Shown one piece after another: positions 1 through 64,000 of a DNA stretch of 64,000 bases. The stretch is from positions 1,364,001-1,428,000 of the forward strand of contig NZ_AP027043.1 of the NCBI RefSeq assembly GCF_027924665.1. Direction: 5' to 3'. The DNA comes from Flavobacterium sp. GSB-24. GTDB taxonomy: Bacteria > Bacteroidota > Bacteroidia > Flavobacteriales > Flavobacteriaceae. Below the pieces are notes generated by a model. That model saw only the letters and a list, made by a program, of their open reading frames with translations, searched no databases and was not told where the DNA came from. The stretch's first letter is position 1; each line of letters begins with the position of its first letter. The translations under genes were made by a program, and so were the position numbers.

Positions 1-2
1 TG

Positions 3-506
3 CCCGATGTGGCGTTGTCAGATATTATCGTTCCGTATATTTTGCAAGGAATCGGTGTTGGGTTTTTATTTGTTCCGCTCATCTTATTTACCACATCATC
101 GGTTCCGGCAAAAATGGCGGTTTCTTCGGGAATTGTTGGAGTTTCGGGTCGTTTTTGGGGAAGTACAATTGGTTTTTGCGTGATGCAGAATGCGGTTGTA
201 TTTTTAAACAAAAAGCACTTTTTAAAATTAAGTCAGTTTGTAACAGGCGAAAATCCAGAAGCACAGCAAACCATAACTGCAACAGCGCAGAGTTTTATGG
301 CAAAGGGATATTCTGCAGATAACGCCAATACTTTAGCGTTGAAGAAAGTCTTCGGGACAGTTGCGAAACAAGCGGCTTTATTAGCTGATATGGAGATTTA
401 TACCATTGTTGGTTACGGTTTGGTGGTTTTGATTATTCTAATAGCATGTAATCAGCATTTGAGACAGACAATGACTTTGGTTAAAAGTAAGATATGGATT
501 GGTTGA
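3..506 (+). CDS. MFS drug exporter, DHA2/EmrB-like, C-terminal part (5' truncated)
   Basis: The frame is open to the left edge of the window, so this is the last ~167 residues of a longer protein; the GTG at 9 is internal. It begins with a hydrophobic helix (IVPYILQGIGVGFLFVPLIL) and a segment resembling the last helices of 14-TM DHA2 exporters (TTSSVPAKMAVSSGIVGVSG, then a loop of ~80 residues, then a final helix YTIVGYGLVVLIILIAC). DHA2 proteins export drugs or other small molecules by proton antiport and are often paired with an HlyD-type adaptor and TolC-type channel, which would lie left of the window. The substrate cannot be inferred. Membership of the MFS is fairly sure, the DHA2 subfamily is likely. 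Confidence 0.7.
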   Translation, partial: PDVALSDIIVPYILQGIGVGFLFVPLILFTTSSVPAKMAVSSGIVGVSGRFWGSTIGFCVMQNAVVFLNKKHFLKLSQFVTGENPEAQQTITATAQSFMAKGYSADNANTLALKKVFGTVAKQAALLADMEIYTIVGYGLVVLIILIACNQHLRQTMTLVKSKIWIG

Positions 507-507
507 T

Positions 508-765
508 GAATTAATCTCGCAAAGGCGCAGAGTCGCAAAGGCTTTTAAAGCCGCAGATTAATAAGATTTAAAGGATTTTTTTCTCATTTGATGTCATTTC
601 GATCCCGAAGTCTCGGGATCGAAATGACAAACAGTACTTTGTAAACATTACTTAAAATAAAAACTTTGCGACTCTGCGTCTTTGCGAGATTCAAAAAAAC
701 TCTTAGCGAATCTCTGCGAAAAACCTCCGCGAATCTCTGTGAAATAACCCTTTATTACCCTATCT
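508..765. repeat. Intergenic word repeats of the CGCAAAG/CTTTGCG family
   Basis: The gap between the MFS and HAD genes contains short words repeated in both orientations. They include CTCGCAAAGGCGCAGAG and CGCAAAGGCTTTTAAAG at 512-550, and the complementary words ACTTTGCGACTCTGCG and TCTTTGCGAGATTC at 663-692. Words of the type GCGAATCTCTGCGAAA follow at 704-745. The two halves could pair over ~150 nt around the REP hairpin at 593-628. The same words recur at 8236-8400, 23759-23850, 29156-29248 and 60316-60546. No gene is seen here: the in-frame codons upstream of the HAD start translate this repeat. Confidence 0.75.
593..628. repeat. Perfect REP-like palindrome with CCCGAAG/TCTCGGG core
   Basis: A 16-bp perfect inverted repeat (gtcatttcgatcccga at 593-608 and its complement at 613-628) encloses a 4-nt loop agtc. 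Related but decayed copies lie at 2620-2652 and, as a fragment, at 3721-3750. The core resembles the hairpin found inside the tRNA-Phe fragments at 60615-60630. It could act as a bidirectional terminator, but there is no clear T-tract. Confidence 0.85.
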
Positions 766-788
766 TGCAACCGTTAAAAAAATATAGA

Positions 789-1454
789 ATGAAACAGCAA
801 TGTGTAATTTTTGATATGGATGGCGTGATTTCGCACACCAATCCGCATCATGTGAAGGCTTTTGAGGCGTTTTTCGATAAATATAATGTTCCTTATACAA
901 ATGAAGAATTCGAAGAACATATGTACGGAAAACATAACAGTTACATCATGACGCATTTCTTCAAGCGCCCAATTGCGGGAGAAGAACTGCTGAAACTCGA
1001 AGACGAAAAAGAGGGAATGTTTCGTGAAATTTATAAAGACAAAGTAGATACGATTCCGCATTATTTGGATTTTTTAAGCGAATTAAAATCTCGCGGATTT
1101 AAAACGGCTGTTGCAACTTCGGCGCCGCGTGCCAATCTGGATTTAATTGCAAACGCTTTAAAAATCTCAGACAAAATGGATTCGATGATGTCCAGCGAAG
1201 ACGTAACACTTCATAAACCAAACCCAGAAGTATATCTAAAATCGGCAGAGCGTGTTGGCGTTTCTCCGTCTGATTGTGTGGTTTTCGAAGATTCTTTTTC
1301 GGGCGTTACAGCAGGATTAAATGCAGGAATGAAAGTTGTTGGCGTTTTGAGTACACATACGAAAGAACACCTTCCTGTATGTGATTTTTATATTAATGAT
1401 TATAGTGAAATTAATGTGGATAAGATTATTGAAATATTAAATTCCAATAAATAA
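789..1454 (+). CDS. HAD-superfamily phosphatase/beta-phosphoglucomutase-like
   Basis: A 221-residue HAD hydrolase. Motif I is FDMDGV (nucleophile Asp9, acid/base Asp11), followed by a helical cap (residues ~17-85). Motif II is the ATSAPR segment, motif III the Lys in HKPNPEVY, and motif IV is VFEDSFSG. The cap type and the FEDS(x)SG motif are typical of beta-phosphoglucomutase and related sugar-phosphate phosphatases. I start at the ATG at 789 because the 41 upstream in-frame codons translate an intergenic repeat. A true beta-PGM partner of the GH65 phosphorylase lies at 46326-46985, so this copy is more likely a phosphatase of unknown substrate. It is transcribed alone. Confidence 0.8.
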   Translation: MKQQCVIFDMDGVISHTNPHHVKAFEAFFDKYNVPYTNEEFEEHMYGKHNSYIMTHFFKRPIAGEELLKLEDEKEGMFREIYKDKVDTIPHYLDFLSELKSRGFKTAVATSAPRANLDLIANALKISDKMDSMMSSEDVTLHKPNPEVYLKSAERVGVSPSDCVVFEDSFSGVTAGLNAGMKVVGVLSTHTKEHLPVCDFYINDYSEINVDKIIEILNSNK

Positions 1455-1480
1455 ATTCCAAATTCCAAACTGTACGAGAG

Positions 1481-1517
1481 ACCTTTGTCAAAGTTTTAAC
1501 TTTGACAAAGGTTTTTT
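1481..1517 (+). terminator. Rho-independent terminator / GTCAAAGTT palindrome
   Basis: A 15-bp perfect inverted repeat (acctttgtcaaagtt at 1481-1495, complement at 1498-1512) has a 2-nt loop and is followed by a T run. It lies 26 nt after the HAD stop. The same CAAAGTTT/AAACTTTG core recurs at 9758-9786, so it is both a likely terminator and a member of a dispersed repeat family. Confidence 0.75.
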
Positions 1518-1552
1518 CTTGCAAATAACCAAAACAAGACAAACTTTTAAGA

Positions 1553-2398
1553 CTATTTCTCTCCAGCAATTACAAGTGCATTTCCATCAATAATAACATT
1601 TCCGTCAGGGAATTTTTCATTTACTAAAGTAAAAACTTCTTGTCTGATTTTTTCTCTCATTGCATCATCGGCATTGCTGAGTGCGGCGACAAAAGGCGCG
1701 GCAATTTCTGTGATCAGATTCCAATAGACATCTGCAGTACCGCAATTTAATTTGCCAGTCAGTTCTGTTTCGGTAGTATTTTTAAACCCAGCTTGTTGGA
1801 AAATATCGGTTATTAAACCGCTTTTCGAACAGCGAAACATTCCCGGAGCTTCGGGAGGCGGAGGCGTGAGCTGCATGTTTCTGTTAATCGTTCCGCCAAC
1901 AGCAGTGACCCAGAAATTTTTCTCAGGTCCGCTCCAGACCGCGGTTGCGATTTTGCCGCCAGGTTTCAGAACGCGATACATTTCTTTTGCTGCTAAAAGC
2001 ATATCAGGAAAAAACATAAAACCCATTCTACAGCTTATCGCATCGAAGGTATTGTCATAAAAAGGAAGTTCAGTGACATCGCAAGCTTTAAATTCGACAT
2101 TTGTAATTCCTTTTCTAAAAGCATTTTCGCGGGCAATGGTAAGCATATCGTCAGCGAGATCGGTAATAACGACTTTTCCGTCAGAAAGCATCGCAGCAAT
2201 GCTCAAACCTGGTTCGCCAGTTCCAGCTGCGACATCTAGAATTACGTCTGATCCTTTTGGGTTTATCGAACGAATGATTTCATCGGCAAAAGGCCTCATA
2301 AAATCCAGAATTTCATGATCCCATTTTTTCCAGCCTGGAGAAAATTTGTTCCAAGATGCTTTTTGCTGTTCCCGAATTTCTTGTAGTTGTGGTTCCAT
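1553..2398 (-). CDS. Class I SAM-dependent methyltransferase (UbiE/type 11-like)
   Basis: A 281-residue soluble methyltransferase. Motif I is DVILDVAAGTGEPG (residues ~51-64), with the acidic motif II VVITDLADDM, the ACDVTELPFYDNTFD segment, and the post-motif MGFMFFPD...EMYRVLKPGG typical of UbiE/COQ5-type enzymes. Such proteins methylate small molecules such as quinone precursors or lipids; the substrate here is unknown. The ATG at 2398 is chosen because the in-frame extension to 2515 is low-complexity and does not resemble the family. The gene is alone, convergent with the HAD gene. Confidence 0.85.
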   Translation of the reverse strand: MEPQLQEIREQQKASWNKFSPGWKKWDHEILDFMRPFADEIIRSINPKGSDVILDVAAGTGEPGLSIAAMLSDGKVVITDLADDMLTIARENAFRKGITNVEFKACDVTELPFYDNTFDAISCRMGFMFFPDMLLAAKEMYRVLKPGGKIATAVWSGPEKNFWVTAVGGTINRNMQLTPPPPEAPGMFRCSKSGLITDIFQQAGFKNTTETELTGKLNCGTADVYWNLITEIAAPFVAALSNADDAMREKIRQEVFTLVNEKFPDGNVIIDGNALVIAGEK

Positions 2399-2619
2399 TT
2401 TGTTTATTGTTAGGTTGTTGAAAACGAATTTTATAACCGAAACAAAATTTGGGGAATTTGTTCTGCAAATAGGCAAAGAGAAGAGTTTTTGGCAGATTTT
2501 TTTTTGGATTAGCAAAGTTACGGAATAAATCTTTTTGGTGAACTGGTTTTAGTGTTAATTTATTGATTAATAGTGTTTTGTGTTTTTGTTTCTCATCAAA
2601 AATTACCACCAAGTATTGT

Positions 2620-2741
2620 TATTCGATCCTGAAGTTTCGGGATCAAAATGACAAACTAGACTTAAAAAAAAATAAATTACATACATTGCCTCCTGCTTTA
2701 GCTGGAGGTTTCTGTTTGAAAAGAAAAAGGCTTTAGCCGAA
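2620..2741. repeat. Composite intergenic repeat, copy A (REP + CCTCC-GCTTTAGC hairpin)
   Basis: The 343-bp gap 2399-2741 holds no gene. From 2620 it contains a degenerate REP (ttcgatcctgaagtttcggg), the string aatgacaaactagactt, a cctcctgctttagctggagg hairpin (2690-2709) and ggctttagccgaat at its end. The same ordered set recurs in the same orientation at 3733-3842. The two copies therefore bracket the peptidase-like gene 2742-3533. Confidence 0.8.
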
Positions 2742-3533
2742 TCAATAGTTTTCCTCCAAAAAAGCAATCCAGCCTTTTTCAAATTCTTCGGGTTTTATGC
2801 TAAGTGCTTTTTCGATGCTGCCAAATGAAGCAATTAGTTTGGGCAGGCTGTCTTTTCCCCATTTTTGGGTCATATATTCGATGATTGTGTAGCCGATATT
2901 ATAAATCTGATTGCTTTTATTAAGCTCTTCTAAAGTCAGGTTTTTGCTTTTGGCGTATTTTACGCTTAGCGAATTTACTTCTCCAGCCTCAAAAATACTG
3001 ATCGATTCCCAAAGCCAGCGCGGATATTCGGCTTTAAACTTTTTATCAAATTCCTTTTCAAAAGTAAGTCGGTCTTGGGTGATGATTGTTTCTTTTGCCC
3101 TGTCGATTAATATATTGAGTTGAACGCAGTGCGTAAATTCATGAAGCGCAGTTTTGAGAGGATCGTCTGGAAAAATAGAATTGAACCAATTGGTCCACAC
3201 AAAATGAAATTCATTTGGACCACGGCTCGTACCTTTTGTGTTTTCTTTTAAACCAGTAGCGCTATTAAATTTGTATTGCGAACCATAAACAAAAACCTTT
3301 ATCAAGTCGTGTTGTACATCTTTTAGATTTTCTCTTATTTTCGCATAATTGTTCTCGAGATGAGTGCTGACTTTTTCAGCCTCACTTTTATAAATTCCGC
3401 TGTAAGAAATAATAAAATGTTCTGATTTAAGAGTTCGGATTTCCTGTTTAACGGTAAAGCTTCGAACTGTTCTTGCAAAGTAAAAAACCGCAATAATTCC
3501 TAAAAGAATAATTAATAATCTGTATTTTCTCAT
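2742..3533 (-). CDS. Membrane-anchored gluzincin-like metalloprotease homolog (HEFTH)
   Basis: A 263-residue protein with one N-terminal hydrophobic segment (residues ~5-20, uncleaved anchor or signal peptide). A zinc-site motif HEFTH follows at residues 131-135 and a downstream conserved-type Glu in RWLWESISIFEAGE (Glu176). This spacing fits the peptidase MA-like gluzincins, where two His and a distal Glu bind zinc and Glu132 is the general base. It would act in the periplasm. The substrate is unknown. The gene stands between two direct copies of a composite repeat (2620-2741 and 3733-3842), which is unusual. I am fairly confident of the metallopeptidase fold, not of a physiological role. 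Confidence 0.7.
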   Translation of the reverse strand: MRKYRLLIILLGIIAVFYFARTVRSFTVKQEIRTLKSEHFIISYSGIYKSEAEKVSTHLENNYAKIRENLKDVQHDLIKVFVYGSQYKFNSATGLKENTKGTSRGPNEFHFVWTNWFNSIFPDDPLKTALHEFTHCVQLNILIDRAKETIITQDRLTFEKEFDKKFKAEYPRWLWESISIFEAGEVNSLSVKYAKSKNLTLEELNKSNQIYNIGYTIIEYMTQKWGKDSLPKLIASFGSIEKALSIKPEEFEKGWIAFLEENY

Positions 3534-3720
3534 GTGTTCTAAATGTTTTTTTGAGATTTAAAAACAAGCGAATTTTGAGAATTAAGTTTTTGGTGTTTTA
3601 AAAATAAGAATATTTAAAGACTAAACACAAAAAGATTTAAAGAAATTTCTGAAGCAGTTTCTGTTTTTGCCACAGATTATTAAGATTAAAAGGATTTTTG
3701 GTCGTTATTTATAATTTTTA

Positions 3721-3842
3721 TGATTTCATTTCTCGTTCCTCGAAATGACAAACTAGACTTAAAAAAAGAAATAAATCAGATGAATTGCCTCCCGCTTTAG
3801 CTGGAGGTTTTTTTATGATTGAAGGTGAAAAGCTTTAGCCGA
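3721..3842. repeat. Composite intergenic repeat, copy B
   Basis: This fills much of the 313-bp gap 3534-3846; the rest is AT-rich with no gene seen. It starts with a decayed REP half (gatttcatttctcgttcctc), then the shared string aatgacaaactagactt, the cctcccgctttagctggagg hairpin (3788-3807) with a T run, and agctttagccgaatt next to the stop of the XRE gene. It is a direct repeat of 2620-2741. The hairpin may terminate transcription from either side. Confidence 0.8.
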
Positions 3843-3846
3843 ATTA

Positions 3847-4077
3847 TTATTTCAAAGGAAAATTAAATAATTCTTTAGGTTCAATATCTAAAGCATTGGC
3901 GATTTTTACAAGAGTTTTTATGGTAGTGTTTATTTCAGCTCTTTCGATTCTGCCTATTTGAGTTTTACGAATCTCACAATCATCAGCTAAATCTTGTTGA
4001 GACATGCCTTTTTTTTCTCGTAATTGTCTAATGTGAACGCCAAGATTTGCAATAAAAGTTTCTTGTGAAATATCCAT
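3847..4077 (-). CDS. XRE-family helix-turn-helix regulator
   Basis: A 76-residue single-domain DNA-binding protein. The Cro/CI-type HTH spans residues ~13-70: IRQLREKKGMSQQDLADDC contains the first helices, and IRKTQIGRIERAE the recognition helix region, ending in ALDIEPKELF. Proteins of this size usually act as dimeric repressors of a neighbouring gene. It is divergent from the small gene at 4165 and ~560 bp from the NACHT gene, so it could control either, which is inference. The start is the first ATG, with the expected family length. Confidence 0.85.
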   Translation of the reverse strand: MDISQETFIANLGVHIRQLREKKGMSQQDLADDCEIRKTQIGRIERAEINTTIKTLVKIANALDIEPKELFNFPLK

Positions 4078-4135
4078 ATTTCAAAATTCCTAAGATTTAT
4101 TTTTGCCTAGGTCACATTTATGCGCTCAAAAGTAT

Positions 4136-4143
4136 TATATTTG
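4136..4143 (+). promoter_or_regulatory. Putative -7 element TATATTTG
   Basis: TATATTTG matches the Bacteroidota -7 consensus TAnnTTTG and lies 21 nt before the ATG of the small gene at 4165. No convincing -33 TTG is seen at the right distance. Confidence 0.35.
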
Positions 4144-4164
4144 AAAACTTTAAAAAATAAGATA

Positions 4165-4398
4165 ATGACTACAGAAATACTTTCGAATGAACTTGAAAAT
4201 AGACTACAAGCCTTTTTTACTGATGTTATCGATCCAAAAGATATGGCGAAAACTATACGAGAGGTAAATTATATTCTTTCGTTATGTTCCATGCGCGGAT
4301 GCGAAACTGTAGAAACTGAATTCAATAATCTCGAAGATAATTTTTATTGGCTCAATAGATTGGCAGAAGCTCTGGATCCTTATTTGGATGTTGATTAA
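4165..4398 (+). CDS. Small acidic protein of unknown function
   Basis: I do not recognise this 77-residue protein. It is acidic and predicted to be mostly helical and soluble, with a central segment IREVNYILSLCSMRGCETVE that has two cysteines four residues apart from each other around Met-Arg-Gly. No signal peptide or membrane segment is seen. The ATG at 4165 follows a plausible -7 element; an upstream in-frame ATG at 4120 would overlap that element and is less likely. It is divergent from the XRE regulator, with 87 bp between starts, suggesting joint control. Confidence 0.6.
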   Translation: MTTEILSNELENRLQAFFTDVIDPKDMAKTIREVNYILSLCSMRGCETVETEFNNLEDNFYWLNRLAEALDPYLDVD

Positions 4399-4410
4399 AT
4401 AGAAGAATCA

Positions 4411-4526
4411 TTTCATTTCGACGAAAGGAGAAACGAAAACAGCAAATCGACAAAATGATATTGTTTCTTAATTTTTTTCATGTTGTACACCCGTCGTTTT
4501 GCTGTAATCTCCTTTCGTCCAGATGA
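4411..4526. repeat. Long imperfect palindrome (MITE-like) upstream of the NACHT gene
   Basis: The left arm 4418-4451 (tcgacgaaaggagaaacg, then aaaacagcaaatcgac) is largely complementary to the right arm 4493-4520 (gtcgttttgctgtaat, then ctcctttcgtcc). About 40 nt of AT-rich DNA separates the arms. It fills half of the gap 4399-4636. It has the size and symmetry of a non-autonomous mobile element, but no target duplication is obvious. Confidence 0.65.
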
Positions 4527-4636
4527 TCGATGTTGTGTTTTCAGCTCAATTTGCTGAATTTAAATTTTGAAAATGAAATAAAATAATGTTATGAAAATTT
4601 TGCTACATTTAGATTTCATAAAGATATCCAAAAAAT

Positions 4637-6607
4637 ATGGTAGACCTAAATCTCGAAGAAATTAAATTAATTCATGAAGTTTCAAAGCCATTAATACAAC
4701 CATTAATAAATTCTTTAATAACTCCAAAAATTGATCGTCTCAACAATTGGTTAAAAAAGAGAAATAATGATTATAAAATCGAAGATCATTATTGGGAAAA
4801 TAAATTTTCTAAATATCTTCAAGAAATTTATAAAGAATCAAGTTTTTTGACAACTTTAGTTTTTCCGAATACAGGAACTAAAATAAAAAAATTATATGTG
4901 CCTTTAACTATTATATCGTATAATGGTGATCATATTTATCAAATAAAAGAAAATGAAAATATTCCTTTTGATAAATTTAGTAGAATAATTATTTCTGATT
5001 ATGCAGGAATGGGAAAATCTACATTGTTGAAATGGATAACTCTTTCAGTAATTGAACAAAATATTAGTATTCCAATTTTGATTGAGCTTAGAAAGATTAA
5101 TGAAAAAAATTCTTTGTTAGAAGAAATTTTCAATCAAATAAACCCTTTGGATAAATCTTTAGATAAAGATTTGACCTTTGAACTTATGAATTTAGGATCT
5201 TTTACAATTTTGCTAGACGGATTTGATGAAATTCCATATGATATTCAAGAAACCATTACTGGTCAAATTGTAGATTTGGTAAGAAAAACAGGAAAAAATA
5301 ATTTTGTTATTACATCTAGACCGGAATCCGCATTATCAACATTCTCAGATTTTCAATTATTCCATATACAACCATTGAGAGATGAGGAAGCATATAATAT
5401 TATAGAAAAGTTGGATAATTTAGGTCAGGTAAAACTAGGTGAAAGTTTAATTTCTGAAATTAAAGAAAAAAATACTCAAGTACATGAATTTTTATCAAAT
5501 CCATTTTTAGTTTCATTATTATATAAATCTTATACTTATAATAAAGATATTCCTTCTAAGAAAATTACATTTTATGAAGAGGTGTATAGTTGCTTGTTTA
5601 AGCATCATGATTTGTCAAAACAGGGATTTAAAAGACCTAAGCGTTCTAACTTAGATATTTATGATTTTGAAATTATTTTAAGAAATATTGCTTTCGAAAC
5701 CTCAAAAATAGGTTTGGTAATTTACACAAAAGATGAACTAATTCATCATATTTTGAAAGCTAAAAAGAATAATGAAAGTATAAGTTTTAAAGAGCAAAAT
5801 TTTTATGATGATTTAACGACAACTGTTCCGTTGTTTAATATTGAAGGGCAAAAAATTAAATGGGCACATAAGTCAATTCAAGATTTTTTTTCAGCAAAAT
5901 ATATTTCAAATCACTCCAAAAAAGAAGAGATTTTAGAATTGATATTTAAATCAAAAAAGCATTCCTACTTAAATATAATTGATTTATTGTATGAATTGGA
6001 GCCAAAAGCATTTTCAAAAGTAATTACAAAAGTCGTTTTAGAGAATTTTGTTGAGTTTTATGAAACTCAATTTTTGTGGAATAAGAAAATACCAAAAGGT
6101 CTTATAAATGAAAGAATTGGACTGACTTTTGGAGCTCAATATGGTTTTTTAAAAGCTAAGGATTCACGATTTTCTTTCAATGATGCCAGAAAGCGTTTTT
6201 TGGAAGAGACAAGTGCAAAAAGAACGGAAACTTTAATATCTCTTTATCATACGAAACCGCCTTATTATTTTATGAGTGAATCTTCATTTTTAAAAGAGAT
6301 TATAAAAATCTTACATTTAAAAGGTGAAAATTTATTTATGTCAGTGTCTTACAGTGAAAAAACAATCACTGCAATTTTAGATCAACTAGTTTTTAATAAA
6401 CTTCATTTATTAAATGATAAAGAAAATGAAGTTTTTAATTTGAAAAAGAATTTTGCTTTATTTAATTCTAGCATAAAAGATGGAATTATGGAGAGAAATC
6501 TACTAGTAAAAGATATTTTAGATTACGAAAAATGTAAAAAAGAATTAGTGCGTATTAATAAACAAATTATTGCAGATGATACTGATGATGAATTAGATAA
6601 TATATAA
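4637..6607 (+). CDS. Stand-alone NACHT-domain NTPase, candidate anti-phage protein
   Basis: A 656-residue soluble STAND-type ATPase. An N-terminal helical region (1-110, with HYWENKFSKYLQEIY at 51-65) precedes the NACHT module. Walker A is SDYAGMGKSTLL (120-131, Lys127), Walker B is ILLDGFDEI (191-199, Asp194, Asp197, Glu198), and sensor 1 is NNFVITSRPE (221-230). A winged-helix-like segment with WAHKSIQDFFSAKYI follows, then a ~220-residue C-terminal region without recognisable repeats. No effector domain (nuclease, TIR, protease) is fused. Bacterial NACHT proteins of this short architecture are known anti-phage sensors; assignment here is by architecture only. The gene is monocistronic, visibly richer in A/T than its neighbours, and ends next to a tRNA-Leu gene, all consistent with horizontal acquisition. 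Confidence 0.8.
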   Translation: MVDLNLEEIKLIHEVSKPLIQPLINSLITPKIDRLNNWLKKRNNDYKIEDHYWENKFSKYLQEIYKESSFLTTLVFPNTGTKIKKLYVPLTIISYNGDHIYQIKENENIPFDKFSRIIISDYAGMGKSTLLKWITLSVIEQNISIPILIELRKINEKNSLLEEIFNQINPLDKSLDKDLTFELMNLGSFTILLDGFDEIPYDIQETITGQIVDLVRKTGKNNFVITSRPESALSTFSDFQLFHIQPLRDEEAYNIIEKLDNLGQVKLGESLISEIKEKNTQVHEFLSNPFLVSLLYKSYTYNKDIPSKKITFYEEVYSCLFKHHDLSKQGFKRPKRSNLDIYDFEIILRNIAFETSKIGLVIYTKDELIHHILKAKKNNESISFKEQNFYDDLTTTVPLFNIEGQKIKWAHKSIQDFFSAKYISNHSKKEEILELIFKSKKHSYLNIIDLLYELEPKAFSKVITKVVLENFVEFYETQFLWNKKIPKGLINERIGLTFGAQYGFLKAKDSRFSFNDARKRFLEETSAKRTETLISLYHTKPPYYFMSESSFLKEIIKILHLKGENLFMSVSYSEKTITAILDQLVFNKLHLLNDKENEVFNLKKNFALFNSSIKDGIMERNLLVKDILDYEKCKKELVRINKQIIADDTDDELDNI

Positions 6608-6612
6608 AAAAC

Positions 6613-6644
6613 AAAAAAGCTTCTGATTTCTCAGAAGCTTTTTT
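6613..6644. terminator. Bidirectional terminator between NACHT gene and tRNA-Leu
   Basis: The inverted repeat aaaaaagcttctga / tcagaagctttttt around a short loop has A and T runs on both sides. It can end transcription of the NACHT gene on the plus strand and of tRNA-Leu on the minus strand. Confidence 0.85.
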
Positions 6645-6647
6645 CAG

Positions 6648-6729
6648 TGCGGATAATAGGACTCGAACCTACACGCCTTGCGGCACCAGATCCTAAGTCT
6701 GGCATGTCTACCAATTTCACCATATCCGC
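6648..6729 (-). tRNA. tRNA-Leu (anticodon UAG)
   Basis: On the minus strand the 82-nt sequence begins GCGGATATGGTGAAATTGG and ends in TATCCGC plus discriminator A. The acceptor stem GCGGATA pairs with TATCCGC. The anticodon stem CCAGA/TCTGG encloses CTTAGGA, giving anticodon TAG. A long variable arm (TGCCGCAAGGCGT) confirms a class II tRNA, and the T arm contains GTTCGAGTCC. CCA is not encoded. Confidence 0.97.
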
Positions 6730-6838
6730 TCAATTGTGGGTGCAAAGATAAACATAACTTCTAAATTTCAAAGCATTTTTTTAAAAAAATTATTAATTCT
6801 CTTTTTTGTATTTTTGAGTTTCTATAAAAATAATTTAA

Positions 6839-8227
6839 ATGGAAAATATTAAGTCCTACGTTCAACAACATAAAGATCGGTTTATCAATGAATTGATCGA
6901 ATTATTAAAGATTCCGTCGGTTAGTGCCGACACTGCATATTCTCAAGATGTTATTGACACAGCAGAGGCTGTAAAAGAAAGTTTAACAAAAGCAGGCTGC
7001 GATTTTGTCGAAACTTGCGATACTCCAGGTTACCCAATTATCTACGGAGAGAAAATTATAGATCCAAATCTTCCAACGGTTTTAGTTTACGGACACTATG
7101 ATGTGCAGCCGCCAGATCCGTTAGAATTATGGACTTCGCCACCTTTTGAACCTGTTATTAAAACTACAGATATTCACCCAGAAGGCGCAATCTTCGCGCG
7201 TGGAGCTTGTGACGACAAAGGGCAGATGTACATGCACGTAAAAGCGCTTGAGTTAATGGTACAAAGCAATACTTTGCCTTGTAACGTAAAATTCATGATC
7301 GAAGGTGAGGAAGAAGTGGGTTCTGCAAGTTTGGCTTGGTTCGTAGAACGCAATCAGGAAAAACTGAAAAATGACGTTATCCTGATTTCAGATACAGGAA
7401 TGATTTCTAACCAACAACCATCAATTACAACTGGTTTAAGAGGTTTGAGTTATGTTGAGGTAGAAGTTACAGGTCCAAACCGCGATTTACATTCTGGTTT
7501 ATACGGTGGGGCTGTGGCGAACCCGATTAATATTTTAGCAAAAATGATTGCTTCTCTTCACGACGAAAACAATCATATTACAATTCCAGGATTCTACGAT
7601 AAAGTTCAGGAATTATCTGCAGAAGAAAGAGCTGAAATGGCAAAAGCGCCTTTTAGTCTAGAAAAATATAAAAATGCTTTGAACATTGCTGATGTTTACG
7701 GCGAAAAAGGATATGTAACTAACGAAAGAAACTCAATTCGTCCAACATTAGACGTAAACGGAATCTGGGGCGGTTATACTGGCGAAGGTGCTAAAACGGT
7801 TATCGCGAGTAAAGCTTTTGCTAAAATCTCGATGCGTTTGGTTCCAAACCAAGAGTGGGAAGAAATTACAGAATTGTTTACAAAGCATTTCACAAGCATT
7901 GCTCCAGCTGGAGTTACAGTAAAAGTAACGCCTCACCACGGTGGACAAGGTTATGTAACGCCAATTGACAGCATTGGTTATCAGGCAGCCAATAAAGCGT
8001 ATACAGAAACGTTTGGAGTTCCTGCAATTCCGGTACGTTCTGGAGGAAGTATTCCGATTGTGGCTTTGTTTGAAAAAGAATTAAAAAGTAAAACAATCTT
8101 AATGGGATTTGGTTTGGATTCTGATGCGATTCACTCACCAAATGAACATTTTGGAATCTTTAATTACTTGAAAGGAATTGAAACTATTCCGTTGTTTTAC
8201 AAGTATTTTGTGGAACTTTCTAAATAG
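6839..8227 (+). CDS. M20-family metallodipeptidase
   Basis: A 462-residue cytosolic zinc dipeptidase of the ArgE/DapE/CNDP-like M20 family. Metal and catalytic motifs are YGHYDVQPP (His86, Asp88), ARGACDDKG (bridging Asp near 125-126) and MIEGEEEVGS (catalytic and metal Glu, ~157-159). Further on are DLHSGLYGG in the dimerisation lid and DSDAIHSPNEHF with the C-terminal metal His. Length and motif order match the carnosinase-like dipeptidases of Bacteroidota, which degrade small peptides. It stands alone, with an AT-rich leader of ~110 bp after the tRNA. Confidence 0.9.
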   Translation: MENIKSYVQQHKDRFINELIELLKIPSVSADTAYSQDVIDTAEAVKESLTKAGCDFVETCDTPGYPIIYGEKIIDPNLPTVLVYGHYDVQPPDPLELWTSPPFEPVIKTTDIHPEGAIFARGACDDKGQMYMHVKALELMVQSNTLPCNVKFMIEGEEEVGSASLAWFVERNQEKLKNDVILISDTGMISNQQPSITTGLRGLSYVEVEVTGPNRDLHSGLYGGAVANPINILAKMIASLHDENNHITIPGFYDKVQELSAEERAEMAKAPFSLEKYKNALNIADVYGEKGYVTNERNSIRPTLDVNGIWGGYTGEGAKTVIASKAFAKISMRLVPNQEWEEITELFTKHFTSIAPAGVTVKVTPHHGGQGYVTPIDSIGYQAANKAYTETFGVPAIPVRSGGSIPIVALFEKELKSKTILMGFGLDSDAIHSPNEHFGIFNYLKGIETIPLFYKYFVELSK

Positions 8228-8235
8228 TTTTTTTA

Positions 8236-8400
8236 ACCGCAAAGAGCGCTAAGGTTTATCGCAAAGTTCGCTAAGATTTTTTTAAGTAAGAATTTATAAA
8301 AGTTCGCAAAGCTTCATTAATAGCTTTGCGGACTTTGTGTTTATAAACGTAACCTTAAAAAAAAGCTTTGCGCTCTTTGCGTTAAAAAAAACTGCAAAGA
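8236..8400. repeat. CGCAAAG-type intergenic palindrome
   Basis: The 405-bp gap 8228-8632 has no gene. Its first part carries ccgcaaagagcgctaagg, cgcaaagttcgctaag and gttcgcaaagcttc, then the complementary words gctttgcggactttg and ctttgcgctctttgcg, so the whole stretch can fold back on itself. A weak hairpin with a T run (8422-8452) and an AT-rich promoter-like region follow before the GT61-like gene. Confidence 0.7.
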
Positions 8401-8632
8401 GTTTCAAATCCTGTAAGATATAAAACCGTTCAGAAATGAGCGGATTTTTTTTGTTCTTATAAATACGGGGTTTAAACTTTCAACATTAAAATTTTTAATT
8501 TTCTCTTTGTTTTTTATTGAATAAATTAACTTAATTTAGTTATTTTTATTATTCAGTTTGTTTTTATTTTGAAAATAATTCTATGTTTTAAAAATTTCTA
8601 ATTTTATTTTAATGTTGCTTTAATGTTTAAGA

Positions 8633-9730
8633 ATGGGCTTAATAGAAAAAAAGGTTAGATTTTCGCCCATTGGGTACACGAGATATCTTAGAGGATTAAA
8701 AAAACCTCATTCGATGTTTCGGGAAGGAAAAATTTTGGAAAGTCTCGCATCAAAATCATGGGAAATTGCTCCTGGAAATACCACCGTTTCGCCAAAAGCT
8801 TATTTTCTCGACGGTCAGTTAGAACGCATTACAGGCACAGCTTATACCGATGATCCTTATGCTGCAATGCATGGCGGTTTTAGTGTCGAACATGCCCCAA
8901 CATACGCTTATAAGCTAAAAGATGCTTGGATGATGAATGGGTTTATTTATAAAGGACTTCATAATTTCCGACTTCATCCTTCTTTTCAACTTTCTAAAAA
9001 GATGAATTATTTTCCGCCCGCTATTATAGAAGCAGAAATTAATGATGCTGCAATTTATAGCACATCAGAAGGAAATCAATATTTTGGACTTTGGCTGACC
9101 GATGATTGTGCTAATTATGCCTTGGCTGCAGCTGAAGGAGTTCCAGTAACTTCGAATATTATTCCTTATTCGCACATGCTTGAATATGAATCATTTTTAG
9201 AAATGAATCCAATTCGAACAAATGCGGCTTACTTAAAAAATGCTATTTTCTTTGATGATAATTGGGGAAATAATCAAAATAAACATACCCGATTCGCTGC
9301 TAATAGAAACAAATTATTGTATTTGTTTCCCGCAGCTTCACATCCTGGAGTTTTCATCCTGCGTCGAAATTCCGGAATTTCCCGGGTTATGTTGAATGAA
9401 ATCGAAATCGCCGAACAACTCCGAGAAAAATACGGATTTAAAATTGTCGATGTTACCAAGAATAGTGTTTCAGAAATACTTTCGGCGTGTTCTGGTGCCA
9501 AAATTCTTATAGGTATTGAAGGCAGTCATTTATTTCACGGACTCATGACTCTTGAGTCAGGAGCTTCGGTTTTGGTCCTTCAACCTCCAAATCGTTTTAG
9601 CGCTGTCATTAAAAATACTACAGATATGGAGAATATCAATTACAGCTTTGTAGTCGGAATTCAAAAAGAGGAAAATTTCTATATCAATTTTGAAGAAGTG
9701 GAGAGAACGCTTTCTTTATTAAGGTTCTAA
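8633..9730 (+). CDS. Glycosyltransferase family 61-like protein (DUF563)
   Basis: A 365-residue soluble protein resembling GT61/DUF563 capsular polysaccharide enzymes. The N-terminal ~200 residues contain WLTDDCANYALAAAEGVPV. The C-terminal half holds a Rossmann-like region with VFILRRNSGISRVMLNE (the typical R-R-x-R-style strand and helix), EIAEQLREKYGFKIVD, and the nucleotide-sugar segment ILIGIEGSHLFHGLMTLESG, which matches the G-x-x-G-S/A-x-L motif of the family. It would transfer a sugar to a glycan acceptor, unknown here. No other glycan genes adjoin it, so its pathway cannot be deduced. The ATG at 8633 is the first in-frame start. Confidence 0.7.
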   Translation: MGLIEKKVRFSPIGYTRYLRGLKKPHSMFREGKILESLASKSWEIAPGNTTVSPKAYFLDGQLERITGTAYTDDPYAAMHGGFSVEHAPTYAYKLKDAWMMNGFIYKGLHNFRLHPSFQLSKKMNYFPPAIIEAEINDAAIYSTSEGNQYFGLWLTDDCANYALAAAEGVPVTSNIIPYSHMLEYESFLEMNPIRTNAAYLKNAIFFDDNWGNNQNKHTRFAANRNKLLYLFPAASHPGVFILRRNSGISRVMLNEIEIAEQLREKYGFKIVDVTKNSVSEILSACSGAKILIGIEGSHLFHGLMTLESGASVLVLQPPNRFSAVIKNTTDMENINYSFVVGIQKEENFYINFEEVERTLSLLRF

Positions 9731-9757
9731 GTTGCTAAGATTCTAAGGTACTAAGGT

Positions 9758-9786
9758 TTTTGTCAAAGTTTTAAACTTTGACAAAG
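9758..9786 (+). terminator. GTCAAAGTTT palindrome, likely terminator
   Basis: The arms ttgtcaaagttt (9760-9771) and aaactttgacaa (9773-9784) are perfectly complementary with a 1-nt loop. The sequence just before contains repeated words gttgctaaga ttctaagg. It is related to 1481-1512. Confidence 0.6.
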
Positions 9787-9811
9787 AAAAACCTTTGTCC
9801 CTCAAAAAACA

Positions 9812-9842
9812 AAAAAAATCCGCTTCAATTTCTGGAAGCGGA
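9812..9842 (-). terminator. Terminator of the saccharopine dehydrogenase-like gene
   Basis: The stem tccgcttc / gaagcgga (9819-9842) is preceded on the plus strand by an A run, i.e. followed by U on the minus transcript. It lies ~47 bp downstream of the stop at 9889. Confidence 0.75.
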
Positions 9843-9888
9843 TAAAATTACAAACTAAAAAATCTAAAAATTAACATGCAGATCCAGA

Positions 9889-11253
9889 TTAAAATAAATC
9901 TGGATTATATCCAAAATAAGGTACTTTTTGTTCGTTAAAAATTACACCATATTCTTCTAACTCTTTTAAAATAGGCTCGTAAACTTCTTTTTTAATCGGA
10001 AGCTGTACTCCGGGAGTTGTTATTTTTCCATTGAGAATCAATAATGTTGCAATGGCAACCGGAAGTCCGACTGTTTTTGCCATAGCAGTATAAGTCTGGT
10101 CTTCTCCAGTACAAACCATTTTAGAATCGATTTGTTTCTTTTCTCCGTTTATTTCATATCCGAATTTATGATACATTACAATCATATCTTTGTCATCTGG
10201 TTCAAGAGCCCAGCTGTCGGTTAAGATTTTTTCTAAAATTTGTGCAGGTGTAGCGTTAGGCAGATTCACTTTTTTGTGTGGGTTAAATAAATCCAGTTCC
10301 AAAAGTTTATCCCACATAATATCGTCTTGATCAATTTTTAAAATCAAACGTGTTTTGATTTCAACAGAATCTGTCGGGTGATACGGAAGAAAAGAATTCA
10401 CAAACTGACGATAACTCATATTTTCAGAATCTTCAATAATATAGCTGTCATCAGTCATTCCGAGTTGTACAAACATATTCCAAGCTCTAGAATATCCCAC
10501 TCTTCGAATAGTTCCTCTATATAAAGTGAGAATATCGTCTAAACCGTAAATAGATCTGTATTTAAGAGAATCCCGATTTGAATAAGCTTCAAATTTCCCG
10601 TAGCCCTCAACTTCTAGGAATTCAGTTCTTCTAAATAAAGCACTGTACGGGATATATTTATAAGTTCCTTCCTGAATAAATTTGGCTGCGCCCCCTTGTC
10701 CGGCCAAAACCACATTTCTAGGCGCCCAGGTGAATTTATAATTCCATAAATTATTATCAGATTCAGGAGCTACAAGTCCGCCGCAGAAAGATTCAAACAA
10801 TAGCATTTTTCCGCCTTTTGATCGAATTTCATCAATAACCTTCATGGCGCTCATATGATCGATTCCTGGATCAAGACCAATTTCGTTCATGAAGATTAAA
10901 TTGTTTTTCTGAGCTTCTTCGTTCAAAGCCTGCATAGCATCACTTATATAAGACGCAGTAACCAAATGTTTTTTGAATTCCAGACAGTCTTTTGCAATTT
11001 CGATATGAAGATGTGCAGGCAGCATCGAAATCACAATCGAAGCATTGGCAATAGCTTTTTTTCTTTCTTCGGCATTAAAAATATCTAAGGCAAGCGGAGT
11101 AGCATTCGGATGATTTTGTGTCTTTGCTTTCGCTAAATTCAATGAAAGGTCTGCTACAGTTAAATGCAGTTTTTCTTCGTTAGATTTTGACAACAAATAC
11201 CGAATCAAAGAAGATGCAGATCTTCCTGCTCCAATTATTAAAACGTTTCTCAT
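9889..11253 (-). CDS. Saccharopine dehydrogenase-like NAD(P) oxidoreductase
   Basis: A 454-residue protein with an N-terminal Rossmann fold (NVLIIGAGRSASSLIRYL, residues 3-20; VADLS at the end of beta2) and the LYS9-type catalytic region (ASYISDAMQALNEEA, GLDPGIDHMSAM, then FCGGLVAPESDNN). It matches saccharopine reductase/dehydrogenase (glutamate-forming) in length and motifs. Bacterial members may work in lysine degradation or other amino acid or polyamine pathways. No lysine pathway partner is adjacent, so the precise reaction is uncertain. It is monocistronic with its own terminator. Confidence 0.85.
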   Translation of the reverse strand: MRNVLIIGAGRSASSLIRYLLSKSNEEKLHLTVADLSLNLAKAKTQNHPNATPLALDIFNAEERKKAIANASIVISMLPAHLHIEIAKDCLEFKKHLVTASYISDAMQALNEEAQKNNLIFMNEIGLDPGIDHMSAMKVIDEIRSKGGKMLLFESFCGGLVAPESDNNLWNYKFTWAPRNVVLAGQGGAAKFIQEGTYKYIPYSALFRRTEFLEVEGYGKFEAYSNRDSLKYRSIYGLDDILTLYRGTIRRVGYSRAWNMFVQLGMTDDSYIIEDSENMSYRQFVNSFLPYHPTDSVEIKTRLILKIDQDDIMWDKLLELDLFNPHKKVNLPNATPAQILEKILTDSWALEPDDKDMIVMYHKFGYEINGEKKQIDSKMVCTGEDQTYTAMAKTVGLPVAIATLLILNGKITTPGVQLPIKKEVYEPILKELEEYGVIFNEQKVPYFGYNPDLF

Positions 11254-11440
11254 GCTTTAAATATTTAACACAAATATATTAAAATGTTACAATTATAACA
11301 ATTTTAATTGAATAAAATTGATTTTTATTTTTTGTTTTGAGGGAAAAAATAATGTAATTCTATTTAAATAATCTAGAAACTAAAGTGGTTTTTTGGTTTG
11401 TTTGAAGTATTTTTGTTTCAAATTTCAAAAGATATAAATC

Positions 11441-11827
11441 ATGAAACGAAGAATTGTTCTTACTGGAGCTTTTATAGGTATGTTAGCTATTATTTTGGGT
11501 GCTTTTGGAGCTCATTTATTAAAAAAATATCTTTCGGTTGATCAATTAAATACTTTTGAAGTTGGTGTTCGATACCAAATGTACCACGCTCTTTTTCTGT
11601 TGTTTTTATCTACGCAAAAAGATATTGCAGAAAAAACATTAAAAGCTATCTATAATTTAGTAGTTGCCGGAGTCGTTCTTTTTAGCGGTTCGATTTATTT
11701 ATTGGCAACAAAAGACTACACTTTGTTTGATTTTAAAATTATAGTATTCGCAACTCCTGTGGGTGGTTTTCTATTAATTATCGCTTGGACGCTATTATTC
11801 TTTACGATTTTGAAGAGAAAATCATAA
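11441..11827 (+). CDS. DUF423 family small membrane protein
   Basis: A 128-residue protein with four predicted membrane helices. The N-terminus GAFIGMLAIILGAFGAHLLK and the following EVGVRYQMYHALFLL are the hallmark segments of DUF423 (YgdD-like). The function of the family is unknown. It is a single gene between divergent and parallel neighbours; the ATG at 11441 gives the standard length. Confidence 0.85.
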   Translation: MKRRIVLTGAFIGMLAIILGAFGAHLLKKYLSVDQLNTFEVGVRYQMYHALFLLFLSTQKDIAEKTLKAIYNLVVAGVVLFSGSIYLLATKDYTLFDFKIIVFATPVGGFLLIIAWTLLFFTILKRKS

Positions 11828-11850
11828 AATCCCGAAAAAAAAATTCTGTC

Positions 11851-12093
11851 TAAGAATTAATCTTTAATTTTGTCTCATAAATAACATATAACTTTAGTTA
11901 TGTGAATTTTTTCTATTTTAGGTTGTAAAACTAAAATAATATAACAAATTCGCTTATAAGGTTGTAAATAAACAAATTAGAAGCAGTTATTTTTTTCTTT
12001 TTGTAATTTTTAAAGTGAAATTTCTCTTTTTTCGTATAAATCAAAGTGAAATTTAATTATTTTAAAACGAATAAGAATTAATCTGTAATTTTG
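11851..12093 (+). promoter_or_regulatory. pckA leader with two direct repeats ending in TAATTTTG
   Basis: The 301-bp gap before pckA holds two nearly identical 22-bp segments, taagaattaatctttaat plus tttg at 11851-11872 and the same with one change at 12072-12093. Each ends in TAATTTTG, which matches the -7 consensus TAnnTTTG. The second copy lies 35 bp before the pckA ATG. Duplicate promoters or regulator sites are possible; no -33 TTG is clear. A second word pair, gtgaaattt, occurs at about 12016 and 12049. Confidence 0.4.
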
Positions 12094-12128
12094 CTTCTGA
12101 AATAAATATCACACACAACTTAAAATTT

Positions 12129-13733
12129 ATGGACACTAACACAGTTTTCGCGCAATCGATTTCGTTAAAAGAATTAGGAATTGAAAATGCAAAAGTTCGT
12201 TATCAACTATCTGCAGATGAATTACATGCGATTACTTTGCAGTCAGGACAAGGTGTTGAGAATTCTACCGGAGCGTTGGCAATTAATACAGGTGAATTTA
12301 CAGGTCGTTCTCCACAAGATCGTTTCATTGTAAAAGATGATATTACAAAGGATCAAGTTTGGTGGGGAAATGTAAATATCCCGTTTGAACCTCAAGCTTT
12401 TGAAAAGCTATATAATAAAGTAACAGCATTTTTATCAGACAAAGAAGTTTTTGTTCGCGATTCTTATGTTTGCTCTGATCCAAATTATAGATTAAATGTT
12501 CGTGTTGTAACCGAAACAGCTTGGTCAAATTTGTTCTGTTACAATATGTTTTTACGTCCAGAAGAATCGGAACTGGCTAATTTTACTCCAGAATGGACAG
12601 TAGTTTGTGCACCAAGTTTTATGGCAGATCCTGCTGTAGACGGAACACGACAGTCTAATTTCGCAATTTTGGATTTTACTAAAAAAATCGCTTTAATTGG
12701 AGGAACAGGTTATACTGGAGAAATGAAAAAAGGAATTTTCTCTGCATTAAACTTTATACTTCCAGTTTTCAAAAATACACTTCCTATGCACTGTAGTGCG
12801 AATGTTGGAGAAGACGGAGATACAGCAATTTTCTTCGGATTATCTGGAACAGGGAAAACAACTTTATCTGCAGATCCAGAACGTAAATTGATCGGAGACG
12901 ACGAGCACGGCTGGACAAATGAAAATACTGTTTTTAACTTTGAAGGTGGTTGTTATGCTAAAGTAATCAACTTAACAGAAGAGAACGAACCAGACATTTT
13001 TAGAGCAATCAAAAAAGGAGCGCTTTTAGAAAATGTGGTTTTTAAAGCAGGAACAAACGAAGTAGATTTTGACGATGTTTCGATCACGCAAAATACTCGT
13101 GTAAGTTACCCAATAACTCATATTGATAATGTACAGCCAGGTTTGGTGGGACATAATCCAAAAAATATATTTTTCTTAACGGCTGATTCTTTCGGAATTC
13201 TGCCTCCAATTTCAAGATTAAACCCAGGTCAGGCGGCATACCACTTTATTTCTGGTTATACTGCAAAAGTTGCTGGAACAGAAGCTGGTGTAACTGAGCC
13301 TCAGCCTAATTTCTCAGCTTGTTTTGGTGCACCGTTTATGCCTTTACATCCAACTCGTTATGCTGAAATGTTGAGCAAAAAAATGAAAGATGCCGGCGTA
13401 AAAGTTTGGTTAATCAATACAGGATGGACTGGCGGACCTTACGGAATTGGAAGCCGTATGAAATTGAAATATACTCGTGCCATGATTACAGCTGCTTTAA
13501 AAGGAGAATTGGATAATGTAGAGTATGCAGATCATAAAGTATTTGGAATTGCAAAACCACAATCTTGCCCGAATGTTCCAGAAGAGATTTTAAATCCTAG
13601 AAATACTTGGGAAGATAAAGATTTATATGATCAAAAAGCATTAGAATTAGCACAAAAATTCAAAGCTAATTTTGCCAAATTTGAAGAGTTTGCAAACGCT
13701 GAAATCTTAGCGGGAGCACCGATTACAGAATAA
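12129..13733 (+). CDS. pckA: Phosphoenolpyruvate carboxykinase (ATP)
   Basis: A 534-residue cytosolic enzyme that converts oxaloacetate and ATP to PEP, CO2 and ADP in gluconeogenesis. Visible motifs are TGRSPQDRF (PEP/oxaloacetate site, residues 58-66), the kinase 1a P-loop FFGLSGTGKTTLS (235-247), the kinase 2 segment LIGDDEHGW (254-262, metal-binding Asp), and NTGWTGGPYG near the C-terminus. Length is normal for the ATP-dependent family. It is transcribed alone, with a long leader containing repeated promoter-like segments and a strong terminator, suggesting nutritional control. In this window it would allow glucose synthesis when the starch locus is idle. Confidence 0.97.
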   Translation: MDTNTVFAQSISLKELGIENAKVRYQLSADELHAITLQSGQGVENSTGALAINTGEFTGRSPQDRFIVKDDITKDQVWWGNVNIPFEPQAFEKLYNKVTAFLSDKEVFVRDSYVCSDPNYRLNVRVVTETAWSNLFCYNMFLRPEESELANFTPEWTVVCAPSFMADPAVDGTRQSNFAILDFTKKIALIGGTGYTGEMKKGIFSALNFILPVFKNTLPMHCSANVGEDGDTAIFFGLSGTGKTTLSADPERKLIGDDEHGWTNENTVFNFEGGCYAKVINLTEENEPDIFRAIKKGALLENVVFKAGTNEVDFDDVSITQNTRVSYPITHIDNVQPGLVGHNPKNIFFLTADSFGILPPISRLNPGQAAYHFISGYTAKVAGTEAGVTEPQPNFSACFGAPFMPLHPTRYAEMLSKKMKDAGVKVWLINTGWTGGPYGIGSRMKLKYTRAMITAALKGELDNVEYADHKVFGIAKPQSCPNVPEEILNPRNTWEDKDLYDQKALELAQKFKANFAKFEEFANAEILAGAPITE

Positions 13734-13756
13734 AAGGAATTAGTTAATTCAAATTA

Positions 13757-13789
13757 AAAAAAGCTGTTCAGTGATGAACAGCTTTTTTT
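13757..13789 (+). terminator. pckA terminator
   Basis: The stem aaagctgttca / tgaacagcttt has a GTGA-type loop and a T8-like tail, 25 bp after the pckA stop. Confidence 0.9.
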
Positions 13790-13826
13790 GTTTTTTGTGT
13801 ATGTCTGATACTGCTTATTTGTCTCC

Positions 13827-13880
13827 CTGAGCGAAGTCGAAGGACGCTTCAATTGGAAACTGGGCTTCGACTTCGCTCAG
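13827..13880. repeat. GAGCGAAGTCGAAG palindrome
   Basis: Arms ctgagcgaagtcgaag (13827-13842) and its exact complement (13865-13880) enclose 22 nt. One arm of the same family occurs inside the cyclase gene at 21501-21524. A further weak hairpin (13915-13956) lies between this element and the phytase stop and may terminate the phytase transcript. Confidence 0.85.
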
Positions 13881-13979
13881 CCCGACAATGAGTAATTTTT
13901 AAAGACATTGAAACGCAGTTTTCAGCACAGTTTAAAGGAAAGTACTGAAAAACTGCAATTTCAAATCAACACTGAATCT

Positions 13980-15038
13980 TTATTTTTTAGCCTCGTCTAT
14001 GCGTTTTTGGATCAAATCCCAAGCATAATAATGGAAAGTCATGCCGTTGCTCATCGCTACGAAAAGTCCGTTTTTGTATTTTGGACCTAAGTTTACACTT
14101 GTAACATCAGCACCATCGCATTCAATTGTTGAAGTTGGAACTTCTGCCAATAAAGGATGGCTGTTAGGATTTCCTTTTGCTCCTTCTCTCGAATAAACCA
14201 TAAAAGAATTTGCTTGTTGATTGGATACTAAAATGTAACCTGTAGAATCTGTTTTTTTGTAAATCGCAATTCCTTCGTGATCTGCCTTGAAATCTTTTTG
14301 ACCAAAGAAAGCCAGTTCTTTATTATCATTTAAAGCAGGATCAGCTTTGTATTTTCTAATTCCAGCTTGTTCGTCGCAATAGTAAACAAATCCTAATTCG
14401 TTATCAACTGCTATAGCTTCGATTTCTTTTTTACCGCTGTAAGTCCCGAATTTACGAACCACTTTTGCAACAGCAAATTTTCCGCTTCCAGAAAGTTCGT
14501 ACTGCCATAAATAACTGCCAGAAGCTCCTGTTTTTCTTCCTACAATAGCAAAAATTTTCTGATCACTTGGACGTTTATATAATGCAACTCCCATTGGATC
14601 TCTTTCTGCATCTCCTTCAAAAACAGGGATTCCGCCATTGTCGATTGGTTCTAAATTTGGTAGACTGAAAATTCTAATCTTGTTGCTTTCGCGCTCTGTT
14701 GTAACAGCAATATCTACTTTTTTTCCGTTAATGATCAATCCGTAAGCGATGTCAACATTATTTGGACGTTTTAATGGAATTGATTTTTTAAGGATTTTTC
14801 CATTCAAATCAAAAGCATACAAACCACCATCGGTATCTTTATCAGTTCCAACAATAATACTTTTTGAAGCATCAGTTGGGTTAATCCAGATCGAAGGATC
14901 GTCTGTATCATGAGGCAATGCTTCGGTAACAGTTGTTGGTTTTACGGCATTTGGTTGAATAGGAGCTAATTTATCGTCTTTACAAGCTGTAAAAGCAAGG
15001 CTTAAAAGTAAAAAAGCAAGTATCGATTTATTTTTCAT
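13980..15038 (-). CDS. Beta-propeller 3-phytase lipoprotein
   Basis: A 352-residue lipoprotein: signal peptide MKNKSILAFLLLSLAFTAC with lipobox ending at Cys19, then a six-bladed beta-propeller. Family-specific segments are HDTDDPSIWINPTD (residues 44-57, calcium-binding Asp pair), TDKDTDGGLYAFDLNG, the RPNNVDIAYG blade, KADHEGIAIYKK, and ECDGADVTSVNLG near the C-terminus. These enzymes use calcium to release phosphate from phytate (inositol hexakisphosphate). It lies 75 bp downstream of a TonB-dependent receptor on the same strand, forming an apparent operon that would bind, hydrolyse and import products. Substrate use in this organism is inferred from the family. Confidence 0.9.
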   Translation of the reverse strand: MKNKSILAFLLLSLAFTACKDDKLAPIQPNAVKPTTVTEALPHDTDDPSIWINPTDASKSIIVGTDKDTDGGLYAFDLNGKILKKSIPLKRPNNVDIAYGLIINGKKVDIAVTTERESNKIRIFSLPNLEPIDNGGIPVFEGDAERDPMGVALYKRPSDQKIFAIVGRKTGASGSYLWQYELSGSGKFAVAKVVRKFGTYSGKKEIEAIAVDNELGFVYYCDEQAGIRKYKADPALNDNKELAFFGQKDFKADHEGIAIYKKTDSTGYILVSNQQANSFMVYSREGAKGNPNSHPLLAEVPTSTIECDGADVTSVNLGPKYKNGLFVAMSNGMTFHYYAWDLIQKRIDEAKK

Positions 15039-15112
15039 TTTGGTATTTTATTTTAAATGAATTAGACAGAACCGCTAAGTCCTGTCTAATTTAGTAGTTT
15101 TTAGTATTGATT

Positions 15113-17920
15113 TTACAAGTCTAATTTCAATCCGAAATTGTAACGAGCTTGATAGTATTCTGCTTGTTTCGTATGAGCAGCAACTCCTTGATAGTAACGC
15201 AGCGGCTGATTGGTTAAGTTATTAGCTTCTGCAAAAAAGCGAAGTTTTGGAGTAATTTTATAAGAAGCGTTTGCATCTAAGAAAAACTGCTTGTCATAGT
15301 AACTGTCTTTGTAAGACTCAGAACCTAATTCATCTAAATAATCAGATGTAAAGTTTGTTGAGATTCTTGCTGAGAAACGTTTGTTTTCCCAAGATAAAGA
15401 TCCGTTAAACATATGTGGCGTTGTACCTGGAAGACTAATGTCGTTTCTTTCGTTTCCATCCTCATCTGCAATTCCTTTTGCTTTAGATTTTGTGTAAGTA
15501 TAGTTTAAATAGATACCAAAACCTTTTAAGAATTTACCAGGAAGAAAATCTAACTGACGCTGGAAAGCAACTTCGAATCCGTAAACGTCAACAGTGTCTC
15601 CGTTTCTTGATTGTAAAAATGACCAGTTTTCTCCCGCTGGAATTGGATTTACTTGATTTGGAAAATCTGCCGCAAATTTAGTATCAGTATATTGATTGTC
15701 GCTGTAGTTGTAAATGAAATCATTTAATCTTTTGTAAAAAACACCTCCAGAAATCAAACCAACAGATTTGAAATAGTTCTCTGCCATGAAATCATAATTG
15801 TATGAATAAGTAGCATCAAGATCAGGATTTCCAGCTGTAATTTCTTTGTCTGCAGCAATGTTGTTTACATAAGGAGCTAATGCATAATAATTTGGTCGTG
15901 CTAAAGCAGTGGTTGCAGCAGCTCTTAAAATCAAATCTTTTGTTGCATTGTATTGGAATGAGATGCTTGGTAAAAGATTGGTATAAGAGTTTGTATTGTT
16001 GATTTTGCTCTCTAATTCTTCTTCGTCCAATACACGGTTTCCTGTATAATCAATGTGAGTATTCTCCACACGGAAACCTAAAACCATAGAAAGTTTATCA
16101 TTAAAATCCTGATCCCATCTTACATAAGCAGCAGTAATTCTTTCTTTAGCATTATAGTTTACTGCTAAATATTCTGCTGGATCTGCTTCTTTTTCAAACA
16201 AAGCAGCGTTGTTTAAATCTAAACTTCCTAAAAAGCTAGCTGAAGCAAAAGTTCCCGGAACATATTTACTTCCTGGATTAAAATCTTTTCCATCAAAATA
16301 ACTTGTTGGAACTTGTGATAATAACTCCATATCGTCGTTAATTGGAGTATAAGAATAGAACATATTATTTCTTTCTTTCTCTTTTAAACGAAGTCTAAGA
16401 CCCGTTCTCAGTCTTCCTTTTTCACCTGCAATTACAGAAAAAGGAAAACGGATATTTACTTTTGCACCAAATTCGCTTTCACTTGTTTCATCTGTATTTT
16501 CAGTAACAGAATCAAATTTAAATTCGTCTGTTGATTCGCCAACAGTTGTCATTAATGGAAATCTTGGATTAGATAAATCTTCAAACATTTCTAAACCTTT
16601 TTGACGGTATTCAATATAACGCTCACCTGGACGGTATTCTCTAGCTTTTGCGTAGTTTGCAGACCAGTCTAAATCTAATGTAGAATTGATTAGGTGTTCT
16701 CCACGAAGCGAATAATTTTGAACTCTTTGATCTTCTAATCTTCTGTTTTTGTTTCTGTTGTTATCCAAACCACCTTTTGTCTGACGTTTTACACGACCTT
16801 CAAATCCTGTAATTGTTTCGCCATCGTAAATAGGCTCAATATCATCGTAAGTTGTTCTGAAACGATTTTCTCTATCGTCTCTCCAGTTGTAAATTGCATT
16901 AGCAAAAATGGTGTTATTTTCGTCAAATTTGTAATCTAAAGCAATAGATCCGCTGCGGCGAATACGCTGTACATCATATTTTCTAATTTCTGAAGCTTGT
17001 AGGTATTCATTTCCAAAATCATCTTTTACCCATTCGTTTTCGATGTTATCAGATCCGTAATCAACATTGTTGTAAGAACCGCTGAAAACTGCGCCTAATT
17101 TATTATCAAAAAAGCGATTACCATATACGAAACCAGCAGTGTAAGAAGCGTGGTCACGAATTGGCAGATATCCTCCTGCAAGCGTTGCAGAAATTCTTTC
17201 GCCATTTGGAGTTGCTCTAGTAATTAAGTTTACAGAACCTCCAATCGCGTCTGCATCCATATCAGATGTAAGAGTTTTGTTTACTTCAATCGTAGAAATC
17301 ATATCAGACGGAATTAAGTCCATTTGTACATTTCTGTTATCTCCTTCTGCTGAAGGAATTCTGTCACCATTTAAAGTAACCGAGTTCAAAGATGGCGCCA
17401 AACCTCTAATAATAATATTACGAGCTTCACCTTGGTCATTCTGCATGGTAATACCTGGAACACGTTTTAAAGCGTCTCCCACATTGGCATCTGGAAAACG
17501 TCCCATTTGGTCAGATGAAATTACGTTTCCAATATTTTTATTGTTTTTTTGCTGATTCAATGCTTTCGCCTGACCTTTTAAGATGTCTCCAACAATAACT
17601 TCATTCAGTTCAGTTCCAGAGGTTTTAAGAGCAAAATCGATTACATTGTTTTTTCCTTGTTCAACTTTTATTTCCTGAGTTAAAGAAGTATATCCGATAT
17701 ATTTTACTTCAACTTTATAAGTTCCTTCATTAATATTCAATAACTCAAAACGACCGTTATAGTCAGAAACGGTATATTTTTTTTCGCCAACTATTTGAAT
17801 CATAGCTCCAGGAAGAGGCAGTTTGTCATCAGCGTCTAATATCTTTCCAGATATAATCGCCTTTTGGGCAAAACCCGTTAGAGATAATAAAAAGAGTGTT
17901 AATACTAAAAATTTTTTCAT
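15113..17920 (-). CDS. TonB-dependent outer-membrane receptor linked to phytase
   Basis: A 935-residue outer-membrane transporter. A signal peptide (1-18) is followed by a carboxypeptidase-regulatory-like domain (~20-105: ISGKILDADDKLPLPGAMI, FELLNINEGTYKVEVKYIGY). Next come a plug (~125-235: VGDALKRVPGITMQ, IIIRGLAPSLNSVTLNGD, ISTIEVNKTLTSDMDADAIG) and a 22-strand barrel ending in FGLKLDL with a terminal aromatic/hydrophobic pattern. The DMDADAIGG signature is typical of the TonB-dependent siderophore/carbohydrate-like subfamily rather than SusC. With the phytase directly downstream, the likely cargo is phytate or an inositol phosphate. It is divergent from the DUF4407 gene, with palindromes in the 241-bp gap. 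Confidence 0.88.
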   Translation of the reverse strand: MKKFLVLTLFLLSLTGFAQKAIISGKILDADDKLPLPGAMIQIVGEKKYTVSDYNGRFELLNINEGTYKVEVKYIGYTSLTQEIKVEQGKNNVIDFALKTSGTELNEVIVGDILKGQAKALNQQKNNKNIGNVISSDQMGRFPDANVGDALKRVPGITMQNDQGEARNIIIRGLAPSLNSVTLNGDRIPSAEGDNRNVQMDLIPSDMISTIEVNKTLTSDMDADAIGGSVNLITRATPNGERISATLAGGYLPIRDHASYTAGFVYGNRFFDNKLGAVFSGSYNNVDYGSDNIENEWVKDDFGNEYLQASEIRKYDVQRIRRSGSIALDYKFDENNTIFANAIYNWRDDRENRFRTTYDDIEPIYDGETITGFEGRVKRQTKGGLDNNRNKNRRLEDQRVQNYSLRGEHLINSTLDLDWSANYAKAREYRPGERYIEYRQKGLEMFEDLSNPRFPLMTTVGESTDEFKFDSVTENTDETSESEFGAKVNIRFPFSVIAGEKGRLRTGLRLRLKEKERNNMFYSYTPINDDMELLSQVPTSYFDGKDFNPGSKYVPGTFASASFLGSLDLNNAALFEKEADPAEYLAVNYNAKERITAAYVRWDQDFNDKLSMVLGFRVENTHIDYTGNRVLDEEELESKINNTNSYTNLLPSISFQYNATKDLILRAAATTALARPNYYALAPYVNNIAADKEITAGNPDLDATYSYNYDFMAENYFKSVGLISGGVFYKRLNDFIYNYSDNQYTDTKFAADFPNQVNPIPAGENWSFLQSRNGDTVDVYGFEVAFQRQLDFLPGKFLKGFGIYLNYTYTKSKAKGIADEDGNERNDISLPGTTPHMFNGSLSWENKRFSARISTNFTSDYLDELGSESYKDSYYDKQFFLDANASYKITPKLRFFAEANNLTNQPLRYYQGVAAHTKQAEYYQARYNFGLKLDL

Positions 17921-17989
17921 TGTGTGTGTTTAGTTTGATTTTGGTTGCGAAGCTAAAGCCCCAGTATTACTAAACCCTTGAAAAAAAAT

Positions 17990-18048
17990 TAACATAGTGT
18001 TATGATTCCTACCCAACATTAGAAATAGATTAATGTTAAAATAACATT
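17990..18048 (-). promoter_or_regulatory. Candidate operator palindromes upstream of the receptor-phytase operon
   Basis: Two inverted repeats share the TAACA/TGTTA core: taaca-tag-tgtta at 17990-18002 and aatgtta-aaa-taacatt at 18032-18048. A further aacatt lies at 18015. They sit 70-130 bp upstream of the receptor start and also upstream of the divergent DUF4407 gene. A phosphate-responsive regulator would be logical but this is inference. Confidence 0.4.
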
Positions 18049-18161
18049 CAATAAAAAAAGGAATTTCGTAGCGTTAAGTGAAAACAAATCAACTATTTGT
18101 CTGAGAATTAAATTTTTGGCGTTAAATTTGCCGTATCAATCACAATCAAAAATCATCAATC

Positions 18162-19262
18162 ATGTTAAAACAATTTTTTATCCTATGTTCAGGAGTCGAC
18201 CGAGACCTCTTGAAAGACTGCTCAGAAGGCGAACAAACTAAATATGTTGGTATTGGCGCCACTGTATTTTTTACAGCAGTTATGGCTTTCTTAGCCAGTG
18301 CTTATGCGCTTTTTACCGTTTTCGATTCTATTTATCCCGCTTTAATTTTCGGATTTGTATGGAGTTTATTGATTTTTAATTTAGACCGATTTATCGTTTC
18401 TACCATTAAAAAGAGAGATCGTTTTATGGACGAATTCCTGCAGGCAACTCCACGTATATTATTAGCGATTATTATTGCAATCGTAATTTCTAAACCTTTG
18501 GAAATTAAAATATTCGAAAAAGAAATCAATACCGTTTTATTGAAAGAGAAAAACGAAATGGAGTTGGCCAATAAAAAACAAATTGGAACGTATTTCAAAA
18601 CAGATTTAGATAAAAATAAGGCTGAGATTGCAGCTTTAAAAGCAGATATTGTAAAGAAAGAAAAAGAAGTTAACGCTTTATATTCTACTTATATTACAGA
18701 AGCAGAAGGAACTGCTGGAACTAAAAAATTAGGAAAAGGTCCTGTTTATAAAGAAAAACGCGAGAAACACGATGCATCTTTAAAAGAATTTGAAACTTTA
18801 AAAACAGCAAACGAAGCTAAAATCGCTGAAAAAGAAAAAGCAGGTGTAAAACTTCAAGCCGATTTAGATAAAAAAGTCTCTCAGACTCAGCCTATAATTG
18901 AAGGTTTCGACGGCTTAATGGCGCGTATTAATGCATTAAATAAGCTGCCTTGGCTTCCGTCATTTTTTATAATGCTGTTATTTTTAGCAATTGAAACTTC
19001 TCCAATTATAGCCAAATTATTAGCTCCAAAAGGTGAATTCGATTTCAAACAAGAAGAAGCCGAAACAGCAATGAAAGCTACTTTGGCACAAAATAAATAC
19101 CAACGTGATTTATTGGTGAAAACCAGCGCAGAAATGCACGATAAAGTTTATGCAGATATTGCCGAAGATAAAAATCTTTACGATTTGCAACGTAAAAATG
19201 CAAAAGAGTTACTAGAACTGCAGTCGCATAAATTTGTAGAAAAGCAGAAAGCGACTTTGTAA
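18162..19262 (+). CDS. DUF4407 membrane protein with long coiled coil
   Basis: A 366-residue protein matching the DUF4407 layout. Residues ~1-25 (FFILCSGVDRDLLKDCSEGE) are cytosolic, and three membrane helices lie at ~30-110 (including FGFVWSLLIFNLDRF and ILLAIIIAIVISKPLEI). A charged, Lys/Glu-rich coiled coil spans ~120-250. A fourth helix follows near 265-285 (LPSFFIMLLFLAIETSPII), then a helical tail. The function is unknown. It is divergent from the phytate receptor and ends in a strong terminator, so it is probably transcribed alone. Confidence 0.8.
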   Translation: MLKQFFILCSGVDRDLLKDCSEGEQTKYVGIGATVFFTAVMAFLASAYALFTVFDSIYPALIFGFVWSLLIFNLDRFIVSTIKKRDRFMDEFLQATPRILLAIIIAIVISKPLEIKIFEKEINTVLLKEKNEMELANKKQIGTYFKTDLDKNKAEIAALKADIVKKEKEVNALYSTYITEAEGTAGTKKLGKGPVYKEKREKHDASLKEFETLKTANEAKIAEKEKAGVKLQADLDKKVSQTQPIIEGFDGLMARINALNKLPWLPSFFIMLLFLAIETSPIIAKLLAPKGEFDFKQEEAETAMKATLAQNKYQRDLLVKTSAEMHDKVYADIAEDKNLYDLQRKNAKELLELQSHKFVEKQKATL

Positions 19263-19281
19263 AATGTAATCTGTAAAATGT

Positions 19282-19318
19282 AAAAAGTCTTAAGCTCTAA
19301 TGAACTTAAGACTTTTTT
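19282..19318. terminator. Bidirectional terminator
   Basis: Arms aaaaagtcttaag (19282-19294) and cttaagacttttt (19305-19317) form a 13-bp stem with A and T runs, between the convergent DUF4407 and PH-SHOCT genes. Confidence 0.9.
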
Positions 19319-19359
19319 ATTTTCAGTAAGAAGTCATTTCACTTCTCACAAAATACATT

Positions 19360-20064
19360 TTACATATAACTTAAAATCTCTTTTTTATAAGCATCGTACT
19401 CTCCCTGCATGATCAATCCGTTGTCAAGGAGTTTTTTGTAATTCTGTAATTTATCAAAAAGTTCCTCTTTAGATAAGTCACTTAATTTACGTTCTCCAGC
19501 TGGCTGTGTTGGAAGCGGCTCATAAGTTGTTTCTGTAAAAGCTGGTGCAGAAGGCAAAATTTCAGCAAAACTAGTTACTTCTTCAGTTTCTACTTCTTCA
19601 ACTTCTTCAGCTTCGTCTTCGTATTCTGGTTCAACAGTTTCTTGAATTGGTGTAGCAGCAGAAACAGGATTTTTCAATAAATCCAATTGCTCTTTAGCGT
19701 AAGTATAAATTTTTCTAGCCTGAATTTTTGGAATATAATCAATAGAAACAGCCAAATCTGTTTTGGTACCAAATGAAAATTCAGAACCTAAAATGTTTTC
19801 TTTTACAAAAGTACTCGCAATATCATCCCAAGTGTAATCTGTAAAATCCATAGAAAGACCTAAATTTTTAGGCTTACAGATAATGATACGCTTGTTTGTT
19901 AATACAATGCTGTCTGGAAAAACAGTAATAGCAGGCTTTTTTTGCACTGCAATATATCCAACTTCTTCGCCTTTCATTAATAAATCTGTAAGTTTCGAAG
20001 TGATTTTTTCAATCGCTTTTGGATCTTGTTCTTCGTTCAGAAATTTTTTAAATTGTTCTTTCAT
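19360..20064 (-). CDS. Bacterial PH-domain protein with C-terminal SHOCT motif
   Basis: A 234-residue soluble protein. Residues ~25-125 form a bacterial PH-like domain (EVGYIAVQKKPAITVFPDSI, VLTNKRIIICKPKNLG, DYTWDDIAS, IDYIPKIQARKIYTYAKE). A very acidic linker (~140-190, repeated Glu-Val-Glu) leads to a short SHOCT-type helical hairpin at the C-terminus (KEELFDKLQNYKKLLDNG and MQGEYDAYKKEIL). SHOCT motifs often end oligomeric or membrane-associated proteins; no specific role is known. It lies upstream of a terminator and ~70 bp after the YjbR gene, perhaps cotranscribed. Confidence 0.75.
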   Translation of the reverse strand: MKEQFKKFLNEEQDPKAIEKITSKLTDLLMKGEEVGYIAVQKKPAITVFPDSIVLTNKRIIICKPKNLGLSMDFTDYTWDDIASTFVKENILGSEFSFGTKTDLAVSIDYIPKIQARKIYTYAKEQLDLLKNPVSAATPIQETVEPEYEDEAEEVEEVETEEVTSFAEILPSAPAFTETTYEPLPTQPAGERKLSDLSKEELFDKLQNYKKLLDNGLIMQGEYDAYKKEILSYM

Positions 20065-20134
20065 TTTTTTAAGTTGCTAAGTTACTGAGCTTTTAAGTTG
20101 CTGAGTTTTTTTACTGACGTTACAAATGTAATGC

Positions 20135-20506
20135 CTAATTTTCTAATTCGATAATTTCATTCTGAATTTTCTTTGTCAAACTTTTGAAAACCAATTCATA
20201 CGAGTGATCGATCAATTCTTTGACAAATTTGTCTGGAAGATTTCCGTTTAAAGCAATCGTATTCCAATGTACTTTACTCATATGAAATCCAGGTTGTATT
20301 TCATCATATTCAGCTCTGAGTTCCTGTGCGCGGTCTGGATCACATTTTAAATTGACCGATTGCTCGTTCTTTTCCCATTGCGATAAAGAAGATAGGGCAA
20401 ACATTTTACCGCCAATTTTAAAAACCAAAGTGTCTTCATCAAACGGAAAATGTTCGCTGACACCTTTTTTCGAAAGACAATATTCGTAAAACGTTTCTAA
20501 ATTCAT
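20135..20506 (-). CDS. MmcQ/YjbR family protein
   Basis: A 123-residue protein of the MmcQ/YjbR fold. It has HFPFDEDTLVFKIGGKMFAL (residues ~19-38), VNLKCDPDRAQELRAEYD, and PGFHMSKVHWNTIALNG, all diagnostic of the family, followed by a C-terminal helix. The family has a double-wing DNA-binding-like fold but no settled function. Short gaps filled with repeats separate it from the neighbours, so an operon with the GNAT gene is possible. Confidence 0.88.
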   Translation of the reverse strand: MNLETFYEYCLSKKGVSEHFPFDEDTLVFKIGGKMFALSSLSQWEKNEQSVNLKCDPDRAQELRAEYDEIQPGFHMSKVHWNTIALNGNLPDKFVKELIDHSYELVFKSLTKKIQNEIIELEN

Positions 20507-20591
20507 ATTATAAAAAAGTTATGATTCAACACGAATTACACAAATTTCACTAATTGAACTGTTTCGTGGCAATTAGTGAAATTAGTGTTTA

Positions 20592-20990
20592 TTAAACTAT
20601 TTTTTCCATCATTTTTTCAGGATGATTGAGTTTTGTAAATCCGAATTTCTCGTATAAAAAGTGAGCGTCAGTTGTGGCTAATCTCCAAATTTTGACATTT
20701 TGAAGTTGAGGTTCCTTCATCATCGTTTCAATTAAGATCGACGAATATCCTTTTCCACGATGTTCTTCGGTTATAAAAACGTCCATTAAATAAGCAAATA
20801 CCGCGTAATCGGTAATTACTCTTGCAAAACCAATTTGTTTGTCATCTAAATAGATTCCAAAACAAACCGAAGCATCAATTGTAGTCTGCACTTCTTCAAT
20901 AGTCCGTCCTGCAGCCCAATAAATGTCTTTTAAAAAGTTTTGTATAAACGGAACGTCGAGTTTGGTTTTATCAGTAGATACGCTAATCAT
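20592..20990 (-). CDS. GNAT-family N-acetyltransferase
   Basis: A 132-residue single-domain GNAT. The acetyl-CoA-binding motif A is MDVFITEEHRGKGYSSILIE (residues ~89-108, R/Q-x-x-G-x-G/A type), and motif B is RLATTDAHFLYEKFGF. It acetylates an amine of an unknown small molecule or protein. The start is the first ATG and gives the family's usual length. It sits between two intergenic palindromes, so its transcript is likely short. Confidence 0.88.
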   Translation of the reverse strand: MISVSTDKTKLDVPFIQNFLKDIYWAAGRTIEEVQTTIDASVCFGIYLDDKQIGFARVITDYAVFAYLMDVFITEEHRGKGYSSILIETMMKEPQLQNVKIWRLATTDAHFLYEKFGFTKLNHPEKMMEKIV

Positions 20991-21006
20991 AGTTTATTGT
21001 TTTTCT

Positions 21007-21119
21007 TGCCACGAATTTCACGAATTTTCACGAATTAATTTTTTCACTTCAAGCATGTAAAAATTAGTGGGAATTAGTGTAATTGCTTCGCCAATTCGCT
21101 TTCGCTCGGGTCGTGGCAA
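21007..21119. repeat. CCACGAATT-type intergenic palindrome
   Basis: The stretch opens with gccacgaatttcacgaat and repeats ttcacgaatt, then carries complementary words gaattagtgtaatt and ends in gctcgggtcgtggc, so the outer ends (gccacga / tcgtggc) pair. Related copies lie at 20525-20590, 36886-37083 and 39664-39731. Confidence 0.75.
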
Positions 21120-21124
21120 ACTTT

Positions 21125-21880
21125 TTAAATCTTATATAAAATTGGTTTTGATGGACTTGCGTCATTTTCAAACGAAGCGATTTGAAGATTTAGTATATAA
21201 TTTCCATCTTCAATTTCGTCTGGAACATAAATCATTTCGGTAATTGTCGCATTTAACCGTGCATCAGAATTAAGATTATGAGTGTCTTTTACATTCCAAA
21301 ATGCTTTGTGAGCCAATAATTTGCCTTCGTCATGTTCTTTATCAACGCTTGGTAAATCAATCAATAAATGTTGAATTTCGCTTTCGCGGATGAAAGTGGC
21401 AGCTTCTACAGACAAATAAGGCGGATTTGTATTCGAATATTTTCTTGATTTTTTTTCTTTTTGATTGGGAAGTGTTCTAATAATCAAAGCCTCGAACGAT
21501 GTCACATTGAGCGAAGTCGAAATGCTTTCCTTCGTAATCACAAAATCATCTCCAATTTTTTCAGGCTGAACCGTAATCAATTTAGCAAAAAAGAAAAACT
21601 GTTTTAGCGATTGATTAATGCTGTAAAAATCATTTGTAATATGTCCTAAACATTCTGTGTGCGTACCATGTCCATGAGGGTTGAAGAATATATTATTAAA
21701 ATTTGTAGATGATTTTCCTTCCGAAACTTTTCCGATCCAATCGCCGAAAACTACAGGTTCAATAACTGGTTTTTCGATATACCAGGCAATTGGGTTTTCG
21801 TCTGTATTGGTTAAAGGAATTGAGATATCAATGGGTTTTGATAAGTCGATTTGATATTTATTGTCTAAAAATGCTAGCAT
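21125..21880 (-). CDS. Cyclase family / kynurenine formamidase-like metal hydrolase
   Basis: A 251-residue protein of the cyclase (PF04199-like) family. The metal-binding motif is FNPHGHGTHTECLGHI (residues ~66-81), equivalent to the H-x-G-T-H-x-D/E-x-x-x-H signature, with SVEAATFIRESEIQHLLIDL and the C-terminal His-containing segment. Family members hydrolyse N-formylkynurenine or similar amides, using manganese or zinc; the substrate is unknown here. Codons 119-126 are encoded by one arm of a dispersed intergenic repeat (21501-21524), which is odd. No tryptophan-degradation genes adjoin it. Confidence 0.8.
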   Translation of the reverse strand: MLAFLDNKYQIDLSKPIDISIPLTNTDENPIAWYIEKPVIEPVVFGDWIGKVSEGKSSTNFNNIFFNPHGHGTHTECLGHITNDFYSINQSLKQFFFFAKLITVQPEKIGDDFVITKESISTSLNVTSFEALIIRTLPNQKEKKSRKYSNTNPPYLSVEAATFIRESEIQHLLIDLPSVDKEHDEGKLLAHKAFWNVKDTHNLNSDARLNATITEMIYVPDEIEDGNYILNLQIASFENDASPSKPILYKI

Positions 21881-21892
21881 AATGGAACACGG

Positions 21893-21965
21893 ATTTTACG
21901 GATATTCTAACGCAGATTTTACAGATTGATCAGCGTTGCTTGCATCCGTTTTATCAGCGTCCAAA
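21893..21965. repeat. GCAGATTTTACAGATT-type repeat
   Basis: Words acggattttacggat, gcagattttacagatt and the complementary atccgttttatcagcgtcc fill the short gap between the cyclase gene and hemW. It is a member of the CAGATT word family seen at 37881-37953 and 39742-39810. Confidence 0.5.
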
Positions 21966-21967
21966 TT

Positions 21968-23116
21968 TTATTCTTCCAAATTTAGATAAAATAAATCTGA
22001 AGCAATTCCATCTGTTAAAAATTTTCCTTTTGGAGTTGGTTTTAGAATGTTGTTTTCAATGGAAAGCAAATCATCGTTTAAGAATTTTTCAGATTGTTTT
22101 TTCAGATAATTCAAATATTCCAAACCGAATTCATTTTCAATTCTTTCTAAAGAAACGCCCCAAATCGTTCTTAAGCCAGTCATAATATATTCGTTATAGC
22201 GATCTGAAATAGTCAGAATTTCTGTTTCGATCGGAAGTTCGTTATTTTGAATCGCTTTCAAATACAATGAATTATTCGCAATATTCCAGCCTCTTTTTTC
22301 GCCGTCATAACTATGCGCCGAAGGCCCGATTCCAATATATTTTTTTCCTAACCAATAGGCCGAATTGTTTTTGGAGAAATAATTCTCTTTCCCAAAATTC
22401 GATAATTCGTAATGGATAAACCCATTCTTTTGAAGCATTTCAACCAAAATCATAAAATGATTTGAAGCGGCTTCATCTTGCGGTTCAGCGATTTTTCCAG
22501 TCTGAATTAATTTGCTCAAGGCTGTTTTGGGTTCAACTGTTAATGCATAACTCGAAATATGCGGAATGCCAAAACTCAAAGCCGTTTCGATATTCTGTTT
22601 CCACATTTCGTCGCTCATTCCTGGAATTCCGTAAATTAAATCGAGTGAAATATTATCAAAATATTTTGTCGCTTCTTGTAAACATTTTATGGCTTCCACC
22701 GAATTATGAGCGCGGTTCATCATCTTCAAATCTTCTTCATAAAAAGACTGAATACCAATGCTTAATCGATTTATAGGGCTTTTAGATAATTCAAAAATTC
22801 GCTCTGCAGACAAATCATCGGGATTAGCTTCAAGTGTAATTTCTGGATTATCTGAGACTTTATAGTTTTTATAAACTTCTAAAATTAAAAAATTGATTTC
22901 GTCATTGGTCAAAACAGAAGGAGTTCCACCTCCAAAATATATTGTCTCTACTCCTGAGAATTCGGGATCGTTCTCAAACTCATTTTTACGCATGACAATT
23001 TCTTTGGCCAAAGCCAAAACCATTTCATCTTTCTTTTTCATTGAAGTCGAAAAATGAAAGTCACAATAATGACAAGCCTGTTTGCAAAAAGGAATATGGA
23101 TGTAGATACCGCTCAT
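21968..23116 (-). CDS. hemW: Radical SAM heme chaperone HemW
   Basis: A 382-residue radical SAM protein. The cluster motif is CKQACHYC (Cys11, Cys15, Cys18), with ETIYFGGGTPSVLT (SAM binding), EANPDDLSAERIFEL, and RLSIGIQSFYEEDLKMMNRAHN, followed by the HemN-type C-terminal domain (ENEFGLEYLN and similar). The four-residue CxxxCxxC without the HemN N-terminal extension identifies HemW, which inserts heme into target proteins, rather than the true oxygen-independent coproporphyrinogen oxidase. It lies just downstream of ruvC on the same strand. Confidence 0.93.
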   Translation of the reverse strand: MSGIYIHIPFCKQACHYCDFHFSTSMKKKDEMVLALAKEIVMRKNEFENDPEFSGVETIYFGGGTPSVLTNDEINFLILEVYKNYKVSDNPEITLEANPDDLSAERIFELSKSPINRLSIGIQSFYEEDLKMMNRAHNSVEAIKCLQEATKYFDNISLDLIYGIPGMSDEMWKQNIETALSFGIPHISSYALTVEPKTALSKLIQTGKIAEPQDEAASNHFMILVEMLQKNGFIHYELSNFGKENYFSKNNSAYWLGKKYIGIGPSAHSYDGEKRGWNIANNSLYLKAIQNNELPIETEILTISDRYNEYIMTGLRTIWGVSLERIENEFGLEYLNYLKKQSEKFLNDDLLSIENNILKPTPKGKFLTDGIASDLFYLNLEE

Positions 23117-23200
23117 TTTTTTTAATTAGATAATGTGCCAATTTGATAATTAGATAATGAAAATTAGGTTCGAAGAAATTATCTAATTATCTCATTTTCT
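23117..23200. repeat. AATTAGATAAT palindrome overlapping the ruvC 3' end
   Basis: Words aattagataatgtgccaat and ttgataattagataatg pair with aattatctaattatctc and ttttctaatttt. The right arm runs into the last codons and stop of ruvC. A copy in the opposite orientation, containing attatcaaattggcac, lies at 46255-46330. Confidence 0.8.
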
Positions 23201-23746
23201 AATTTTGTCCTCATTTTGTTTCACAAAAGCATCCCAGCCCGAATAACTTTTTCCTGCTACGACTTTTCCTGAATTAAAGTGATGACAAACTGCCGCTGCC
23301 AAACCGTCGGTTGAATCGAGATTTTTGGGTAATTCTTTTAATCCTAAAAGCTGTTGGAGCATTTTCGCAACCTGTTCTTTGCTGGCATTTCCGTTTCCGG
23401 TAATCGCCATCTTTATCTTTTTAGGTTCATATTCCGTGATCGGAATATCTCTTGAAAGGCCTGCTGCCATGGCAACGCCTTGTGCGCGTCCAAGCTTTAA
23501 CATCGATTGTACATTTTTACCAAAAAAAGGCGCTTCAATCGCAATTTCGTCAGGATGATGCGTTTCGATTAATTCGATGGTTCTTTCAAAAATGATTTTT
23601 AGTTTTTGGTAATGATTGTCATATTTGGACAATTGCAATTCGTTTAACTGCAAAAATTCCATTTTTTTATTGATGACTCTAATTAATCCAAAACCCATAA
23701 TTGTGGTTCCAGGGTCAATTCCTAATATGATGCGTTCTTTTGTCAT
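23192..23746 (-). CDS. ruvC: Holliday junction endonuclease RuvC
   Basis: A 184-residue resolvase that cuts Holliday junctions with RuvAB. Catalytic acidic residues are visible: Asp11 in ILGIDPGT, Glu71 in IAIEAPFFGKN, and Asp144/Asp147 in LDSTDGLAAAVCHH, with the usual RNase H-like fold. The ATG at 23746 gives the standard N-terminus; an in-frame ATG at 23764 adds six residues not typical of the family. The final codons (ENEDKIRK) coincide with an intergenic repeat arm, so the end may have been reshaped. Confidence 0.95.
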   Translation of the reverse strand: MTKERIILGIDPGTTIMGFGLIRVINKKMEFLQLNELQLSKYDNHYQKLKIIFERTIELIETHHPDEIAIEAPFFGKNVQSMLKLGRAQGVAMAAGLSRDIPITEYEPKKIKMAITGNGNASKEQVAKMLQQLLGLKELPKNLDSTDGLAAAVCHHFNSGKVVAGKSYSGWDAFVKQNEDKIRK

Positions 23747-23758
23747 TTTTTGTTGGTT

Positions 23759-23850
23759 GCACAAAGTTTCGCCAAGTTGCCACAGAGATTCACAAAGTTT
23801 TTATTTTCTCCATGTATCTTTGTGATTTCTTCGCGAATCTTTGTGAAATA
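23759..23850. repeat. Divergent-promoter region with TTCACAAAGTTT repeat words
   Basis: Words cacaaagtttcgcc and agattcacaaagttt pair with atctttgtgatttc and cgaatctttgtgaaat. The repeat fills the whole 120-bp gap between ruvC and the flippase-like gene, so their promoters must overlap it. Confidence 0.65.
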
Positions 23851-23866
23851 GCTTTACTTTTGCGGC

Positions 23867-24811
23867 ATGATTTCAATTCCTCACAAAGCTAAGCAATTCC
23901 TAGTTCTTCTAATCAAACTTTTGATTGTTGGCGGTGCATTTTATTTTATTTACAATCAGCTGGCCAACAACGACAAATTGGACTGGAATAAGTTCATTGT
24001 TTTATTTCGAAAAAATCAGTCGGTTTTAGGCATTTCGTTTATATTACTTTTGAGTGTTTTGAATCGCTATTTTGAGATTCTAAAATGGCAGAATCTCGCC
24101 AAAGCAATTTATCAAATCTCGGTTTACGAAGCCACTAAGCAGGTTTTAGCCGCTTTAACGGCAGGAATCTTTACACCAAACGGAGTGGGAGAGTACGCTG
24201 GAAAAGCTTTGTATTATCCAAAATCGGAAGCTAAAAAAGTTGTTTTTCTAAACTTAATCTGCAACGGAATCCAAATGATTTTAACGATCATTTTTGGAAT
24301 TTTTGGCTTACTTTATTTCAATGCACAGTTTAATGTTATTACAACCAAAACAGTCTTAATCTTGTTCGGAGGATTTCTGCTAATTCTGATTATTTTATTT
24401 TCAATCAAAAAAATAAAAGTCAAAGGATATTCAATTGAAAAACTAATTCATAAAATCAACGAAATTCCGAAGCCTATTCATAGAAAAAACATTTTTTTAG
24501 GCATTTTAAGATATTTGGTTTTTTCGCACCAATATTACTTTTTGTTTTTAGCTTTTGATGTCGATCTGCCTTATTTAACTTTAATGGCAGCAATTACATC
24601 AGTATACTTTTTAGCTTCATCATTACCGACATTTCAGTTTCTAGATTTTGCAGTTAAAGGAAGCGTCGCTATTTATTTTTTCGGAATTCTTGGCGTTAAC
24701 GAATGGATTGTCATTTTTATAAGCACTTTGATGTGGTTTTTAAATGTTGTATTACCAGTATTTTTAGGGAGTTATTTTGTGCTGAATTTTAAAACCAAAA
24801 CAGCAGCATGA
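23867..24811 (+). CDS. Flippase-like / lysylphosphatidylglycerol synthase TM-region protein
   Basis: A 314-residue integral membrane protein with about eight helices. The segments KLLIVGGAFYFIYNQL, RYFEILKWQNLAKAI, and TAGIFTPNGVGEYAGKALYY match the membrane part of MprF-like flippases (the conserved P-x-G-x-G/A-E loop). No cytosolic lysyl-transferase domain is present, so it is not a full MprF. It overlaps the next gene by ATGA (24808-24811), implying translational coupling with the GT2, which suggests a role in moving or modifying a lipid-linked sugar. That role is inference. Confidence 0.8.
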   Translation: MISIPHKAKQFLVLLIKLLIVGGAFYFIYNQLANNDKLDWNKFIVLFRKNQSVLGISFILLLSVLNRYFEILKWQNLAKAIYQISVYEATKQVLAALTAGIFTPNGVGEYAGKALYYPKSEAKKVVFLNLICNGIQMILTIIFGIFGLLYFNAQFNVITTKTVLILFGGFLLILIILFSIKKIKVKGYSIEKLIHKINEIPKPIHRKNIFLGILRYLVFSHQYYFLFLAFDVDLPYLTLMAAITSVYFLASSLPTFQFLDFAVKGSVAIYFFGILGVNEWIVIFISTLMWFLNVVLPVFLGSYFVLNFKTKTAA

Positions 24812-25911
24812 TTTTTGCTTTGTTTGCCATATTAGCTATTTACATTGTAAACATTAGTTTGCTAATTTATGGTTTTTTCAAAGTCAAAAAATATCAAAAA
24901 AAAGATTTAAAGCCACAGACAAGTTTTACCATAATAGTTCCGTTTCGAAATGAAGAAGAAAACCTGCCAAAGCTTTTAAATAGCTTTTCGACACTAAATT
25001 ATCCAACAGATTTATTTGAAGTAATTTTAGTCGATGATAATTCGAGAGAGAAATTTCAAGTCTCACATTTCACATTTCACATTTCACAAATAGACAATAT
25101 TCGAGTTTCAAAATCGCCCAAAAAAGATGCTATTACGACTGCAATGCAATACGTAAAAAACAATTGGGTAATTACCACAGATGCTGATTGTCTTGTTCCA
25201 GAAAACTGGCTTTTAACTTTTGATAATTATATTCAGGAAAATAAAGTTTCGATGCTGGCGGGAGCAGTAACGTATGAATGTGGAGATTCATTTCTGCATC
25301 ATTTTCAGCAATTAGATTTGACAAGTTTACAAGGCGCAACAATTGGAAGTTTTGGTTTGAACAAAGGTTTTATGTGTAACGGAGCTAATTTTGCGTACAC
25401 CAAATCATTGTTTGAAAGTTTAAATGGTTTTACTGGAAATGAGACTATTGCAAGTGGAGATGATGTCTTTTTACTGCAAAAAGCAATTGAAAAATTTCCA
25501 AATGAAGTTCATTACTTAAAAGCTCAAGAAGCCATTGTAACTACAAAACCAACAGAAAGCTGGAAAGCATTATTTCATCAAAGAGTGCGCTGGGCGGCCA
25601 AAACGAGTTCGTATAAAAGTAGCTATGGGAAATTTATGGGATACGTTGTTTTCTTTGGAAATTTGAGTTTTGTAATTGCTTTTTTGTTACTTCTCTTCCA
25701 AATTTTAAATTATCCGTTTTTTGTTTTATTTGCTTTTTTAAAGTTTATGGTTGATTTTGTTTTGCTTTCAAAAACAAATCAGTTTTTAAAGAATACAAGG
25801 CTTAAAAGCTTTTTATTGAGTAGTTTGTTTTATCCTTTTTTTAGTACAAGTGTAGCTTTGTATAGCTTATTTGGTTCGTACGAATGGAAAGACAGGCGCT
25901 TTATGAAATAA
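24808..25911 (+). CDS. Membrane glycosyltransferase family 2
   Basis: A 367-residue GT2. An N-terminal helix (1-23) is followed by a GT-A domain with FTIIVPFRNEEENLP (40-54), VILVDDNSRE (DxD-like metal site nearby), TTDADCLVPENW (DAD motif), ETIASGDDVFLLQKAI (base Asp) and HQRVRWAAKT (Q-x-x-R-W). Two to three C-terminal helices follow (VVFFGNLSFVIAFLLLLFQI and others). It likely transfers a sugar to a lipid or growing glycan at the inner membrane. It is coupled to the flippase-like gene by an ATGA overlap. A heptanucleotide tandem repeat lies in the coding region (25061-25088), giving possible phase variation. Confidence 0.88.
   Translation: MIFALFAILAIYIVNISLLIYGFFKVKKYQKKDLKPQTSFTIIVPFRNEEENLPKLLNSFSTLNYPTDLFEVILVDDNSREKFQVSHFTFHISQIDNIRVSKSPKKDAITTAMQYVKNNWVITTDADCLVPENWLLTFDNYIQENKVSMLAGAVTYECGDSFLHHFQQLDLTSLQGATIGSFGLNKGFMCNGANFAYTKSLFESLNGFTGNETIASGDDVFLLQKAIEKFPNEVHYLKAQEAIVTTKPTESWKALFHQRVRWAAKTSSYKSSYGKFMGYVVFFGNLSFVIAFLLLLFQILNYPFFVLFAFLKFMVDFVLLSKTNQFLKNTRLKSFLLSSLFYPFFSTSVALYSLFGSYEWKDRRFMK
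25061..25088 (+). repeat. In-gene heptanucleotide tandem repeat, four copies
   Basis: Four head-to-tail 7-mers, tctcaca then tttcaca three times, lie inside the GT2 gene and encode QVSHFTFHISQ. Because 7 is not a multiple of 3, gain or loss of one copy would shift the frame. Confidence 0.85.
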
Positions 25912-25931
25912 CTTTATATAAAAGGGTAAAA

Positions 25932-26411
25932 CTATTCCTTTGCTTTCAAAATTACAGGCAGAATAAATTGTGTTTTTACAGGAATGCCTCGTTTTATAGC
26001 TGGATTTACTTTTGGAAAATCAACAAGACGCGCATGCAGAATACTGTCAATTTTTATAGTATCATAGGCAACAGAATCTTTAGGAAACTGAGGCTCAAAC
26101 TTCATAGTTGCATTTGGAAAAATTGTTACTTTTACTTCAATAGTGTCCAATTCTGGGTACATAATCGATAAAGTATCAACATTAAGTTTTTCTTCAATAA
26201 GATCAGACATTACATCAAAAAAGCACTGCTGGCGAAGTTTTTTATCGGCTATTTTTTCACAGTTTGAGACAGATGGGTATTCGTCTACTTCTTTCCAGTT
26301 GATCGATTTCAATTCTTTTTGAAGTAATTCTTTTTCAGACGGAACCTGCTTCTCAAAATATTGACAAGAATTAAAGATAATACAGATGAAAAAAAGTGAA
26401 AACGGCCTCAA
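25932..26411 (-). CDS. Lipoprotein with TonB-C-like C-terminus
   Basis: A 159-residue lipoprotein: signal peptide MRPFSLFFICIIFNSC with lipobox Cys16. The middle part has paired cysteines (NCEKIADKKLRQQCFFDVM). The C-terminal ~55 residues (VDFPKVNPAIKRGIPVKTQF, then ILPVILK) resemble the beta-sheet pattern of TonB C-terminal-domain proteins common in Bacteroidota. The function is unknown. It is convergent with the GT2 gene, 20 bp apart. Confidence 0.65.
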   Translation of the reverse strand: MRPFSLFFICIIFNSCQYFEKQVPSEKELLQKELKSINWKEVDEYPSVSNCEKIADKKLRQQCFFDVMSDLIEEKLNVDTLSIMYPELDTIEVKVTIFPNATMKFEPQFPKDSVAYDTIKIDSILHARLVDFPKVNPAIKRGIPVKTQFILPVILKAKE

Positions 26412-26565
26412 GATTTTAATGTTGAATGAATAAACAAAAATACAATTATTTTTTTTAGAGATTCTTTCAATTACGCGGAATCTTCATATTTTAAAGGTAC
26501 AATTTTAAAGTTTGTATAGCAAAAAATAAAGTAGTAATTTGTAAGAACAAATTTATCAAAACTAT

Positions 26566-27066
26566 ATGGATTTACTTTTAGTTACACTAGGTTTTATATG
26601 CATGATTGTTGGCATTTTTGGCAGTTTTCTTCCTGTTTTGCCTGGGTTGTCAAGCTGCTGGGTGGGTTTGCTTTTGCTATATCTAACCAAAGCAGTAGAA
26701 AATAATTATTGGGTTTTAGGAATAACTTTTGTTTTAATGGTAATCATAACAATATTAGATTACGTAATCCCATCGCAGGGGACAAAAAAGTTCGGCGGAA
26801 GTTCGTATGGAATATGGGGGACAAATATTGGTTTAATTATCGGAATTTTGGCGCCAATTCCTTTTGGATTTATCATCGGACCTTTTTTGGGAGCACTTGT
26901 CGGAGAATTGTTATACGACTCACAAAATCATAAACGGGCACTAAAAGCGGCAACAGGTTCCTTGCTTGGGTTTCTTGCTTCGAGCTTTATTAATTTTATG
27001 TTTTGTGTAGTCTATTTGGGCATTTTTTTAAGCGTAATGTGGAAATATCGAAACATTTTGTTTTAA
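26566..27066 (+). CDS. DUF456 family membrane protein
   Basis: A 166-residue protein with four to five membrane helices. The N-terminus GFICMIVGIFGSFLPVLPG and the glycine-rich stretch GSSYGIWGTNIGLIIGI with GPFLGALVGELLYD are typical of DUF456. The role of the family is unknown. It is a single gene with an AT-rich leader. Confidence 0.85.
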   Translation: MDLLLVTLGFICMIVGIFGSFLPVLPGLSSCWVGLLLLYLTKAVENNYWVLGITFVLMVIITILDYVIPSQGTKKFGGSSYGIWGTNIGLIIGILAPIPFGFIIGPFLGALVGELLYDSQNHKRALKAATGSLLGFLASSFINFMFCVVYLGIFLSVMWKYRNILF

Positions 27067-27273
27067 TTATATAACATTTCTTTATCTTATACGTTGTCTT
27101 TTATAAAAACATCAAAATTTTCTTAACTTTTTTATCTTTTGTGTTTGAGTTCTAAAGGGTTGTGTTTACAGGTGTTTACGCATTTTTTATGTTAACATGA
27201 GGTTATTATCTATGTAAATTTTTAACTTATTTTTTGGAAATGTTAATTTATTTTATATTTTTATCACAATAAA

Positions 27274-27298
27274 CGATAAAAAGCCTCACTTTATCGGT
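27274..27298. promoter_or_regulatory. Short inverted repeat in the AT-rich gap before the DUF937-like gene
   Basis: The gap 27067-27344 has no gene. A cgataaa / tttatcg hairpin with a ~9-nt loop (27275-27297) lies ~47 bp before the ATG at 27345, and gtgtttac is directly repeated near 27161 and 27172. Either a weak terminator or an operator is possible. Confidence 0.3.
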
Positions 27299-27344
27299 TA
27301 TTTTGAACAAATTTAAATAATGTTTCTTTAATAAGTTAACGCGT

Positions 27345-27947
27345 ATGACCCCAAACCTACAAATTGAACTTAGACGTTTTATTTCATCTAATGTTGTCTC
27401 CAAGTTGAACAAGTTTTATTTTGAAAATGATGCCCTTTTAATAAAAGGAATTGATGTCTCGATCGGTACAATTTTAATGGGACTCTACAACAAAGCCGAA
27501 GAATCTGATTTTTATTCTGAAATAGCCTCGATGATAAAAGAAGATTCAACTTTTTACCAAGAAATTGACTTTAACGCAGGTAGAATTTTATCAGTTGATG
27601 ATTGTTACCGTTTAGAAGGAAATTCATTACTTAAAGAATTGTTCTCGAATAAAAAAGGAAGAATTTCAGAAATGGTTTCAAACGAAGTCGGTATTAAAAG
27701 CGAAACAGCCAGAGAAATACTTAACTTTTCAGCACTGCTTGTAGTTTCCTACTTAAGAAATAATCTTCAATTACTAGAAAGTTTAAAATTACTTCTCGAA
27801 GACCAAAAAAGAGACATTTTAAATAGTATTCCTCCTGGAATCAAAATCATACTCGGTTTTTCATCTTACGAAACAGTAGAAGATAAAAACCAATCTATCG
27901 GAAGATCAATTTTTACCCTTTTCGGACATAATTTCTTTAGTTTCTAA
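27345..27947 (+). CDS. DUF937-like protein
   Basis: A 200-residue soluble protein, probably mostly helical. Segments GIDVSIGTILMGLYNKA, NAGRILSVDDCYRLEGN, ISEMVSNEVGIKSETAREIL and QKRDILNSIPPGIKIILGF resemble DUF937 proteins (YidB-like), in which helices pack around repeated Gly/Ile motifs. The role is unknown. The ATG at 27345 is the first in-frame start after the hairpin. It is monocistronic and convergent with the pseudouridine synthase gene. Confidence 0.6.
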   Translation: MTPNLQIELRRFISSNVVSKLNKFYFENDALLIKGIDVSIGTILMGLYNKAEESDFYSEIASMIKEDSTFYQEIDFNAGRILSVDDCYRLEGNSLLKELFSNKKGRISEMVSNEVGIKSETAREILNFSALLVVSYLRNNLQLLESLKLLLEDQKRDILNSIPPGIKIILGFSSYETVEDKNQSIGRSIFTLFGHNFFSF

Positions 27948-28004
27948 AATAAAAAAATCCCATTTTCAAAGAAAACAGGATTCATTATAACAAAATTTGA
28001 AAAA

Positions 28005-28916
28005 CTATTTAGCGTTTTTCAAATTGATGATCTCTTGGTCAGTCAAAAAGCGCCAGTTTCCTCTAGGAAGATTCTTTTTGGTCAAACCAGCAAATGCAAC
28101 ACGATCAATTCGTAAAACATTATATTCAAAAGACTCAAAAATAGAACGCACCACTTTTACATTCGAAGTACGAAGTTTAAGGCCGATTTCACTTTTGGGC
28201 TCATTATCAATATAGCTAATTTCCTCAACAAAAACGCGGTGTCCGTCAAGAACCAAACCTTTGCTGATTTTTTCAAGATCCTCAAACTTTAAGTTTTTGT
28301 CTAAAGAAACCTGATAAATTTTAGACGATTTTTGATTTGGTAAAGTAAACTTACGGATCATATCTGTATCGTTTGTAAATACCAATAAACCAGTCGTATT
28401 TTTATCCATTCTTCCAATTGGAGCAATTTTTGCATTTGTAGAACCACGAACAAGTTCTAGAACGTTACGATATTCTTGACCTTCATCCAGAGCTGTCGTA
28501 AAGTTTTTAGGCTTATTTAATAAAATATATTCTTTCTTTTCAGGAGTCAAAGTAACACCGTCAAAGTTTACTACATCATTCAATTTTACCAAATATCCCA
28601 TTTCAGTTACTGGAACACCGTTTACTTTAACGTTTCCAGACTGAATATAAATGTCAGCATCACGACGCGAACAAATACCAGAGTTCGAGATGTATTTGTT
28701 TAAACGAATTTCATCTGAAGCCTTTTGTCTTTTCGGAGCCTGATTTTGTTTTTTTACTTTTTCTTCCGCAGCAGCATTAGCGGCTTTAACCTCCGGTTTC
28801 ACTTTTTTCGGCCCTTGCGCACGTTTCGCCATAGGAGGTTTTGGCTTACTAGAGTTTGATCTTGAGCTGTTTGGTCTAGATCCGCCTCTTTTATTATTGC
28901 CTTCCTTGTTGTTCAT
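28005..28916 (-). CDS. RluB/RsuA-family rRNA pseudouridine synthase
   Basis: A 303-residue RNA-modifying enzyme. Residues 1-68 are a low-complexity basic extension (Asn/Ser/Arg, then Lys/Ala/Pro rich). An S4 RNA-binding domain follows (IRLNKYISNSGICSRRDADI, ~71-130). The catalytic domain carries IAPIGRMDKNTTGLLVFTND (nucleophilic Asp in GRMDKNT) and ends FAGLTKKNLPRGNWRFLTDQE. It isomerises uridine in 16S or 23S rRNA; the target is not certain from sequence. The basic N-terminal tail is longer than in proteobacterial RluB, a common feature in Bacteroidota. Confidence 0.9.
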   Translation of the reverse strand: MNNKEGNNKRGGSRPNSSRSNSSKPKPPMAKRAQGPKKVKPEVKAANAAAEEKVKKQNQAPKRQKASDEIRLNKYISNSGICSRRDADIYIQSGNVKVNGVPVTEMGYLVKLNDVVNFDGVTLTPEKKEYILLNKPKNFTTALDEGQEYRNVLELVRGSTNAKIAPIGRMDKNTTGLLVFTNDTDMIRKFTLPNQKSSKIYQVSLDKNLKFEDLEKISKGLVLDGHRVFVEEISYIDNEPKSEIGLKLRTSNVKVVRSIFESFEYNVLRIDRVAFAGLTKKNLPRGNWRFLTDQEIINLKNAK

Positions 28917-29017
28917 AAAATCATTAATTTGTGCAAAGATAGTTTTTTCCTGCTAATAAATCTTAAGTTCAATGTTCTTAGATTAATAGCAATAAATTTT
29001 AAGAAGTAAGGAGCATC

Positions 29018-29134
29018 ACAATTGGCTTTTTTTCAGGCATTATTTCCCGCTTTCCGTTCCAATTTTTTATTTTTTAAAGAAAAAAATAAAAAGATTTCCA
29101 CTTCAATCGGGGCTAGATTTCAAACAATTGGCTT
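29018..29134. repeat. Palindromic element flanked by acaattggctt
   Basis: The 338-bp gap 28917-29254 has no gene. A segment with cccgctttccgttccaat and, ~55 nt later, the complementary-like atttccacttcaatcgggg is AT-rich in the middle and bounded by the 11-bp direct repeat acaattggctt at 29018-29028 and 29124-29134. The layout resembles a small inserted element with target-like direct repeats. A CACAAAG-type word repeat follows at 29156-29248. Confidence 0.5.
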
Positions 29135-29155
29135 CTTTTAAATATTTTGGAGTAA

Positions 29156-29248
29156 GTTATTGCACAAAGGTTCACAAAGTTTACACAAAGCAACCCCAAA
29201 AAATCTTCGTGAATCTCTGCGAAACTCTTGGTGTATCTCAGTGGAATA
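29156..29248. repeat. TTCACAAAG/GTGAATCTCTGCG word repeat
   Basis: Words gcacaaaggttcacaaag and ttacacaaagc are followed by tcgtgaatctctgcgaaa and gtatctcagtgg. It is a member of the CGCAAAG family also seen at 508-765 and 23759-23850, lying just after the UbiA-like stop. Confidence 0.6.
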
Positions 29249-29254
29249 AAAAAA

Positions 29255-30211
29255 TTAATAATTAGAAATCAATTCACGCCCATGCCATAAAACGCTCGGA
29301 TTGATCAAAACAATGCAGAAAACACCCGAAACGATTAAGAATTTCAAAACATTATGAAGCATTAAAAACTGCTCCTTAGAATTCGATTTCCATAAATAAA
29401 TCAAGAAAAAAAGCAAAACCCCAAAGCAGGCATAAAAGTAAATATCCATATAACCCACATCGTAAATATTTATTAAAACATAAACAGGTAAAATGGTTAA
29501 AATCGTTAAAGCAGTAATAACTTGTTTAGAGATTTTTTCACCATACAAAACAGGAATTGTTCTATAATCCGTTACCAAATCACCTTTTAAGTTTTCCAAA
29601 TCTTTAATCATTTCTCGAATCAGCAAAAGTAAAAACAAGAAAACTGCATGTGCCGAAATTACCACAAAATGACTCATATGATTTTCAATTTCTTCAAACG
29701 AAATTTTATTGTAGAAATACAGTAATATGGCAAAAAACGGAGTAACAGCCAGCAGTGCAGACATTAAATTCCCGATAATTGGATATTTTTTTATTTTATG
29801 AGAATAAAACCAAATCAGGAAAATATAACCCGAGAAGAACAAAAATGCTCTCCAAGAAACAATAAAAGCCATTAAAACAGCAAGAAAATTCAAAGAAAAA
29901 TAAACCGATAATTTAGTTTTTTGACTCACTAATCTGTCCAGCATTGATTTGTTGGGACGATTAATTAAATCTTTCTGGCTGTCGTAAAAATTATTGATAA
30001 TATAACCCGAAGCAATCGTAATCGCCGAAGCAAAAACAATTAGAAATAAATGGAAATCAAGAAGAATATCCAGCGCCCTAATTTCTGGTGCCAAAATAAA
30101 AATAGCCGATAGATATTGCGCTAAAACTATAATTGGAATATTGTAACCCCTAACTACAGAAAACAGACTAACAATTTTCATTACTAAAAGTTTGTGCTGT
30201 CTGCTTAACAT
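29255..30211 (-). CDS. UbiA-family prenyltransferase
   Basis: A 318-residue membrane enzyme with about eight to nine helices. The two Asp-rich prenyl-diphosphate motifs are NNFYDSQKDLINRP (residues ~76-89) and the second motif around KDLENLKGDLVTDYRTIPV (~203-221). It fits the geranylgeranylglycerol-phosphate or similar branch of UbiA enzymes found in Bacteroidota, acting on isoprenoid-linked lipids or quinones at the inner membrane. It lies beside DUF502 and the mevalonate genes, so an isoprenoid context is plausible. The Met at 30181 is an alternative start. Confidence 0.85.
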   Translation of the reverse strand: MLSRQHKLLVMKIVSLFSVVRGYNIPIIVLAQYLSAIFILAPEIRALDILLDFHLFLIVFASAITIASGYIINNFYDSQKDLINRPNKSMLDRLVSQKTKLSVYFSLNFLAVLMAFIVSWRAFLFFSGYIFLIWFYSHKIKKYPIIGNLMSALLAVTPFFAILLYFYNKISFEEIENHMSHFVVISAHAVFLFLLLLIREMIKDLENLKGDLVTDYRTIPVLYGEKISKQVITALTILTILPVYVLINIYDVGYMDIYFYACFGVLLFFLIYLWKSNSKEQFLMLHNVLKFLIVSGVFCIVLINPSVLWHGRELISNY

Positions 30212-30272
30212 ATAAAATAGTTTGTAAAGGTTTAGATAAGGGAAGTTAAAGGATATTTTTGATTATAAAAAT

Positions 30273-30863
30273 TTACAGTTTGTTTTTTAACAATTCTTTA
30301 GAGCCATAGCCTAATTTTCTGATGCATGCCAGTGCTTCTTTTTGCGAAATCTCAACGTTTTTGATGTCTTTTTTCTCAACAAAAACAACAGAGCCACTCC
30401 ACGGATTTGGAGCATCGGGTATAAAAACAGTAAAACTATTTTCGTCTATTTGTTCTATCAAAAATGCAAATTGCCAGCCGGCATCTGTAGGAACAAGAAT
30501 TACTTTTAAATCTTGATTAGATTCAATTCCCATAATGTTTTCATTCATATTTTTCATAAATGAATATCCGGGAACAAAACTTAAAATTCCGTTTTCTAAT
30601 TTCTTAATCAGTTTTTTAGCTTTGGCAGTTCTTGACAATAAACCTGCAGCGAAACAAAAAACGATTATAATTATTATTCCAACAAGTTCTTGCAGTGCAA
30701 TTCCTAAAACATGTACTCTCGGTAGATTTTTTACAAGCGGAAGAGTGACTTTTTGAATAATGCCATATCCTTTTTCAAGAATAATAAACAGTACGACTAA
30801 AGGTGCTAAAAACAGAATTCCTCCTAAAAAAGTTGCTTTGAATATTTTTAAAATACTTTTCAT
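30273..30863 (-). CDS. DUF502 family membrane protein
   Basis: A 196-residue protein with two N-terminal membrane helices (FLGGILFLAPLVVLFIILE and LVGIIIIIVFCFAAGLL) and a soluble C-terminal part. The segments SFVPGYSFMKNMNENIMGIE and FIPDAPNPWSGSVVFVEK are typical DUF502 features. The function is unknown. It lies in the same direction as UbiA and the mevalonate genes, with short gaps, so cotranscription is possible. Confidence 0.9.
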   Translation of the reverse strand: MKSILKIFKATFLGGILFLAPLVVLFIILEKGYGIIQKVTLPLVKNLPRVHVLGIALQELVGIIIIIVFCFAAGLLSRTAKAKKLIKKLENGILSFVPGYSFMKNMNENIMGIESNQDLKVILVPTDAGWQFAFLIEQIDENSFTVFIPDAPNPWSGSVVFVEKKDIKNVEISQKEALACIRKLGYGSKELLKNKL

Positions 30864-30927
30864 AATAAATAACTTTTTAGGATGAAAACTTATGAAAATC
30901 TACTCAAATAACTTCGGTTTTAAAGAG

Positions 30928-31866
30928 TTAAAACTGATAAACAACTTCTAATTTATAGTCTTTTAAAGATGCTTTTGCACGTTCCAAATCTTCTGTAAAA
31001 CCAAGAATGTAACCGCCGCCGCCAGAACCACAAAGTTTTAAGTAATAATCGTTTGTGTCAATTCCGTGCTGCCAGATTCCATGAAACTGTTCTGGAATCA
31101 TTGGTTTAAAGTGATTTAAAACAACTTTAGAAAGTTTTTTAGTATTGGTAAACAAAGACTTCATATCGCCATGCAGGAAGTTTTCTACACAGGCATCAGT
31201 ATATTTAACAAATTGATTTTTTAGCATTGCACGGAAACCTTTGTCTTTTAGGTTTTCCATGAAAATGTTAACCATAGGAGCTGTTTCGCCTACTATTCCA
31301 GAGTCTAATAAAAAGACAGCACCTTTCCCGTCAAAACTTTGAGTCGGAATGCCGGTTGCTTCAATATTATCTTTAGAATTAATTAAAATCGGAATGCTCA
31401 AATAGCTGTTTAACGGATCTAAACCAGAACTTTTTCCGTGGAAAAAGCTCTCCATTTGAGAGAAGACATTTTTTAGATGTAATAGTTTTTCTCGTGTTAA
31501 GTTTTCTAAAACTGTGATTTTGTTGGTAGCATATTTATCATAAATAGCAGCAACAAGTGCACCGCTGCTTCCAACCCCGTATCCCTGCGGAATGCTAGAA
31601 TCGAAATACATACCAGTTTCAACATCATTTTTTAAAGTTTCCAGATCAAAAGTAACCAATTCTGGTTGTTGTGTCTGTAAAACTTCCAGATAAGCAGTGA
31701 AGCTTTGTAAACTTTTGTTTGATGCAATAGCTTCTGCAGAAGGCTCCTCAGACTTCTTTAAGGCGCCATTGTAAAAATTATAAGGAATAGAAAGTCCCTT
31801 AGAGTCGCGGATGATTCCGTATTCTCCAAAGAGTAATATTTTTGAGTAAAATAATGGTCCTTTCAT
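30928..31866 (-). CDS. Mevalonate kinase (GHMP family)
   Basis: A 312-residue GHMP kinase. Residues 1-25 (FYSKILLFGEYGIIRDSKGL) form the N-terminal strand-loop with the substrate region. IPQGYGVGSSGALVAAIYDK (~98-117) is the ATP-binding P-x-x-x-G-x-G-S-S-A loop, and LKLCGSGGGGYILGF near the C-terminus is motif 3. It phosphorylates mevalonate in the classical isoprenoid route. The partner decarboxylase lies upstream at 32424-33506, with a toxin-antitoxin pair between. Identity as mevalonate kinase rather than phosphomevalonate kinase rests on this context and family resemblance. Confidence 0.85.
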   Translation of the reverse strand: MKGPLFYSKILLFGEYGIIRDSKGLSIPYNFYNGALKKSEEPSAEAIASNKSLQSFTAYLEVLQTQQPELVTFDLETLKNDVETGMYFDSSIPQGYGVGSSGALVAAIYDKYATNKITVLENLTREKLLHLKNVFSQMESFFHGKSSGLDPLNSYLSIPILINSKDNIEATGIPTQSFDGKGAVFLLDSGIVGETAPMVNIFMENLKDKGFRAMLKNQFVKYTDACVENFLHGDMKSLFTNTKKLSKVVLNHFKPMIPEQFHGIWQHGIDTNDYYLKLCGSGGGGYILGFTEDLERAKASLKDYKLEVVYQF

Positions 31867-31869
31867 GAT

Positions 31870-32175
31870 TTATTTTATGTCTTTTTTTATTTTATTTGGG
31901 TTTTGTCGTGTGTCAAAAAATGCAATTATTTCAACTCTTTTTGTGTTGAATTTATAATAGATTGTTGTTTGTTTTGACAAGACGCATTTGTGATAGTTTT
32001 TATTTAGTCCTGATTTAGGAAAAATTTCAGGTTCTATTTGTATTAGATAAATTGCTTTGTCCAGCTTTGATATAAATTTATCCTTTACTTTTTTTGACCA
32101 CTTTATTTCCAGATATTCAAATAATTCTAATAAACTTTTTTCTGCATTTTTTGAAAAGATTATTGTTCTTTTCAT
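31870..32175 (-). CDS. RelE/ParE-family toxin
   Basis: A 101-residue basic protein of the RelE/ParE fold: IFSKNAEKSLLELFEYLEIKW, then AIYLIQIEPEIFPKSG, and C-terminal TTIYYKFNTKRVEIIAFFDT with basic residues and the end RQNPNK. ParE-like members inhibit gyrase and RelE-like members cleave mRNA on the ribosome; which applies is not decidable here. Its ATG overlaps the stop of the antitoxin gene by one base (TAATG) and it ends 3 bp before the mevalonate kinase start. Confidence 0.85.
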   Translation of the reverse strand: MKRTIIFSKNAEKSLLELFEYLEIKWSKKVKDKFISKLDKAIYLIQIEPEIFPKSGLNKNYHKCVLSKQTTIYYKFNTKRVEIIAFFDTRQNPNKIKKDIK

Positions 32176-32393
32176 TAACGATGCTTTTTCATAATATCTT
32201 CATACAAAACAAATTCACCTAGTTCAATTTGTCTTTCCCCTTCTTTAATTTCTTCTTTTTGTTCATCAGTTAGATCATCCCACCAATCTTTTTTCTTTTT
32301 GGTCAACAATTTTTTGACCGCCAAAATGATTGAAAGGTCATCCGTACCTTCCAGAATATCTATCACTTCACGTTTTTCTAATTGAATATCCAT
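32175..32393 (-). CDS. Antitoxin of the RelE/ParE module
   Basis: A 72-residue acidic and helical protein starting MDIQLEKREVIDILEGTDDL. The central part SIILAVKKLLTKKKKDWWDD precedes an acidic C-terminal stretch (LTDEQKEEIKEGERQIELGE) likely to wrap the toxin. It has no obvious HTH. The ATG at 32393 is preferred; the longer form would start at TTG. It overlaps the toxin by one base, so the two are translationally coupled. Size and position identify it as the antitoxin even though I cannot name its family. Confidence 0.75.
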   Translation of the reverse strand: MDIQLEKREVIDILEGTDDLSIILAVKKLLTKKKKDWWDDLTDEQKEEIKEGERQIELGEFVLYEDIMKKHR

Positions 32394-32423
32394 AATCAAA
32401 ATTTTAATTAAAGATACGCAAAA

Positions 32424-33506
32424 TTATAATGCGATTGCGCCTTCGCCAATTTTGTCGCAAATGTACTGACGATTCTGACAAAATACAACTAATTCGTCTT
32501 GAATAAATTGTAATACTTTTTCGGTAACGTTTTCGGGATAAAGGACATGCACATTTGCACCAGCATCCAGCGTAAAACAAACCGGAGTTTTAGTTTCGTT
32601 TCTAAATTTCCAAATTGCATTTATAATTTGCAGCGTATTTGGTTTCATCAAAATAAAATACGGCATCGATGTCATCATCATAGCATGTAAAGTCAAAGCT
32701 TCACTTTCTACAACTTTGATAAATTCATCTAAATTACCGTTTTCAAAAATCCTGATTAACTGATCTAAGTTTTCATGTGCCTGAGCAAAACGTCTTTCGG
32801 CGTAAGGGTGATTGTGCATTAAATCGTGACCAACTGTACTTGAAACTTGCTTTTCGCCTTTATCAACCAATAAAATGGTATCTTGATAATTCTTGAAGTT
32901 TTCATGAACAGTATATGGAAATTCAACTCCAAATAAATCAGTACTTCCTTCAATATTGGCCTGATTTCCCCAAACTACAACATTTCCTTTTACGCTTCTG
33001 CAAGCACTTCCAGAACCTAAACGAGCGAGAAAAGATGCTTTTTGATAGAAATAATCTTCTGTTATTTCTGGGTTCAGTAATTTCTCTAAACTCATAAAAT
33101 TCATTGCTAGAGCTGCCATTCCAGACGCTGAAGAAGCAATTCCGGAACTATGTGGAAATGTATTCTGAGTGTCAATCGTAAAATGATAATCTTTCAGAAA
33201 CGGAAGATAAACTTCAATTCTTTCTAAAAACTTTTGAATTTTCGGTTTGAAGTCTTCTTTTGGTTTTCCTTCAAAAAGTAAATCAAAAGAAAAATTTCCG
33301 TGGTTGTCTTTTTTTGAAAAGCCCAATTTCGTAATTGTTTTACAATTGTTAAGCGTAAAACTTACCGAAGGATTAGCCGGAATCTGATTGTCTTTTTTCC
33401 CCCAATATTTAACTAAGGCAATATTGCTTGGAGCGCTCCATTCAAAGTTTCCGTTTTCGATTGTTGAAGTATATGAATTTGGTATAAAATCAGCTGCTGT
33501 TAACAT
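32424..33506 (-). CDS. mvaD: Diphosphomevalonate decarboxylase
   Basis: A 360-residue GHMP-family enzyme that makes isopentenyl diphosphate from mevalonate diphosphate with ATP. Signatures are SAPSNIALVKYWGKKD (residues ~24-39, characteristic of the decarboxylase), FPHSSGIASSASGMAALAM (~116-134, ATP loop) and GSGSACRSVKGNVVVWG (~166-182). The C-terminal domain contains CFTLDAGANVHVLYPE (catalytic Asp region). It heads a leftward cluster with the mevalonate kinase, interrupted by the toxin-antitoxin pair. Confidence 0.95.
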   Translation of the reverse strand: MLTAADFIPNSYTSTIENGNFEWSAPSNIALVKYWGKKDNQIPANPSVSFTLNNCKTITKLGFSKKDNHGNFSFDLLFEGKPKEDFKPKIQKFLERIEVYLPFLKDYHFTIDTQNTFPHSSGIASSASGMAALAMNFMSLEKLLNPEITEDYFYQKASFLARLGSGSACRSVKGNVVVWGNQANIEGSTDLFGVEFPYTVHENFKNYQDTILLVDKGEKQVSSTVGHDLMHNHPYAERRFAQAHENLDQLIRIFENGNLDEFIKVVESEALTLHAMMMTSMPYFILMKPNTLQIINAIWKFRNETKTPVCFTLDAGANVHVLYPENVTEKVLQFIQDELVVFCQNRQYICDKIGEGAIAL

Positions 33507-33548
33507 GAATTGTAAAATTTTGGCAAAGATAGTTTTTAAATTTTTTCA

Positions 33549-33612
33549 CCATATAAGTTATTTAAGAAATATAAGTTGGGTTTTCTAAAATGAACTTATA
33601 TTTCGTATATGG
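33549..33612. repeat. CCATATAAG palindrome (imperfect)
   Basis: The left side ccatataagttatttaag and aaatataagtt pairs with aacttatatttcgtatatgg. It is related to the perfect copy at 41705-41786. It occupies the divergent gap between mvaD and the TspO gene. Confidence 0.7.
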
Positions 33613-33631
33613 TTTAAAAATTTCTTTTGAC

Positions 33632-33639
33632 TATTTTTG
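33632..33639 (+). promoter_or_regulatory. Putative -7 element TATTTTTG for tspO
   Basis: TATTTTTG matches TAnnTTTG and lies 18 nt before the ATG at 33658. No clear -33 element is seen. Confidence 0.35.
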
Positions 33640-33657
33640 AATACAAAATTTAATGCA

Positions 33658-34134
33658 ATGAATAAAATAGTTAAGATCGTAATCGCTTTAATCATTTGTT
33701 TAGCAGTAGGATATTCTGCAAGTTTGGTAACGAGACCAAGTGTAGAAAGCTGGTATCCGACTATTGAAAAACCAGTTTTTAATCCGCCGAACTGGATTTT
33801 CATGCCGGTCTGGACAATTCTTTACATTTTTATGGCAGTTGCTGCGGGATTAGTCTGGGATAAAATAAAAGAGCAGACAGAAGAAGTTAAAAAAGCACTT
33901 CTTTTCTTTATAATTCAACTTATTCTTAATGCAATTTGGTCGTATTTATTCTTCGGATTTAAAAATCCGATGCTTGCGTTAGTTGAAATTGCACTTTTAT
34001 GGCTTATGATTTACGAAACTTATTTAAAGTTTACCAAAATCAACAAAACAGCTGGTTACTTATTGATTCCGTATTTGGCATGGGTTGGGTTTGCGACCAT
34101 TTTGAATGCCAGTATTTGGTGGCTGAATAAATAG
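33658..34134 (+). CDS. tspO: TspO/MBR family tryptophan-rich sensory protein
   Basis: A 158-residue five-helix membrane protein. The conserved WYPTIEKPVFNPPNWIFMPV and ILYIFMAVAAGLVW segments, together with the helix LILNAIWSYLFFGF and terminal ATILNASIWWLN, identify TspO. Family members bind porphyrins and cholesterol-like ligands and modulate stress or tetrapyrrole responses. The ATG at 33658 is chosen; an earlier in-frame TTG adds seven residues outside the family. It is convergent with the next gene, 2 bp apart. Confidence 0.93.
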   Translation: MNKIVKIVIALIICLAVGYSASLVTRPSVESWYPTIEKPVFNPPNWIFMPVWTILYIFMAVAAGLVWDKIKEQTEEVKKALLFFIIQLILNAIWSYLFFGFKNPMLALVEIALLWLMIYETYLKFTKINKTAGYLLIPYLAWVGFATILNASIWWLNK

Positions 34135-34136
34135 TT

Positions 34137-34871
34137 TTATTGACGGGATTCTGTTTTGAACTTCTTAAAAACGTCGCTTTTTGCATACAAAAAATCTATT
34201 GTAGTTAATACGTTATTGTTTTCTAAAAGTTTTTTAGATTGTGGATCTGCATCGCAAAAATCAATAAATAAATCAACTTCATCTACGTTTAATTTTAAAT
34301 CTTTGGTAAAAAAAGAGGAAGGAATTGATGCAGCTACAAGTTTTTTGAAATTTATTTCAGGAACTTTCTTTTTAGGTGCTTCATTTTCTTTTTTGAATAA
34401 ATCAGCAATGAAACCTCCTATGGCAATAAAATTCATACCATTGACAATGGTTCCGTCGTTAACTCCAGTATATTTTTGCAAAGAGGAAGAAGGGATTACA
34501 TTCGAATCGGCATTGGCCGTACCTACATGAGGAAATTTGATGTTGGTTACTACAACTTCATTTAATTCTTCTGCTTTCACAACCATGTTGACAATAATAT
34601 TGTTTTGATCCATATTTGCCTGAGAAATTTTTAATCTGGTAAAAAAGTAATCTTTAACAAAAAATAGTAAACTGTCTTTTTCTTTCACCATAATTGAGAA
34701 GTCTCCCAATTCATTGGTTCTGGTGCTGGTTTTTGCTGTTTTATTAATAACCTCAACCTTATTAATTGGATTATTATTAGAACTAACTTTTCCGTGAAGT
34801 AATTTTTCTGTTTGAGAAATAGAAAACTGGTACGTAAAAAAGGAAATTGTGGTGAGTAATTTTACTTTCAT
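34137..34871 (-). CDS. Exported protein with carboxypeptidase-like regulatory domain
   Basis: A 244-residue protein with a signal peptide (1-19). A CarboxypepD_reg-like beta-sandwich follows (~27-105: LHGKVSSNNNPINKVEVINK, RTNELGDFSIMVKEKDSLLF, AEELNEVVVTNI). This is the same domain that opens SusC-like receptors, here without plug or barrel. The remaining ~130 residues are unassigned helical sequence (LFIDFCDADPQSKKLLENN). Related stand-alone proteins are common in Flavobacteriia and unstudied. It would act in the periplasm or outer membrane. Confidence 0.75.
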   Translation of the reverse strand: MKVKLLTTISFFTYQFSISQTEKLLHGKVSSNNNPINKVEVINKTAKTSTRTNELGDFSIMVKEKDSLLFFVKDYFFTRLKISQANMDQNNIIVNMVVKAEELNEVVVTNIKFPHVGTANADSNVIPSSSLQKYTGVNDGTIVNGMNFIAIGGFIADLFKKENEAPKKKVPEINFKKLVAASIPSSFFTKDLKLNVDEVDLFIDFCDADPQSKKLLENNNVLTTIDFLYAKSDVFKKFKTESRQ

Positions 34872-35008
34872 CTAGTGGTATTTAGTTGAAAGTAAAATTA
34901 TTAGAATTGTCTTAATGAAAACTTACCGAATCTGTAAATTCTTGTTAAAACAAATTCTGAAAGTTTTCAGTTTGTAAGACTGTGAATATAAACTGTGGCT
35001 GATGTTAT

Positions 35009-35656
35009 TTATAATAGTTGAATTAAATCGGAAGGATTATGAATAACTACTTTAGCTCCGCTCGCTAACAATTCACCTTCTGTTCGATATCCCCACGAAA
35101 CTCCAACCGGAAAGATAGTAGCATTTACTGCAGTCTGCATATCAATATCAGAATCACCTACGAAAAGAATTTCTTCAGGTTTTAAATTCCATTTCTTACT
35201 TATTTCTAAGGCTTCAAACGGATTTGGCTTCTTTAGCGCTTCGGTACTTAAGCCAACTGCAGCATCAAAATAATTTGGAAATATTTCTGCAGCTATTTTT
35301 TTGGTAAGCTCATCGGCTTTATTAGAGAAAACCGCTAATTTGATATTTTGAGAAGCCAGATTATCTAATAATTCAACAATGCCTTCGTACGGTTTTGTTT
35401 TAATCGTACAAACTTCACGATAGGTGTCGATCATACAATCAAAACAATTTTCAATTTGTTCTTCTGAATTGTTGGATGCCGGTAAAGCTTTGCTCACTAA
35501 ATTTCGCAAACCGCTTCCTATAAAATATTGATACGTGTCGTAATTATGAGTTGGGTAATTTAGACCTGTAAGTACGGTATTCATTGCGTCTGAAATATCT
35601 TCTAATGAGTTTACTAATGTTCCGTCTAAATCAAAAATAATTCCTTTAAATTTCAT
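35009..35656 (-). CDS. HAD hydrolase, phosphoglycolate phosphatase-like
   Basis: A 215-residue HAD phosphatase: motif I IIFDLDGTLVNS, a helical C1 cap, motif II FSNKADE, motif III KKPNPFEALEISKKW, and motif IV FVGDSDIDMQTAVNA, the GDSxxD pattern of Gph/PgmB-type enzymes. It may dephosphorylate 2-phosphoglycolate or pyrophosphate-like substrates. The ATG at 35656 lies four bases after the stop of the BaiN gene, so the two are probably one transcript. The longer start at 35701 would overlap BaiN by ~40 bp and is rejected. Confidence 0.85.
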   Translation of the reverse strand: MKFKGIIFDLDGTLVNSLEDISDAMNTVLTGLNYPTHNYDTYQYFIGSGLRNLVSKALPASNNSEEQIENCFDCMIDTYREVCTIKTKPYEGIVELLDNLASQNIKLAVFSNKADELTKKIAAEIFPNYFDAAVGLSTEALKKPNPFEALEISKKWNLKPEEILFVGDSDIDMQTAVNATIFPVGVSWGYRTEGELLASGAKVVIHNPSDLIQLL

Positions 35657-35660
35657 TCTA

Positions 35661-36869
35661 TTAAATATTTTGAGCCAAAATAAACCCGCTTGTCCAGGCA
35701 TTCTGAAAATTAAAACCTCCCGTAATAGCGTCGATATTTACAATTTCGCCTGCAAAATAAAGGTTTTGATGGATTTTGCTTTCCATGGTTTTAAAGTTAA
35801 TTTCTTTTAAATCGATTCCGCCTGCGGTTACAAATTCTTCTTTAAAAGTGCTTTTTCCGTTTACTTTAAATTCGGCTTTTGTGAGTTGAGAAGTTAAATT
35901 TTGCAATTGATTTTTAGATAAATCGGCCCATTTAGTTTCTGTTTCAATTCCTGAAGCCAGAACCAAACTTTCCCATAATCGATTTGGGAAATCAAAAGGA
36001 GATTTTTTTGAAACTGCTTTTTTAGCATGTTCTTGTTTTAGATCTTTTAAGGTTTTTTCGGCATCTTCAAAATCAACATCATTTAACCAATTGACGAAAA
36101 TCATAAACTGATAATTTTTATCGTGTAAAATGCGTGCACCCCAAGCCGAAAGTTTTAGAATTGCAGGTCCGCTCATTCCCCAATGTGTAATTAATAAAGG
36201 TCCTGTAGATTCCAGTTTAGTATCTTTTACATTCACGGTAACCTGTGCTGCAACGCCGGGTAGTTCTTTAATTCGGGAATCTTTGATGTTGAAAGTAAAT
36301 AGGGAAGGAACGGGACTTACAATTGCATGTCCATGTTCTTGAAGCATTTCCCATATTTTTGGGTTGCTTCCTGTTGCCATTACTAATTTTTCTGTTGCGA
36401 AATTATCACTTTGTGTATCAATTTTCCAGTGATTTTCTTTTTTGAAAATAGACTGAACGCTTTGCCCTGTCAGCACTTTTATGCCTAATTTTTCTGTTGC
36501 TTTTAAAAAACAATCAATTATGGTTTGTGATGAATTAGAAACAGGAAACATTCTGCCATCTTCTTCAATTTTTAATTCTACGCCATGTTTTTCAAACCAT
36601 TCAATTGTATCTCCGGAACAAAATTGATGGAAAGGTCCGCGAAGTTCTTTTTCGCCTCGAGGATAAAATTTAACCAATTCGTTGGGTTCAAAACAAGCGT
36701 GTGTAACGTTGCATCTTCCGCCTCCAGAAACGCGGACTTTAGAAAGGACTTCTTTTCCTCTTTCTAAAATGGCAATTTTAAGTTTCGGATTTTTCTCTGC
36801 AATATTAATAGCCGAAAAAAAACCTGCAGCGCCTCCGCCAACAATTATTATGTCGAAATTTTTAATCAT
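35661..36869 (-). CDS. BaiN/HI0933-family flavoprotein oxidoreductase
   Basis: A 402-residue FAD protein. Residues 5-25 (DIIIVGGGAAGFFSAINIAE) form the dinucleotide-binding fold. VRVSGGGRCNVTHACF (~46-61) is the family signature, and GEIVNIDAITGGFNFQNAW at the C-terminus is the second FAD-contacting motif. The closest characterised members reduce double bonds in bile acid intermediates, but most bacterial homologues have unknown substrates. It is followed by the HAD gene with a 4-bp gap. Confidence 0.9.
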   Translation of the reverse strand: MIKNFDIIIVGGGAAGFFSAINIAEKNPKLKIAILERGKEVLSKVRVSGGGRCNVTHACFEPNELVKFYPRGEKELRGPFHQFCSGDTIEWFEKHGVELKIEEDGRMFPVSNSSQTIIDCFLKATEKLGIKVLTGQSVQSIFKKENHWKIDTQSDNFATEKLVMATGSNPKIWEMLQEHGHAIVSPVPSLFTFNIKDSRIKELPGVAAQVTVNVKDTKLESTGPLLITHWGMSGPAILKLSAWGARILHDKNYQFMIFVNWLNDVDFEDAEKTLKDLKQEHAKKAVSKKSPFDFPNRLWESLVLASGIETETKWADLSKNQLQNLTSQLTKAEFKVNGKSTFKEEFVTAGGIDLKEINFKTMESKIHQNLYFAGEIVNIDAITGGFNFQNAWTSGFILAQNI

Positions 36870-36885
36870 ATTTTTTGAGTTGCCA

Positions 36886-37083
36886 CGAATTTGATTCGCC
36901 TGTTTGCTATCGCTCGGGTCACAAATTGGTACTAATTTTTTTCTGCCACAGATTACACAGATTTAAAGGGTTTTTTCCTTTGCCACGAATTATGCAAATT
37001 TTCACGAATTAAATTTATTGCATTAAAATTTGTGTAACTCGTGGGTAAAAAAATCTGGGTTAATCTTTTTAATCTGTGGCTAA
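36886..37083. repeat. Nested intergenic palindromes (CCACGAATT and CCACAGATT families)
   Basis: Three word families are stacked in the 225-bp gap. gccacgaatttgattcgc with tatcgctcgggtc comes first. Then an outer pair gccacagattacacag (36944-36960) and ttaatctgtggc (37068-37080) surrounds an inner pair gccacgaattatgcaa (36980-36995) and aatttgtgtaactcgtgg (37025-37044). The inner element looks inserted into the loop of the outer one. Confidence 0.75.
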
Positions 37084-37094
37084 AATTTTAAACT

Positions 37095-37778
37095 TTATAT
37101 CTTGTCTGGATTATCAGAGATAATGCCATTTACTTTATAACTTTTTACTTTTTGAATGTCTTCCGCAGAGTTTACTGTCCAAGGCAAAACTAAAAATCCT
37201 TTTTCTTGAATTTTCTTTACATTTTCGATATTCAATAATTGAAAATCAGGATGAATAGATTTTGCTTTTATTTTTTCGGCGAAAGCCATAGCGGTATCAA
37301 GATCTTCTTCTGTTAAAACACCAATTGCAATATTTGGATTCAGGTTTAAAGTTTCTTCCAGCATATTCCAATCGAAACTCGAAACTATAAAATGATTATA
37401 ACTCCAGTTTTTTTCTGAAATATATTGTTCAATTAACTGAACCACTTTACTTGGAGTTCCTAAACCTTTTAATTCGATATTGATAAAACATTTTTTATCG
37501 ACCAAATCAAAGACTTCATTTAAAGTTGGGATTTGGTATTTTTCATCAATCAAAAATGATTTTAATTCAGATAAAGAAAAAGTGTTTACAATACCTTTTC
37601 CGTTAGTGGTTCTGTCTACGGTTTCGTCGTGGATTACGATGATTTGTTCGTCAGCGCTTAAGTGAACGTCAAGTTCAATTCCGTCTGAATTTAAGTCTAA
37701 GGCTTTTTGAAAGGCTTTTAAAGTGTTTTCAGGTTCGTAGGCTTTGGCGCCTCGATGTGCAATCTTTAAAATATTCAT
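37095..37778 (-). CDS. Glycerophosphodiester phosphodiesterase, cytosolic type
   Basis: A 227-residue TIM-barrel enzyme. IAHRGAKAYEPENTLKAF (residues 5-22, catalytic His and the metal Glu), DGIELDVHLSADEQIIVIHD (metal-binding E-L-D and the second catalytic His), and DRTTNGKG match UgpQ-like GDPDs. It releases glycerol 3-phosphate and an alcohol from glycerophosphodiesters. No signal peptide is present. The ATG at 37778 is chosen because upstream codons overlap a repeat. Confidence 0.92.
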   Translation of the reverse strand: MNILKIAHRGAKAYEPENTLKAFQKALDLNSDGIELDVHLSADEQIIVIHDETVDRTTNGKGIVNTFSLSELKSFLIDEKYQIPTLNEVFDLVDKKCFINIELKGLGTPSKVVQLIEQYISEKNWSYNHFIVSSFDWNMLEETLNLNPNIAIGVLTEEDLDTAMAFAEKIKAKSIHPDFQLLNIENVKKIQEKGFLVLPWTVNSAEDIQKVKSYKVNGIISDNPDKI

Positions 37779-37880
37779 TTTATAAAGGTTCAGAGTTGCA
37801 AAGGTACAAAGGAGCAAAGGAAAAATAATAGCATCACTTGATAAAGCATTGAAATGATTTTAAAGATGGGATAAATTATA

Positions 37881-37953
37881 TCTCTCGCAGATTTTGCAGA
37901 TTCAGCAGATTTTCTTTTTTAATATCTGCTGAATCTGCCGAATCTGCTAGAGA
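37881..37953. repeat. CTCGCAGATT palindrome
   Basis: The left arm tctctcgcagattttgca, then gattcagcagat (37881-37910), is nearly complementary to the right arm atctgctgaatctgccga, then atctgctagaga (37924-37953). The spacer is ~13 nt of T-rich DNA. It lies directly behind the GH13 gene and may terminate the sugar operon. Confidence 0.85.
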
Positions 37954-37959
37954 AAAAAA

Positions 37960-39627
37960 TTAAATCTGTTCTAATAAAACAATTCCGTATTTACTGTCAA
38001 TACTTGCTTTTCCATTGATAACTTCTGTTTCCTGATCAGAGAAAAAGTCTCTTACTTTCATTCCGTTTTCGAAAATTGAATTTACAGGAAGTTCTTTTCT
38101 GCCTTCCGGTAAATCTAAACCGATTATGACTTTATCTGTAAATGATTTATTAGAATAAATTCTTGAAAACACATAATATTCGCTCTCAATTTTGGAATGA
38201 ATTCCAGCGCCAACGGCAGGATGATTTCGTCTAAACTGCCCTAACTTCTGCCAATGCCACAGCATTCTTTGTGTATCGGGATCCTTCTTAATATCATCCC
38301 AATTCATATTCGAACGCAAAGTTGCATCTCCCTGAGTTCCCTCAATTACTAAGGAACGATTCGATTCATCTCCGTAATATACTTGCGACATTCCTGGGGC
38401 AAGTAAAAGTTTGGTTCCGGATTCAAAACCTCTTGTGCGATTGGCATCAAAAGGCTGGCCGTCGTCGTGAGAAGACATATAATTAAGGACAGAATAACCT
38501 TTTAAATCATTCTGTAGATGATTTGAATATTTCGAAAATAAAGTCTCATAATCGCTTTGAGCGGCATTCCATTTAAATTCAAAATTGATTAAGCTGTTAA
38601 AACCATTTTCAAAATAATTGACTTTTCGATCTCCAAAATCATAATCCTGACCACCGCTTATTCCATAACCATAAACTTCAGCGATCGTGTAAAACGGGTT
38701 CTGATCTAAAACTTGTAGAGGATGATGTTTTTTCCAAGTTTCAAATGCATATTCACATTCTTTTTTAAAATCGGCCCAAACACCTTCTTCGGTATGTTTT
38801 ACAGTATCGGCGCGGTAACCATCAATTCCGAATTCTAGAATATAATCGGTAAGCCATTTTATGATGTAATATTTTGGACTTCTTGGATATCCTGTTCTTT
38901 TGAAAAATTCTTCTAGTGAAGCGATTTCTTTTTCATAACGGCCTTCTTTTTTCCATTTTTCAATCAAAAAAGGCGGCAGTTCTACATTTTGAGTGCTTTC
39001 GGTCTTTACGTCTGGAAGATTTTCTACCAAAGTACACATTGTAGTGTTTTCAAAAGATTTGTAGTCGCATACAACGCCTGTTCTTACCCAGTCCGAAGGC
39101 CAAACAGGATCTTCTGGAGTTACTGGACCAGTATGATTGATAACTCCGTCCAGAATTATTCGAATGCCTTTTGCGTGTGCTTTTTTTACTAAATTGGCTA
39201 GGTCTTCTTTCGTTCCGAAATTTGGATCTAAAGCAGTCCAGTCTTTTGCCCAATAACCATGAAAACCGTAACTAAGTCCAGTTCCTTCGTCAACGCCATC
39301 ATGAATTTGTTCAACAATCGGCGTAAGCCAAATCGCATTTATTCCTAATTGCTCAAAATATCCTTCGTCGATTTTTTTGATGATTCCGATGATATCGCCG
39401 CCTTCAAATCCGCGCAGTTTTGCGGGAGTTTTGGTTCGGTTGAAATTGATGTCGTTTGAAGTGTCTCCATTATAAAAACGATCGGTAAGTAAAAAATAAA
39501 CATTTGCTCCTTCCCAAACGAAAGGTATTTTCGAAGTATTTTCTTTATTCATTGAAACTGATTTTGAGCCAGAACAACTCATTGTTAAGTATACTAAAGA
39601 TAAAGAAAGGAAAATGTATTTTTTCAT
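37960..39627 (-). CDS. GH13 alpha-amylase-family lipoprotein
   Basis: A 555-residue lipoprotein: signal MKKYIFLSLSLVYLTMSC with acylated Cys18. The (beta/alpha)8 catalytic domain has FEGGDIIGI, region I DGVINH (160-165), the nucleophile in IDGYRADTVKH (Asp274), the acid/base in TIAEVYGYG (Glu317), and the transition-state Asp in MSSHDDGQP. A C-terminal beta domain follows. Lipidation places it in the periplasm or at the cell surface, where it would cut alpha-1,4-glucans or maltodextrins. It is the last gene of the leftward operon, after a palindromic gap from the second GH13 enzyme. Confidence 0.9.
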   Translation of the reverse strand: MKKYIFLSLSLVYLTMSCSGSKSVSMNKENTSKIPFVWEGANVYFLLTDRFYNGDTSNDINFNRTKTPAKLRGFEGGDIIGIIKKIDEGYFEQLGINAIWLTPIVEQIHDGVDEGTGLSYGFHGYWAKDWTALDPNFGTKEDLANLVKKAHAKGIRIILDGVINHTGPVTPEDPVWPSDWVRTGVVCDYKSFENTTMCTLVENLPDVKTESTQNVELPPFLIEKWKKEGRYEKEIASLEEFFKRTGYPRSPKYYIIKWLTDYILEFGIDGYRADTVKHTEEGVWADFKKECEYAFETWKKHHPLQVLDQNPFYTIAEVYGYGISGGQDYDFGDRKVNYFENGFNSLINFEFKWNAAQSDYETLFSKYSNHLQNDLKGYSVLNYMSSHDDGQPFDANRTRGFESGTKLLLAPGMSQVYYGDESNRSLVIEGTQGDATLRSNMNWDDIKKDPDTQRMLWHWQKLGQFRRNHPAVGAGIHSKIESEYYVFSRIYSNKSFTDKVIIGLDLPEGRKELPVNSIFENGMKVRDFFSDQETEVINGKASIDSKYGIVLLEQI

Positions 39628-39663
39628 TTATTCTAAATTTAACGAAGATTTATAATAAAAAGA

Positions 39664-39810
39664 TTCCGCCACGAATTCACAAATTTTTATTCTCAAGATT
39701 GTCAAAAATAATTCGTGAATTCGTGGCGGAAAAAAATAGTTTCTCGCAGATCTCGCAGATTCGGCAGATTTTTTTTAAAATTATCTGCTAAATCTCCTAA
39801 ATCTGCGAGA
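39664..39810. repeat. Two palindromes in tandem between GH13 genes
   Basis: First hairpin: ttccgccacgaattcac (39664-39680) and its exact complement at 39715-39731, 17 bp. Second hairpin: tctcgcagat (39742-39751), further cgcagatt words, and atctgcgaga (39801-39810). Two families are placed side by side inside an apparent operon. Confidence 0.85.
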
Positions 39811-39823
39811 GAAAAAAATATTG

Positions 39824-41689
39824 TTATTCCAATTCTAAAACCAAAGCTGATTTTGGTTCTAAAGTAATTTCAGAACTTAAATCAAATGTTTTTCCAGTAA
39901 TAACATCTTTTCCTGATTTAAAGTTTTTGATGCTTTCTTTGAAACGATTTGTTTTCACAACTTGCTCTTTTGCATTGTTATTGAAAACTACCATAACAGT
40001 TTTAGCATCGGTATATCTGAAATATACATAGGTGTTGTTTTCTGGAATATAATGTTTCATTTTTCCGAAATGAACCGCTTCGTTTGTTTTTCTCCAGTTG
40101 AATAGTTTTGAAGAGAAATCAAAGTAAGCCGCTTGTTCAGCCGTTCTTCCTGCTGCAGTGAAAGCGTTGTTTTTGTCGCCAGCCCATCCGCCTGGGAAAT
40201 CCTGACGAATATCGGCATCACCGCCTTTTCCTTTATCACCGCCCATTCCAATTTCTGAACCGTAATAGATTTGCGGAATTCCACGAACGGTTGCCAATAA
40301 AGTCATTGCCAGTTTGTATTTTGGTAAATCATATTTGAATTTTTCATTCATACGATCCGTGTCATGATTTTCAGCAAAAACCAAAATGTTATTCGTATTT
40401 GGATATAAATAATCCATTGCAAAATTGTTGTAGAATTTAATCAACCCGTTGTCCCAGCTTGGTTCGTCTTCATTAAAAGCAGAAGTAACTTGACTTTGAA
40501 GCGTAAAATCCATTACACTTGGCAGATTCGAGTTGTAATTTTCGATTGCACCAATTTTGCTGTCTTTCTGCCAAAAAGCTAAATTCGCCTGATTGTGCAT
40601 CCAGATCTCTCCAACAATATTAAAATTAGGATATTCATCTGTAATAGATTTTGCCCAATTTGCCATTGCCGTTTTGTCTGAATAGTTATAAGTGTCTACT
40701 CTAAAACCGTCAAGATTTGCAAATTCAATCCACCAGATTGCGTTTTGAGTTAAGTATTTTGCAACTAACGGATTTCTTAAATTTAAGTCTGGCATAGAAG
40801 GTACAAACCAGCCGTCAACACAAACTTCCTGATCTATTTTTGAAGCATGAATATCTGTAATTACTTCACGTCTGTGGTGTGTTTGCGTGTAGTTTTCAAA
40901 TTGATTGATCCAAGATTTTGTTGGTAAATCTTTGATCATCCAATGTGTAATTCCCCAGTGATTGGTTACATAATCCATCACCAGTTTCATATTTTTTTTG
41001 TGCATTTCTGCTGATAAGCGAGCGTAATCATCATTCGTTCCGTAACGTGGATCAATTTTGTAAACATCAGACTGCCCGTAAGTGTGGTATGAATGCTGTT
41101 TGTCATTGTCCTCGCATAAAGGCGTGCTCCAGATTGTAGTTGCACCAAGAGACGAAATATAATCTAAGTTTTTAATGATTCCTTCGATATCGCCGCCATG
41201 ACGTCCGCTTGGATCTTGACGATTTCCTTTTTCAGTTAAAGAAGTATCGCTGTCATTTTTAGGGTTTCCGTTAGCGAAACGATCTGGCATGATTAAGTAG
41301 ATTAAATCAGAGGCGTCGTAACTTTTTCTGTCGGCAGAATTCGCTCTTCTTTCTTTAAGAACATATTTTTGTTTGAAGGCAACTTTATTATCGTTTTTGA
41401 ATGAGAAAACTAATTCAGAAGCTTTTACATATTTCGTATCAATAGTTACGAAAAGGTAATTTGGGTTTTCTGTTTTTTCTACATTTTTAATCACCACATT
41501 GTTTGAAACCGAAGCTTCGTATTGTGCAATATTTTTTCCGTAAAACATAATTTGCAGTTCCGAATTTTTCATTCCTGCGTACCAGAAAGGCGGTTCTACT
41601 TTTTGGATTTGGGCTTTCGCGGAAGCGGAAAACAGCAAAACCAATAGTATTAATCTAAAGATATGATGGTTTATTTTTAGGTTGTTCAT
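39824..41689 (-). CDS. GH13 neopullulanase/cyclomaltodextrinase-like (SusA-like)
   Basis: A 621-residue exported GH13 enzyme. A signal peptide (1-26, ending AKA) is followed by the N-terminal cyclomaltodextrinase-type beta domain (~28-112). The barrel has MPDRFANGNPKNDSD (135-149), region I DYVTNH (239-244), the nucleophile in LDGFRVDTYN (Asp332), acid/base in NIVGEIWMHN (Glu361), and FAENHDTDRM (Asp443). A C-terminal beta domain ends the protein. It hydrolyses maltodextrins, pullulan or cyclodextrins in the periplasm. It sits between the GH97 and GH13 genes of the leftward maltose operon. Confidence 0.92.
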   Translation of the reverse strand: MNNLKINHHIFRLILLVLLFSASAKAQIQKVEPPFWYAGMKNSELQIMFYGKNIAQYEASVSNNVVIKNVEKTENPNYLFVTIDTKYVKASELVFSFKNDNKVAFKQKYVLKERRANSADRKSYDASDLIYLIMPDRFANGNPKNDSDTSLTEKGNRQDPSGRHGGDIEGIIKNLDYISSLGATTIWSTPLCEDNDKQHSYHTYGQSDVYKIDPRYGTNDDYARLSAEMHKKNMKLVMDYVTNHWGITHWMIKDLPTKSWINQFENYTQTHHRREVITDIHASKIDQEVCVDGWFVPSMPDLNLRNPLVAKYLTQNAIWWIEFANLDGFRVDTYNYSDKTAMANWAKSITDEYPNFNIVGEIWMHNQANLAFWQKDSKIGAIENYNSNLPSVMDFTLQSQVTSAFNEDEPSWDNGLIKFYNNFAMDYLYPNTNNILVFAENHDTDRMNEKFKYDLPKYKLAMTLLATVRGIPQIYYGSEIGMGGDKGKGGDADIRQDFPGGWAGDKNNAFTAAGRTAEQAAYFDFSSKLFNWRKTNEAVHFGKMKHYIPENNTYVYFRYTDAKTVMVVFNNNAKEQVVKTNRFKESIKNFKSGKDVITGKTFDLSSEITLEPKSALVLELE

Positions 41690-41704
41690 AGTGAGTAGAA
41701 TTTA

Positions 41705-41786
41705 AACCATATAAGAAATGTAAGAACATTTAAGACAAAAACTGGGGAGATTTCTATTTAAATGGACTTACATTTCTTATATGGTT
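41705..41786. repeat. AACCATATAAGAAATGTAAG palindrome, 20-bp perfect arms
   Basis: Arms at 41705-41724 and 41767-41786 are exact inverted repeats around 42 nt. Related to 33549-33612. It occupies almost all of the gap between the GH97 and GH13 genes. Confidence 0.92.
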
Positions 41787-41793
41787 AATTAAA

Positions 41794-43920
<2,127 letters not shown>

Positions 43921-43935
43921 TTAGAGTATTGTAAT

Positions 43936-46239
43936 TTAATTTATTTGTACAAATTTACTTGCAATTACAGGATTTCCGTTAACTACAATTGTTAAATCTT
44001 GATCGCCGTCTACAGTAAATGTTGTTTCGTTATGATTTACAGCTACTTTTAAAATTTGATTTCTGAAATTGATTTTAAAAGAGTAACCTTTCCATTCTTT
44101 TGGGATTTTTGGAGAGAAATGCAATTGGTCATTTTTCACACGCATTCCGCCAAAACCTTCTACAATGCTCATCCAAGTTCCCGCCATCGATGTGATGTGA
44201 CAGCCTTCTTCGACTTCTTTATTATAATCATCCAAATCCAAACGAGAAGTTCTTAAATAAAACGTATATGCCATATCCATTTTATCTAAAGCTGCAGCCT
44301 GAATCGAGTGGACACACGGGGAAAGCGAACTTTCGTGAACCGTAAATGACTCGTAGAATTCAAAGTTGCGTTTTAATTCTTCTTTAGAGAAATGATCTTC
44401 GAAGAAATAGAAACCTTGTAAAACATCGGCTTGTTTAATATATGGTGAACGTAAAACACGATCCCAAGACCATTTTTGGTTAATAGGACGCTGTGATTTA
44501 TCTAAATCTTTTACTGGAACTAAATCTTTGTCTAAGAAACCGTCTTGCTGTAAATAAATTCCAAGTTCTTCTGAAATTGGGAAATACATGTCATCGGCCA
44601 CTTTTTTCCATTCCTGAATTTCTTCTGCCGAAAGGCTTACTTTTTCTAAAATGCGCTTGTGATCTGCAGGATATTCTGAAGCTACTTTTTCAATTTGTTC
44701 TGCAGCAAAATCAATACACCATTTTGCAATATAATTGGTGTAGAAATTATTGTTGATGTTGTTTTCGTATTCGTTTGGTCCTGTAACACCAAGAATTACG
44801 TATTGGTTTTTATCTTTAGAAAAAGAAGCTCTTTGGTGCCAGAAACGTGCAATCCCGATTAAAACTTCTAATCCTTTTTCTGGAATATAAGAGTAATCTC
44901 CAGTATAACGGTTATAGTTGTAAATCGCAAAAGCAATCGCCCCATTTCTATGGATTTCCTCGTGTGTGATTTCCCATTCGTTGTGGCATTCTTCACCATT
45001 CATGGTAACCATTGGGTACAATGCAGCACCGTTTTTGAAACCTAAATTATCTTGAGCGTTTTCAATTGCTTTGTCTAATTGGTTGTAACGATACGTCAAT
45101 AAGTTTCGAGCAACCTGCTGATCTTTTGTAGCCATGTAAAACGGAATACAATAAGCTTCAGTGTCCCAATAAGTTGATCCACCGTATTTTTCTCCCGTAA
45201 AACCTTTTGGTCCAATATTCAAACGAGAATCTTTTCCTGAATAAGTTTGGTTTAATTGAAAGATATTGAAACGAATTCCCTGCTGTGCTTTTACATCGCC
45301 TTCAATCGTAATATCTGACATTTCCCAGATTTTTGCCCAAGCCTCAATTTGATTTTGAAGTAAAGCATCGTATCCTGAATTAACAGCAGTTTTTATTACT
45401 TTTTCGGCTGCAGCCAAAGTATTTTCGTGGTTCAAAGAAACGGTATAACCTCCGATTTTTTGAATTGCTGAGGTTTGTCCTTTTGCAATAATAGTTCCGT
45501 AAGTATATTGAACTTTGTCTGCAGTTGAATCGATTGTAGAAGGCGAAACGTGAATATCTTCATCATTTGCCAAAATCGTATTGTGCATGAAAGTTGTCAC
45601 TTTAAAATGCGTTTTAAAAGTCTGCGCTGTTACAAAAGCTTCGTTTGTGCCTTTTTTAACTTCAAGCGGTTCCCAGAATTTTTCTTCCCAGTTCGCATCT
45701 TCATTGGCTACACCAGCATCAACGTAAGGTTTGTAAACGATTTTTGCATCTTTGTTTAAAGGCGTGATTTCATATTTTATAATTCCCGCTTCATCTAAAT
45801 CTAATGAAAGAAAACGACGAACATTTACGGCAATTTCAGTTCCGTTTTTTAGAACAGCTTCAAAAGAACGATTGTACCATCCTTCTTTCATATTCAGTTC
45901 TCTTTGGAAATTTCTAACTTCAGTACAATTATTTAAATCAAGATTTTCTTCGTTGATTTCAACGTCAATTCCAATCCAGTTTGGAGCGTTTAGTACTTTG
46001 GCAAAATATTTCGGGTAACCGTTTTTCCACCAGCCCACTTTTGTTTTGTCTGGATAATAGATTCCAGCGATGTAACTTCCTTGAAAAGTTTCTGCTGAAT
46101 AGGTTTCTTCAAAATTGGCGCGTTGTCCCATTGCGCCGTTTCCGATACTGAAAAGACTTTCAGACGATTTTACTCTTTCGGCATCAAATCCTTCTTCTAT
46201 AATTGACCAATTATCTGGTTTTATATAATCTTGGTTCAT
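43936..46239 (-). CDS. GH65 maltose phosphorylase-like enzyme
   Basis: A 767-residue cytosolic GH65 enzyme. The N-terminal beta-sandwich (~1-280) opens with LFSIGNGAMGQRANFEE (29-45). The (alpha/alpha)6 barrel has KYGGSTYWDTEAYCIPF (351-367) and catalytic acid Glu490 in VTGPNEYENN. Lys/His residues of HESSLSPCVHSI help bind phosphate. It lacks a signal peptide, so it acts inside the cell, splitting maltose with phosphate to glucose and beta-glucose 1-phosphate. The next gene upstream is beta-phosphoglucomutase, the expected partner. Trehalose or kojibiose specificity cannot be excluded, but the maltose locus favours maltose. Confidence 0.9.
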   Translation of the reverse strand: MNQDYIKPDNWSIIEEGFDAERVKSSESLFSIGNGAMGQRANFEETYSAETFQGSYIAGIYYPDKTKVGWWKNGYPKYFAKVLNAPNWIGIDVEINEENLDLNNCTEVRNFQRELNMKEGWYNRSFEAVLKNGTEIAVNVRRFLSLDLDEAGIIKYEITPLNKDAKIVYKPYVDAGVANEDANWEEKFWEPLEVKKGTNEAFVTAQTFKTHFKVTTFMHNTILANDEDIHVSPSTIDSTADKVQYTYGTIIAKGQTSAIQKIGGYTVSLNHENTLAAAEKVIKTAVNSGYDALLQNQIEAWAKIWEMSDITIEGDVKAQQGIRFNIFQLNQTYSGKDSRLNIGPKGFTGEKYGGSTYWDTEAYCIPFYMATKDQQVARNLLTYRYNQLDKAIENAQDNLGFKNGAALYPMVTMNGEECHNEWEITHEEIHRNGAIAFAIYNYNRYTGDYSYIPEKGLEVLIGIARFWHQRASFSKDKNQYVILGVTGPNEYENNINNNFYTNYIAKWCIDFAAEQIEKVASEYPADHKRILEKVSLSAEEIQEWKKVADDMYFPISEELGIYLQQDGFLDKDLVPVKDLDKSQRPINQKWSWDRVLRSPYIKQADVLQGFYFFEDHFSKEELKRNFEFYESFTVHESSLSPCVHSIQAAALDKMDMAYTFYLRTSRLDLDDYNKEVEEGCHITSMAGTWMSIVEGFGGMRVKNDQLHFSPKIPKEWKGYSFKINFRNQILKVAVNHNETTFTVDGDQDLTIVVNGNPVIASKFVQIN

Positions 46240-46249
46240 TTTTTCTTAA

Positions 46250-46330
46250 TTTGATAATTCGTTAATTAGACAATTAGATAATGCATGTTTGCAGCAATTA
46301 TCTAATTATCAAATTGGCACATTTTCTAAT
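46250..46330. repeat. AATTAGATAAT palindrome, inverted copy
   Basis: Words gataattcgttaattagac, caattagataatgc and the complementary aattatctaattatc, then aaattggcac, form a fold-back. It is the family seen at 23117-23200, in opposite orientation, and its right arm touches the stop of the beta-PGM gene. Confidence 0.78.
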
Positions 46331-46985
46331 TGATTAATTTTTCTATAAAGCTTGTTTCGATTTGGGTAAAATCTTTAAAAATATAGTCAGCTTCATGTAA
46401 AATTGTTTCCTCACCAATTCCCACGCTTACCATTTCGCCTATGTTTGCTGCCTGAATTCCGGCAACAGAATCTTCAAATACAATTGAATCTTTTGGATCA
46501 ATATTTAACAATTGAGCCGCTTTTAAGAAAACTTCCGGATCTGGTTTTGCATTGGTAACATCGTTACCGTCAACAATAACATCGAAATACGAAAGAATTC
46601 CAGTTTTTTCAAGAATTGGTCGGGCATTTTTACTCGCAGAACCCAATGCAATTCCTTGGTTTTTATCTTTTAATAGTTTTAGAATTTTAGCAACTCCTGG
46701 AAGAATCTCGCTTTCGTCCATGTCAACTAAATAGGATAAATAATCTTCGTTTTTTTGAATTAACCATTTGTCTTTGTCTTCCTGAGAAGCCTGAACATTA
46801 CCTAATCCAAGTATAATGTCTAACGAACGAACGCGGCTCACGCCTTTTAAAAGTTCGTTGTCTTCATGTGTAAAATTTATATTTAATGATTGGGCAATTT
46901 TCTGCCATGCTAAAAAATGGTATTTAGCGGTATCAACGATCACTCCGTCAAGATCGAATATGAAGGCTTTTTTATTATTATTCAT
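46326..46985 (-). CDS. pgmB: Beta-phosphoglucomutase
   Basis: A 219-residue HAD mutase. FIFDLDGVIVDTAKYHFLAW carries the nucleophile and acid/base Asp and the cap-start His. LKGVSRVRSLDIIL is the cap substrate-binding loop typical of beta-PGM, followed by ALGSASKNARPIL, ANKPDP-like NAKPDPEVFLKAA and FEDSVAGIQAA. It converts beta-glucose 1-phosphate, the product of the adjacent GH65, to glucose 6-phosphate. The ATG at 46985 overlaps the last 8 bp of the MFS gene, so the two are coupled. A TTG start at 46994 is possible but less likely. Confidence 0.93.
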   Translation of the reverse strand: MNNNKKAFIFDLDGVIVDTAKYHFLAWQKIAQSLNINFTHEDNELLKGVSRVRSLDIILGLGNVQASQEDKDKWLIQKNEDYLSYLVDMDESEILPGVAKILKLLKDKNQGIALGSASKNARPILEKTGILSYFDVIVDGNDVTNAKPDPEVFLKAAQLLNIDPKDSIVFEDSVAGIQAANIGEMVSVGIGEETILHEADYIFKDFTQIETSFIEKLIN

Positions 46986-48495
46986 GAATTTCAATTTTAG
47001 TTCTGCTATTTACTCTAAGTGTAAGTAATCCGGCAAAAATCATAGATACACCTCCAATTATTAAGGCGTAAATAGGTTCGTTATGAAAGAATTGTTTGAT
47101 TACAAATCCTAATATGGTAGCGGCTACAATTTGTGGTATTACTACAAAAAAGTTAAAAACTCCCATGTAATAACCCATTTTTGCTGCTGGTAAAGCACCA
47201 GATAACATTGCATAAGGCATTGATAAAATACTTGCCCATGCAATTCCAACTCCTAACATGGGCAGGATTAGCATTTGCTTATCACCAATAAAATAAATTG
47301 AAATTAAACCAACACCTCCTGCGCATAATGCCAATAAATGTGTTGCTCTAACGCCTACTTTTTTTGCAATGATTGGTAATAAGAAAGCTACTGCAGCAGC
47401 AATTCCGTTATAAACTGTAAATAACACAGAAACCCAGTCAGCAGCATCGTTGTAAACTTTTGAAGTCGTGTCTGTCGTACCAAAAATGTGTTGTGTAACA
47501 GCTTGTGTTGTGTAAATCCACATAGAGAAAAGCGCAAACCAAGAGAAAAATTGTACCCAGGCTAATTTTTGCATTGTTTTTGGCATATTCAATAAATCGG
47601 TCATGATTATGGTAAAGCCATTTTGAACTTTTTTAGTTCGTAATTGTGATGCAATTACAAATAAAACACCCATAAAAATTAGTCCGATAAATAAAATATA
47701 CAATTCTTTTGCCAGGCTGTTTTCAAAAATTAGAAATGAAATTAATCCGCCAATACCGGCAAAGACTAATCCTAAAAGCAATTGTTTTTTTGTAGAAACT
47801 CCAGATTCTGTTTCTGGATTAGAAAGATTTTGAGAATCTTTTTTACTAGTAGCTTCAAATGCATGAAGTTCTTCAGGCGTGTATTCAGTTGTTTTAAAAA
47901 CAGTCCATAGAACAGAAAGCAGAAAAACAATTCCGCCAATGTAGAAAGACCATTTTACAGCATCTGGAATAATTCCTTTAGGGGCAACATTGCTGACATC
48001 AAAAACATTTGTAAAAAGATAGGGTAAAACAGAACCTACAACAGCACCTGTTCCAATAAAAAAACTCTGCATTACAAAACCTAATGCACGTTGATGGTCG
48101 GGTAAATTATCGCCAACAAAGGCGCGAAAAGGTTCCATTGAAACATTTATCGAAGCATCCATTATCCATAAAGTTCCTGCCGCAATCCATAAAGTAGGAG
48201 AGTTGGGCATAATGAATAATGCGATTGAAGACAAAATGGCTCCAATTAAAAAATAGGGGCGGCGTCTTCCTAAACGAGTCCAGGTTCTATCACTGAAATA
48301 ACCAATAACGGGCTGAATAATTAAACCTGAAACAGGCGCAGCAATCCACAAAATTGGGATTTCGTCTATTTTAGCACCAAGGGTTTCAAAAATTCTAGAA
48401 GTATTTGCGTTTTGCAGTGCAAAACCAAACTGTATTCCCAAGAAACCGAAACTCATGTTCCAAATTTCCCAGAAACTTAATTTACGCTTTTCCAT
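46978..48495 (-). CDS. MFS maltose/sugar importer (GPH/SLC45-like)
   Basis: A 505-residue inner-membrane carrier with about twelve helices. SFWEIWNMSFGFLGIQFGFA and PVIGYFSDRTWTRLGRRRPY (loop 2-3, D-R-T-x-x-R-x-G-R-R) resemble the sucrose/maltose GPH family. A soluble loop of ~60 residues (TTEYTPEELHAFEATSKKDS and beyond) joins the halves. It would import maltose from the periplasm for the cytosolic GH65 phosphorylase. Its leftward promoter contains an operator-like palindrome between -33 and -7, and the LacI regulator is the next gene upstream. Confidence 0.9.
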   Translation of the reverse strand: MEKRKLSFWEIWNMSFGFLGIQFGFALQNANTSRIFETLGAKIDEIPILWIAAPVSGLIIQPVIGYFSDRTWTRLGRRRPYFLIGAILSSIALFIMPNSPTLWIAAGTLWIMDASINVSMEPFRAFVGDNLPDHQRALGFVMQSFFIGTGAVVGSVLPYLFTNVFDVSNVAPKGIIPDAVKWSFYIGGIVFLLSVLWTVFKTTEYTPEELHAFEATSKKDSQNLSNPETESGVSTKKQLLLGLVFAGIGGLISFLIFENSLAKELYILFIGLIFMGVLFVIASQLRTKKVQNGFTIIMTDLLNMPKTMQKLAWVQFFSWFALFSMWIYTTQAVTQHIFGTTDTTSKVYNDAADWVSVLFTVYNGIAAAVAFLLPIIAKKVGVRATHLLALCAGGVGLISIYFIGDKQMLILPMLGVGIAWASILSMPYAMLSGALPAAKMGYYMGVFNFFVVIPQIVAATILGFVIKQFFHNEPIYALIIGGVSMIFAGLLTLRVNSRTKIEIHE

Positions 48496-48509
48496 TATCG
48501 TAATTTGTG

Positions 48510-48543
48510 AAAAATTATACGATAAGCGCTTTGCTTATCAAAA
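48510..48543 (-). promoter_or_regulatory. Promoter of the maltose operon with LacI-type operator
   Basis: On the minus strand TTTTG (48543-48539) is followed after 21 nt by TAATTTTT (48517-48510), close to the TTG...TAnnTTTG consensus. The spacer holds the inverted repeat gataagc-gcttt-gcttatc (48521-48539, plus strand), which contains AAGCGCTT, a LacI-like core. Binding there would block RNA polymerase. The start codon lies 15 bp further on. Confidence 0.55.
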
Positions 48544-48623
48544 CTTACTGTTTTTTTCGAAGTAAAAGTAAAAGCCTTGACGGGCGTAAAAGTATTAATT
48601 ATTTTTTTATTTATGCTAATAAA

Positions 48624-48650
48624 AAAGCCATAAATATTTTTTATGGCTTT
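48624..48650 (-). terminator. lacI terminator
   Basis: Arms aaagccataaa (48624-48634) and tttatggcttt (48640-48650) are perfectly complementary. The A run at 48621-48626 gives a U tail on the minus transcript, 23 bp after the LacI stop. Confidence 0.85.
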
Positions 48651-48673
48651 AGAATGTGTTGATTTTAAGAAAA

Positions 48674-49705
48674 TTAGTCAGTAGATTCTCTTTTTATTAA
48701 ATGTGTTTCTATAACTTCTGTTGTATAGTTTTCGTTTTCTTCTTCGTCATCATCATGTTCAGCTTCGAGTCGTTCAATAAGCATTTTAGCCGCTTTATTT
48801 CCCATTTTTTCCCCACTCTGACTTACGGTTGTAATACTTGGAGTAGAATATTTGGAGATGATTCCGTCCGTAAAAGCAATTACAGCTAAATCTTCCGGAA
48901 CTTTTAATCCCATTTTTGATGCAGTTTTGATAATGGTTACCGCAAAAAGTTCATTTACAGCAAAAACAGCATCAAAAGCTCTGTCGTGTAAAAGCTGACT
49001 AATAGTGATTTCGCAGGTATCAACATCTTCAATTTTTATGATTAAATCTTCGTTGAAAGGAATTCCGTTGTCTAAAAGTGCTTTTTCGTAACCATCAGTT
49101 CTTAGTTTTCCGACACTCACATAGTCAACAGTTGTTACTAAGGCTATTTTTTTTCGTCCGTTATCAATTAAACTCTGAACAGCTTCATAAGCCGCCGCTT
49201 TATCATCAATAATTACTTTATCGCATAAAATATCATTAGTAACGCGGTCGAACATTACAACCGGCATCCCTTGGTTAATGACTTCTGTAATGTGATGAAA
49301 ATCACCTTTATATTGTGTTTCTTTAGAAAGAGACATGATGAAACCGTCGATACTTCCGTTGGCTAACATTTCCATATTTAAAACCTCCTTATCAAAAGAA
49401 TCATCAGATAAACAAATGACAACACTATAACCATTTTCGTTCGCAACCTGCTCAATTCCATTAATTACAGTAGAGAAAAAGTAGTGTACAATTTCGGGTA
49501 TAATGATGCCAATACTTTTGGTTTTTCGGTTCTTTAAACTAAGAGCAATATTGTTGGGTTTATAGTTATAAAACTTTGCAAAAGCCTGCACTTTTAAGCG
49601 CGTTTCTTCACCAATTTCAAGACTGTTTCTAAGTGATTTTGAGACAGTTGAAATGGATACATCAAGTTCCTTTGCAATCTGTTTTAGGGTTATTTTGCGT
49701 TTCAT
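48674..49705 (-). CDS. LacI-family transcriptional regulator
   Basis: A 343-residue regulator. The N-terminal HTH (residues 1-20: ITLKQIAKELDVSISTVSKS) and hinge helix (NNIALSLKNRKTKSIGIIIP at ~52-71) precede a periplasmic-binding-protein-like effector domain (~60-330). An acidic tail (EHDDDEEENENYTTEVIETH) ends the protein. It lies between the divergent SusC and leftward operons, and probably responds to maltose or an oligosaccharide. The acidic C-terminal tail is longer than in most family members. Confidence 0.92.
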   Translation of the reverse strand: MKRKITLKQIAKELDVSISTVSKSLRNSLEIGEETRLKVQAFAKFYNYKPNNIALSLKNRKTKSIGIIIPEIVHYFFSTVINGIEQVANENGYSVVICLSDDSFDKEVLNMEMLANGSIDGFIMSLSKETQYKGDFHHITEVINQGMPVVMFDRVTNDILCDKVIIDDKAAAYEAVQSLIDNGRKKIALVTTVDYVSVGKLRTDGYEKALLDNGIPFNEDLIIKIEDVDTCEITISQLLHDRAFDAVFAVNELFAVTIIKTASKMGLKVPEDLAVIAFTDGIISKYSTPSITTVSQSGEKMGNKAAKMLIERLEAEHDDDEEENENYTTEVIETHLIKRESTD

Positions 49706-49813
49706 GGCGTAAAGTGAAAAAAATCTAATTAATAATAAAGGTATCTGAAAATTTTATAATTGACAATTTTTGACTGAAAAGATTACAAAATATAGAAAGT
49801 TTTCAACACTACC

Positions 49814-49823
49814 ACGTTTTCGT
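49814..49823. promoter_or_regulatory. Weak operator-like site upstream of susC
   Basis: accACGTTTTCGTaac has short symmetric ACG/CGT ends with a T4 spacer, 44 bp before the susC -7 element. It does not match the AAGCGCTT operator at 48521-48539, so a role for LacI here is only possible. Confidence 0.2.
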
Positions 49824-49846
49824 AACTCAATAAAAGTTGTCTCTGG

Positions 49847-49875
49847 TTGAGCATGTTAATAAATTCATAATTTTG
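49847..49875 (+). promoter_or_regulatory. susC promoter (TTG-N18-TAATTTTG)
   Basis: TTG at 49847-49849 and TAATTTTG at 49868-49875 match the flavobacterial -33/-7 pattern, with an 18-bp spacer. The transcript leader would be ~60 nt before the ATG at 49942. Confidence 0.6.
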
Positions 49876-49941
49876 AAATTCGAAGTAAAATTAAAAACTT
49901 AACTAACAGTCAAAAACTCAAAACTAATTTAAACAAAAAGT

Positions 49942-52917
49942 ATGAAAACAATTTACAAAAAGTTGTTATTTTTATTCCTTCTGCTTCCGTTTACTGTGTT
50001 AGCTCAAAGCACATTAACAGGAACAGTAACTGATCTTGCCACGGGTCAGCCAATACCAGGAGTAAATGTGAATGTACAAGGTGCCGCAGGAGGTACTTCT
50101 ACAGATTTTGATGGTAAATTTCAATTACCGAATCTAAAAAATGGAGACAAAATTATAGTTTCATTTATTGGATACAAAACATCGACTATTGTGTTTAATG
50201 GTCAAAAAAACTTAGCTGTATCTCTAGAAGAAGATACAAATCAACTTAAAGAAGTTGTAGTACAGGTAGGTTACGGAACTGTTAAGAAAAAAGATGCAAC
50301 AGGTTCTGTTTCTCAAATCTCTGCGAAAGAATTTAATAAAGGTATTAACGTAACTCCAGAGAGTTTAATTAGTGGTCGTATTTCGGGTGTAAATGTCACA
50401 GGAGGAGGGGCGCCAGGTGCAAAAGCAGATATTAGAATTCGTGGAGGATCTTCTTTAAATGCATCAAATGAACCATTAATAGTTTTAGACGGACTTCCGT
50501 TAAGCAATGCAGTTCCAAGTGGAGCAACAAGTATTTTATCTACAATTGATCCAAATGATATTGAATCATTTACAGTATTGAAAGATGCTTCTGCTGCTGC
50601 AATTTACGGTTCTCGTGCTGCAAATGGTGTAATTGTTATTACTACCAAAAAAGGATCAAAAGGAGCTGTTAAAGTAAATTTCAGTTCTCAAGTTGGTATT
50701 AATACAGTAGCGAATACTGTTGATGTAATGAGTGCAGATCAATTCCGCGAATTGGTAAATACAAAAGGAACTCCTGCTCAACAAGCTTTATTAGGAAATG
50801 CTAATACAAATTGGCAAAATGAAATTTTTCATACAGCACTTACAACAAACAACAATATCTCTGTAAGCGGGTCTTTATTTAATAAATTGCCTGTACGTTT
50901 ATCTGTTGGAAATGTTGATAATCCTGGAATCCTAAGAAACACTTCTTTTGAAAGAACTACGACATCGATATCGTTAAATCCAGTTTTATTTGATAATCAT
51001 TTAAAAATTGATATTAGCGGAAACTTATCTTTCGGGAAAAATCAATTTCAAGACGAAGGAGCTGTTATTGGAAGTGCAATCGGATTTGATCCAACGCAGC
51101 CAGTATACCAAGCTGGATCTCGTTATGGAGGTTATTTCGAATGGTTAGAGCCAACTGGAAACTTACCATTATTACCAGCAAGAAACCCTGTTGCTAGATT
51201 AAATCAAGATGATAGAAGAGCAACTTCTACAAGAAAATGGGGAAATGTTAGATTAGACTACAAATTCCATTTCTTCGAAGATTTAAGAGCTGTTGTTGAA
51301 GCAGGTATCGATAGATTTGATAGCAGCGGATATACAGAAGTAAGTACTCAAAGTGCTTTAGGATATCAGCCAAAACCTTTTAATGGTCCAGATTATGTGA
51401 ATCTAGGAAACTACAGCAGTTATACTGATGCACTTCAAAATAAAAACTTAAATGCTTATTTTAATTATACTAAAGATTTAGGGAAATTTAAAATTGATGC
51501 AACTGCGGGTTATAACTATCAGTTGTTTCAAAAAGAAAAATACCAATCAGGAGAAACTAGACAGCCAAATCCAAATGAGGATGTAATTACTGATCCAGAT
51601 ATCAATCTTCAGTCTTATTTCGGTCGTTTGAATTTAGGTTATGACAGTAGATATTTGCTAACTCTTAACTACAGAAGAGACGGAACATCTCGTTTTTCAG
51701 AAGCTAATAGATGGGGTAATTTTGGAGGAGCTGCTTTTGCTTGGAATTTATCTGAGGAAGCTTTCTTAAAAGATAATGCTACTGTTTCTACTTTAAAATT
51801 AAGAGTTGGTTACGGTACAACTGGTCAGCAAGATATATCTGCACAGTATGATTATTTAAGAAGAGTAACTCTTGGAACAATCAACTCTCAGTATATTTTT
51901 GGTAACACAATTTATGCAACTGCAAGACCAGAAGGATATAATGAAAATATTAAATGGGAAGAATTAGCTGAGACTAATATTGGTATTGATTACGGATTCT
52001 TCAACGACAGAATTACTGGATCGATAAATTATTTCAATAAAAAATCAACAGATTTATTAGCTGAAATTGCAGTTCCAGATGGAGCAAACATTAGAAATCA
52101 AGGTTTCTTTAATATAGGAAGCGTTGATACAAAAGGTATCGAGTTCAGTATTGCTTCTGACATTATTAAAACAGATAATTTGACTTGGAATGTAGCTTTC
52201 AATACTACTTATATTCATCAAGAAATTGCTAACTTAGGAATTACAGTTCCGGGTTTCCAAGGTTACTTAACTGGAGATAATATCGCTGGTGGTAATGGAA
52301 ACAAAATTCAAATAAATTCTGTTGGATATGCTCCAAACTCATTCTTTGTTTACGAACAATTATACGATGCAAATAAACGACCAATTGCTGGTGCGTATGT
52401 AGATAGAAATGGAGATGGGAAAATTGATACTGGAGATCGTTATAGATTTCATAAAACAGCACCAGATTATACTTTCGGATTGTTTTCTACTTTAAACTAC
52501 AAAAAGTTTGATTTTACAATGAACTGGAGAGCGAGTTTAGGGAACCGTATTTTTGATAACGTAAGTTCTAACTTAGGATATTCTGATGCTGGTTTAAGAA
52601 GACAAACAGATTTATCGAATGTAAGTTCAGATTACTATAACACTGGTTTTACATTTGAAGATAATGGTACACAACGTTATTTATCAGACTATTTTATAAA
52701 AGACGCTTCTTTTATTAAACTTGATAATGTTACGCTTGGATATACTTTTGATAAAACAATTATAAAAGCAGCTTCATTAAGATTCACTGCTGGTGTGCAG
52801 AATGTTTTTATCCTTACAAAGTATAATGGTTTAGATCCTGAGAAATTCAATGGAATTGATAATAATGTTTATCCGAGAGCAAGAACATTCTTGTTTGGTG
52901 TGAATGCAAGCTTCTAA
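49942..52917 (+). CDS. susC: SusC-like TonB-dependent outer-membrane transporter
   Basis: A 991-residue SusC/RagA-type protein. The signal peptide ends near residue 21 (LAQ). A CarboxypepD_reg domain (~23-100: TGTVTDLATGQPIPGVNVNV, FDGKFQLPNLKNGDKIIVSF) precedes the SusC signature LKEVVVQVGYGTVKKKDATG (~101-120). The plug (~122-235) contains RIRGGSSLNASNEPLIVLDG and DIESFTVLKDASAAAIYGSR, VIVITTKKG. A 22-strand barrel ends in TFLFGVNASF. With SusD it imports starch oligosaccharides across the outer membrane using TonB energy. It is the first gene of the rightward operon. Confidence 0.96.
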   Translation: MKTIYKKLLFLFLLLPFTVLAQSTLTGTVTDLATGQPIPGVNVNVQGAAGGTSTDFDGKFQLPNLKNGDKIIVSFIGYKTSTIVFNGQKNLAVSLEEDTNQLKEVVVQVGYGTVKKKDATGSVSQISAKEFNKGINVTPESLISGRISGVNVTGGGAPGAKADIRIRGGSSLNASNEPLIVLDGLPLSNAVPSGATSILSTIDPNDIESFTVLKDASAAAIYGSRAANGVIVITTKKGSKGAVKVNFSSQVGINTVANTVDVMSADQFRELVNTKGTPAQQALLGNANTNWQNEIFHTALTTNNNISVSGSLFNKLPVRLSVGNVDNPGILRNTSFERTTTSISLNPVLFDNHLKIDISGNLSFGKNQFQDEGAVIGSAIGFDPTQPVYQAGSRYGGYFEWLEPTGNLPLLPARNPVARLNQDDRRATSTRKWGNVRLDYKFHFFEDLRAVVEAGIDRFDSSGYTEVSTQSALGYQPKPFNGPDYVNLGNYSSYTDALQNKNLNAYFNYTKDLGKFKIDATAGYNYQLFQKEKYQSGETRQPNPNEDVITDPDINLQSYFGRLNLGYDSRYLLTLNYRRDGTSRFSEANRWGNFGGAAFAWNLSEEAFLKDNATVSTLKLRVGYGTTGQQDISAQYDYLRRVTLGTINSQYIFGNTIYATARPEGYNENIKWEELAETNIGIDYGFFNDRITGSINYFNKKSTDLLAEIAVPDGANIRNQGFFNIGSVDTKGIEFSIASDIIKTDNLTWNVAFNTTYIHQEIANLGITVPGFQGYLTGDNIAGGNGNKIQINSVGYAPNSFFVYEQLYDANKRPIAGAYVDRNGDGKIDTGDRYRFHKTAPDYTFGLFSTLNYKKFDFTMNWRASLGNRIFDNVSSNLGYSDAGLRRQTDLSNVSSDYYNTGFTFEDNGTQRYLSDYFIKDASFIKLDNVTLGYTFDKTIIKAASLRFTAGVQNVFILTKYNGLDPEKFNGIDNNVYPRARTFLFGVNASF

Positions 52918-52948
52918 TAGGAAAATCATAATTTAAAAAATTAATAAA

Positions 52949-54556
52949 ATGAAAATATCATTTAAATATATATCTTATTTTTTCCTACTTATGTTAGGAT
53001 TAAGTATGACGCTTACCTCATGTACTGACGACTTAAATGTTACGCCAGGAGATGATGATGAATTTTTATCAGAGACATTTTTTCAAGATCCAGCATCATA
53101 CAAACAAGTATTAGCAAAATTATATGCTGGATTATATGTAGGAGGTAATGATGGAGATGGTTCTGCAGATATTGCTGGACTTGGTGGAGATTTTAGTAGT
53201 TACTTAAGGTTACTTTTTGTAACTCAGGAATTTACGACAGATGAGGCAATTATTGCTTGGGCAGATGGAACGTTACCAACATTAAACTCTCAAACATGGT
53301 CTCCGTCTAACGAGTTTTTAGAAGGAACTTTTTCAAGAGCTTTCTATCATATTAGTGTAGCAAATGAGTTTTTAAGACAAACTACTGATGAGAAATTAAC
53401 AGCTAGAGGTGTTGACGCTGGGTTAAAAGCTGAAATCGCTACTTTTAGAGCAGAAGCTCGTTTTTTAAGAGCGTTCTCTTATTACAACTTAATGGATTTA
53501 TTCGGAAATGTGCCAATCACTACAGAAAATGATCCTGTTGGATTCTTTTATCCAGTACAAAAAACGAGAGCAGAAGTTTTTGCATTTGTTGAGTCAGAGT
53601 TGAAAGATTTAGATAGCAGTTTAGCAGCTTCTAAAACAAATGAATACGGAAGAGTTGATAAAACTGCAGCTAAATTTTTATTGGCTCAAATTTATTTAAA
53701 TGCTAAAGTATACACAGGAACTGCTAGAAATGATGAAGCTGCTACATTATGCAACGAAATCATTACTAGTTCTGGTTACACATTTGCAAATATTCCTTAC
53801 GGATATTTGTTTTCTGCAGATAACAACACAAATGGTGCTCAAAACGAAGTTATTTTCCCAATTGTAGGTGATGGTAATGCAATTAGAGCTACTGGAGGTG
53901 GAATGAGTTTTATCATGCACGCTTCAATTGGAGGTAGTATGGATGCTGCTTCTAGAGGTATGGATGGAGGATGGCAAGGTATCAGAACTCGTAGAGAGTT
54001 TGTGAACCTTTTCCCAGACGAAACTGCAACTGGAGATAAAAGAGGAACATTCTACACGAATGGACAATCAAAAGACATTAAAAATGTTGGAACTTTTACA
54101 GATGGTTATGCTGTAACGAAGTATATCAACAAAAAAGCTGATGGATCTGCAGCACAAAGAAATGATATTCCAGATATTGATTTTCCAATGTTCAGATTGA
54201 CTGACGCTTATTTAATGTATGCTGAAGCAACTTTAAGAGGAGCTACAACAGGAAATGCTGCGACTGCTTTAGTATATATCAATCAAATTAGAAGTAGAGC
54301 TGGGGCTCAAGCTATAACAGCACCTCAATTAACTCTTGATTTTATTTTAGATGAAAGAGGAAGAGAGTTGTTCTGGGAATGTCACAGAAGAACAGACTTA
54401 ATTCGTTTTGGAAAATTTACTGGAGGTTCTAAAATCTGGCAATGGAAAGGTGGTTCTATTAATGGAAGTGCAACTGATTCATACAGAGATTTAATGCCTA
54501 TTCCTGCAAGAAACATTCAGGCAAATCCAACATTAAAACAAAATCCAGGATACTAA
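52949..54556 (+). CDS. susD: SusD-like starch-binding lipoprotein
   Basis: A 535-residue surface lipoprotein, signal peptide ending at Cys25 (LTSC). TPR-type helical repeats carry the typical SusD segments: DPASYKQVLAKLYAGLY, AEARFLRAFSYYNLMDLFGN and YPVQKTRAEVFAFVESELK. The RagB/SusD C-terminal elements are FPMFRLTDAYLMYAEATLRG, INQIRSRAG, and LDERGRELFWECHRRTDLIR. It caps the SusC barrel and binds the glycan. It lies 31 bp after susC in the same operon. Confidence 0.95.
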   Translation: MKISFKYISYFFLLMLGLSMTLTSCTDDLNVTPGDDDEFLSETFFQDPASYKQVLAKLYAGLYVGGNDGDGSADIAGLGGDFSSYLRLLFVTQEFTTDEAIIAWADGTLPTLNSQTWSPSNEFLEGTFSRAFYHISVANEFLRQTTDEKLTARGVDAGLKAEIATFRAEARFLRAFSYYNLMDLFGNVPITTENDPVGFFYPVQKTRAEVFAFVESELKDLDSSLAASKTNEYGRVDKTAAKFLLAQIYLNAKVYTGTARNDEAATLCNEIITSSGYTFANIPYGYLFSADNNTNGAQNEVIFPIVGDGNAIRATGGGMSFIMHASIGGSMDAASRGMDGGWQGIRTRREFVNLFPDETATGDKRGTFYTNGQSKDIKNVGTFTDGYAVTKYINKKADGSAAQRNDIPDIDFPMFRLTDAYLMYAEATLRGATTGNAATALVYINQIRSRAGAQAITAPQLTLDFILDERGRELFWECHRRTDLIRFGKFTGGSKIWQWKGGSINGSATDSYRDLMPIPARNIQANPTLKQNPGY

Positions 54557-54584
54557 ACTAATCTTATAACTAAAAATAAACAAA

Positions 54585-55400
54585 ATGAAAAATCTATATA
54601 AAGTATTAATCGCATTCGTTGGTGTATTAGCAGTTTCTTGTAACGCAGACGACGTAGAAAACAGACCAGTAATTGAAGCATCAACAGCTCCAGTTTTATT
54701 AACACCAAAATCTGATTTTAGTATTGTTCTTTCTAAAGACACAGAAAATCAAGTGGCTACAACAGTAGTTTGGAATGATGCACAATATAACGGGTCTCAA
54801 ACGGTTGTAAATTATACCATTGAAGTTGCAAAAGCAGGAACAAGTTTTGCTACTCCTGTAGTAGTTTCTAATACGACTGAAAGGTTTAAAACACTTACAG
54901 TTTCGGAGTTAAATTCAGCATTAGTAAATGGAGGATTTGTTGAGAAAGAAGAAAACAAAATTGATATTCGTATTAAATCTGTTGTAGGTGCTTCAGGTAT
55001 TCCACAATATTCAAATTTTTACACTATTACAGCTACTCCATACCACGTGCCATTAGCTAGTTCTCACTGGTTAGTTGGAGCTGCAACTCCAGGAGGATGG
55101 ACATGGGCAGGTGATGCTGAAACAGAATTCCCATTAGTAGTAGGTACAACAAATGTTTACAAAGTAACTATCGTTCTTAAAAGCGGAGAAGCTTTTAGAG
55201 AATTCTTAGGAAACAACTTTACAAGTGATGGAAACTGGGATGCAAGTCATAACTATACTTACTATTCAGGTTTAGGTTATACTATTGATGATGAATTAGT
55301 AAATGCAGGAGATGGTGACAGTAACTTTAAATATACTGGACCAACTGGATCAAGAGTTTTAACTATTGACAATGGTGCGAAAAAAATAACATTAGACTAG
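54585..55400 (+). CDS. susE: SusE-like outer-membrane glycan-binding lipoprotein
   Basis: A 271-residue lipoprotein with signal MKNLYKVLIAFVGVLAVSC (Cys19). A SusE N-terminal fibronectin-like domain follows (~35-150: APVLLTPKSDFSIVLSKDTE, VVWNDAQYNGSQTVVNYTIE), then one starch-binding-type beta-sandwich (~155-271: LVGAATPGGWTWAGDAETEF, FREFLGNNFTSDGNWDASHN). SusE proteins sit on the surface and bind maltooligosaccharides. Usual SusE has two such C-terminal modules; here only one is seen. The gene is 28 bp after susD and ends with a strong terminator. Confidence 0.9.
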   Translation: MKNLYKVLIAFVGVLAVSCNADDVENRPVIEASTAPVLLTPKSDFSIVLSKDTENQVATTVVWNDAQYNGSQTVVNYTIEVAKAGTSFATPVVVSNTTERFKTLTVSELNSALVNGGFVEKEENKIDIRIKSVVGASGIPQYSNFYTITATPYHVPLASSHWLVGAATPGGWTWAGDAETEFPLVVGTTNVYKVTIVLKSGEAFREFLGNNFTSDGNWDASHNYTYYSGLGYTIDDELVNAGDGDSNFKYTGPTGSRVLTIDNGAKKITLD

Positions 55401-55417
55401 TTTTTAATGTGATTCAC

Positions 55418-55448
55418 AAAAAGGGCTATCTCGAGATAGCCCTTTTTT
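55418..55448 (+). terminator. Terminator after susE
   Basis: The perfect palindrome aaaagggctatctc/gagatagccctttt (55419-55446) is followed by T, 18 bp after the stop. It may reduce, not abolish, expression of the downstream amylase gene. Confidence 0.92.
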
Positions 55449-55482
55449 AATCAAACTATCTAACCGGCAAACCAATATAATT

Positions 55483-58356
55483 ATGAAAAGAATTCTACTA
55501 TTATTTTTTTTATTGCTGACTGCATTTTCATTTGCACAGATACAGACAGCAACTTACTCTATAACTCCTTCAACTTTTGAAGATACTACACCTATTACGA
55601 TTACAATTAACGGGAGCAGTATTAATGAATCTACTTGGGCAGTTACAGGAAATGCGCTTTACCTTTGGTCATGGTCGTATGATGTGAACGATACAAATCA
55701 AATGGATTCTCCGTCTAACGGATCTTGGACATCTTCAAATGAAGCAGCTAAATTTACTTATAATGCAGGAACCGATACTTATACCAAAACATTTACCCCA
55801 TCTGTATATTTTAATAGAAACGGAATCGGAAGAATCGGTTTTCTAATTAAAGCAAAAGACGGAAGCGGCACGAAACAATCTCAAGATATTGTTGTCGAGG
55901 TTGGATCTTTTCAAGTTTCTCTGTCTTCCCCAATAGAAAATAGTACTACAATTATTAATTCTGGGTCTAACTTTGCTATTACCGCAACAAATACAGGAGG
56001 AGCTGCAAATTATACTTTAAAATCAAACGGAGTAACGATCAATACTAATACAAGTACATCAAGTTATTCTTATTCGCACACCAATATAACAAGTAATCAA
56101 AGCTACGAATTGATTGTTGTTCAAGGTGCTACTACAATTTCAAAGAAATTCTCAGTAGTTGTAAACCCAAATACTGTTTCGCAAGCTATGCCGGCTGGAT
56201 TAGTAGACGGAATTAATTATAATATTTCTGATGCAACAAAAGCCACTTTAGTTTTAGATGCACCATTGAAGGACTTTGTTTACGTCGCAGGAAGTTTTAA
56301 TAATTGGCAGCCAACATCAGCTTATGCAATGAAAAAAGATCCAAGTTCAGGTAAATTTTGGCTTGAATTAACTGGATTAGTTTCTGGTGTAAATAATACC
56401 TATCAATATTGGGTTGTAGATGCAACGCCGCTTGCAAATTCGCCAGCAATGGTTAAAACGGCAGACCCTTATTCTACTTTGGTTTTGTCACCTTATGATG
56501 ATGCTTCGATTCCTGTGGCAAAATACCCAAATATGCCAGTTTATCCTGCGGGACAAAATTTTGAGGTTACAGTTTTAAAAACGGGTCAGACTCCTTATAA
56601 TTGGCAGGTTACTAATTTTGTAAAACCAGAAAAAGAAAAATTAGTGGTTTATGAAGTTTTAGTGCGTGATTTTGATGCGAACAGAAGTTATCAGAGTTTA
56701 ATAGATCGAATAGATTATTTTAAAAATCTAAAAGTTAATGCTATTGAATTAATGCCGGTAATGGAATTTGAAGGCAACGAAAGCTGGGGTTATAATACTT
56801 CATTTCACATGGCTTTAGATAAATTCTATGGAACGTCAGACAAATTAAAAGAGTTTATCGATTTATGCCATCAAAACGGAATTGCTGTAATTCTAGATGT
56901 TGCGCTAAACCACGCTTTTGGAAGAAATCCGATGGTAAGAATGTGGATGAATGACCCAGACGGGGATGGTTTTGGTTCGCCAACTGCCGAAAATCCATAT
57001 TTTAATACGGTTGCAAAGCATAGCTATAGTGTTGGAGAAGATTTTAATCATCAATCTCTAAAAACTCAAAATTATGTCAATCGTGTTATTAAACAATGGA
57101 TTGAAGAATACAAAATTGACGGTTTCCGCTGGGACTTAACTAAAGGATTTACCCAAGCTTGTACGGCAGCAGATGAAAGTTGTACAAACGCTTATCAACA
57201 GGATAGAGTAGATATTCTAAAAAAATATGCAGATTATTCATGGAGTTTAGATCCAACACATTATACCATTTTTGAACATTTAGGAAGCGATATTGAAGAA
57301 AGAGAATGGGCAAATTATAAAATTACTGAAACGCCAAGCAAAGGAGTTATGATGTGGGGAAAAATGACTAATCCTTATAATCAATTGTCAATGGGTTACG
57401 CTTCAGATAGTAATATTTCAAGAATGACTAGTGTGAGTCGTGGTTTTAATGCGAATCGTTTAATGGGTTATGCTGAAAGTCATGATGAAGAACGTCTAAT
57501 GTACAAAAATGTACAATATGGAGCTGTTAATGGAACTTATAACGTAAAAACATTAAATACAGCATTGTCAAGAATGTCTGCGATTGGAGCAGTTTCATTA
57601 TTAGTTCCAGGGCCAAAAATGATTTGGCACTTTGGAGAATTAGGAATGGATGATTCTATTTTCAGTTGCAATAACGGAACCGTAAATGATGATTCAGGAA
57701 CAATTCCCGGCGATTGTAAATTAGATACAAAACCACAGCCTCAATGGACAGAAAATTGGATCGGAGATTCTAATCGTAATAAAATTTATAACGATTGGGC
57801 TAAAATGATTACGCTTAAAACCGTAGAACCTGTTTTTTTAGGTACTCCCACAATGACAAATGCGAACTCTTTGTTGATTAATATCAAAATTGAAAATTCA
57901 GCTCTGACTGCAGCGGAATTAAAAAATGTTTTGATTTTGGCCAATTTCGATACCACGGCACAAAATGTTGCAACAGGTTTTCCGTATCCGGGAACTTGGT
58001 ATAATTTAATGGATAATACAACTATTAATGTAACCGATGTAAATGCGCCAATCAATCTGCCTCCAGGAGACTATCGAATTTATGGTAACAAAACAGCAAA
58101 CTTAGCGATTGATGATTTTGAAAAAGGCAATATGGTGAGTCTATATCCTAATCCAGTTTCAGATTATTTCACTTTAAATAGTTCTTTTAAAAAAGTTCAG
58201 GTTTATTCCGTTTCAGGACAATTAGTTAAAAGCTTTACTTCAAATAATAATGCTGATTTTCAATTTGGCGTAAGCGAATTACAAACAGGATTATATCTCG
58301 TAAAAGCTTCTGATGAAAATCATAAAACTCAAGTAATGAAGTTTATTAAAAAATAA
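55483..58356 (+). CDS. T9SS-secreted GH13 alpha-amylase with N-terminal binding domains
   Basis: A 957-residue secreted amylase. A signal peptide (1-18) is followed by Ig/E-set-like domains (~20-235) and a CBM48-like domain (~240-340, FVYVAGSFNNWQP at 265-277). The GH13 barrel has WGYNTSFHMAL (435-445), region I DVALNHAF (472-479), nucleophile Asp551 in IDGFRWDLTKG, acid/base Glu598 in TIFEHLGSD, and Asp668 in YAESHDEERL. The C-terminal ~75 residues are a type A T9SS sorting domain (SLYPNPVSDYFTLN ... GLYLVKASD ... MKFIKK). It takes the SusG role outside the cell. A GELGMDDSIF segment resembles the branching-type GH13 group. Confidence 0.93.
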   Translation: MKRILLLFFLLLTAFSFAQIQTATYSITPSTFEDTTPITITINGSSINESTWAVTGNALYLWSWSYDVNDTNQMDSPSNGSWTSSNEAAKFTYNAGTDTYTKTFTPSVYFNRNGIGRIGFLIKAKDGSGTKQSQDIVVEVGSFQVSLSSPIENSTTIINSGSNFAITATNTGGAANYTLKSNGVTINTNTSTSSYSYSHTNITSNQSYELIVVQGATTISKKFSVVVNPNTVSQAMPAGLVDGINYNISDATKATLVLDAPLKDFVYVAGSFNNWQPTSAYAMKKDPSSGKFWLELTGLVSGVNNTYQYWVVDATPLANSPAMVKTADPYSTLVLSPYDDASIPVAKYPNMPVYPAGQNFEVTVLKTGQTPYNWQVTNFVKPEKEKLVVYEVLVRDFDANRSYQSLIDRIDYFKNLKVNAIELMPVMEFEGNESWGYNTSFHMALDKFYGTSDKLKEFIDLCHQNGIAVILDVALNHAFGRNPMVRMWMNDPDGDGFGSPTAENPYFNTVAKHSYSVGEDFNHQSLKTQNYVNRVIKQWIEEYKIDGFRWDLTKGFTQACTAADESCTNAYQQDRVDILKKYADYSWSLDPTHYTIFEHLGSDIEEREWANYKITETPSKGVMMWGKMTNPYNQLSMGYASDSNISRMTSVSRGFNANRLMGYAESHDEERLMYKNVQYGAVNGTYNVKTLNTALSRMSAIGAVSLLVPGPKMIWHFGELGMDDSIFSCNNGTVNDDSGTIPGDCKLDTKPQPQWTENWIGDSNRNKIYNDWAKMITLKTVEPVFLGTPTMTNANSLLINIKIENSALTAAELKNVLILANFDTTAQNVATGFPYPGTWYNLMDNTTINVTDVNAPINLPPGDYRIYGNKTANLAIDDFEKGNMVSLYPNPVSDYFTLNSSFKKVQVYSVSGQLVKSFTSNNNADFQFGVSELQTGLYLVKASDENHKTQVMKFIKK

Positions 58357-58405
58357 ACGTTGAAAATATATTTTACAGATTAAGAATTTGGTTAGGTTAG
58401 TGAGG

Positions 58406-58443
58406 AAAAAGGGCTGTTCTACATAATGTAGACAGCCCTTTTC
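58406..58443. terminator. Bidirectional terminator
   Basis: Outer arms aaaagggctgt (58407-58417) and acagccctttt (58432-58442), plus an inner ctaca/tgtag pair, separate the convergent amylase and small membrane protein genes. Confidence 0.88.
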
Positions 58444-58461
58444 TATTTTTGATTGTGATGT

Positions 58462-58686
58462 TTATTTCTTCTTATTATATTCTCCGATCAGAGAATAATA
58501 ACCAAATGTACCCAGGCCCATGACAATCAGCGGTGTCAATATAAATAAGATAATTACACCAAATACTAAATCGTCTTGCTGGTCTGAAAGCAGTTTAGGT
58601 AAACCAAATTCAAACACACAGAAATAAGCTGCTGCAGCTGCTAAAGCAATCCATAAAGCCCCTAAAACTTGTTTAATCGCATTCAT
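58462..58686 (-). CDS. Small two-helix membrane protein (DUF6814-like)
   Basis: A 74-residue protein with two membrane helices, VLGALWIALAAAAAYFCVFE and VIILFILTPLIVMGLGTFGY, and a charged C-terminus. It resembles small proteins found next to MHS-type MFS carriers in Flavobacteriia. It is 11 bp downstream of the MFS gene on the same strand, so it is likely cotranscribed and may be an accessory subunit, though this is inference. Confidence 0.7.
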   Translation of the reverse strand: MNAIKQVLGALWIALAAAAAYFCVFEFGLPKLLSDQQDDLVFGVIILFILTPLIVMGLGTFGYYSLIGEYNKKK

Positions 58687-58697
58687 TTTTTTAAATT

Positions 58698-60191
58698 TTA
58701 AAGGTGAGTAGTTTTGTTTTTGTTGTCAATATATATCATTCCAATTACAAAGCAGATTCCTGCAATTACAATAGGATACCATAATCCGTCTAGATAATAA
58801 TCTGGTTTTCCGGCCGATTTGGCGTGAGTTACAAAATAAGTAGAAATAGCAGGGAGTAATCCTCCAAATATTCCGTTTCCAACATGGTAAGGAAGCGACA
58901 TAGAAGTATATCTGATTTTAGTTGGAAACATTTCGACTAAAAATGCGGCAATTGGACCATAAACCATTGTTACAAATAATACTTGAATAAAAACTAAGAA
59001 AATTAAAGTCCATTTATCTCTTGAATTAATTGTTATTGAAACACTAGTTTGTACATCCTTTTTCTCCATGTACGTTTTTTTCTCCAAGACGGTTGTGCCA
59101 TCTGTGTATTTTTTTTCTGTTGTAACAATAGAACTTCCGTTATCTTTTGTTTCAGTAGTTTCTGTCGGGTTTTCTACAATTTCGGTTTTTTGGTTTATAT
59201 CTGTTGTATCGTACATCATCTTATAAATAGGTCTATAAGACAATATGGCAATCAGCATTCCGAACATCATAATATATTTACGCCCAATCTTATCGCTCAG
59301 CCATCCAAAAATAATAAAAAAAGGAGTTCCAATTAAGAGTGCAATACCTAATAATTCATCTACTTGCGAAGAGTCAACATTCATAACCGTTTTCATAAAA
59401 CTCATGGCATAAAATTGTCCTGTGTACCAAACAACGCCTTGTCCCATTGTTGCTCCAAACAAAGCCAGTAAAACGAACTTCATATTATATCTGTTTCCAA
59501 AACTTTCTTTTAACGGATTTGTACTAGTCGTTCCTTCTTTTTTAGCTTTCGCAAAAACAGGCGATTCATCCATATTTTTTCTGATGAGATACGAAACGCC
59601 AACCATAGCAATAGAAACCCAGAAAGGAACACGCCATCCCCATAAATCGAAATCTTCTGGAGAAAGAATACTCTTGGTTGCTAAAATAACCATTAAAGAA
59701 ATAAATAAACCGACAGTCGCAGTGGTCTGAATCCAAGAAGTCCAATAACCTTTTTGACCAGCTGGAGCATGTTCTGCTACATAAGTTGCTGCTCCGCCAT
59801 ATTCACCTCCAAGAGCTAATCCTTGTAATAATCTCAGAATTAGAACTAATAATGGTGCGAAAAAACCAATCGTTTCGTAACTCGGAATACATCCTATTAA
59901 AAAAGTAGATCCGCCCATTAATAATAAGGTCGCCATAAAAGTATATTTCCGACCAATAATATCTCCCAGTCTTCCAAAAAATAAAGCACCAAAAGGACGG
60001 ACTACAAATCCGGCTGCAAAAGTGGCTAAAGTAGATAAAAATGCTGCGGTCGGATTATCACTGGGAAAGAACTTGGTTGAAATAACAACGGCTAAACTGC
60101 CGAAAATATAGAAGTCATACCATTCAATCATGGTGCCCATAGAAGAGGCTGAAATTACTTTCCAAATGCCCTTAGTAGAAGTTTCGCTCAT
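58698..60191 (-). CDS. MFS transporter, MHS (metabolite:H+ symporter) family
   Basis: A 497-residue inner-membrane carrier. ASSMGTMIEWYDFYIFGSLA (residues ~15-34) is the MHS hallmark. RPFGALFFGRLGDIIGRKYT (loop 2-3) and LQGLALGGEYGGAATYVAEH complete it. A ~70-residue polar insert (Thr/Lys/Glu rich, TTDINQKTEIVENPTETTET and beyond) separates two C-terminal helices. Relatives carry proline, betaine, citrate or dicarboxylates with protons; the substrate is not predictable. It is followed by the small two-helix protein. Confidence 0.9.
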   Translation of the reverse strand: MSETSTKGIWKVISASSMGTMIEWYDFYIFGSLAVVISTKFFPSDNPTAAFLSTLATFAAGFVVRPFGALFFGRLGDIIGRKYTFMATLLLMGGSTFLIGCIPSYETIGFFAPLLVLILRLLQGLALGGEYGGAATYVAEHAPAGQKGYWTSWIQTTATVGLFISLMVILATKSILSPEDFDLWGWRVPFWVSIAMVGVSYLIRKNMDESPVFAKAKKEGTTSTNPLKESFGNRYNMKFVLLALFGATMGQGVVWYTGQFYAMSFMKTVMNVDSSQVDELLGIALLIGTPFFIIFGWLSDKIGRKYIMMFGMLIAILSYRPIYKMMYDTTDINQKTEIVENPTETTETKDNGSSIVTTEKKYTDGTTVLEKKTYMEKKDVQTSVSITINSRDKWTLIFLVFIQVLFVTMVYGPIAAFLVEMFPTKIRYTSMSLPYHVGNGIFGGLLPAISTYFVTHAKSAGKPDYYLDGLWYPIVIAGICFVIGMIYIDNKNKTTHL

Positions 60192-60315
60192 AAAACTGCT
60201 TTGAGATCTTATTAGTAAATGAATGTTAAAAATATAGCTTTACGAATATAGAAGTTATTTTTTTATTCAGTCAATACTTTTTTAACAAAAACTGTTAATT
60301 TGTTGACTTATTGGA

Positions 60316-60546
60316 TTAACCGCAAAGTTTAGAAAGAAAAAACGCAAAGGTTCGCAAAGTTTTTTTGAATTGACTTCAGCTTTAGCTGGAGTTGCATAAA
60401 ATCAAGCGGAATGACTTTTTTTGAAACAAAAGAAAATTTGAAGAGGTTTTTAATCGCAAAGACTCAAAAAAAAATACAAAGGTTCGCAAAGTTTAATTTT
60501 AAAACTTTGCGAACCTTTGCGTAAATCTTAGCGCACTTTGCGGTAA
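60316..60546. repeat. CGCAAAGTTCGCAAAG intergenic palindrome
   Basis: The 456-bp gap 60192-60647 has no gene before the array. ccgcaaagtttagaaag, aacgcaaaggttcgcaaag and ttcgcaaagtttaat are followed by complementary aactttgcgaacctttgcg and cactttgcggt. A gctttagctgg fragment of the 2690/3788 hairpin family lies at 60381-60392. Confidence 0.75.
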
Positions 60547-60602
60547 AAAAAACAGAAAAGTATAGAAAAACAGAAAACCCGAATATTTCTATTCGGGTTT
60601 TG

Positions 60603-60645
60603 TGGTACCTCCAGTCCCGAGGCTTCGGGAGAACCAGGGACACAT
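60603..60645 (-). pseudogene. tRNA-Phe 3' fragment with hairpin in the T-loop, unit 1
   Basis: On the minus strand it reads ATGTGTCCCTGGTTC, then the hairpin TCCCGAAGCCTCGGGA, then CTGGAGGTACCA. Compared with the intact gene, GATCC of the T-loop region is replaced by the 16-nt hairpin. It lacks the acceptor 5' half, D arm and anticodon, so it cannot be a functional tRNA. Confidence 0.92.
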
Positions 60646-60647
60646 AT

Positions 60648-60932
60648 TTAGTTTCTTTTGGATAAAATATCTTTTAAAATTGACGGATCATTAATTATTT
60701 TATCATTAAAGGTTTTGCTTTTCATTCTTTTAATAAAGCGTTCCAAGTAAAGAGCTTCGTCTCTGTCATTACAATTAAAAGTCAAAACGATTTCCCAGTC
60801 ATTGGCAATCTTGGTAAAGGAATTTGAATAAGAGTGATTATTGTGTTTTATTACTCTTTCGTTTATGTTATTGGTTTCGCCGATGTAAAATTTTTGAGAT
60901 GATTTTGAATAGAGAATATAGAGATAATGCAT
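60648..60932 (-). CDS. GIY-YIG nuclease-like protein, unit 1
   Basis: A 94-residue single-domain GIY-YIG (UPF0213/YhbQ-like) protein. MHYLYILYSKSSQKFYIGET (1-20) contains the modified GIY strand (YLYIL) and the YIG (15-17). NNINERVIKHNNHSY has the conserved Arg26 and His30, and DEALYLERFIKRMK carries the catalytic-type Glu64. Such domains cleave DNA using one metal ion; small stand-alone members are poorly understood. The protein is identical to unit 2 and differs from units 3 and 4 by Asn55 to Thr. The stop codon is immediately followed by a tRNA-Phe fragment. Expression probably depends on upstream readthrough. Confidence 0.9.
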   Translation of the reverse strand: MHYLYILYSKSSQKFYIGETNNINERVIKHNNHSYSNSFTKIANDWEIVLTFNCNDRDEALYLERFIKRMKSKTFNDKIINDPSILKDILSKRN

Positions 60933-60983
60933 TTGAATGAGTATTAAAAAACAAAAAACCCGAATATTTCTATTCGGGTTTTG

Positions 60984-61026
60984 TGGTACCTCCAGTCCCG
61001 AGGCTTCGGGAGAACCAGGGACACAT
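60984..61026 (-). pseudogene. tRNA-Phe 3' fragment with hairpin in the T-loop, unit 2
   Basis: Same sequence as 60603-60645, directly behind the stop of the unit 2 gene. The acceptor 3' strand AGGTACC is intact and 5 nt from the following hairpin, as in the real tRNA gene. Confidence 0.92.
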
Positions 61027-61028
61027 AT

Positions 61029-61313
61029 TTAGTTTCTTTTGGATAAAATATCTTTTAAAATTGACGGATCATTAATTATTTTATCATTAAAGGTTTTGCT
61101 TTTCATTCTTTTAATAAAGCGTTCCAAGTAAAGAGCTTCGTCTCTGTCATTACAATTAAAAGTCAAAACGATTTCCCAGTCATTGGCAATCTTGGTAAAG
61201 GAATTTGAATAAGAGTGATTATTGTGTTTTATTACTCTTTCGTTTATGTTATTGGTTTCGCCGATGTAAAATTTTTGAGATGATTTTGAATAGAGAATAT
61301 AGAGATAATGCAT
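61029..61313 (-). CDS. GIY-YIG nuclease-like protein, unit 2
   Basis: A 94-residue protein, identical in sequence to unit 1: YIG at residues 15-17, Arg26, His30 and Glu64 are all intact, so there is no sign of decay. The coding DNA and the leader between hairpin and ATG also match unit 1, pointing to recent duplication or gene conversion. The ATG lies about 26 nt after the hairpin cccgaata/tattcggg (60959-60978 belongs to the next unit downstream; its own upstream hairpin is at 61340-61359). It is flanked on both sides by tRNA-Phe fragments. Confidence 0.9.
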   Translation of the reverse strand: MHYLYILYSKSSQKFYIGETNNINERVIKHNNHSYSNSFTKIANDWEIVLTFNCNDRDEALYLERFIKRMKSKTFNDKIINDPSILKDILSKRN

Positions 61314-61364
61314 TTGAATGAGTATTAAAAAACAAAAAACCCGAATATTTCTATTCGGGTTTTG

Positions 61365-61407
61365 TGGTACCTCCAGTCCCGAGGCTTCGGGAGAACCAGG
61401 GACACAT
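61365..61407 (-). pseudogene. tRNA-Phe 3' fragment with hairpin in the T-loop, unit 3
   Basis: Identical to the fragments of units 1 and 2, with the perfect UCCCGA/UCGGGA stem. It starts three bases after the stop of the unit 3 gene. Confidence 0.92.
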
Positions 61408-61409
61408 AT

Positions 61410-61694
61410 TTAGTTTCTTTTGGATAAAATATCTTTTAAAATTGACGGATCATTAATTATTTTATCATTAAAGGTTTTGCTTTTCATTCTTTTAATAAAG
61501 CGTTCCAAGTAAAGAGCTTCGTCTCTGTCAGTACAATTAAAAGTTAAAACGATTTCCCAGTCATTGGCAATCTTGGTAAAGGAATTTGAATAAGAGTGAT
61601 TATTGTGTTTTATTACTCTTTCGTTTATGTTATTGGTTTCGCCGATGTAAAATTTTTGAGATGATTTTGAATAGAGAATATAGAGATAATGCAT
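61410..61694 (-). CDS. GIY-YIG nuclease-like protein, unit 3
   Basis: A 94-residue GIY-YIG protein with Thr55 in place of Asn and two silent-type base changes near it, shared with unit 4. One T is missing just before the ATG (gcattgaatg on the plus strand versus gcatttgaatg), which opens an upstream in-frame extension (MLFNTHS) to 61715. I keep the ATG at 61694, which is common to all units. Catalytic-type residues are intact. Confidence 0.9.
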   Translation of the reverse strand: MHYLYILYSKSSQKFYIGETNNINERVIKHNNHSYSNSFTKIANDWEIVLTFNCTDRDEALYLERFIKRMKSKTFNDKIINDPSILKDILSKRN

Positions 61695-61744
61695 TGAATG
61701 AGTATTAAAAAGCAAAAAACCCGAATATTTCTATTCGGGTTTTG

Positions 61745-61787
61745 TGGTACCTCCAGTCCCGAGGCTTTGGGAGAACCAGGGACACAT
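61745..61787 (-). pseudogene. tRNA-Phe 3' fragment with hairpin in the T-loop, unit 4 variant
   Basis: As the other fragments, but the hairpin reads cccgaggctttggg on the plus strand instead of cccgaggcttcggg, weakening one pair. This single change distinguishes the oldest-looking junction or a later mutation. Confidence 0.9.
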
Positions 61788-61789
61788 AT

Positions 61790-62074
61790 TTAGTTTCTTT
61801 TGGATAAAATATCTTTTAAAATTGACGGATCATTAATTATTTTATCATTAAAGGTTTTGCTTTTCATTCTTTTAATAAAGCGTTCCAAGTAAAGAGCTTC
61901 GTCTCTGTCAGTACAATTAAAAGTTAAAACGATTTCCCAGTCATTGGCAATCTTGGTAAAGGAATTTGAATAAGAGTGATTATTGTGTTTTATTACTCTT
62001 TCGTTTATGTTATTGGTTTCGCCGATGTAAAATTTTTGAGATGATTTTGAATAGAGAATATAGAGATAATGCAT
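61790..62074 (-). CDS. GIY-YIG nuclease-like protein, unit 4 (next to tRNA-Phe)
   Basis: A 94-residue protein, identical to unit 3. It is the first gene after the intact tRNA-Phe: tRNA end at 62125, hairpin 62119-62100, ATG at 62074. Only about 25 nt, mostly the T run, lie between hairpin and start codon, so no separate promoter fits there. The likely source of transcript is readthrough of the tRNA terminator, or a promoter inside the tRNA. YIG, Arg26, His30 and Glu64 are present. Confidence 0.9.
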   Translation of the reverse strand: MHYLYILYSKSSQKFYIGETNNINERVIKHNNHSYSNSFTKIANDWEIVLTFNCTDRDEALYLERFIKRMKSKTFNDKIINDPSILKDILSKRN

Positions 62075-62099
62075 TGAATGAGTATTAAAAAGCAAAAAA

Positions 62100-62119
62100 C
62101 CCGAATATTTCTATTCGGG
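62100..62119 (-). terminator. tRNA-Phe terminator hairpin (first of five copies)
   Basis: CCCGAATA-GAAA-TATTCGGG on the minus strand is followed by a U-rich run. It begins five bases after the tRNA 3' end. The same hairpin follows every tRNA fragment at 60578, 60959, 61340 and 61720. Confidence 0.85.
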
Positions 62120-62124
62120 TTTTG

Positions 62125-62197
62125 TGGTACCTCCAGGGATCGAACCAGGGACACATGGATTTTCAGTCCATTGCTCTACCATCTGAGCTAAGGTACC
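62125..62197 (-). tRNA. tRNA-Phe (anticodon GAA)
   Basis: On the minus strand the 73-nt gene begins GGTACCTTAGCTCAGATGG. Acceptor GGTACCT pairs with AGGTACC, discriminator A. The anticodon arm ATGGA-CTGAAAA-TCCAT gives GAA. The T arm is CCTGG-TTCGATC-CCTGG, with an apparent U51-U63 mismatch in its stem. CCA is not encoded. It is the head of the GIY-YIG array. Confidence 0.95.
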
Positions 62198-62300
62198 GTT
62201 GTGCGGTTAATGCGGGTGCAAAGATAGAATCATTTTCCGTTTATCCAAAACATTTTAAAAAAAAAATCAATTCGTATCTTCGCAGAAACAAAAAGTAAAA

Positions 62301-63035
62301 ATGATTTTAACTGTTGATGTCGGAAACACCAGAATTAAAGCATCTGTATTTGAGGGAAATACTGCTCTGGAGAATTTTATTTTTGAGAAAAATGAACTGG
62401 AAGAAAAAATTGAAAAAATTTTAAAAAAATTTCCAAACTGCTCCGATTTGGTTGTTGCATCAGTAGGAAGTATCAAAAAACAATCCTTTTTAACTTTCGA
62501 AAATCAATTAAAAGTTCATTTTTTTACACACGAAGATGTATTTCCTTTTCATAATAAATACGCAACACCAAAAACATTAGGAATAGATCGAATGATTTTG
62601 GCTGCGGGAGCAACTTTAAAATTCCCCAAACAAAATAGATTGGTTATTGATGCGGGAACATGCATAACCTACGATTTTATCGACGAAAATGATAATTATT
62701 TAGGAGGAGCCATTTCTCCGGGTCTTCGCCTGCGTTATGAATCACTGCATAATTTTACGGCCAGACTGCCGTTACTTACATTAGAAAACCCTGAATCATA
62801 TATAGGAAACTCAACGGCACAAGCCATACATTCTGGTGTTGTCAATGGTTTCGTCTATGAGATTGACGGTTTTATCGATGATTATCGCAGAGAGTTTTCA
62901 AATTTTATCATAATTTTAACGGGAGGCGATGCAGATTTTTTGGCTAAACGATTAAAAAATACCATATTTGCCAATTCAAATTTCCTTCTGGAGAGTTTGA
63001 ACCAAACATATCAATATAAAATCGACAATGATTAA
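62301..63035 (+). CDS. coaX: Type III pantothenate kinase
   Basis: A 244-residue ASKHA-fold kinase that starts CoA synthesis by phosphorylating pantothenate. MILTVDVGNTRIKASVFEGN (1-20) is the phosphate-binding motif 1. TLGIDRMILAAGAT (~94-107) is the GxDR motif for pantothenate and dimer contacts, and RLVIDAGTCITYDFID (~113-128) is motif 2 with the catalytic Asp. GGAISPGLRLRYESL and IILTGGDADFLAKRL complete it. It overlaps the next gene by 8 bp (63028-63035). Confidence 0.95.
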   Translation: MILTVDVGNTRIKASVFEGNTALENFIFEKNELEEKIEKILKKFPNCSDLVVASVGSIKKQSFLTFENQLKVHFFTHEDVFPFHNKYATPKTLGIDRMILAAGATLKFPKQNRLVIDAGTCITYDFIDENDNYLGGAISPGLRLRYESLHNFTARLPLLTLENPESYIGNSTAQAIHSGVVNGFVYEIDGFIDDYRREFSNFIIILTGGDADFLAKRLKNTIFANSNFLLESLNQTYQYKIDND

Positions 63036-64000
63036 AAAAGTATTAATAAGCGCTTGTTTGCTTATATCGTTCGTTTCATTTGCTCAACAAGGTACTGCTT
63101 CGCCTTATTCTTTTTTCGGAATAGGAGATGTAAGATTCAAGGGAACTCTTGAAAATAGATCTATGGCTGGCGTTGCAGTGGAGCAAGATACGATTCACTT
63201 AAATTTAGATAATCCTGCAAGTTATGCCAGTTTAATACAAACTACGTTTACCGTTGGGGGAACTTTTGCGACTTCTAATTTAAAAACAAGTACGCAATCT
63301 GAAAAAGCACAACGTAGTACTTTTGATTATTTAGCATTAGGAATTCCTATGGGAAAATTTGGTGCTTCTTTTGGTTTGATCCCAGTAACTTCGGTAGGAT
63401 ATAAAATTTTGAATAGTTCTCCGACAGAAGGAGATGTTAATTCACAGCTTGACGGAAAAGGAGGGGTAAACAAAGTTTATTTCGGATTAGGATATAAAAT
63501 TATCCAAAATTGGAATATTGGTATAGATGCCCAATACAATTTTGGAAAAATTACAACAACAAGTGTAGAAGGTATTTCTGGTGTGCAAAATGGAACAGCA
63601 GAAGTAAATACATCTGAATTATCAGGTATGGCTTTTAGCTTAGGAACGATGTATCAAAGAAAAGTGTACAAAAAGGTTAGTATATTTTCTAGTTTGAGTT
63701 ATTCATTTGCCAGTAATCTAAGTTCAGATAATACAAGAGTAATTTCAGTACAAGGTGACCCTGATCCTTATATATATCCTGCAACTTCAACAAAATTAAA
63801 ACTTCCAAATAAATTAAGCATTGGTTTAGGAATCGGTGAAGCAAGAAAATGGCTTGTAGGTGCAAATATGACTTTTCAAGGAGATGGACAGTTAGCAAAT
63901 TATTACAATTCAGCTCAAAATGTAAGCTATGAAAGTTATTCTAAATATGCTCTAGGAGGATATTATCTTCCTAATTATAATTCGTTTACAAGTTATATGA
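63028..64000 (+). CDS. Outer-membrane beta-barrel protein, 3' truncated by window edge
   Basis: The frame from the ATG at 63028 is open to the end of the window (324 codons seen, no stop). A signal peptide MIKKVLISACLLISFVSFAQ is followed by SPYSFFGIGDVRFKGTLENR and alternating beta-strand-like segments with many Gly and aromatic residues (KVYFGLGYKIIQNWNIGIDA, MAFSLGTMYQRKVYKKVSIF). It resembles the uncharacterised outer-membrane proteins that follow coaX in Bacteroidota. It overlaps coaX by 8 bp, so translation is coupled. A FadL-like or other porin role is possible but not shown. Confidence 0.75.
   Translation, partial: MIKKVLISACLLISFVSFAQQGTASPYSFFGIGDVRFKGTLENRSMAGVAVEQDTIHLNLDNPASYASLIQTTFTVGGTFATSNLKTSTQSEKAQRSTFDYLALGIPMGKFGASFGLIPVTSVGYKILNSSPTEGDVNSQLDGKGGVNKVYFGLGYKIIQNWNIGIDAQYNFGKITTTSVEGISGVQNGTAEVNTSELSGMAFSLGTMYQRKVYKKVSIFSSLSYSFASNLSSDNTRVISVQGDPDPYIYPATSTKLKLPNKLSIGLGIGEARKWLVGANMTFQGDGQLANYYNSAQNVSYESYSKYALGGYYLPNYNSFTSYM

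Follow-up and report, generated by a model that had tools for sequence, protein, structure and literature searches.

The window (the whole stretch of 64,000 nucleotides analysed) contains four minus-strand open reading frames (ORFs) of 94 codons that encode GIY-YIG proteins. They lie behind an intact tRNA-Phe(gaa) gene, called by ARAGORN, which adjoins ORF 1 on the upstream side in the direction of transcription (Table 1). Tandem Repeats Finder reports a repeat at 60559-62136 with a period of 381, 4.1 copies, 99% matches, and a score of 3072, and the start codons (ATG) of the ORFs, at 62074, 61694, 61313, and 60932, are spaced by 380, 381, and 381 bp. These results confirm the first-pass annotation, which had described four 94-residue GIY-YIG genes at intervals of 381, 381, and 380 bp, ending at an intact tRNA-Phe gene. 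ORF 1 is identical to ORF 2, and ORF 3 to ORF 4, with a difference of 2 nt (one residue) between the pairs.

At its end, each unit carries a 3' part of tRNA-Phe, the hairpin CCCGAATAGAAATATTCGGG, and a T-run. Both the tRNA fragment and the terminator hairpin had been annotated, but describing the fragment as a plain 3' end needs correction: it spans tRNA-Phe from its variable loop through its 3' end, with the T-loop replaced by a 16-nt palindrome (TCCCGAAGCCTCGGGA), which has one mismatch in the tRNA-proximal unit. Past the last hairpin, the sequence resembles by eye the empty site of relatives, and the empty relatives inspected in the same way have a hairpin and a T-run at the same place as the one behind the intact tRNA. 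Four of the five flanking ORFs tested have Pfam matches (type III pantothenate kinase, MFS transporter, DUF6814, and alpha-amylase). None of the five is an integrase or transposase, in agreement with the annotation. The array of four GIY-YIG units behind tRNA-Phe is real; an assembly artefact is unlikely because the genome is assembled into 2 contigs with a completeness of 100% and comparable arrays are present in other genomes.

Table 1 Features of the array, from the tRNA gene in the direction of transcription
Feature	Position	Strand	Basis
Intact tRNA-Phe(gaa)	62124..62197	-	ARAGORN; Rfam tRNA, 66.6 bits
Terminator-like hairpin followed by T-run, behind intact tRNA; belongs to direct repeat	62100..62119	-	Sequence, fold
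GIY-YIG ORF 1, 94 aa, tRNA-proximal	61790..62074	-	ORF, Pfam, ORF comparison
Pseudo-tRNA-Phe 3' part 1, from variable loop through 3' end; palindrome 61757-61772 (one pair broken) in place of T-loop	61744..61787	-	Sequence
Terminator-like hairpin copy, unit 1	61720..61739	-	Sequence
GIY-YIG ORF 2, 94 aa	61410..61694	-	ORF, ORF comparison
Pseudo-tRNA-Phe 3' part 2; palindrome 61377-61392	61364..61407	-	Sequence
Terminator-like hairpin copy, unit 2	61340..61359	-	Sequence
GIY-YIG ORF 3, 94 aa	61029..61313	-	ORF, ORF comparison
Pseudo-tRNA-Phe 3' part 3; palindrome 60996-61011	60983..61026	-	Sequence
Terminator-like hairpin copy, unit 3	60959..60978	-	Sequence
GIY-YIG ORF 4, 94 aa, tRNA-distal	60648..60932	-	ORF, Pfam, ORF comparison
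Pseudo-tRNA-Phe 3' part 4; palindrome 60615-60630	60602..60645	-	Sequence
Terminator-like hairpin, last copy	60578..60597	-	Sequence

The nuclease subfamily and its tRNA neighbours

The two window ORFs scanned match the Pfam GIY-YIG domain (1.7e-13 and 1.3e-13). Residues Y16, G18, R26, and E64 are invariant among 50 proteins; Y16, R26, and E64 correspond to the catalytic Tyr, Arg, and Glu of the GIY-YIG fold. The predicted structure (pLDDT 94) is nearest in fold to UPF0213, Slx1, and the catalytic domain of I-TevI. The solved structures closest in sequence are the UPF0213 proteins 1zg2 and 1ywl, of which 1zg2 is also close in fold. Across clusters, the nuclease has about 80-95 residues, and the unit encodes nothing else. 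Decayed ORF copies with stop codons occur. The nuclease ORFs are under purifying selection, with dN/dS of 0.04-0.20 in 30 of 36 ORF pairs (those for which it is computable).

The same layout recurs across the phylum Bacteroidota: an intact tRNA is followed by a spacer, the nuclease ORF, and an incomplete copy of that tRNA, or the order is mirrored. An intact tRNA is in range in 100 of 111 clusters, and 91 have in addition a significant partial copy of that tRNA, defined as one whose score exceeds those of 200 shuffles and of all other isotypes. Pseudo-tRNAs called by ARAGORN as tRNAs were left out of this isotype control, and one of the 91 passes with its partial copy paired with a tRNA-Val on the 5' side. 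Such calls include SeC and Stop, and the 'Lys' at two loci (L039 and L044) is a hairpin-bearing pseudo-tRNA-Val. Within 400 bp of the nuclease, 132 ARAGORN calls, some of them pseudo-tRNAs, are on the same strand and 0 on the opposite strand, and the tRNA-nuclease gap is 34-68 bp in most 3' cases. The mirror form, with the tRNA 5' part as its basis, accounts for 29 of 111 labels; the annotated construction on the tRNA 3' end therefore holds at the window locus but not throughout.

Nuclease lineages follow tRNA identity. The tRNA-isotype label changes 17 times on the nuclease tree, compared with 77.3 times when shuffled, and 0 of 200 shuffles are as low. Fourteen labels on this tree were assigned or amended manually: nine rows without a label took that of the adjoining tRNA or tRNA piece, three had been given a wrong or more distant tRNA, and two became 'unknown' and 'none'. 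Of the tRNAs adjacent to matches at ≥51% identity, 28/28 are tRNA-Phe, and tRNAs of about a dozen amino-acid types are used as sites. The tRNA type foretold from the protein is fitted by the fragments at L030 and L069 (Pro) and at L025 (Val). At L031, the same kind of forecast (tRNA-Pro) looks wrong, its fragment by eye not being that of tRNA-Pro.

GIY-YIG genes outside the subfamily have a tRNA within 400 bp in 1 of 26 cases. The association with tRNA genes in other genomes, whose absence the annotation had named as refuting its reading, is thus strong, confined to the same strand, specific to one GIY-YIG subfamily, and present both within the family and elsewhere in the phylum. By protein matches alone, 138 of the 395 family genomes and 105 of the 296 genomes sampled across the phylum have subfamily members at a strict cut-off; this cut-off was meant to leave out the other small GIY-YIG subfamily, which a looser one admits (316/395 and 168/296). 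The remaining small GIY-YIG genes of the genomes examined are presumably of the UPF0213 kind. A search of 50,697 phage records gives no match to the nuclease, a plasmid search gives one weak match, and PHROGs and PADLOC searches give weak matches or none; the phage and plasmid outcomes count against a selfish element.

Hairpin substitution and a candidate cut site

One arm or loop of the partial tRNAs is often swapped for a short GC-rich palindrome that covaries between species. A hairpin is found in 69 of 109 pseudo-side regions, compared with 32/2180 shuffles and 16/2913 control windows. Among the 21 distinct 16-nt hairpins of the Phe lineage, there are 13 double-changed cells and the covariation score is 0.260 versus 0.131, each equalled in 0/500 shuffles; two of five covariation measures are not above shuffles (pairs changed on both sides, 128/500; further pair types, 500/500). 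Pairing in this hairpin is kept while the sequence drifts, without G-T intermediates.

Such pairing would be expected of a structure-directed mobile element resembling REP/RAYT, in which the nuclease recognises hairpin or cloverleaf DNA, the hairpin-substituted tRNA parts are the ends of the element, and ORF-less pseudo-tRNAs are moved in trans. Consistent with this, palindromes of the same family are dispersed at 79 places in one genome (G000), versus 0 for the reversed pattern, and the same genome has a tandem row of three full-length pseudo-tRNA-Ala, without an ORF of their own, ahead of tRNA-Ala. In addition, Slx1, a branched-DNA nuclease, is among the neighbours of the protein by both sequence and fold. 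However, RAYTs have an HUH transposase, to which GIY-YIG is unrelated; of the dispersed palindromes inspected (15 loci), most are in other contexts, some of them terminator-like; and 40 of 109 pseudo-side regions have no qualifying hairpin. We consider this explanation unlikely.

The available parts of two papers describe SegB as a free-standing GIY-YIG homing endonuclease of T-even phages that lies beside tRNA genes and cuts within them, with the cleavage motif RAWTSGAAC (PMC13096335, PMC2988022). The complement of this motif fits the tRNA T-loop. With one position relaxed, the motif is present in 13/13 intact tRNA-Phe and in 0/12 partial tRNA-Phe copies; the presumed site persists in the intact tRNA beside the element. 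Cutting in the T-loop would not be general, because partial copies of Val (14/18), Pro(tgg) (5/5), Arg (5/8), and Ala (2/3) mostly keep the motif and intact tRNA-Asn is without it (0/13).

Inheritance and the proposed explanation

Sites without the element are found at 27 of the 30 genus loci fetched, and the element is kept at one locus in 15 Flavobacterium loci. The dS of the GIY genes at the tRNA-Phe site (median 1.35) is not below that of coaX (0.80), giving no sign of lateral spread there, and in five AU tests the GIY data remain compatible with groupings expected from coaX (p 0.10-0.44). Recent lateral transfer among Flavobacterium species, sought by these dS and AU tests, is not found, nor do the tests reject it.

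Retention at one locus with dN/dS of about 0.1, together with the fixed orientation and narrow tRNA gap, could indicate a domesticated host function: transcribed behind the tRNA, the nuclease would serve the cell in tRNA-gene maintenance, stress, or defence, and the pseudo-tRNA would be a regulatory or processing structure of its mRNA. We regard this as quite improbable, given the patchy distribution with its empty loci, the decayed copies with stop codons, and the dozen or so tRNA types used as sites.

Elements of the 3' form have the ORF flanked on both sides by a direct repeat, which consists of tRNA end, terminator-like hairpin, and spacer and reaches to about the ATG. Unequal crossing over alone can explain arrays, since direct repeats are enough for their growth. 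Therefore, and with no positive result for lateral movement at tRNA-Phe, the suggestion in the first-pass annotation of a self-amplifying element that adds units at the tRNA 3' end is not borne out. The array could even be the product of passive duplication, in which a small nuclease gene came by chance to lie behind a tRNA and was duplicated with the tRNA end by slippage or unequal crossing over, the nuclease being inert at the site. The window units are nearly identical, the dS and AU tests give no sign of lateral transfer, and the repeats match by eye the tRNA and terminator of the host itself, a match that is more in keeping with local duplication than with import and counts against a selfish element. 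However, passive duplication leaves the isotype-tied lineages, the mirror 5' form, and the covarying hairpin substitution unexplained, as well as the rarity of tRNA linkage (1/26 within 400 bp) among GIY-YIG genes outside the subfamily, and we hold it to be very doubtful.

The reading that we favour, with about an even chance of being right, is that the array consists of tandem copies of a free-standing, homing-like selfish nuclease element, tied to tRNA genes and predicted to cut them. The GIY-YIG protein would cut the gene of its own tRNA, in the Phe lineage probably in the T-loop, at the place replaced by the hairpin. The break would be repaired by copying the element in, through homing or through an insertion that duplicates a long target. 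As the cell needs the tRNA, an intact gene for it would remain, and the hairpin-substituted copy would be a dead, uncuttable target. The direct repeats could then recombine, perhaps stimulated by renewed cutting, and in this way units would be added or the element cleanly removed.

More tentatively, Bacteroidota may possess distinct minimal mobile elements that parasitise tRNA genes. In these, a bare GIY-YIG domain would read the folded (hairpin or cloverleaf) form of the tRNA gene, and the ends would be tRNA-derived, with one arm turned into a covarying hairpin that marks the cleaved arm. They would occur in mirror 3' and 5' forms and in tandem arrays, and would spawn ORF-less pseudo-tRNA arrays. 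The window element looks like an undescribed kind of selfish element living on tRNA genes. If the nuclease cuts tRNA genes, it would provide a minimal system for the persistence of selfish DNA at an essential gene, and a model for the evolution of target choice in a bare GIY-YIG domain and for array expansion and contraction. For each lineage, the arm or loop that the hairpin replaces in the partial tRNA would give a prediction of the cut site of its enzyme.

Comparison with known systems

A literature search found no description of a tRNA-nested nuclease element. Mobile DNA commonly docks at tRNA genes, in most cases by means of integrases. Integrative elements and prophages at tRNA 3' ends have the tRNA 3' part on both sides of the insert and need an integrase, whereas the window unit is about 380 bp long with no integrase among the five flanking ORFs tested. 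REP/RAYT (TnpA_REP) systems combine short dispersed palindromes with the gene of a DNA-cutting enzyme, an HUH (Y1) transposase, and are not tied to tRNAs. The Bacteroidota element may resemble them in its palindromes, which lie beside the ORF and, if the 79 dispersed ones belong to it, elsewhere in the genome, and differs in that its enzyme is GIY-YIG. At E. coli tyrT, tandem repeats with the 3' end of tRNA-Tyr reportedly lie downstream of the tRNA gene, like the repeats with a tRNA 3' piece behind tRNA-Phe in the window; we know of no nuclease gene there. UPF0213 proteins (1zg2, 1ywl) are the closest solved structures, but the presumed UPF0213-kind genes of these genomes are rarely near tRNAs.

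With homing endonucleases, the Bacteroidota element shares the GIY-YIG fold and catalytic residues, a fixed target per lineage, and element-free alleles. SegB is alike in being a GIY-YIG nuclease beside tRNA genes. According to the available parts of the papers, it drives tandem amplification of a tRNA-containing segment (PMC13096335, PMC2988022), and its homologs have no favoured isotypes (PMC13096335). SegB is phage-borne, and tRNA-derived ends are not mentioned in those parts; in contrast, the Bacteroidota element resides in cellular chromosomes and combines a nuclease of 80-95 aa with isotype-tied lineages and hairpin-substituted partial tRNAs.

Architecture of the array and its protein

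The first-pass annotation claimed a tandem GIY-YIG array behind tRNA-Phe, and the array is present as claimed. On the minus strand, the intact tRNA-Phe is followed by a terminator-like hairpin and four units, each composed of the nuclease gene (ORF), a partial tRNA-Phe, and a hairpin. The tRNA-Phe 3' fragment ascribed to each unit does reach from the variable loop to the tRNA's 3' terminus, but it is not a plain fragment: the T-loop is swapped for the palindrome TCCCGAAGCCTCGGGA. The tested genes flanking the array are ordinary. Palindromic ACCGCAAAG...CTTTGCGAACCTTTGCG repeats adjoin its far end, and similar repeats are found elsewhere in the window and at several empty sites (tRNA-Phe loci without the nuclease).

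Coordinates of the array and of other features
Feature	Location	Strand	Remark
Intact tRNA-Phe	window 62197-62124	minus	
First hairpin and four ORF-partial tRNA-Phe-hairpin units	window 60578-62119	minus	
ACCGCAAAG...CTTTGCGAACCTTTGCG repeats	window 60300-60550		far end of array
Similar repeats	near window 8238		
Similar repeats	window 23756-23846		
Dispersed palindrome, one copy	window 603-618		
Flavo-1 RNA (RF01705)	window 29039-29118		81.7 bits
Three tandem pseudo-tRNA-Ala	G000:C1 (in the window's genome) about 586205-586533; L005 1107-1435		spacing about 85 bp

A1, a profile of 23 proteins from tRNA-linked loci, has Y5, I6, S9, Y16, G18, R26, and E64 as invariant residues, and A2, a 50-protein profile of the same subfamily, has S9, Y16, G18, R26, H30, W46, E64, and K68. 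Foldseek relates the predicted structure (pLDDT 94.2) to UPF0213 1zg2, the I-TevI catalytic domain, and Slx1 at modest E values (1.6e-3 and above). A PDB profile search returns 1zg2 at 3.8e-12 and Slx1 at 1.8e-5.

Association of the subfamily with tRNA genes

Used as the query before any tRNA link was known, the window protein has matches in 34 of 60 genomes (including the window's own). The family also lies beside tRNA genes elsewhere: in 21 of the 29 best fetched loci of relatives, ARAGORN places a same-strand tRNA (Phe, Asn, Ala, Val, Pro, His, or Met) immediately before the ORF. In an uncontrolled count, 21 of 23 tRNA-linked loci (the window's included) repeat a stretch of 12 nt or more from that tRNA or its flank behind the ORF.

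Further loci were found with A1 and, since this profile is built from tRNA-linked loci, the searches are biased towards such loci. The 118 clusters analysed (assembled from the 30 with loci in the A1 search and 60 stretches hand-picked from the top of its match list, with overlaps removed) are the strongest matches, some sharing one genome, and are not independent; 111 were kept at a score of at least 85 bits to A1. In 91 of the 111, an intact tRNA in range is accompanied by a partial copy across the ORF whose score exceeds those of 200 shuffles and of all other isotypes in the pool. Nine have a tRNA with a partial copy under the significance bar, and 11 lack an intact tRNA in range. By eye, seven of these 11 have tRNA pieces beside the ORF, some at contig ends (L025, L031, L050, L069, L071, L073, and L127), L064 and L082 contain an intact tRNA within the cluster, L084 is cut inside a tRNA, and L070 has nothing. 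Within 400 bp of the ORFs, ARAGORN makes 132 calls, some of them on pseudo-tRNAs; every one is on the ORF strand and none on the opposite strand.

As a control, 30 loci were taken from matches of the general Pfam GIY-YIG model in 40 family genomes. Four of them reach 85 bits with A2, and three of these adjoin a tRNA; of the other 26, a tRNA stands within 400 bp of one and at 481 bp from another. The tRNA link is a property of this subfamily, not of GIY-YIG genes generally. L006 and L034-L038, the six low-scoring clusters in the first set, have no tRNA. GIY-YIG genes outside the tRNA-linked subfamily are partly flanked by inverted REP-like repeats, e.g., TCATTGCGAGGCACGAAGCAATCT (L034-L038, L260, L265, and L279); these were seen by eye in the first set, and exact inverted matches of 14-16 nt occur in 3 of the 30 control loci.

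The element comes in two mirror-image versions. The 3' form runs from the intact tRNA through the ORF to a partial copy of the tRNA's 3' part; the 5' form, which occurs with Pro(ggg), Pro(tgg), and Asn(gtt), runs from a partial 5' part through the ORF to the intact tRNA. The 111 clusters are labelled as 81 3' forms (one with unknown tRNA), 29 5' forms, and one with neither, and 38 of them contain at least two good ORFs, mostly spaced by 300-400 bp. Seven 5'-form tRNA-Pro(tgg) elements (L059, L066, L068, L076, L104, L106, and L109) lie behind tRNA-Ser(gct), in a neighbourhood common to several genomes.

The nuclease lineage tracks tRNA identity. On the tree of the 111 proteins, which has few columns, mostly weak forks, and 14 hand-set or hand-corrected labels, isotype-and-side labels need 17 changes versus a shuffled mean of 77.3 (0 of 200 shuffles as low). 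A second set, fetched separately from named genomes and overlapping the first (at least L208, L216, and L233), has a tRNA within 100 bp upstream in 40 of 52 loci. At 51% identity or above, 28 of 34 loci have such a tRNA, which is tRNA-Phe in all 28; among more distant matches, it is present in 12 of 18 (Leu in five, Asp in three, and Val, Asn, Arg, and Ala in one each).

At E ≤ 1e-20, a cut-off chosen to exclude another small GIY-YIG subfamily (51-65 bits where seen), A1 has matches in 138 of 395 family genomes and A2 in 105 of 296 phylum genomes. Of the phylum-search loci, 28 were inspected: 24 have a same-strand tRNA and none has one on the opposite strand; they extend the tRNA types to Asp, Thr, Lys, and Pro(cgg), with a similar partial copy in most by eye. 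A phage collection gave no matches, and a plasmid search gave one weak match.

Hairpins, direct repeats, and descent

A GC-rich hairpin (stem of at least 6) is present in 69 of 109 pseudo-side regions, the 70-nt stretches on the side of the partial copy, versus 32 of 2180 shuffles and 16 of 2913 same-locus windows, terminator hairpins being left in the count. The motif [TC]CCCG..CGGG[AG] occurs in 50 of the 109 regions versus 3 of the 2913 windows. By eye, the part that is replaced depends on the lineage: most Val, Arg, Ala, and Pro partial copies have the hairpin in place of the anticodon arm, and 5'-form Asn copies have it in place of the D-loop.

Partial copies of the Phe lineage have exactly 16 nt in place of the T-loop, with 21 distinct sequences among 38 loci fitting the search pattern. 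Pair 1 is split between T-A (11 sequences) and C-G (10), pair 2 is C-G in 18 and T-A in three, neither of these pairs is ever mixed, and pair 5 is broken in two. Double-changed cells (13), paired cells, and the covariation score are each matched by 0 of 500 shuffles, and the signal is lost on sliding partners; two further measures, the pairs with a double change (128 of 500) and the pair types counted (500 of 500), do not stand out from the shuffles. G-T intermediates are absent, which suggests that the hairpin is selected or copied at the DNA level.

Palindromes of the hairpin family (TCCCGAN(2-6)TCGGGA) are dispersed over 79 places in the window's own genome, versus 0 for the reversed pattern; some take the place of the middle of another repeat, GTCATTTC..GAAATC (L163 and L167), and others are terminator-like. 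At a tRNA-Ala locus of this genome, three full-length pseudo-tRNA-Ala in tandem are followed by the intact tRNA-Ala and another GIY-YIG ORF. Their anticodon arm is swapped for TCCCGATGAAAATCGGGA, a 7-bp hairpin with a GAAA loop, and the copies may be expressed anticodon-less tRNA-like RNAs.

All 61 genus genomes searched contain the pantothenate kinase gene coaX, and tRNA-Phe adjoins it in all 30 loci fetched. Three of the 30 (the window's included) contain the nuclease, in four, one, and two copies, the fetched window locus ending after the fourth copy begins. Most empty sites have the same kind of terminator hairpin. Where the nuclease is present, both sides of the ORF show the tRNA end, hairpin, and spacer in the host's own version (by eye), so recombination could restore the empty site exactly. 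In 41 3'-form loci, paired spacers are mostly 75-95% identical, dropping near the start codon to about 0.6-0.7, the level that gapped alignment assigns to unlike sequence. The direct repeats look as if either a long target site or the local sequence itself had been duplicated.

Among nine Phe-type ORFs, dN/dS is 0.04-0.20 (30 of 36 pairs computable, with dS often saturated). In all 15 loci chosen from the named set, the element lies at the same coaX-linked tRNA-Phe. The median dS over 100 pairs is higher for the nuclease (1.35) than for coaX (0.80), and five AU tests on the nuclease data do not reject the groupings suggested by coaX (p 0.10-0.44). Therefore, old presence with losses fits this site at least as well as transfer.

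Comparison with known systems

The favoured reading is a selfish, homing-like nuclease linked to tRNA genes, with cleavage of the tRNA gene by the nuclease, the element's insertion route, and a role of the nuclease in array growth as its putative steps. Other systems set beside it are tyrT repeats, REP/RAYT, and integrases. The layout was found undescribed as far as our literature searches show, mostly at listing level and with few subscription papers covered. The accessible part of a GIY-YIG superfamily survey (PMC1564403) has few tRNA mentions, none about this layout.

The strongest outside hint is SegB, which cleaves inside tRNA genes, with the motif RAWTSGAAC (PMC13096335). On the other strand this motif reads GTTCSAWTY, which in our comparison fits the tRNA T-loop. 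With one position relaxed, the SegB-type motif is present in 13 of 13 intact tRNA-Phe and in 0 of 12 partial copies. The motif is retained in partial copies of Val (14 of 18), Pro(tgg) (5 of 5), Arg (5 of 8), and Ala (2 of 3), and is present in 0 of 13 intact tRNA-Asn; these counts speak against a T-loop cut as a general rule. Such enzymes would need another cut position, presumably in the arm that the hairpin replaces. The layout is real and widespread, and in its working appears closest to SegB-like homing endonucleases, of which it is a putative member.
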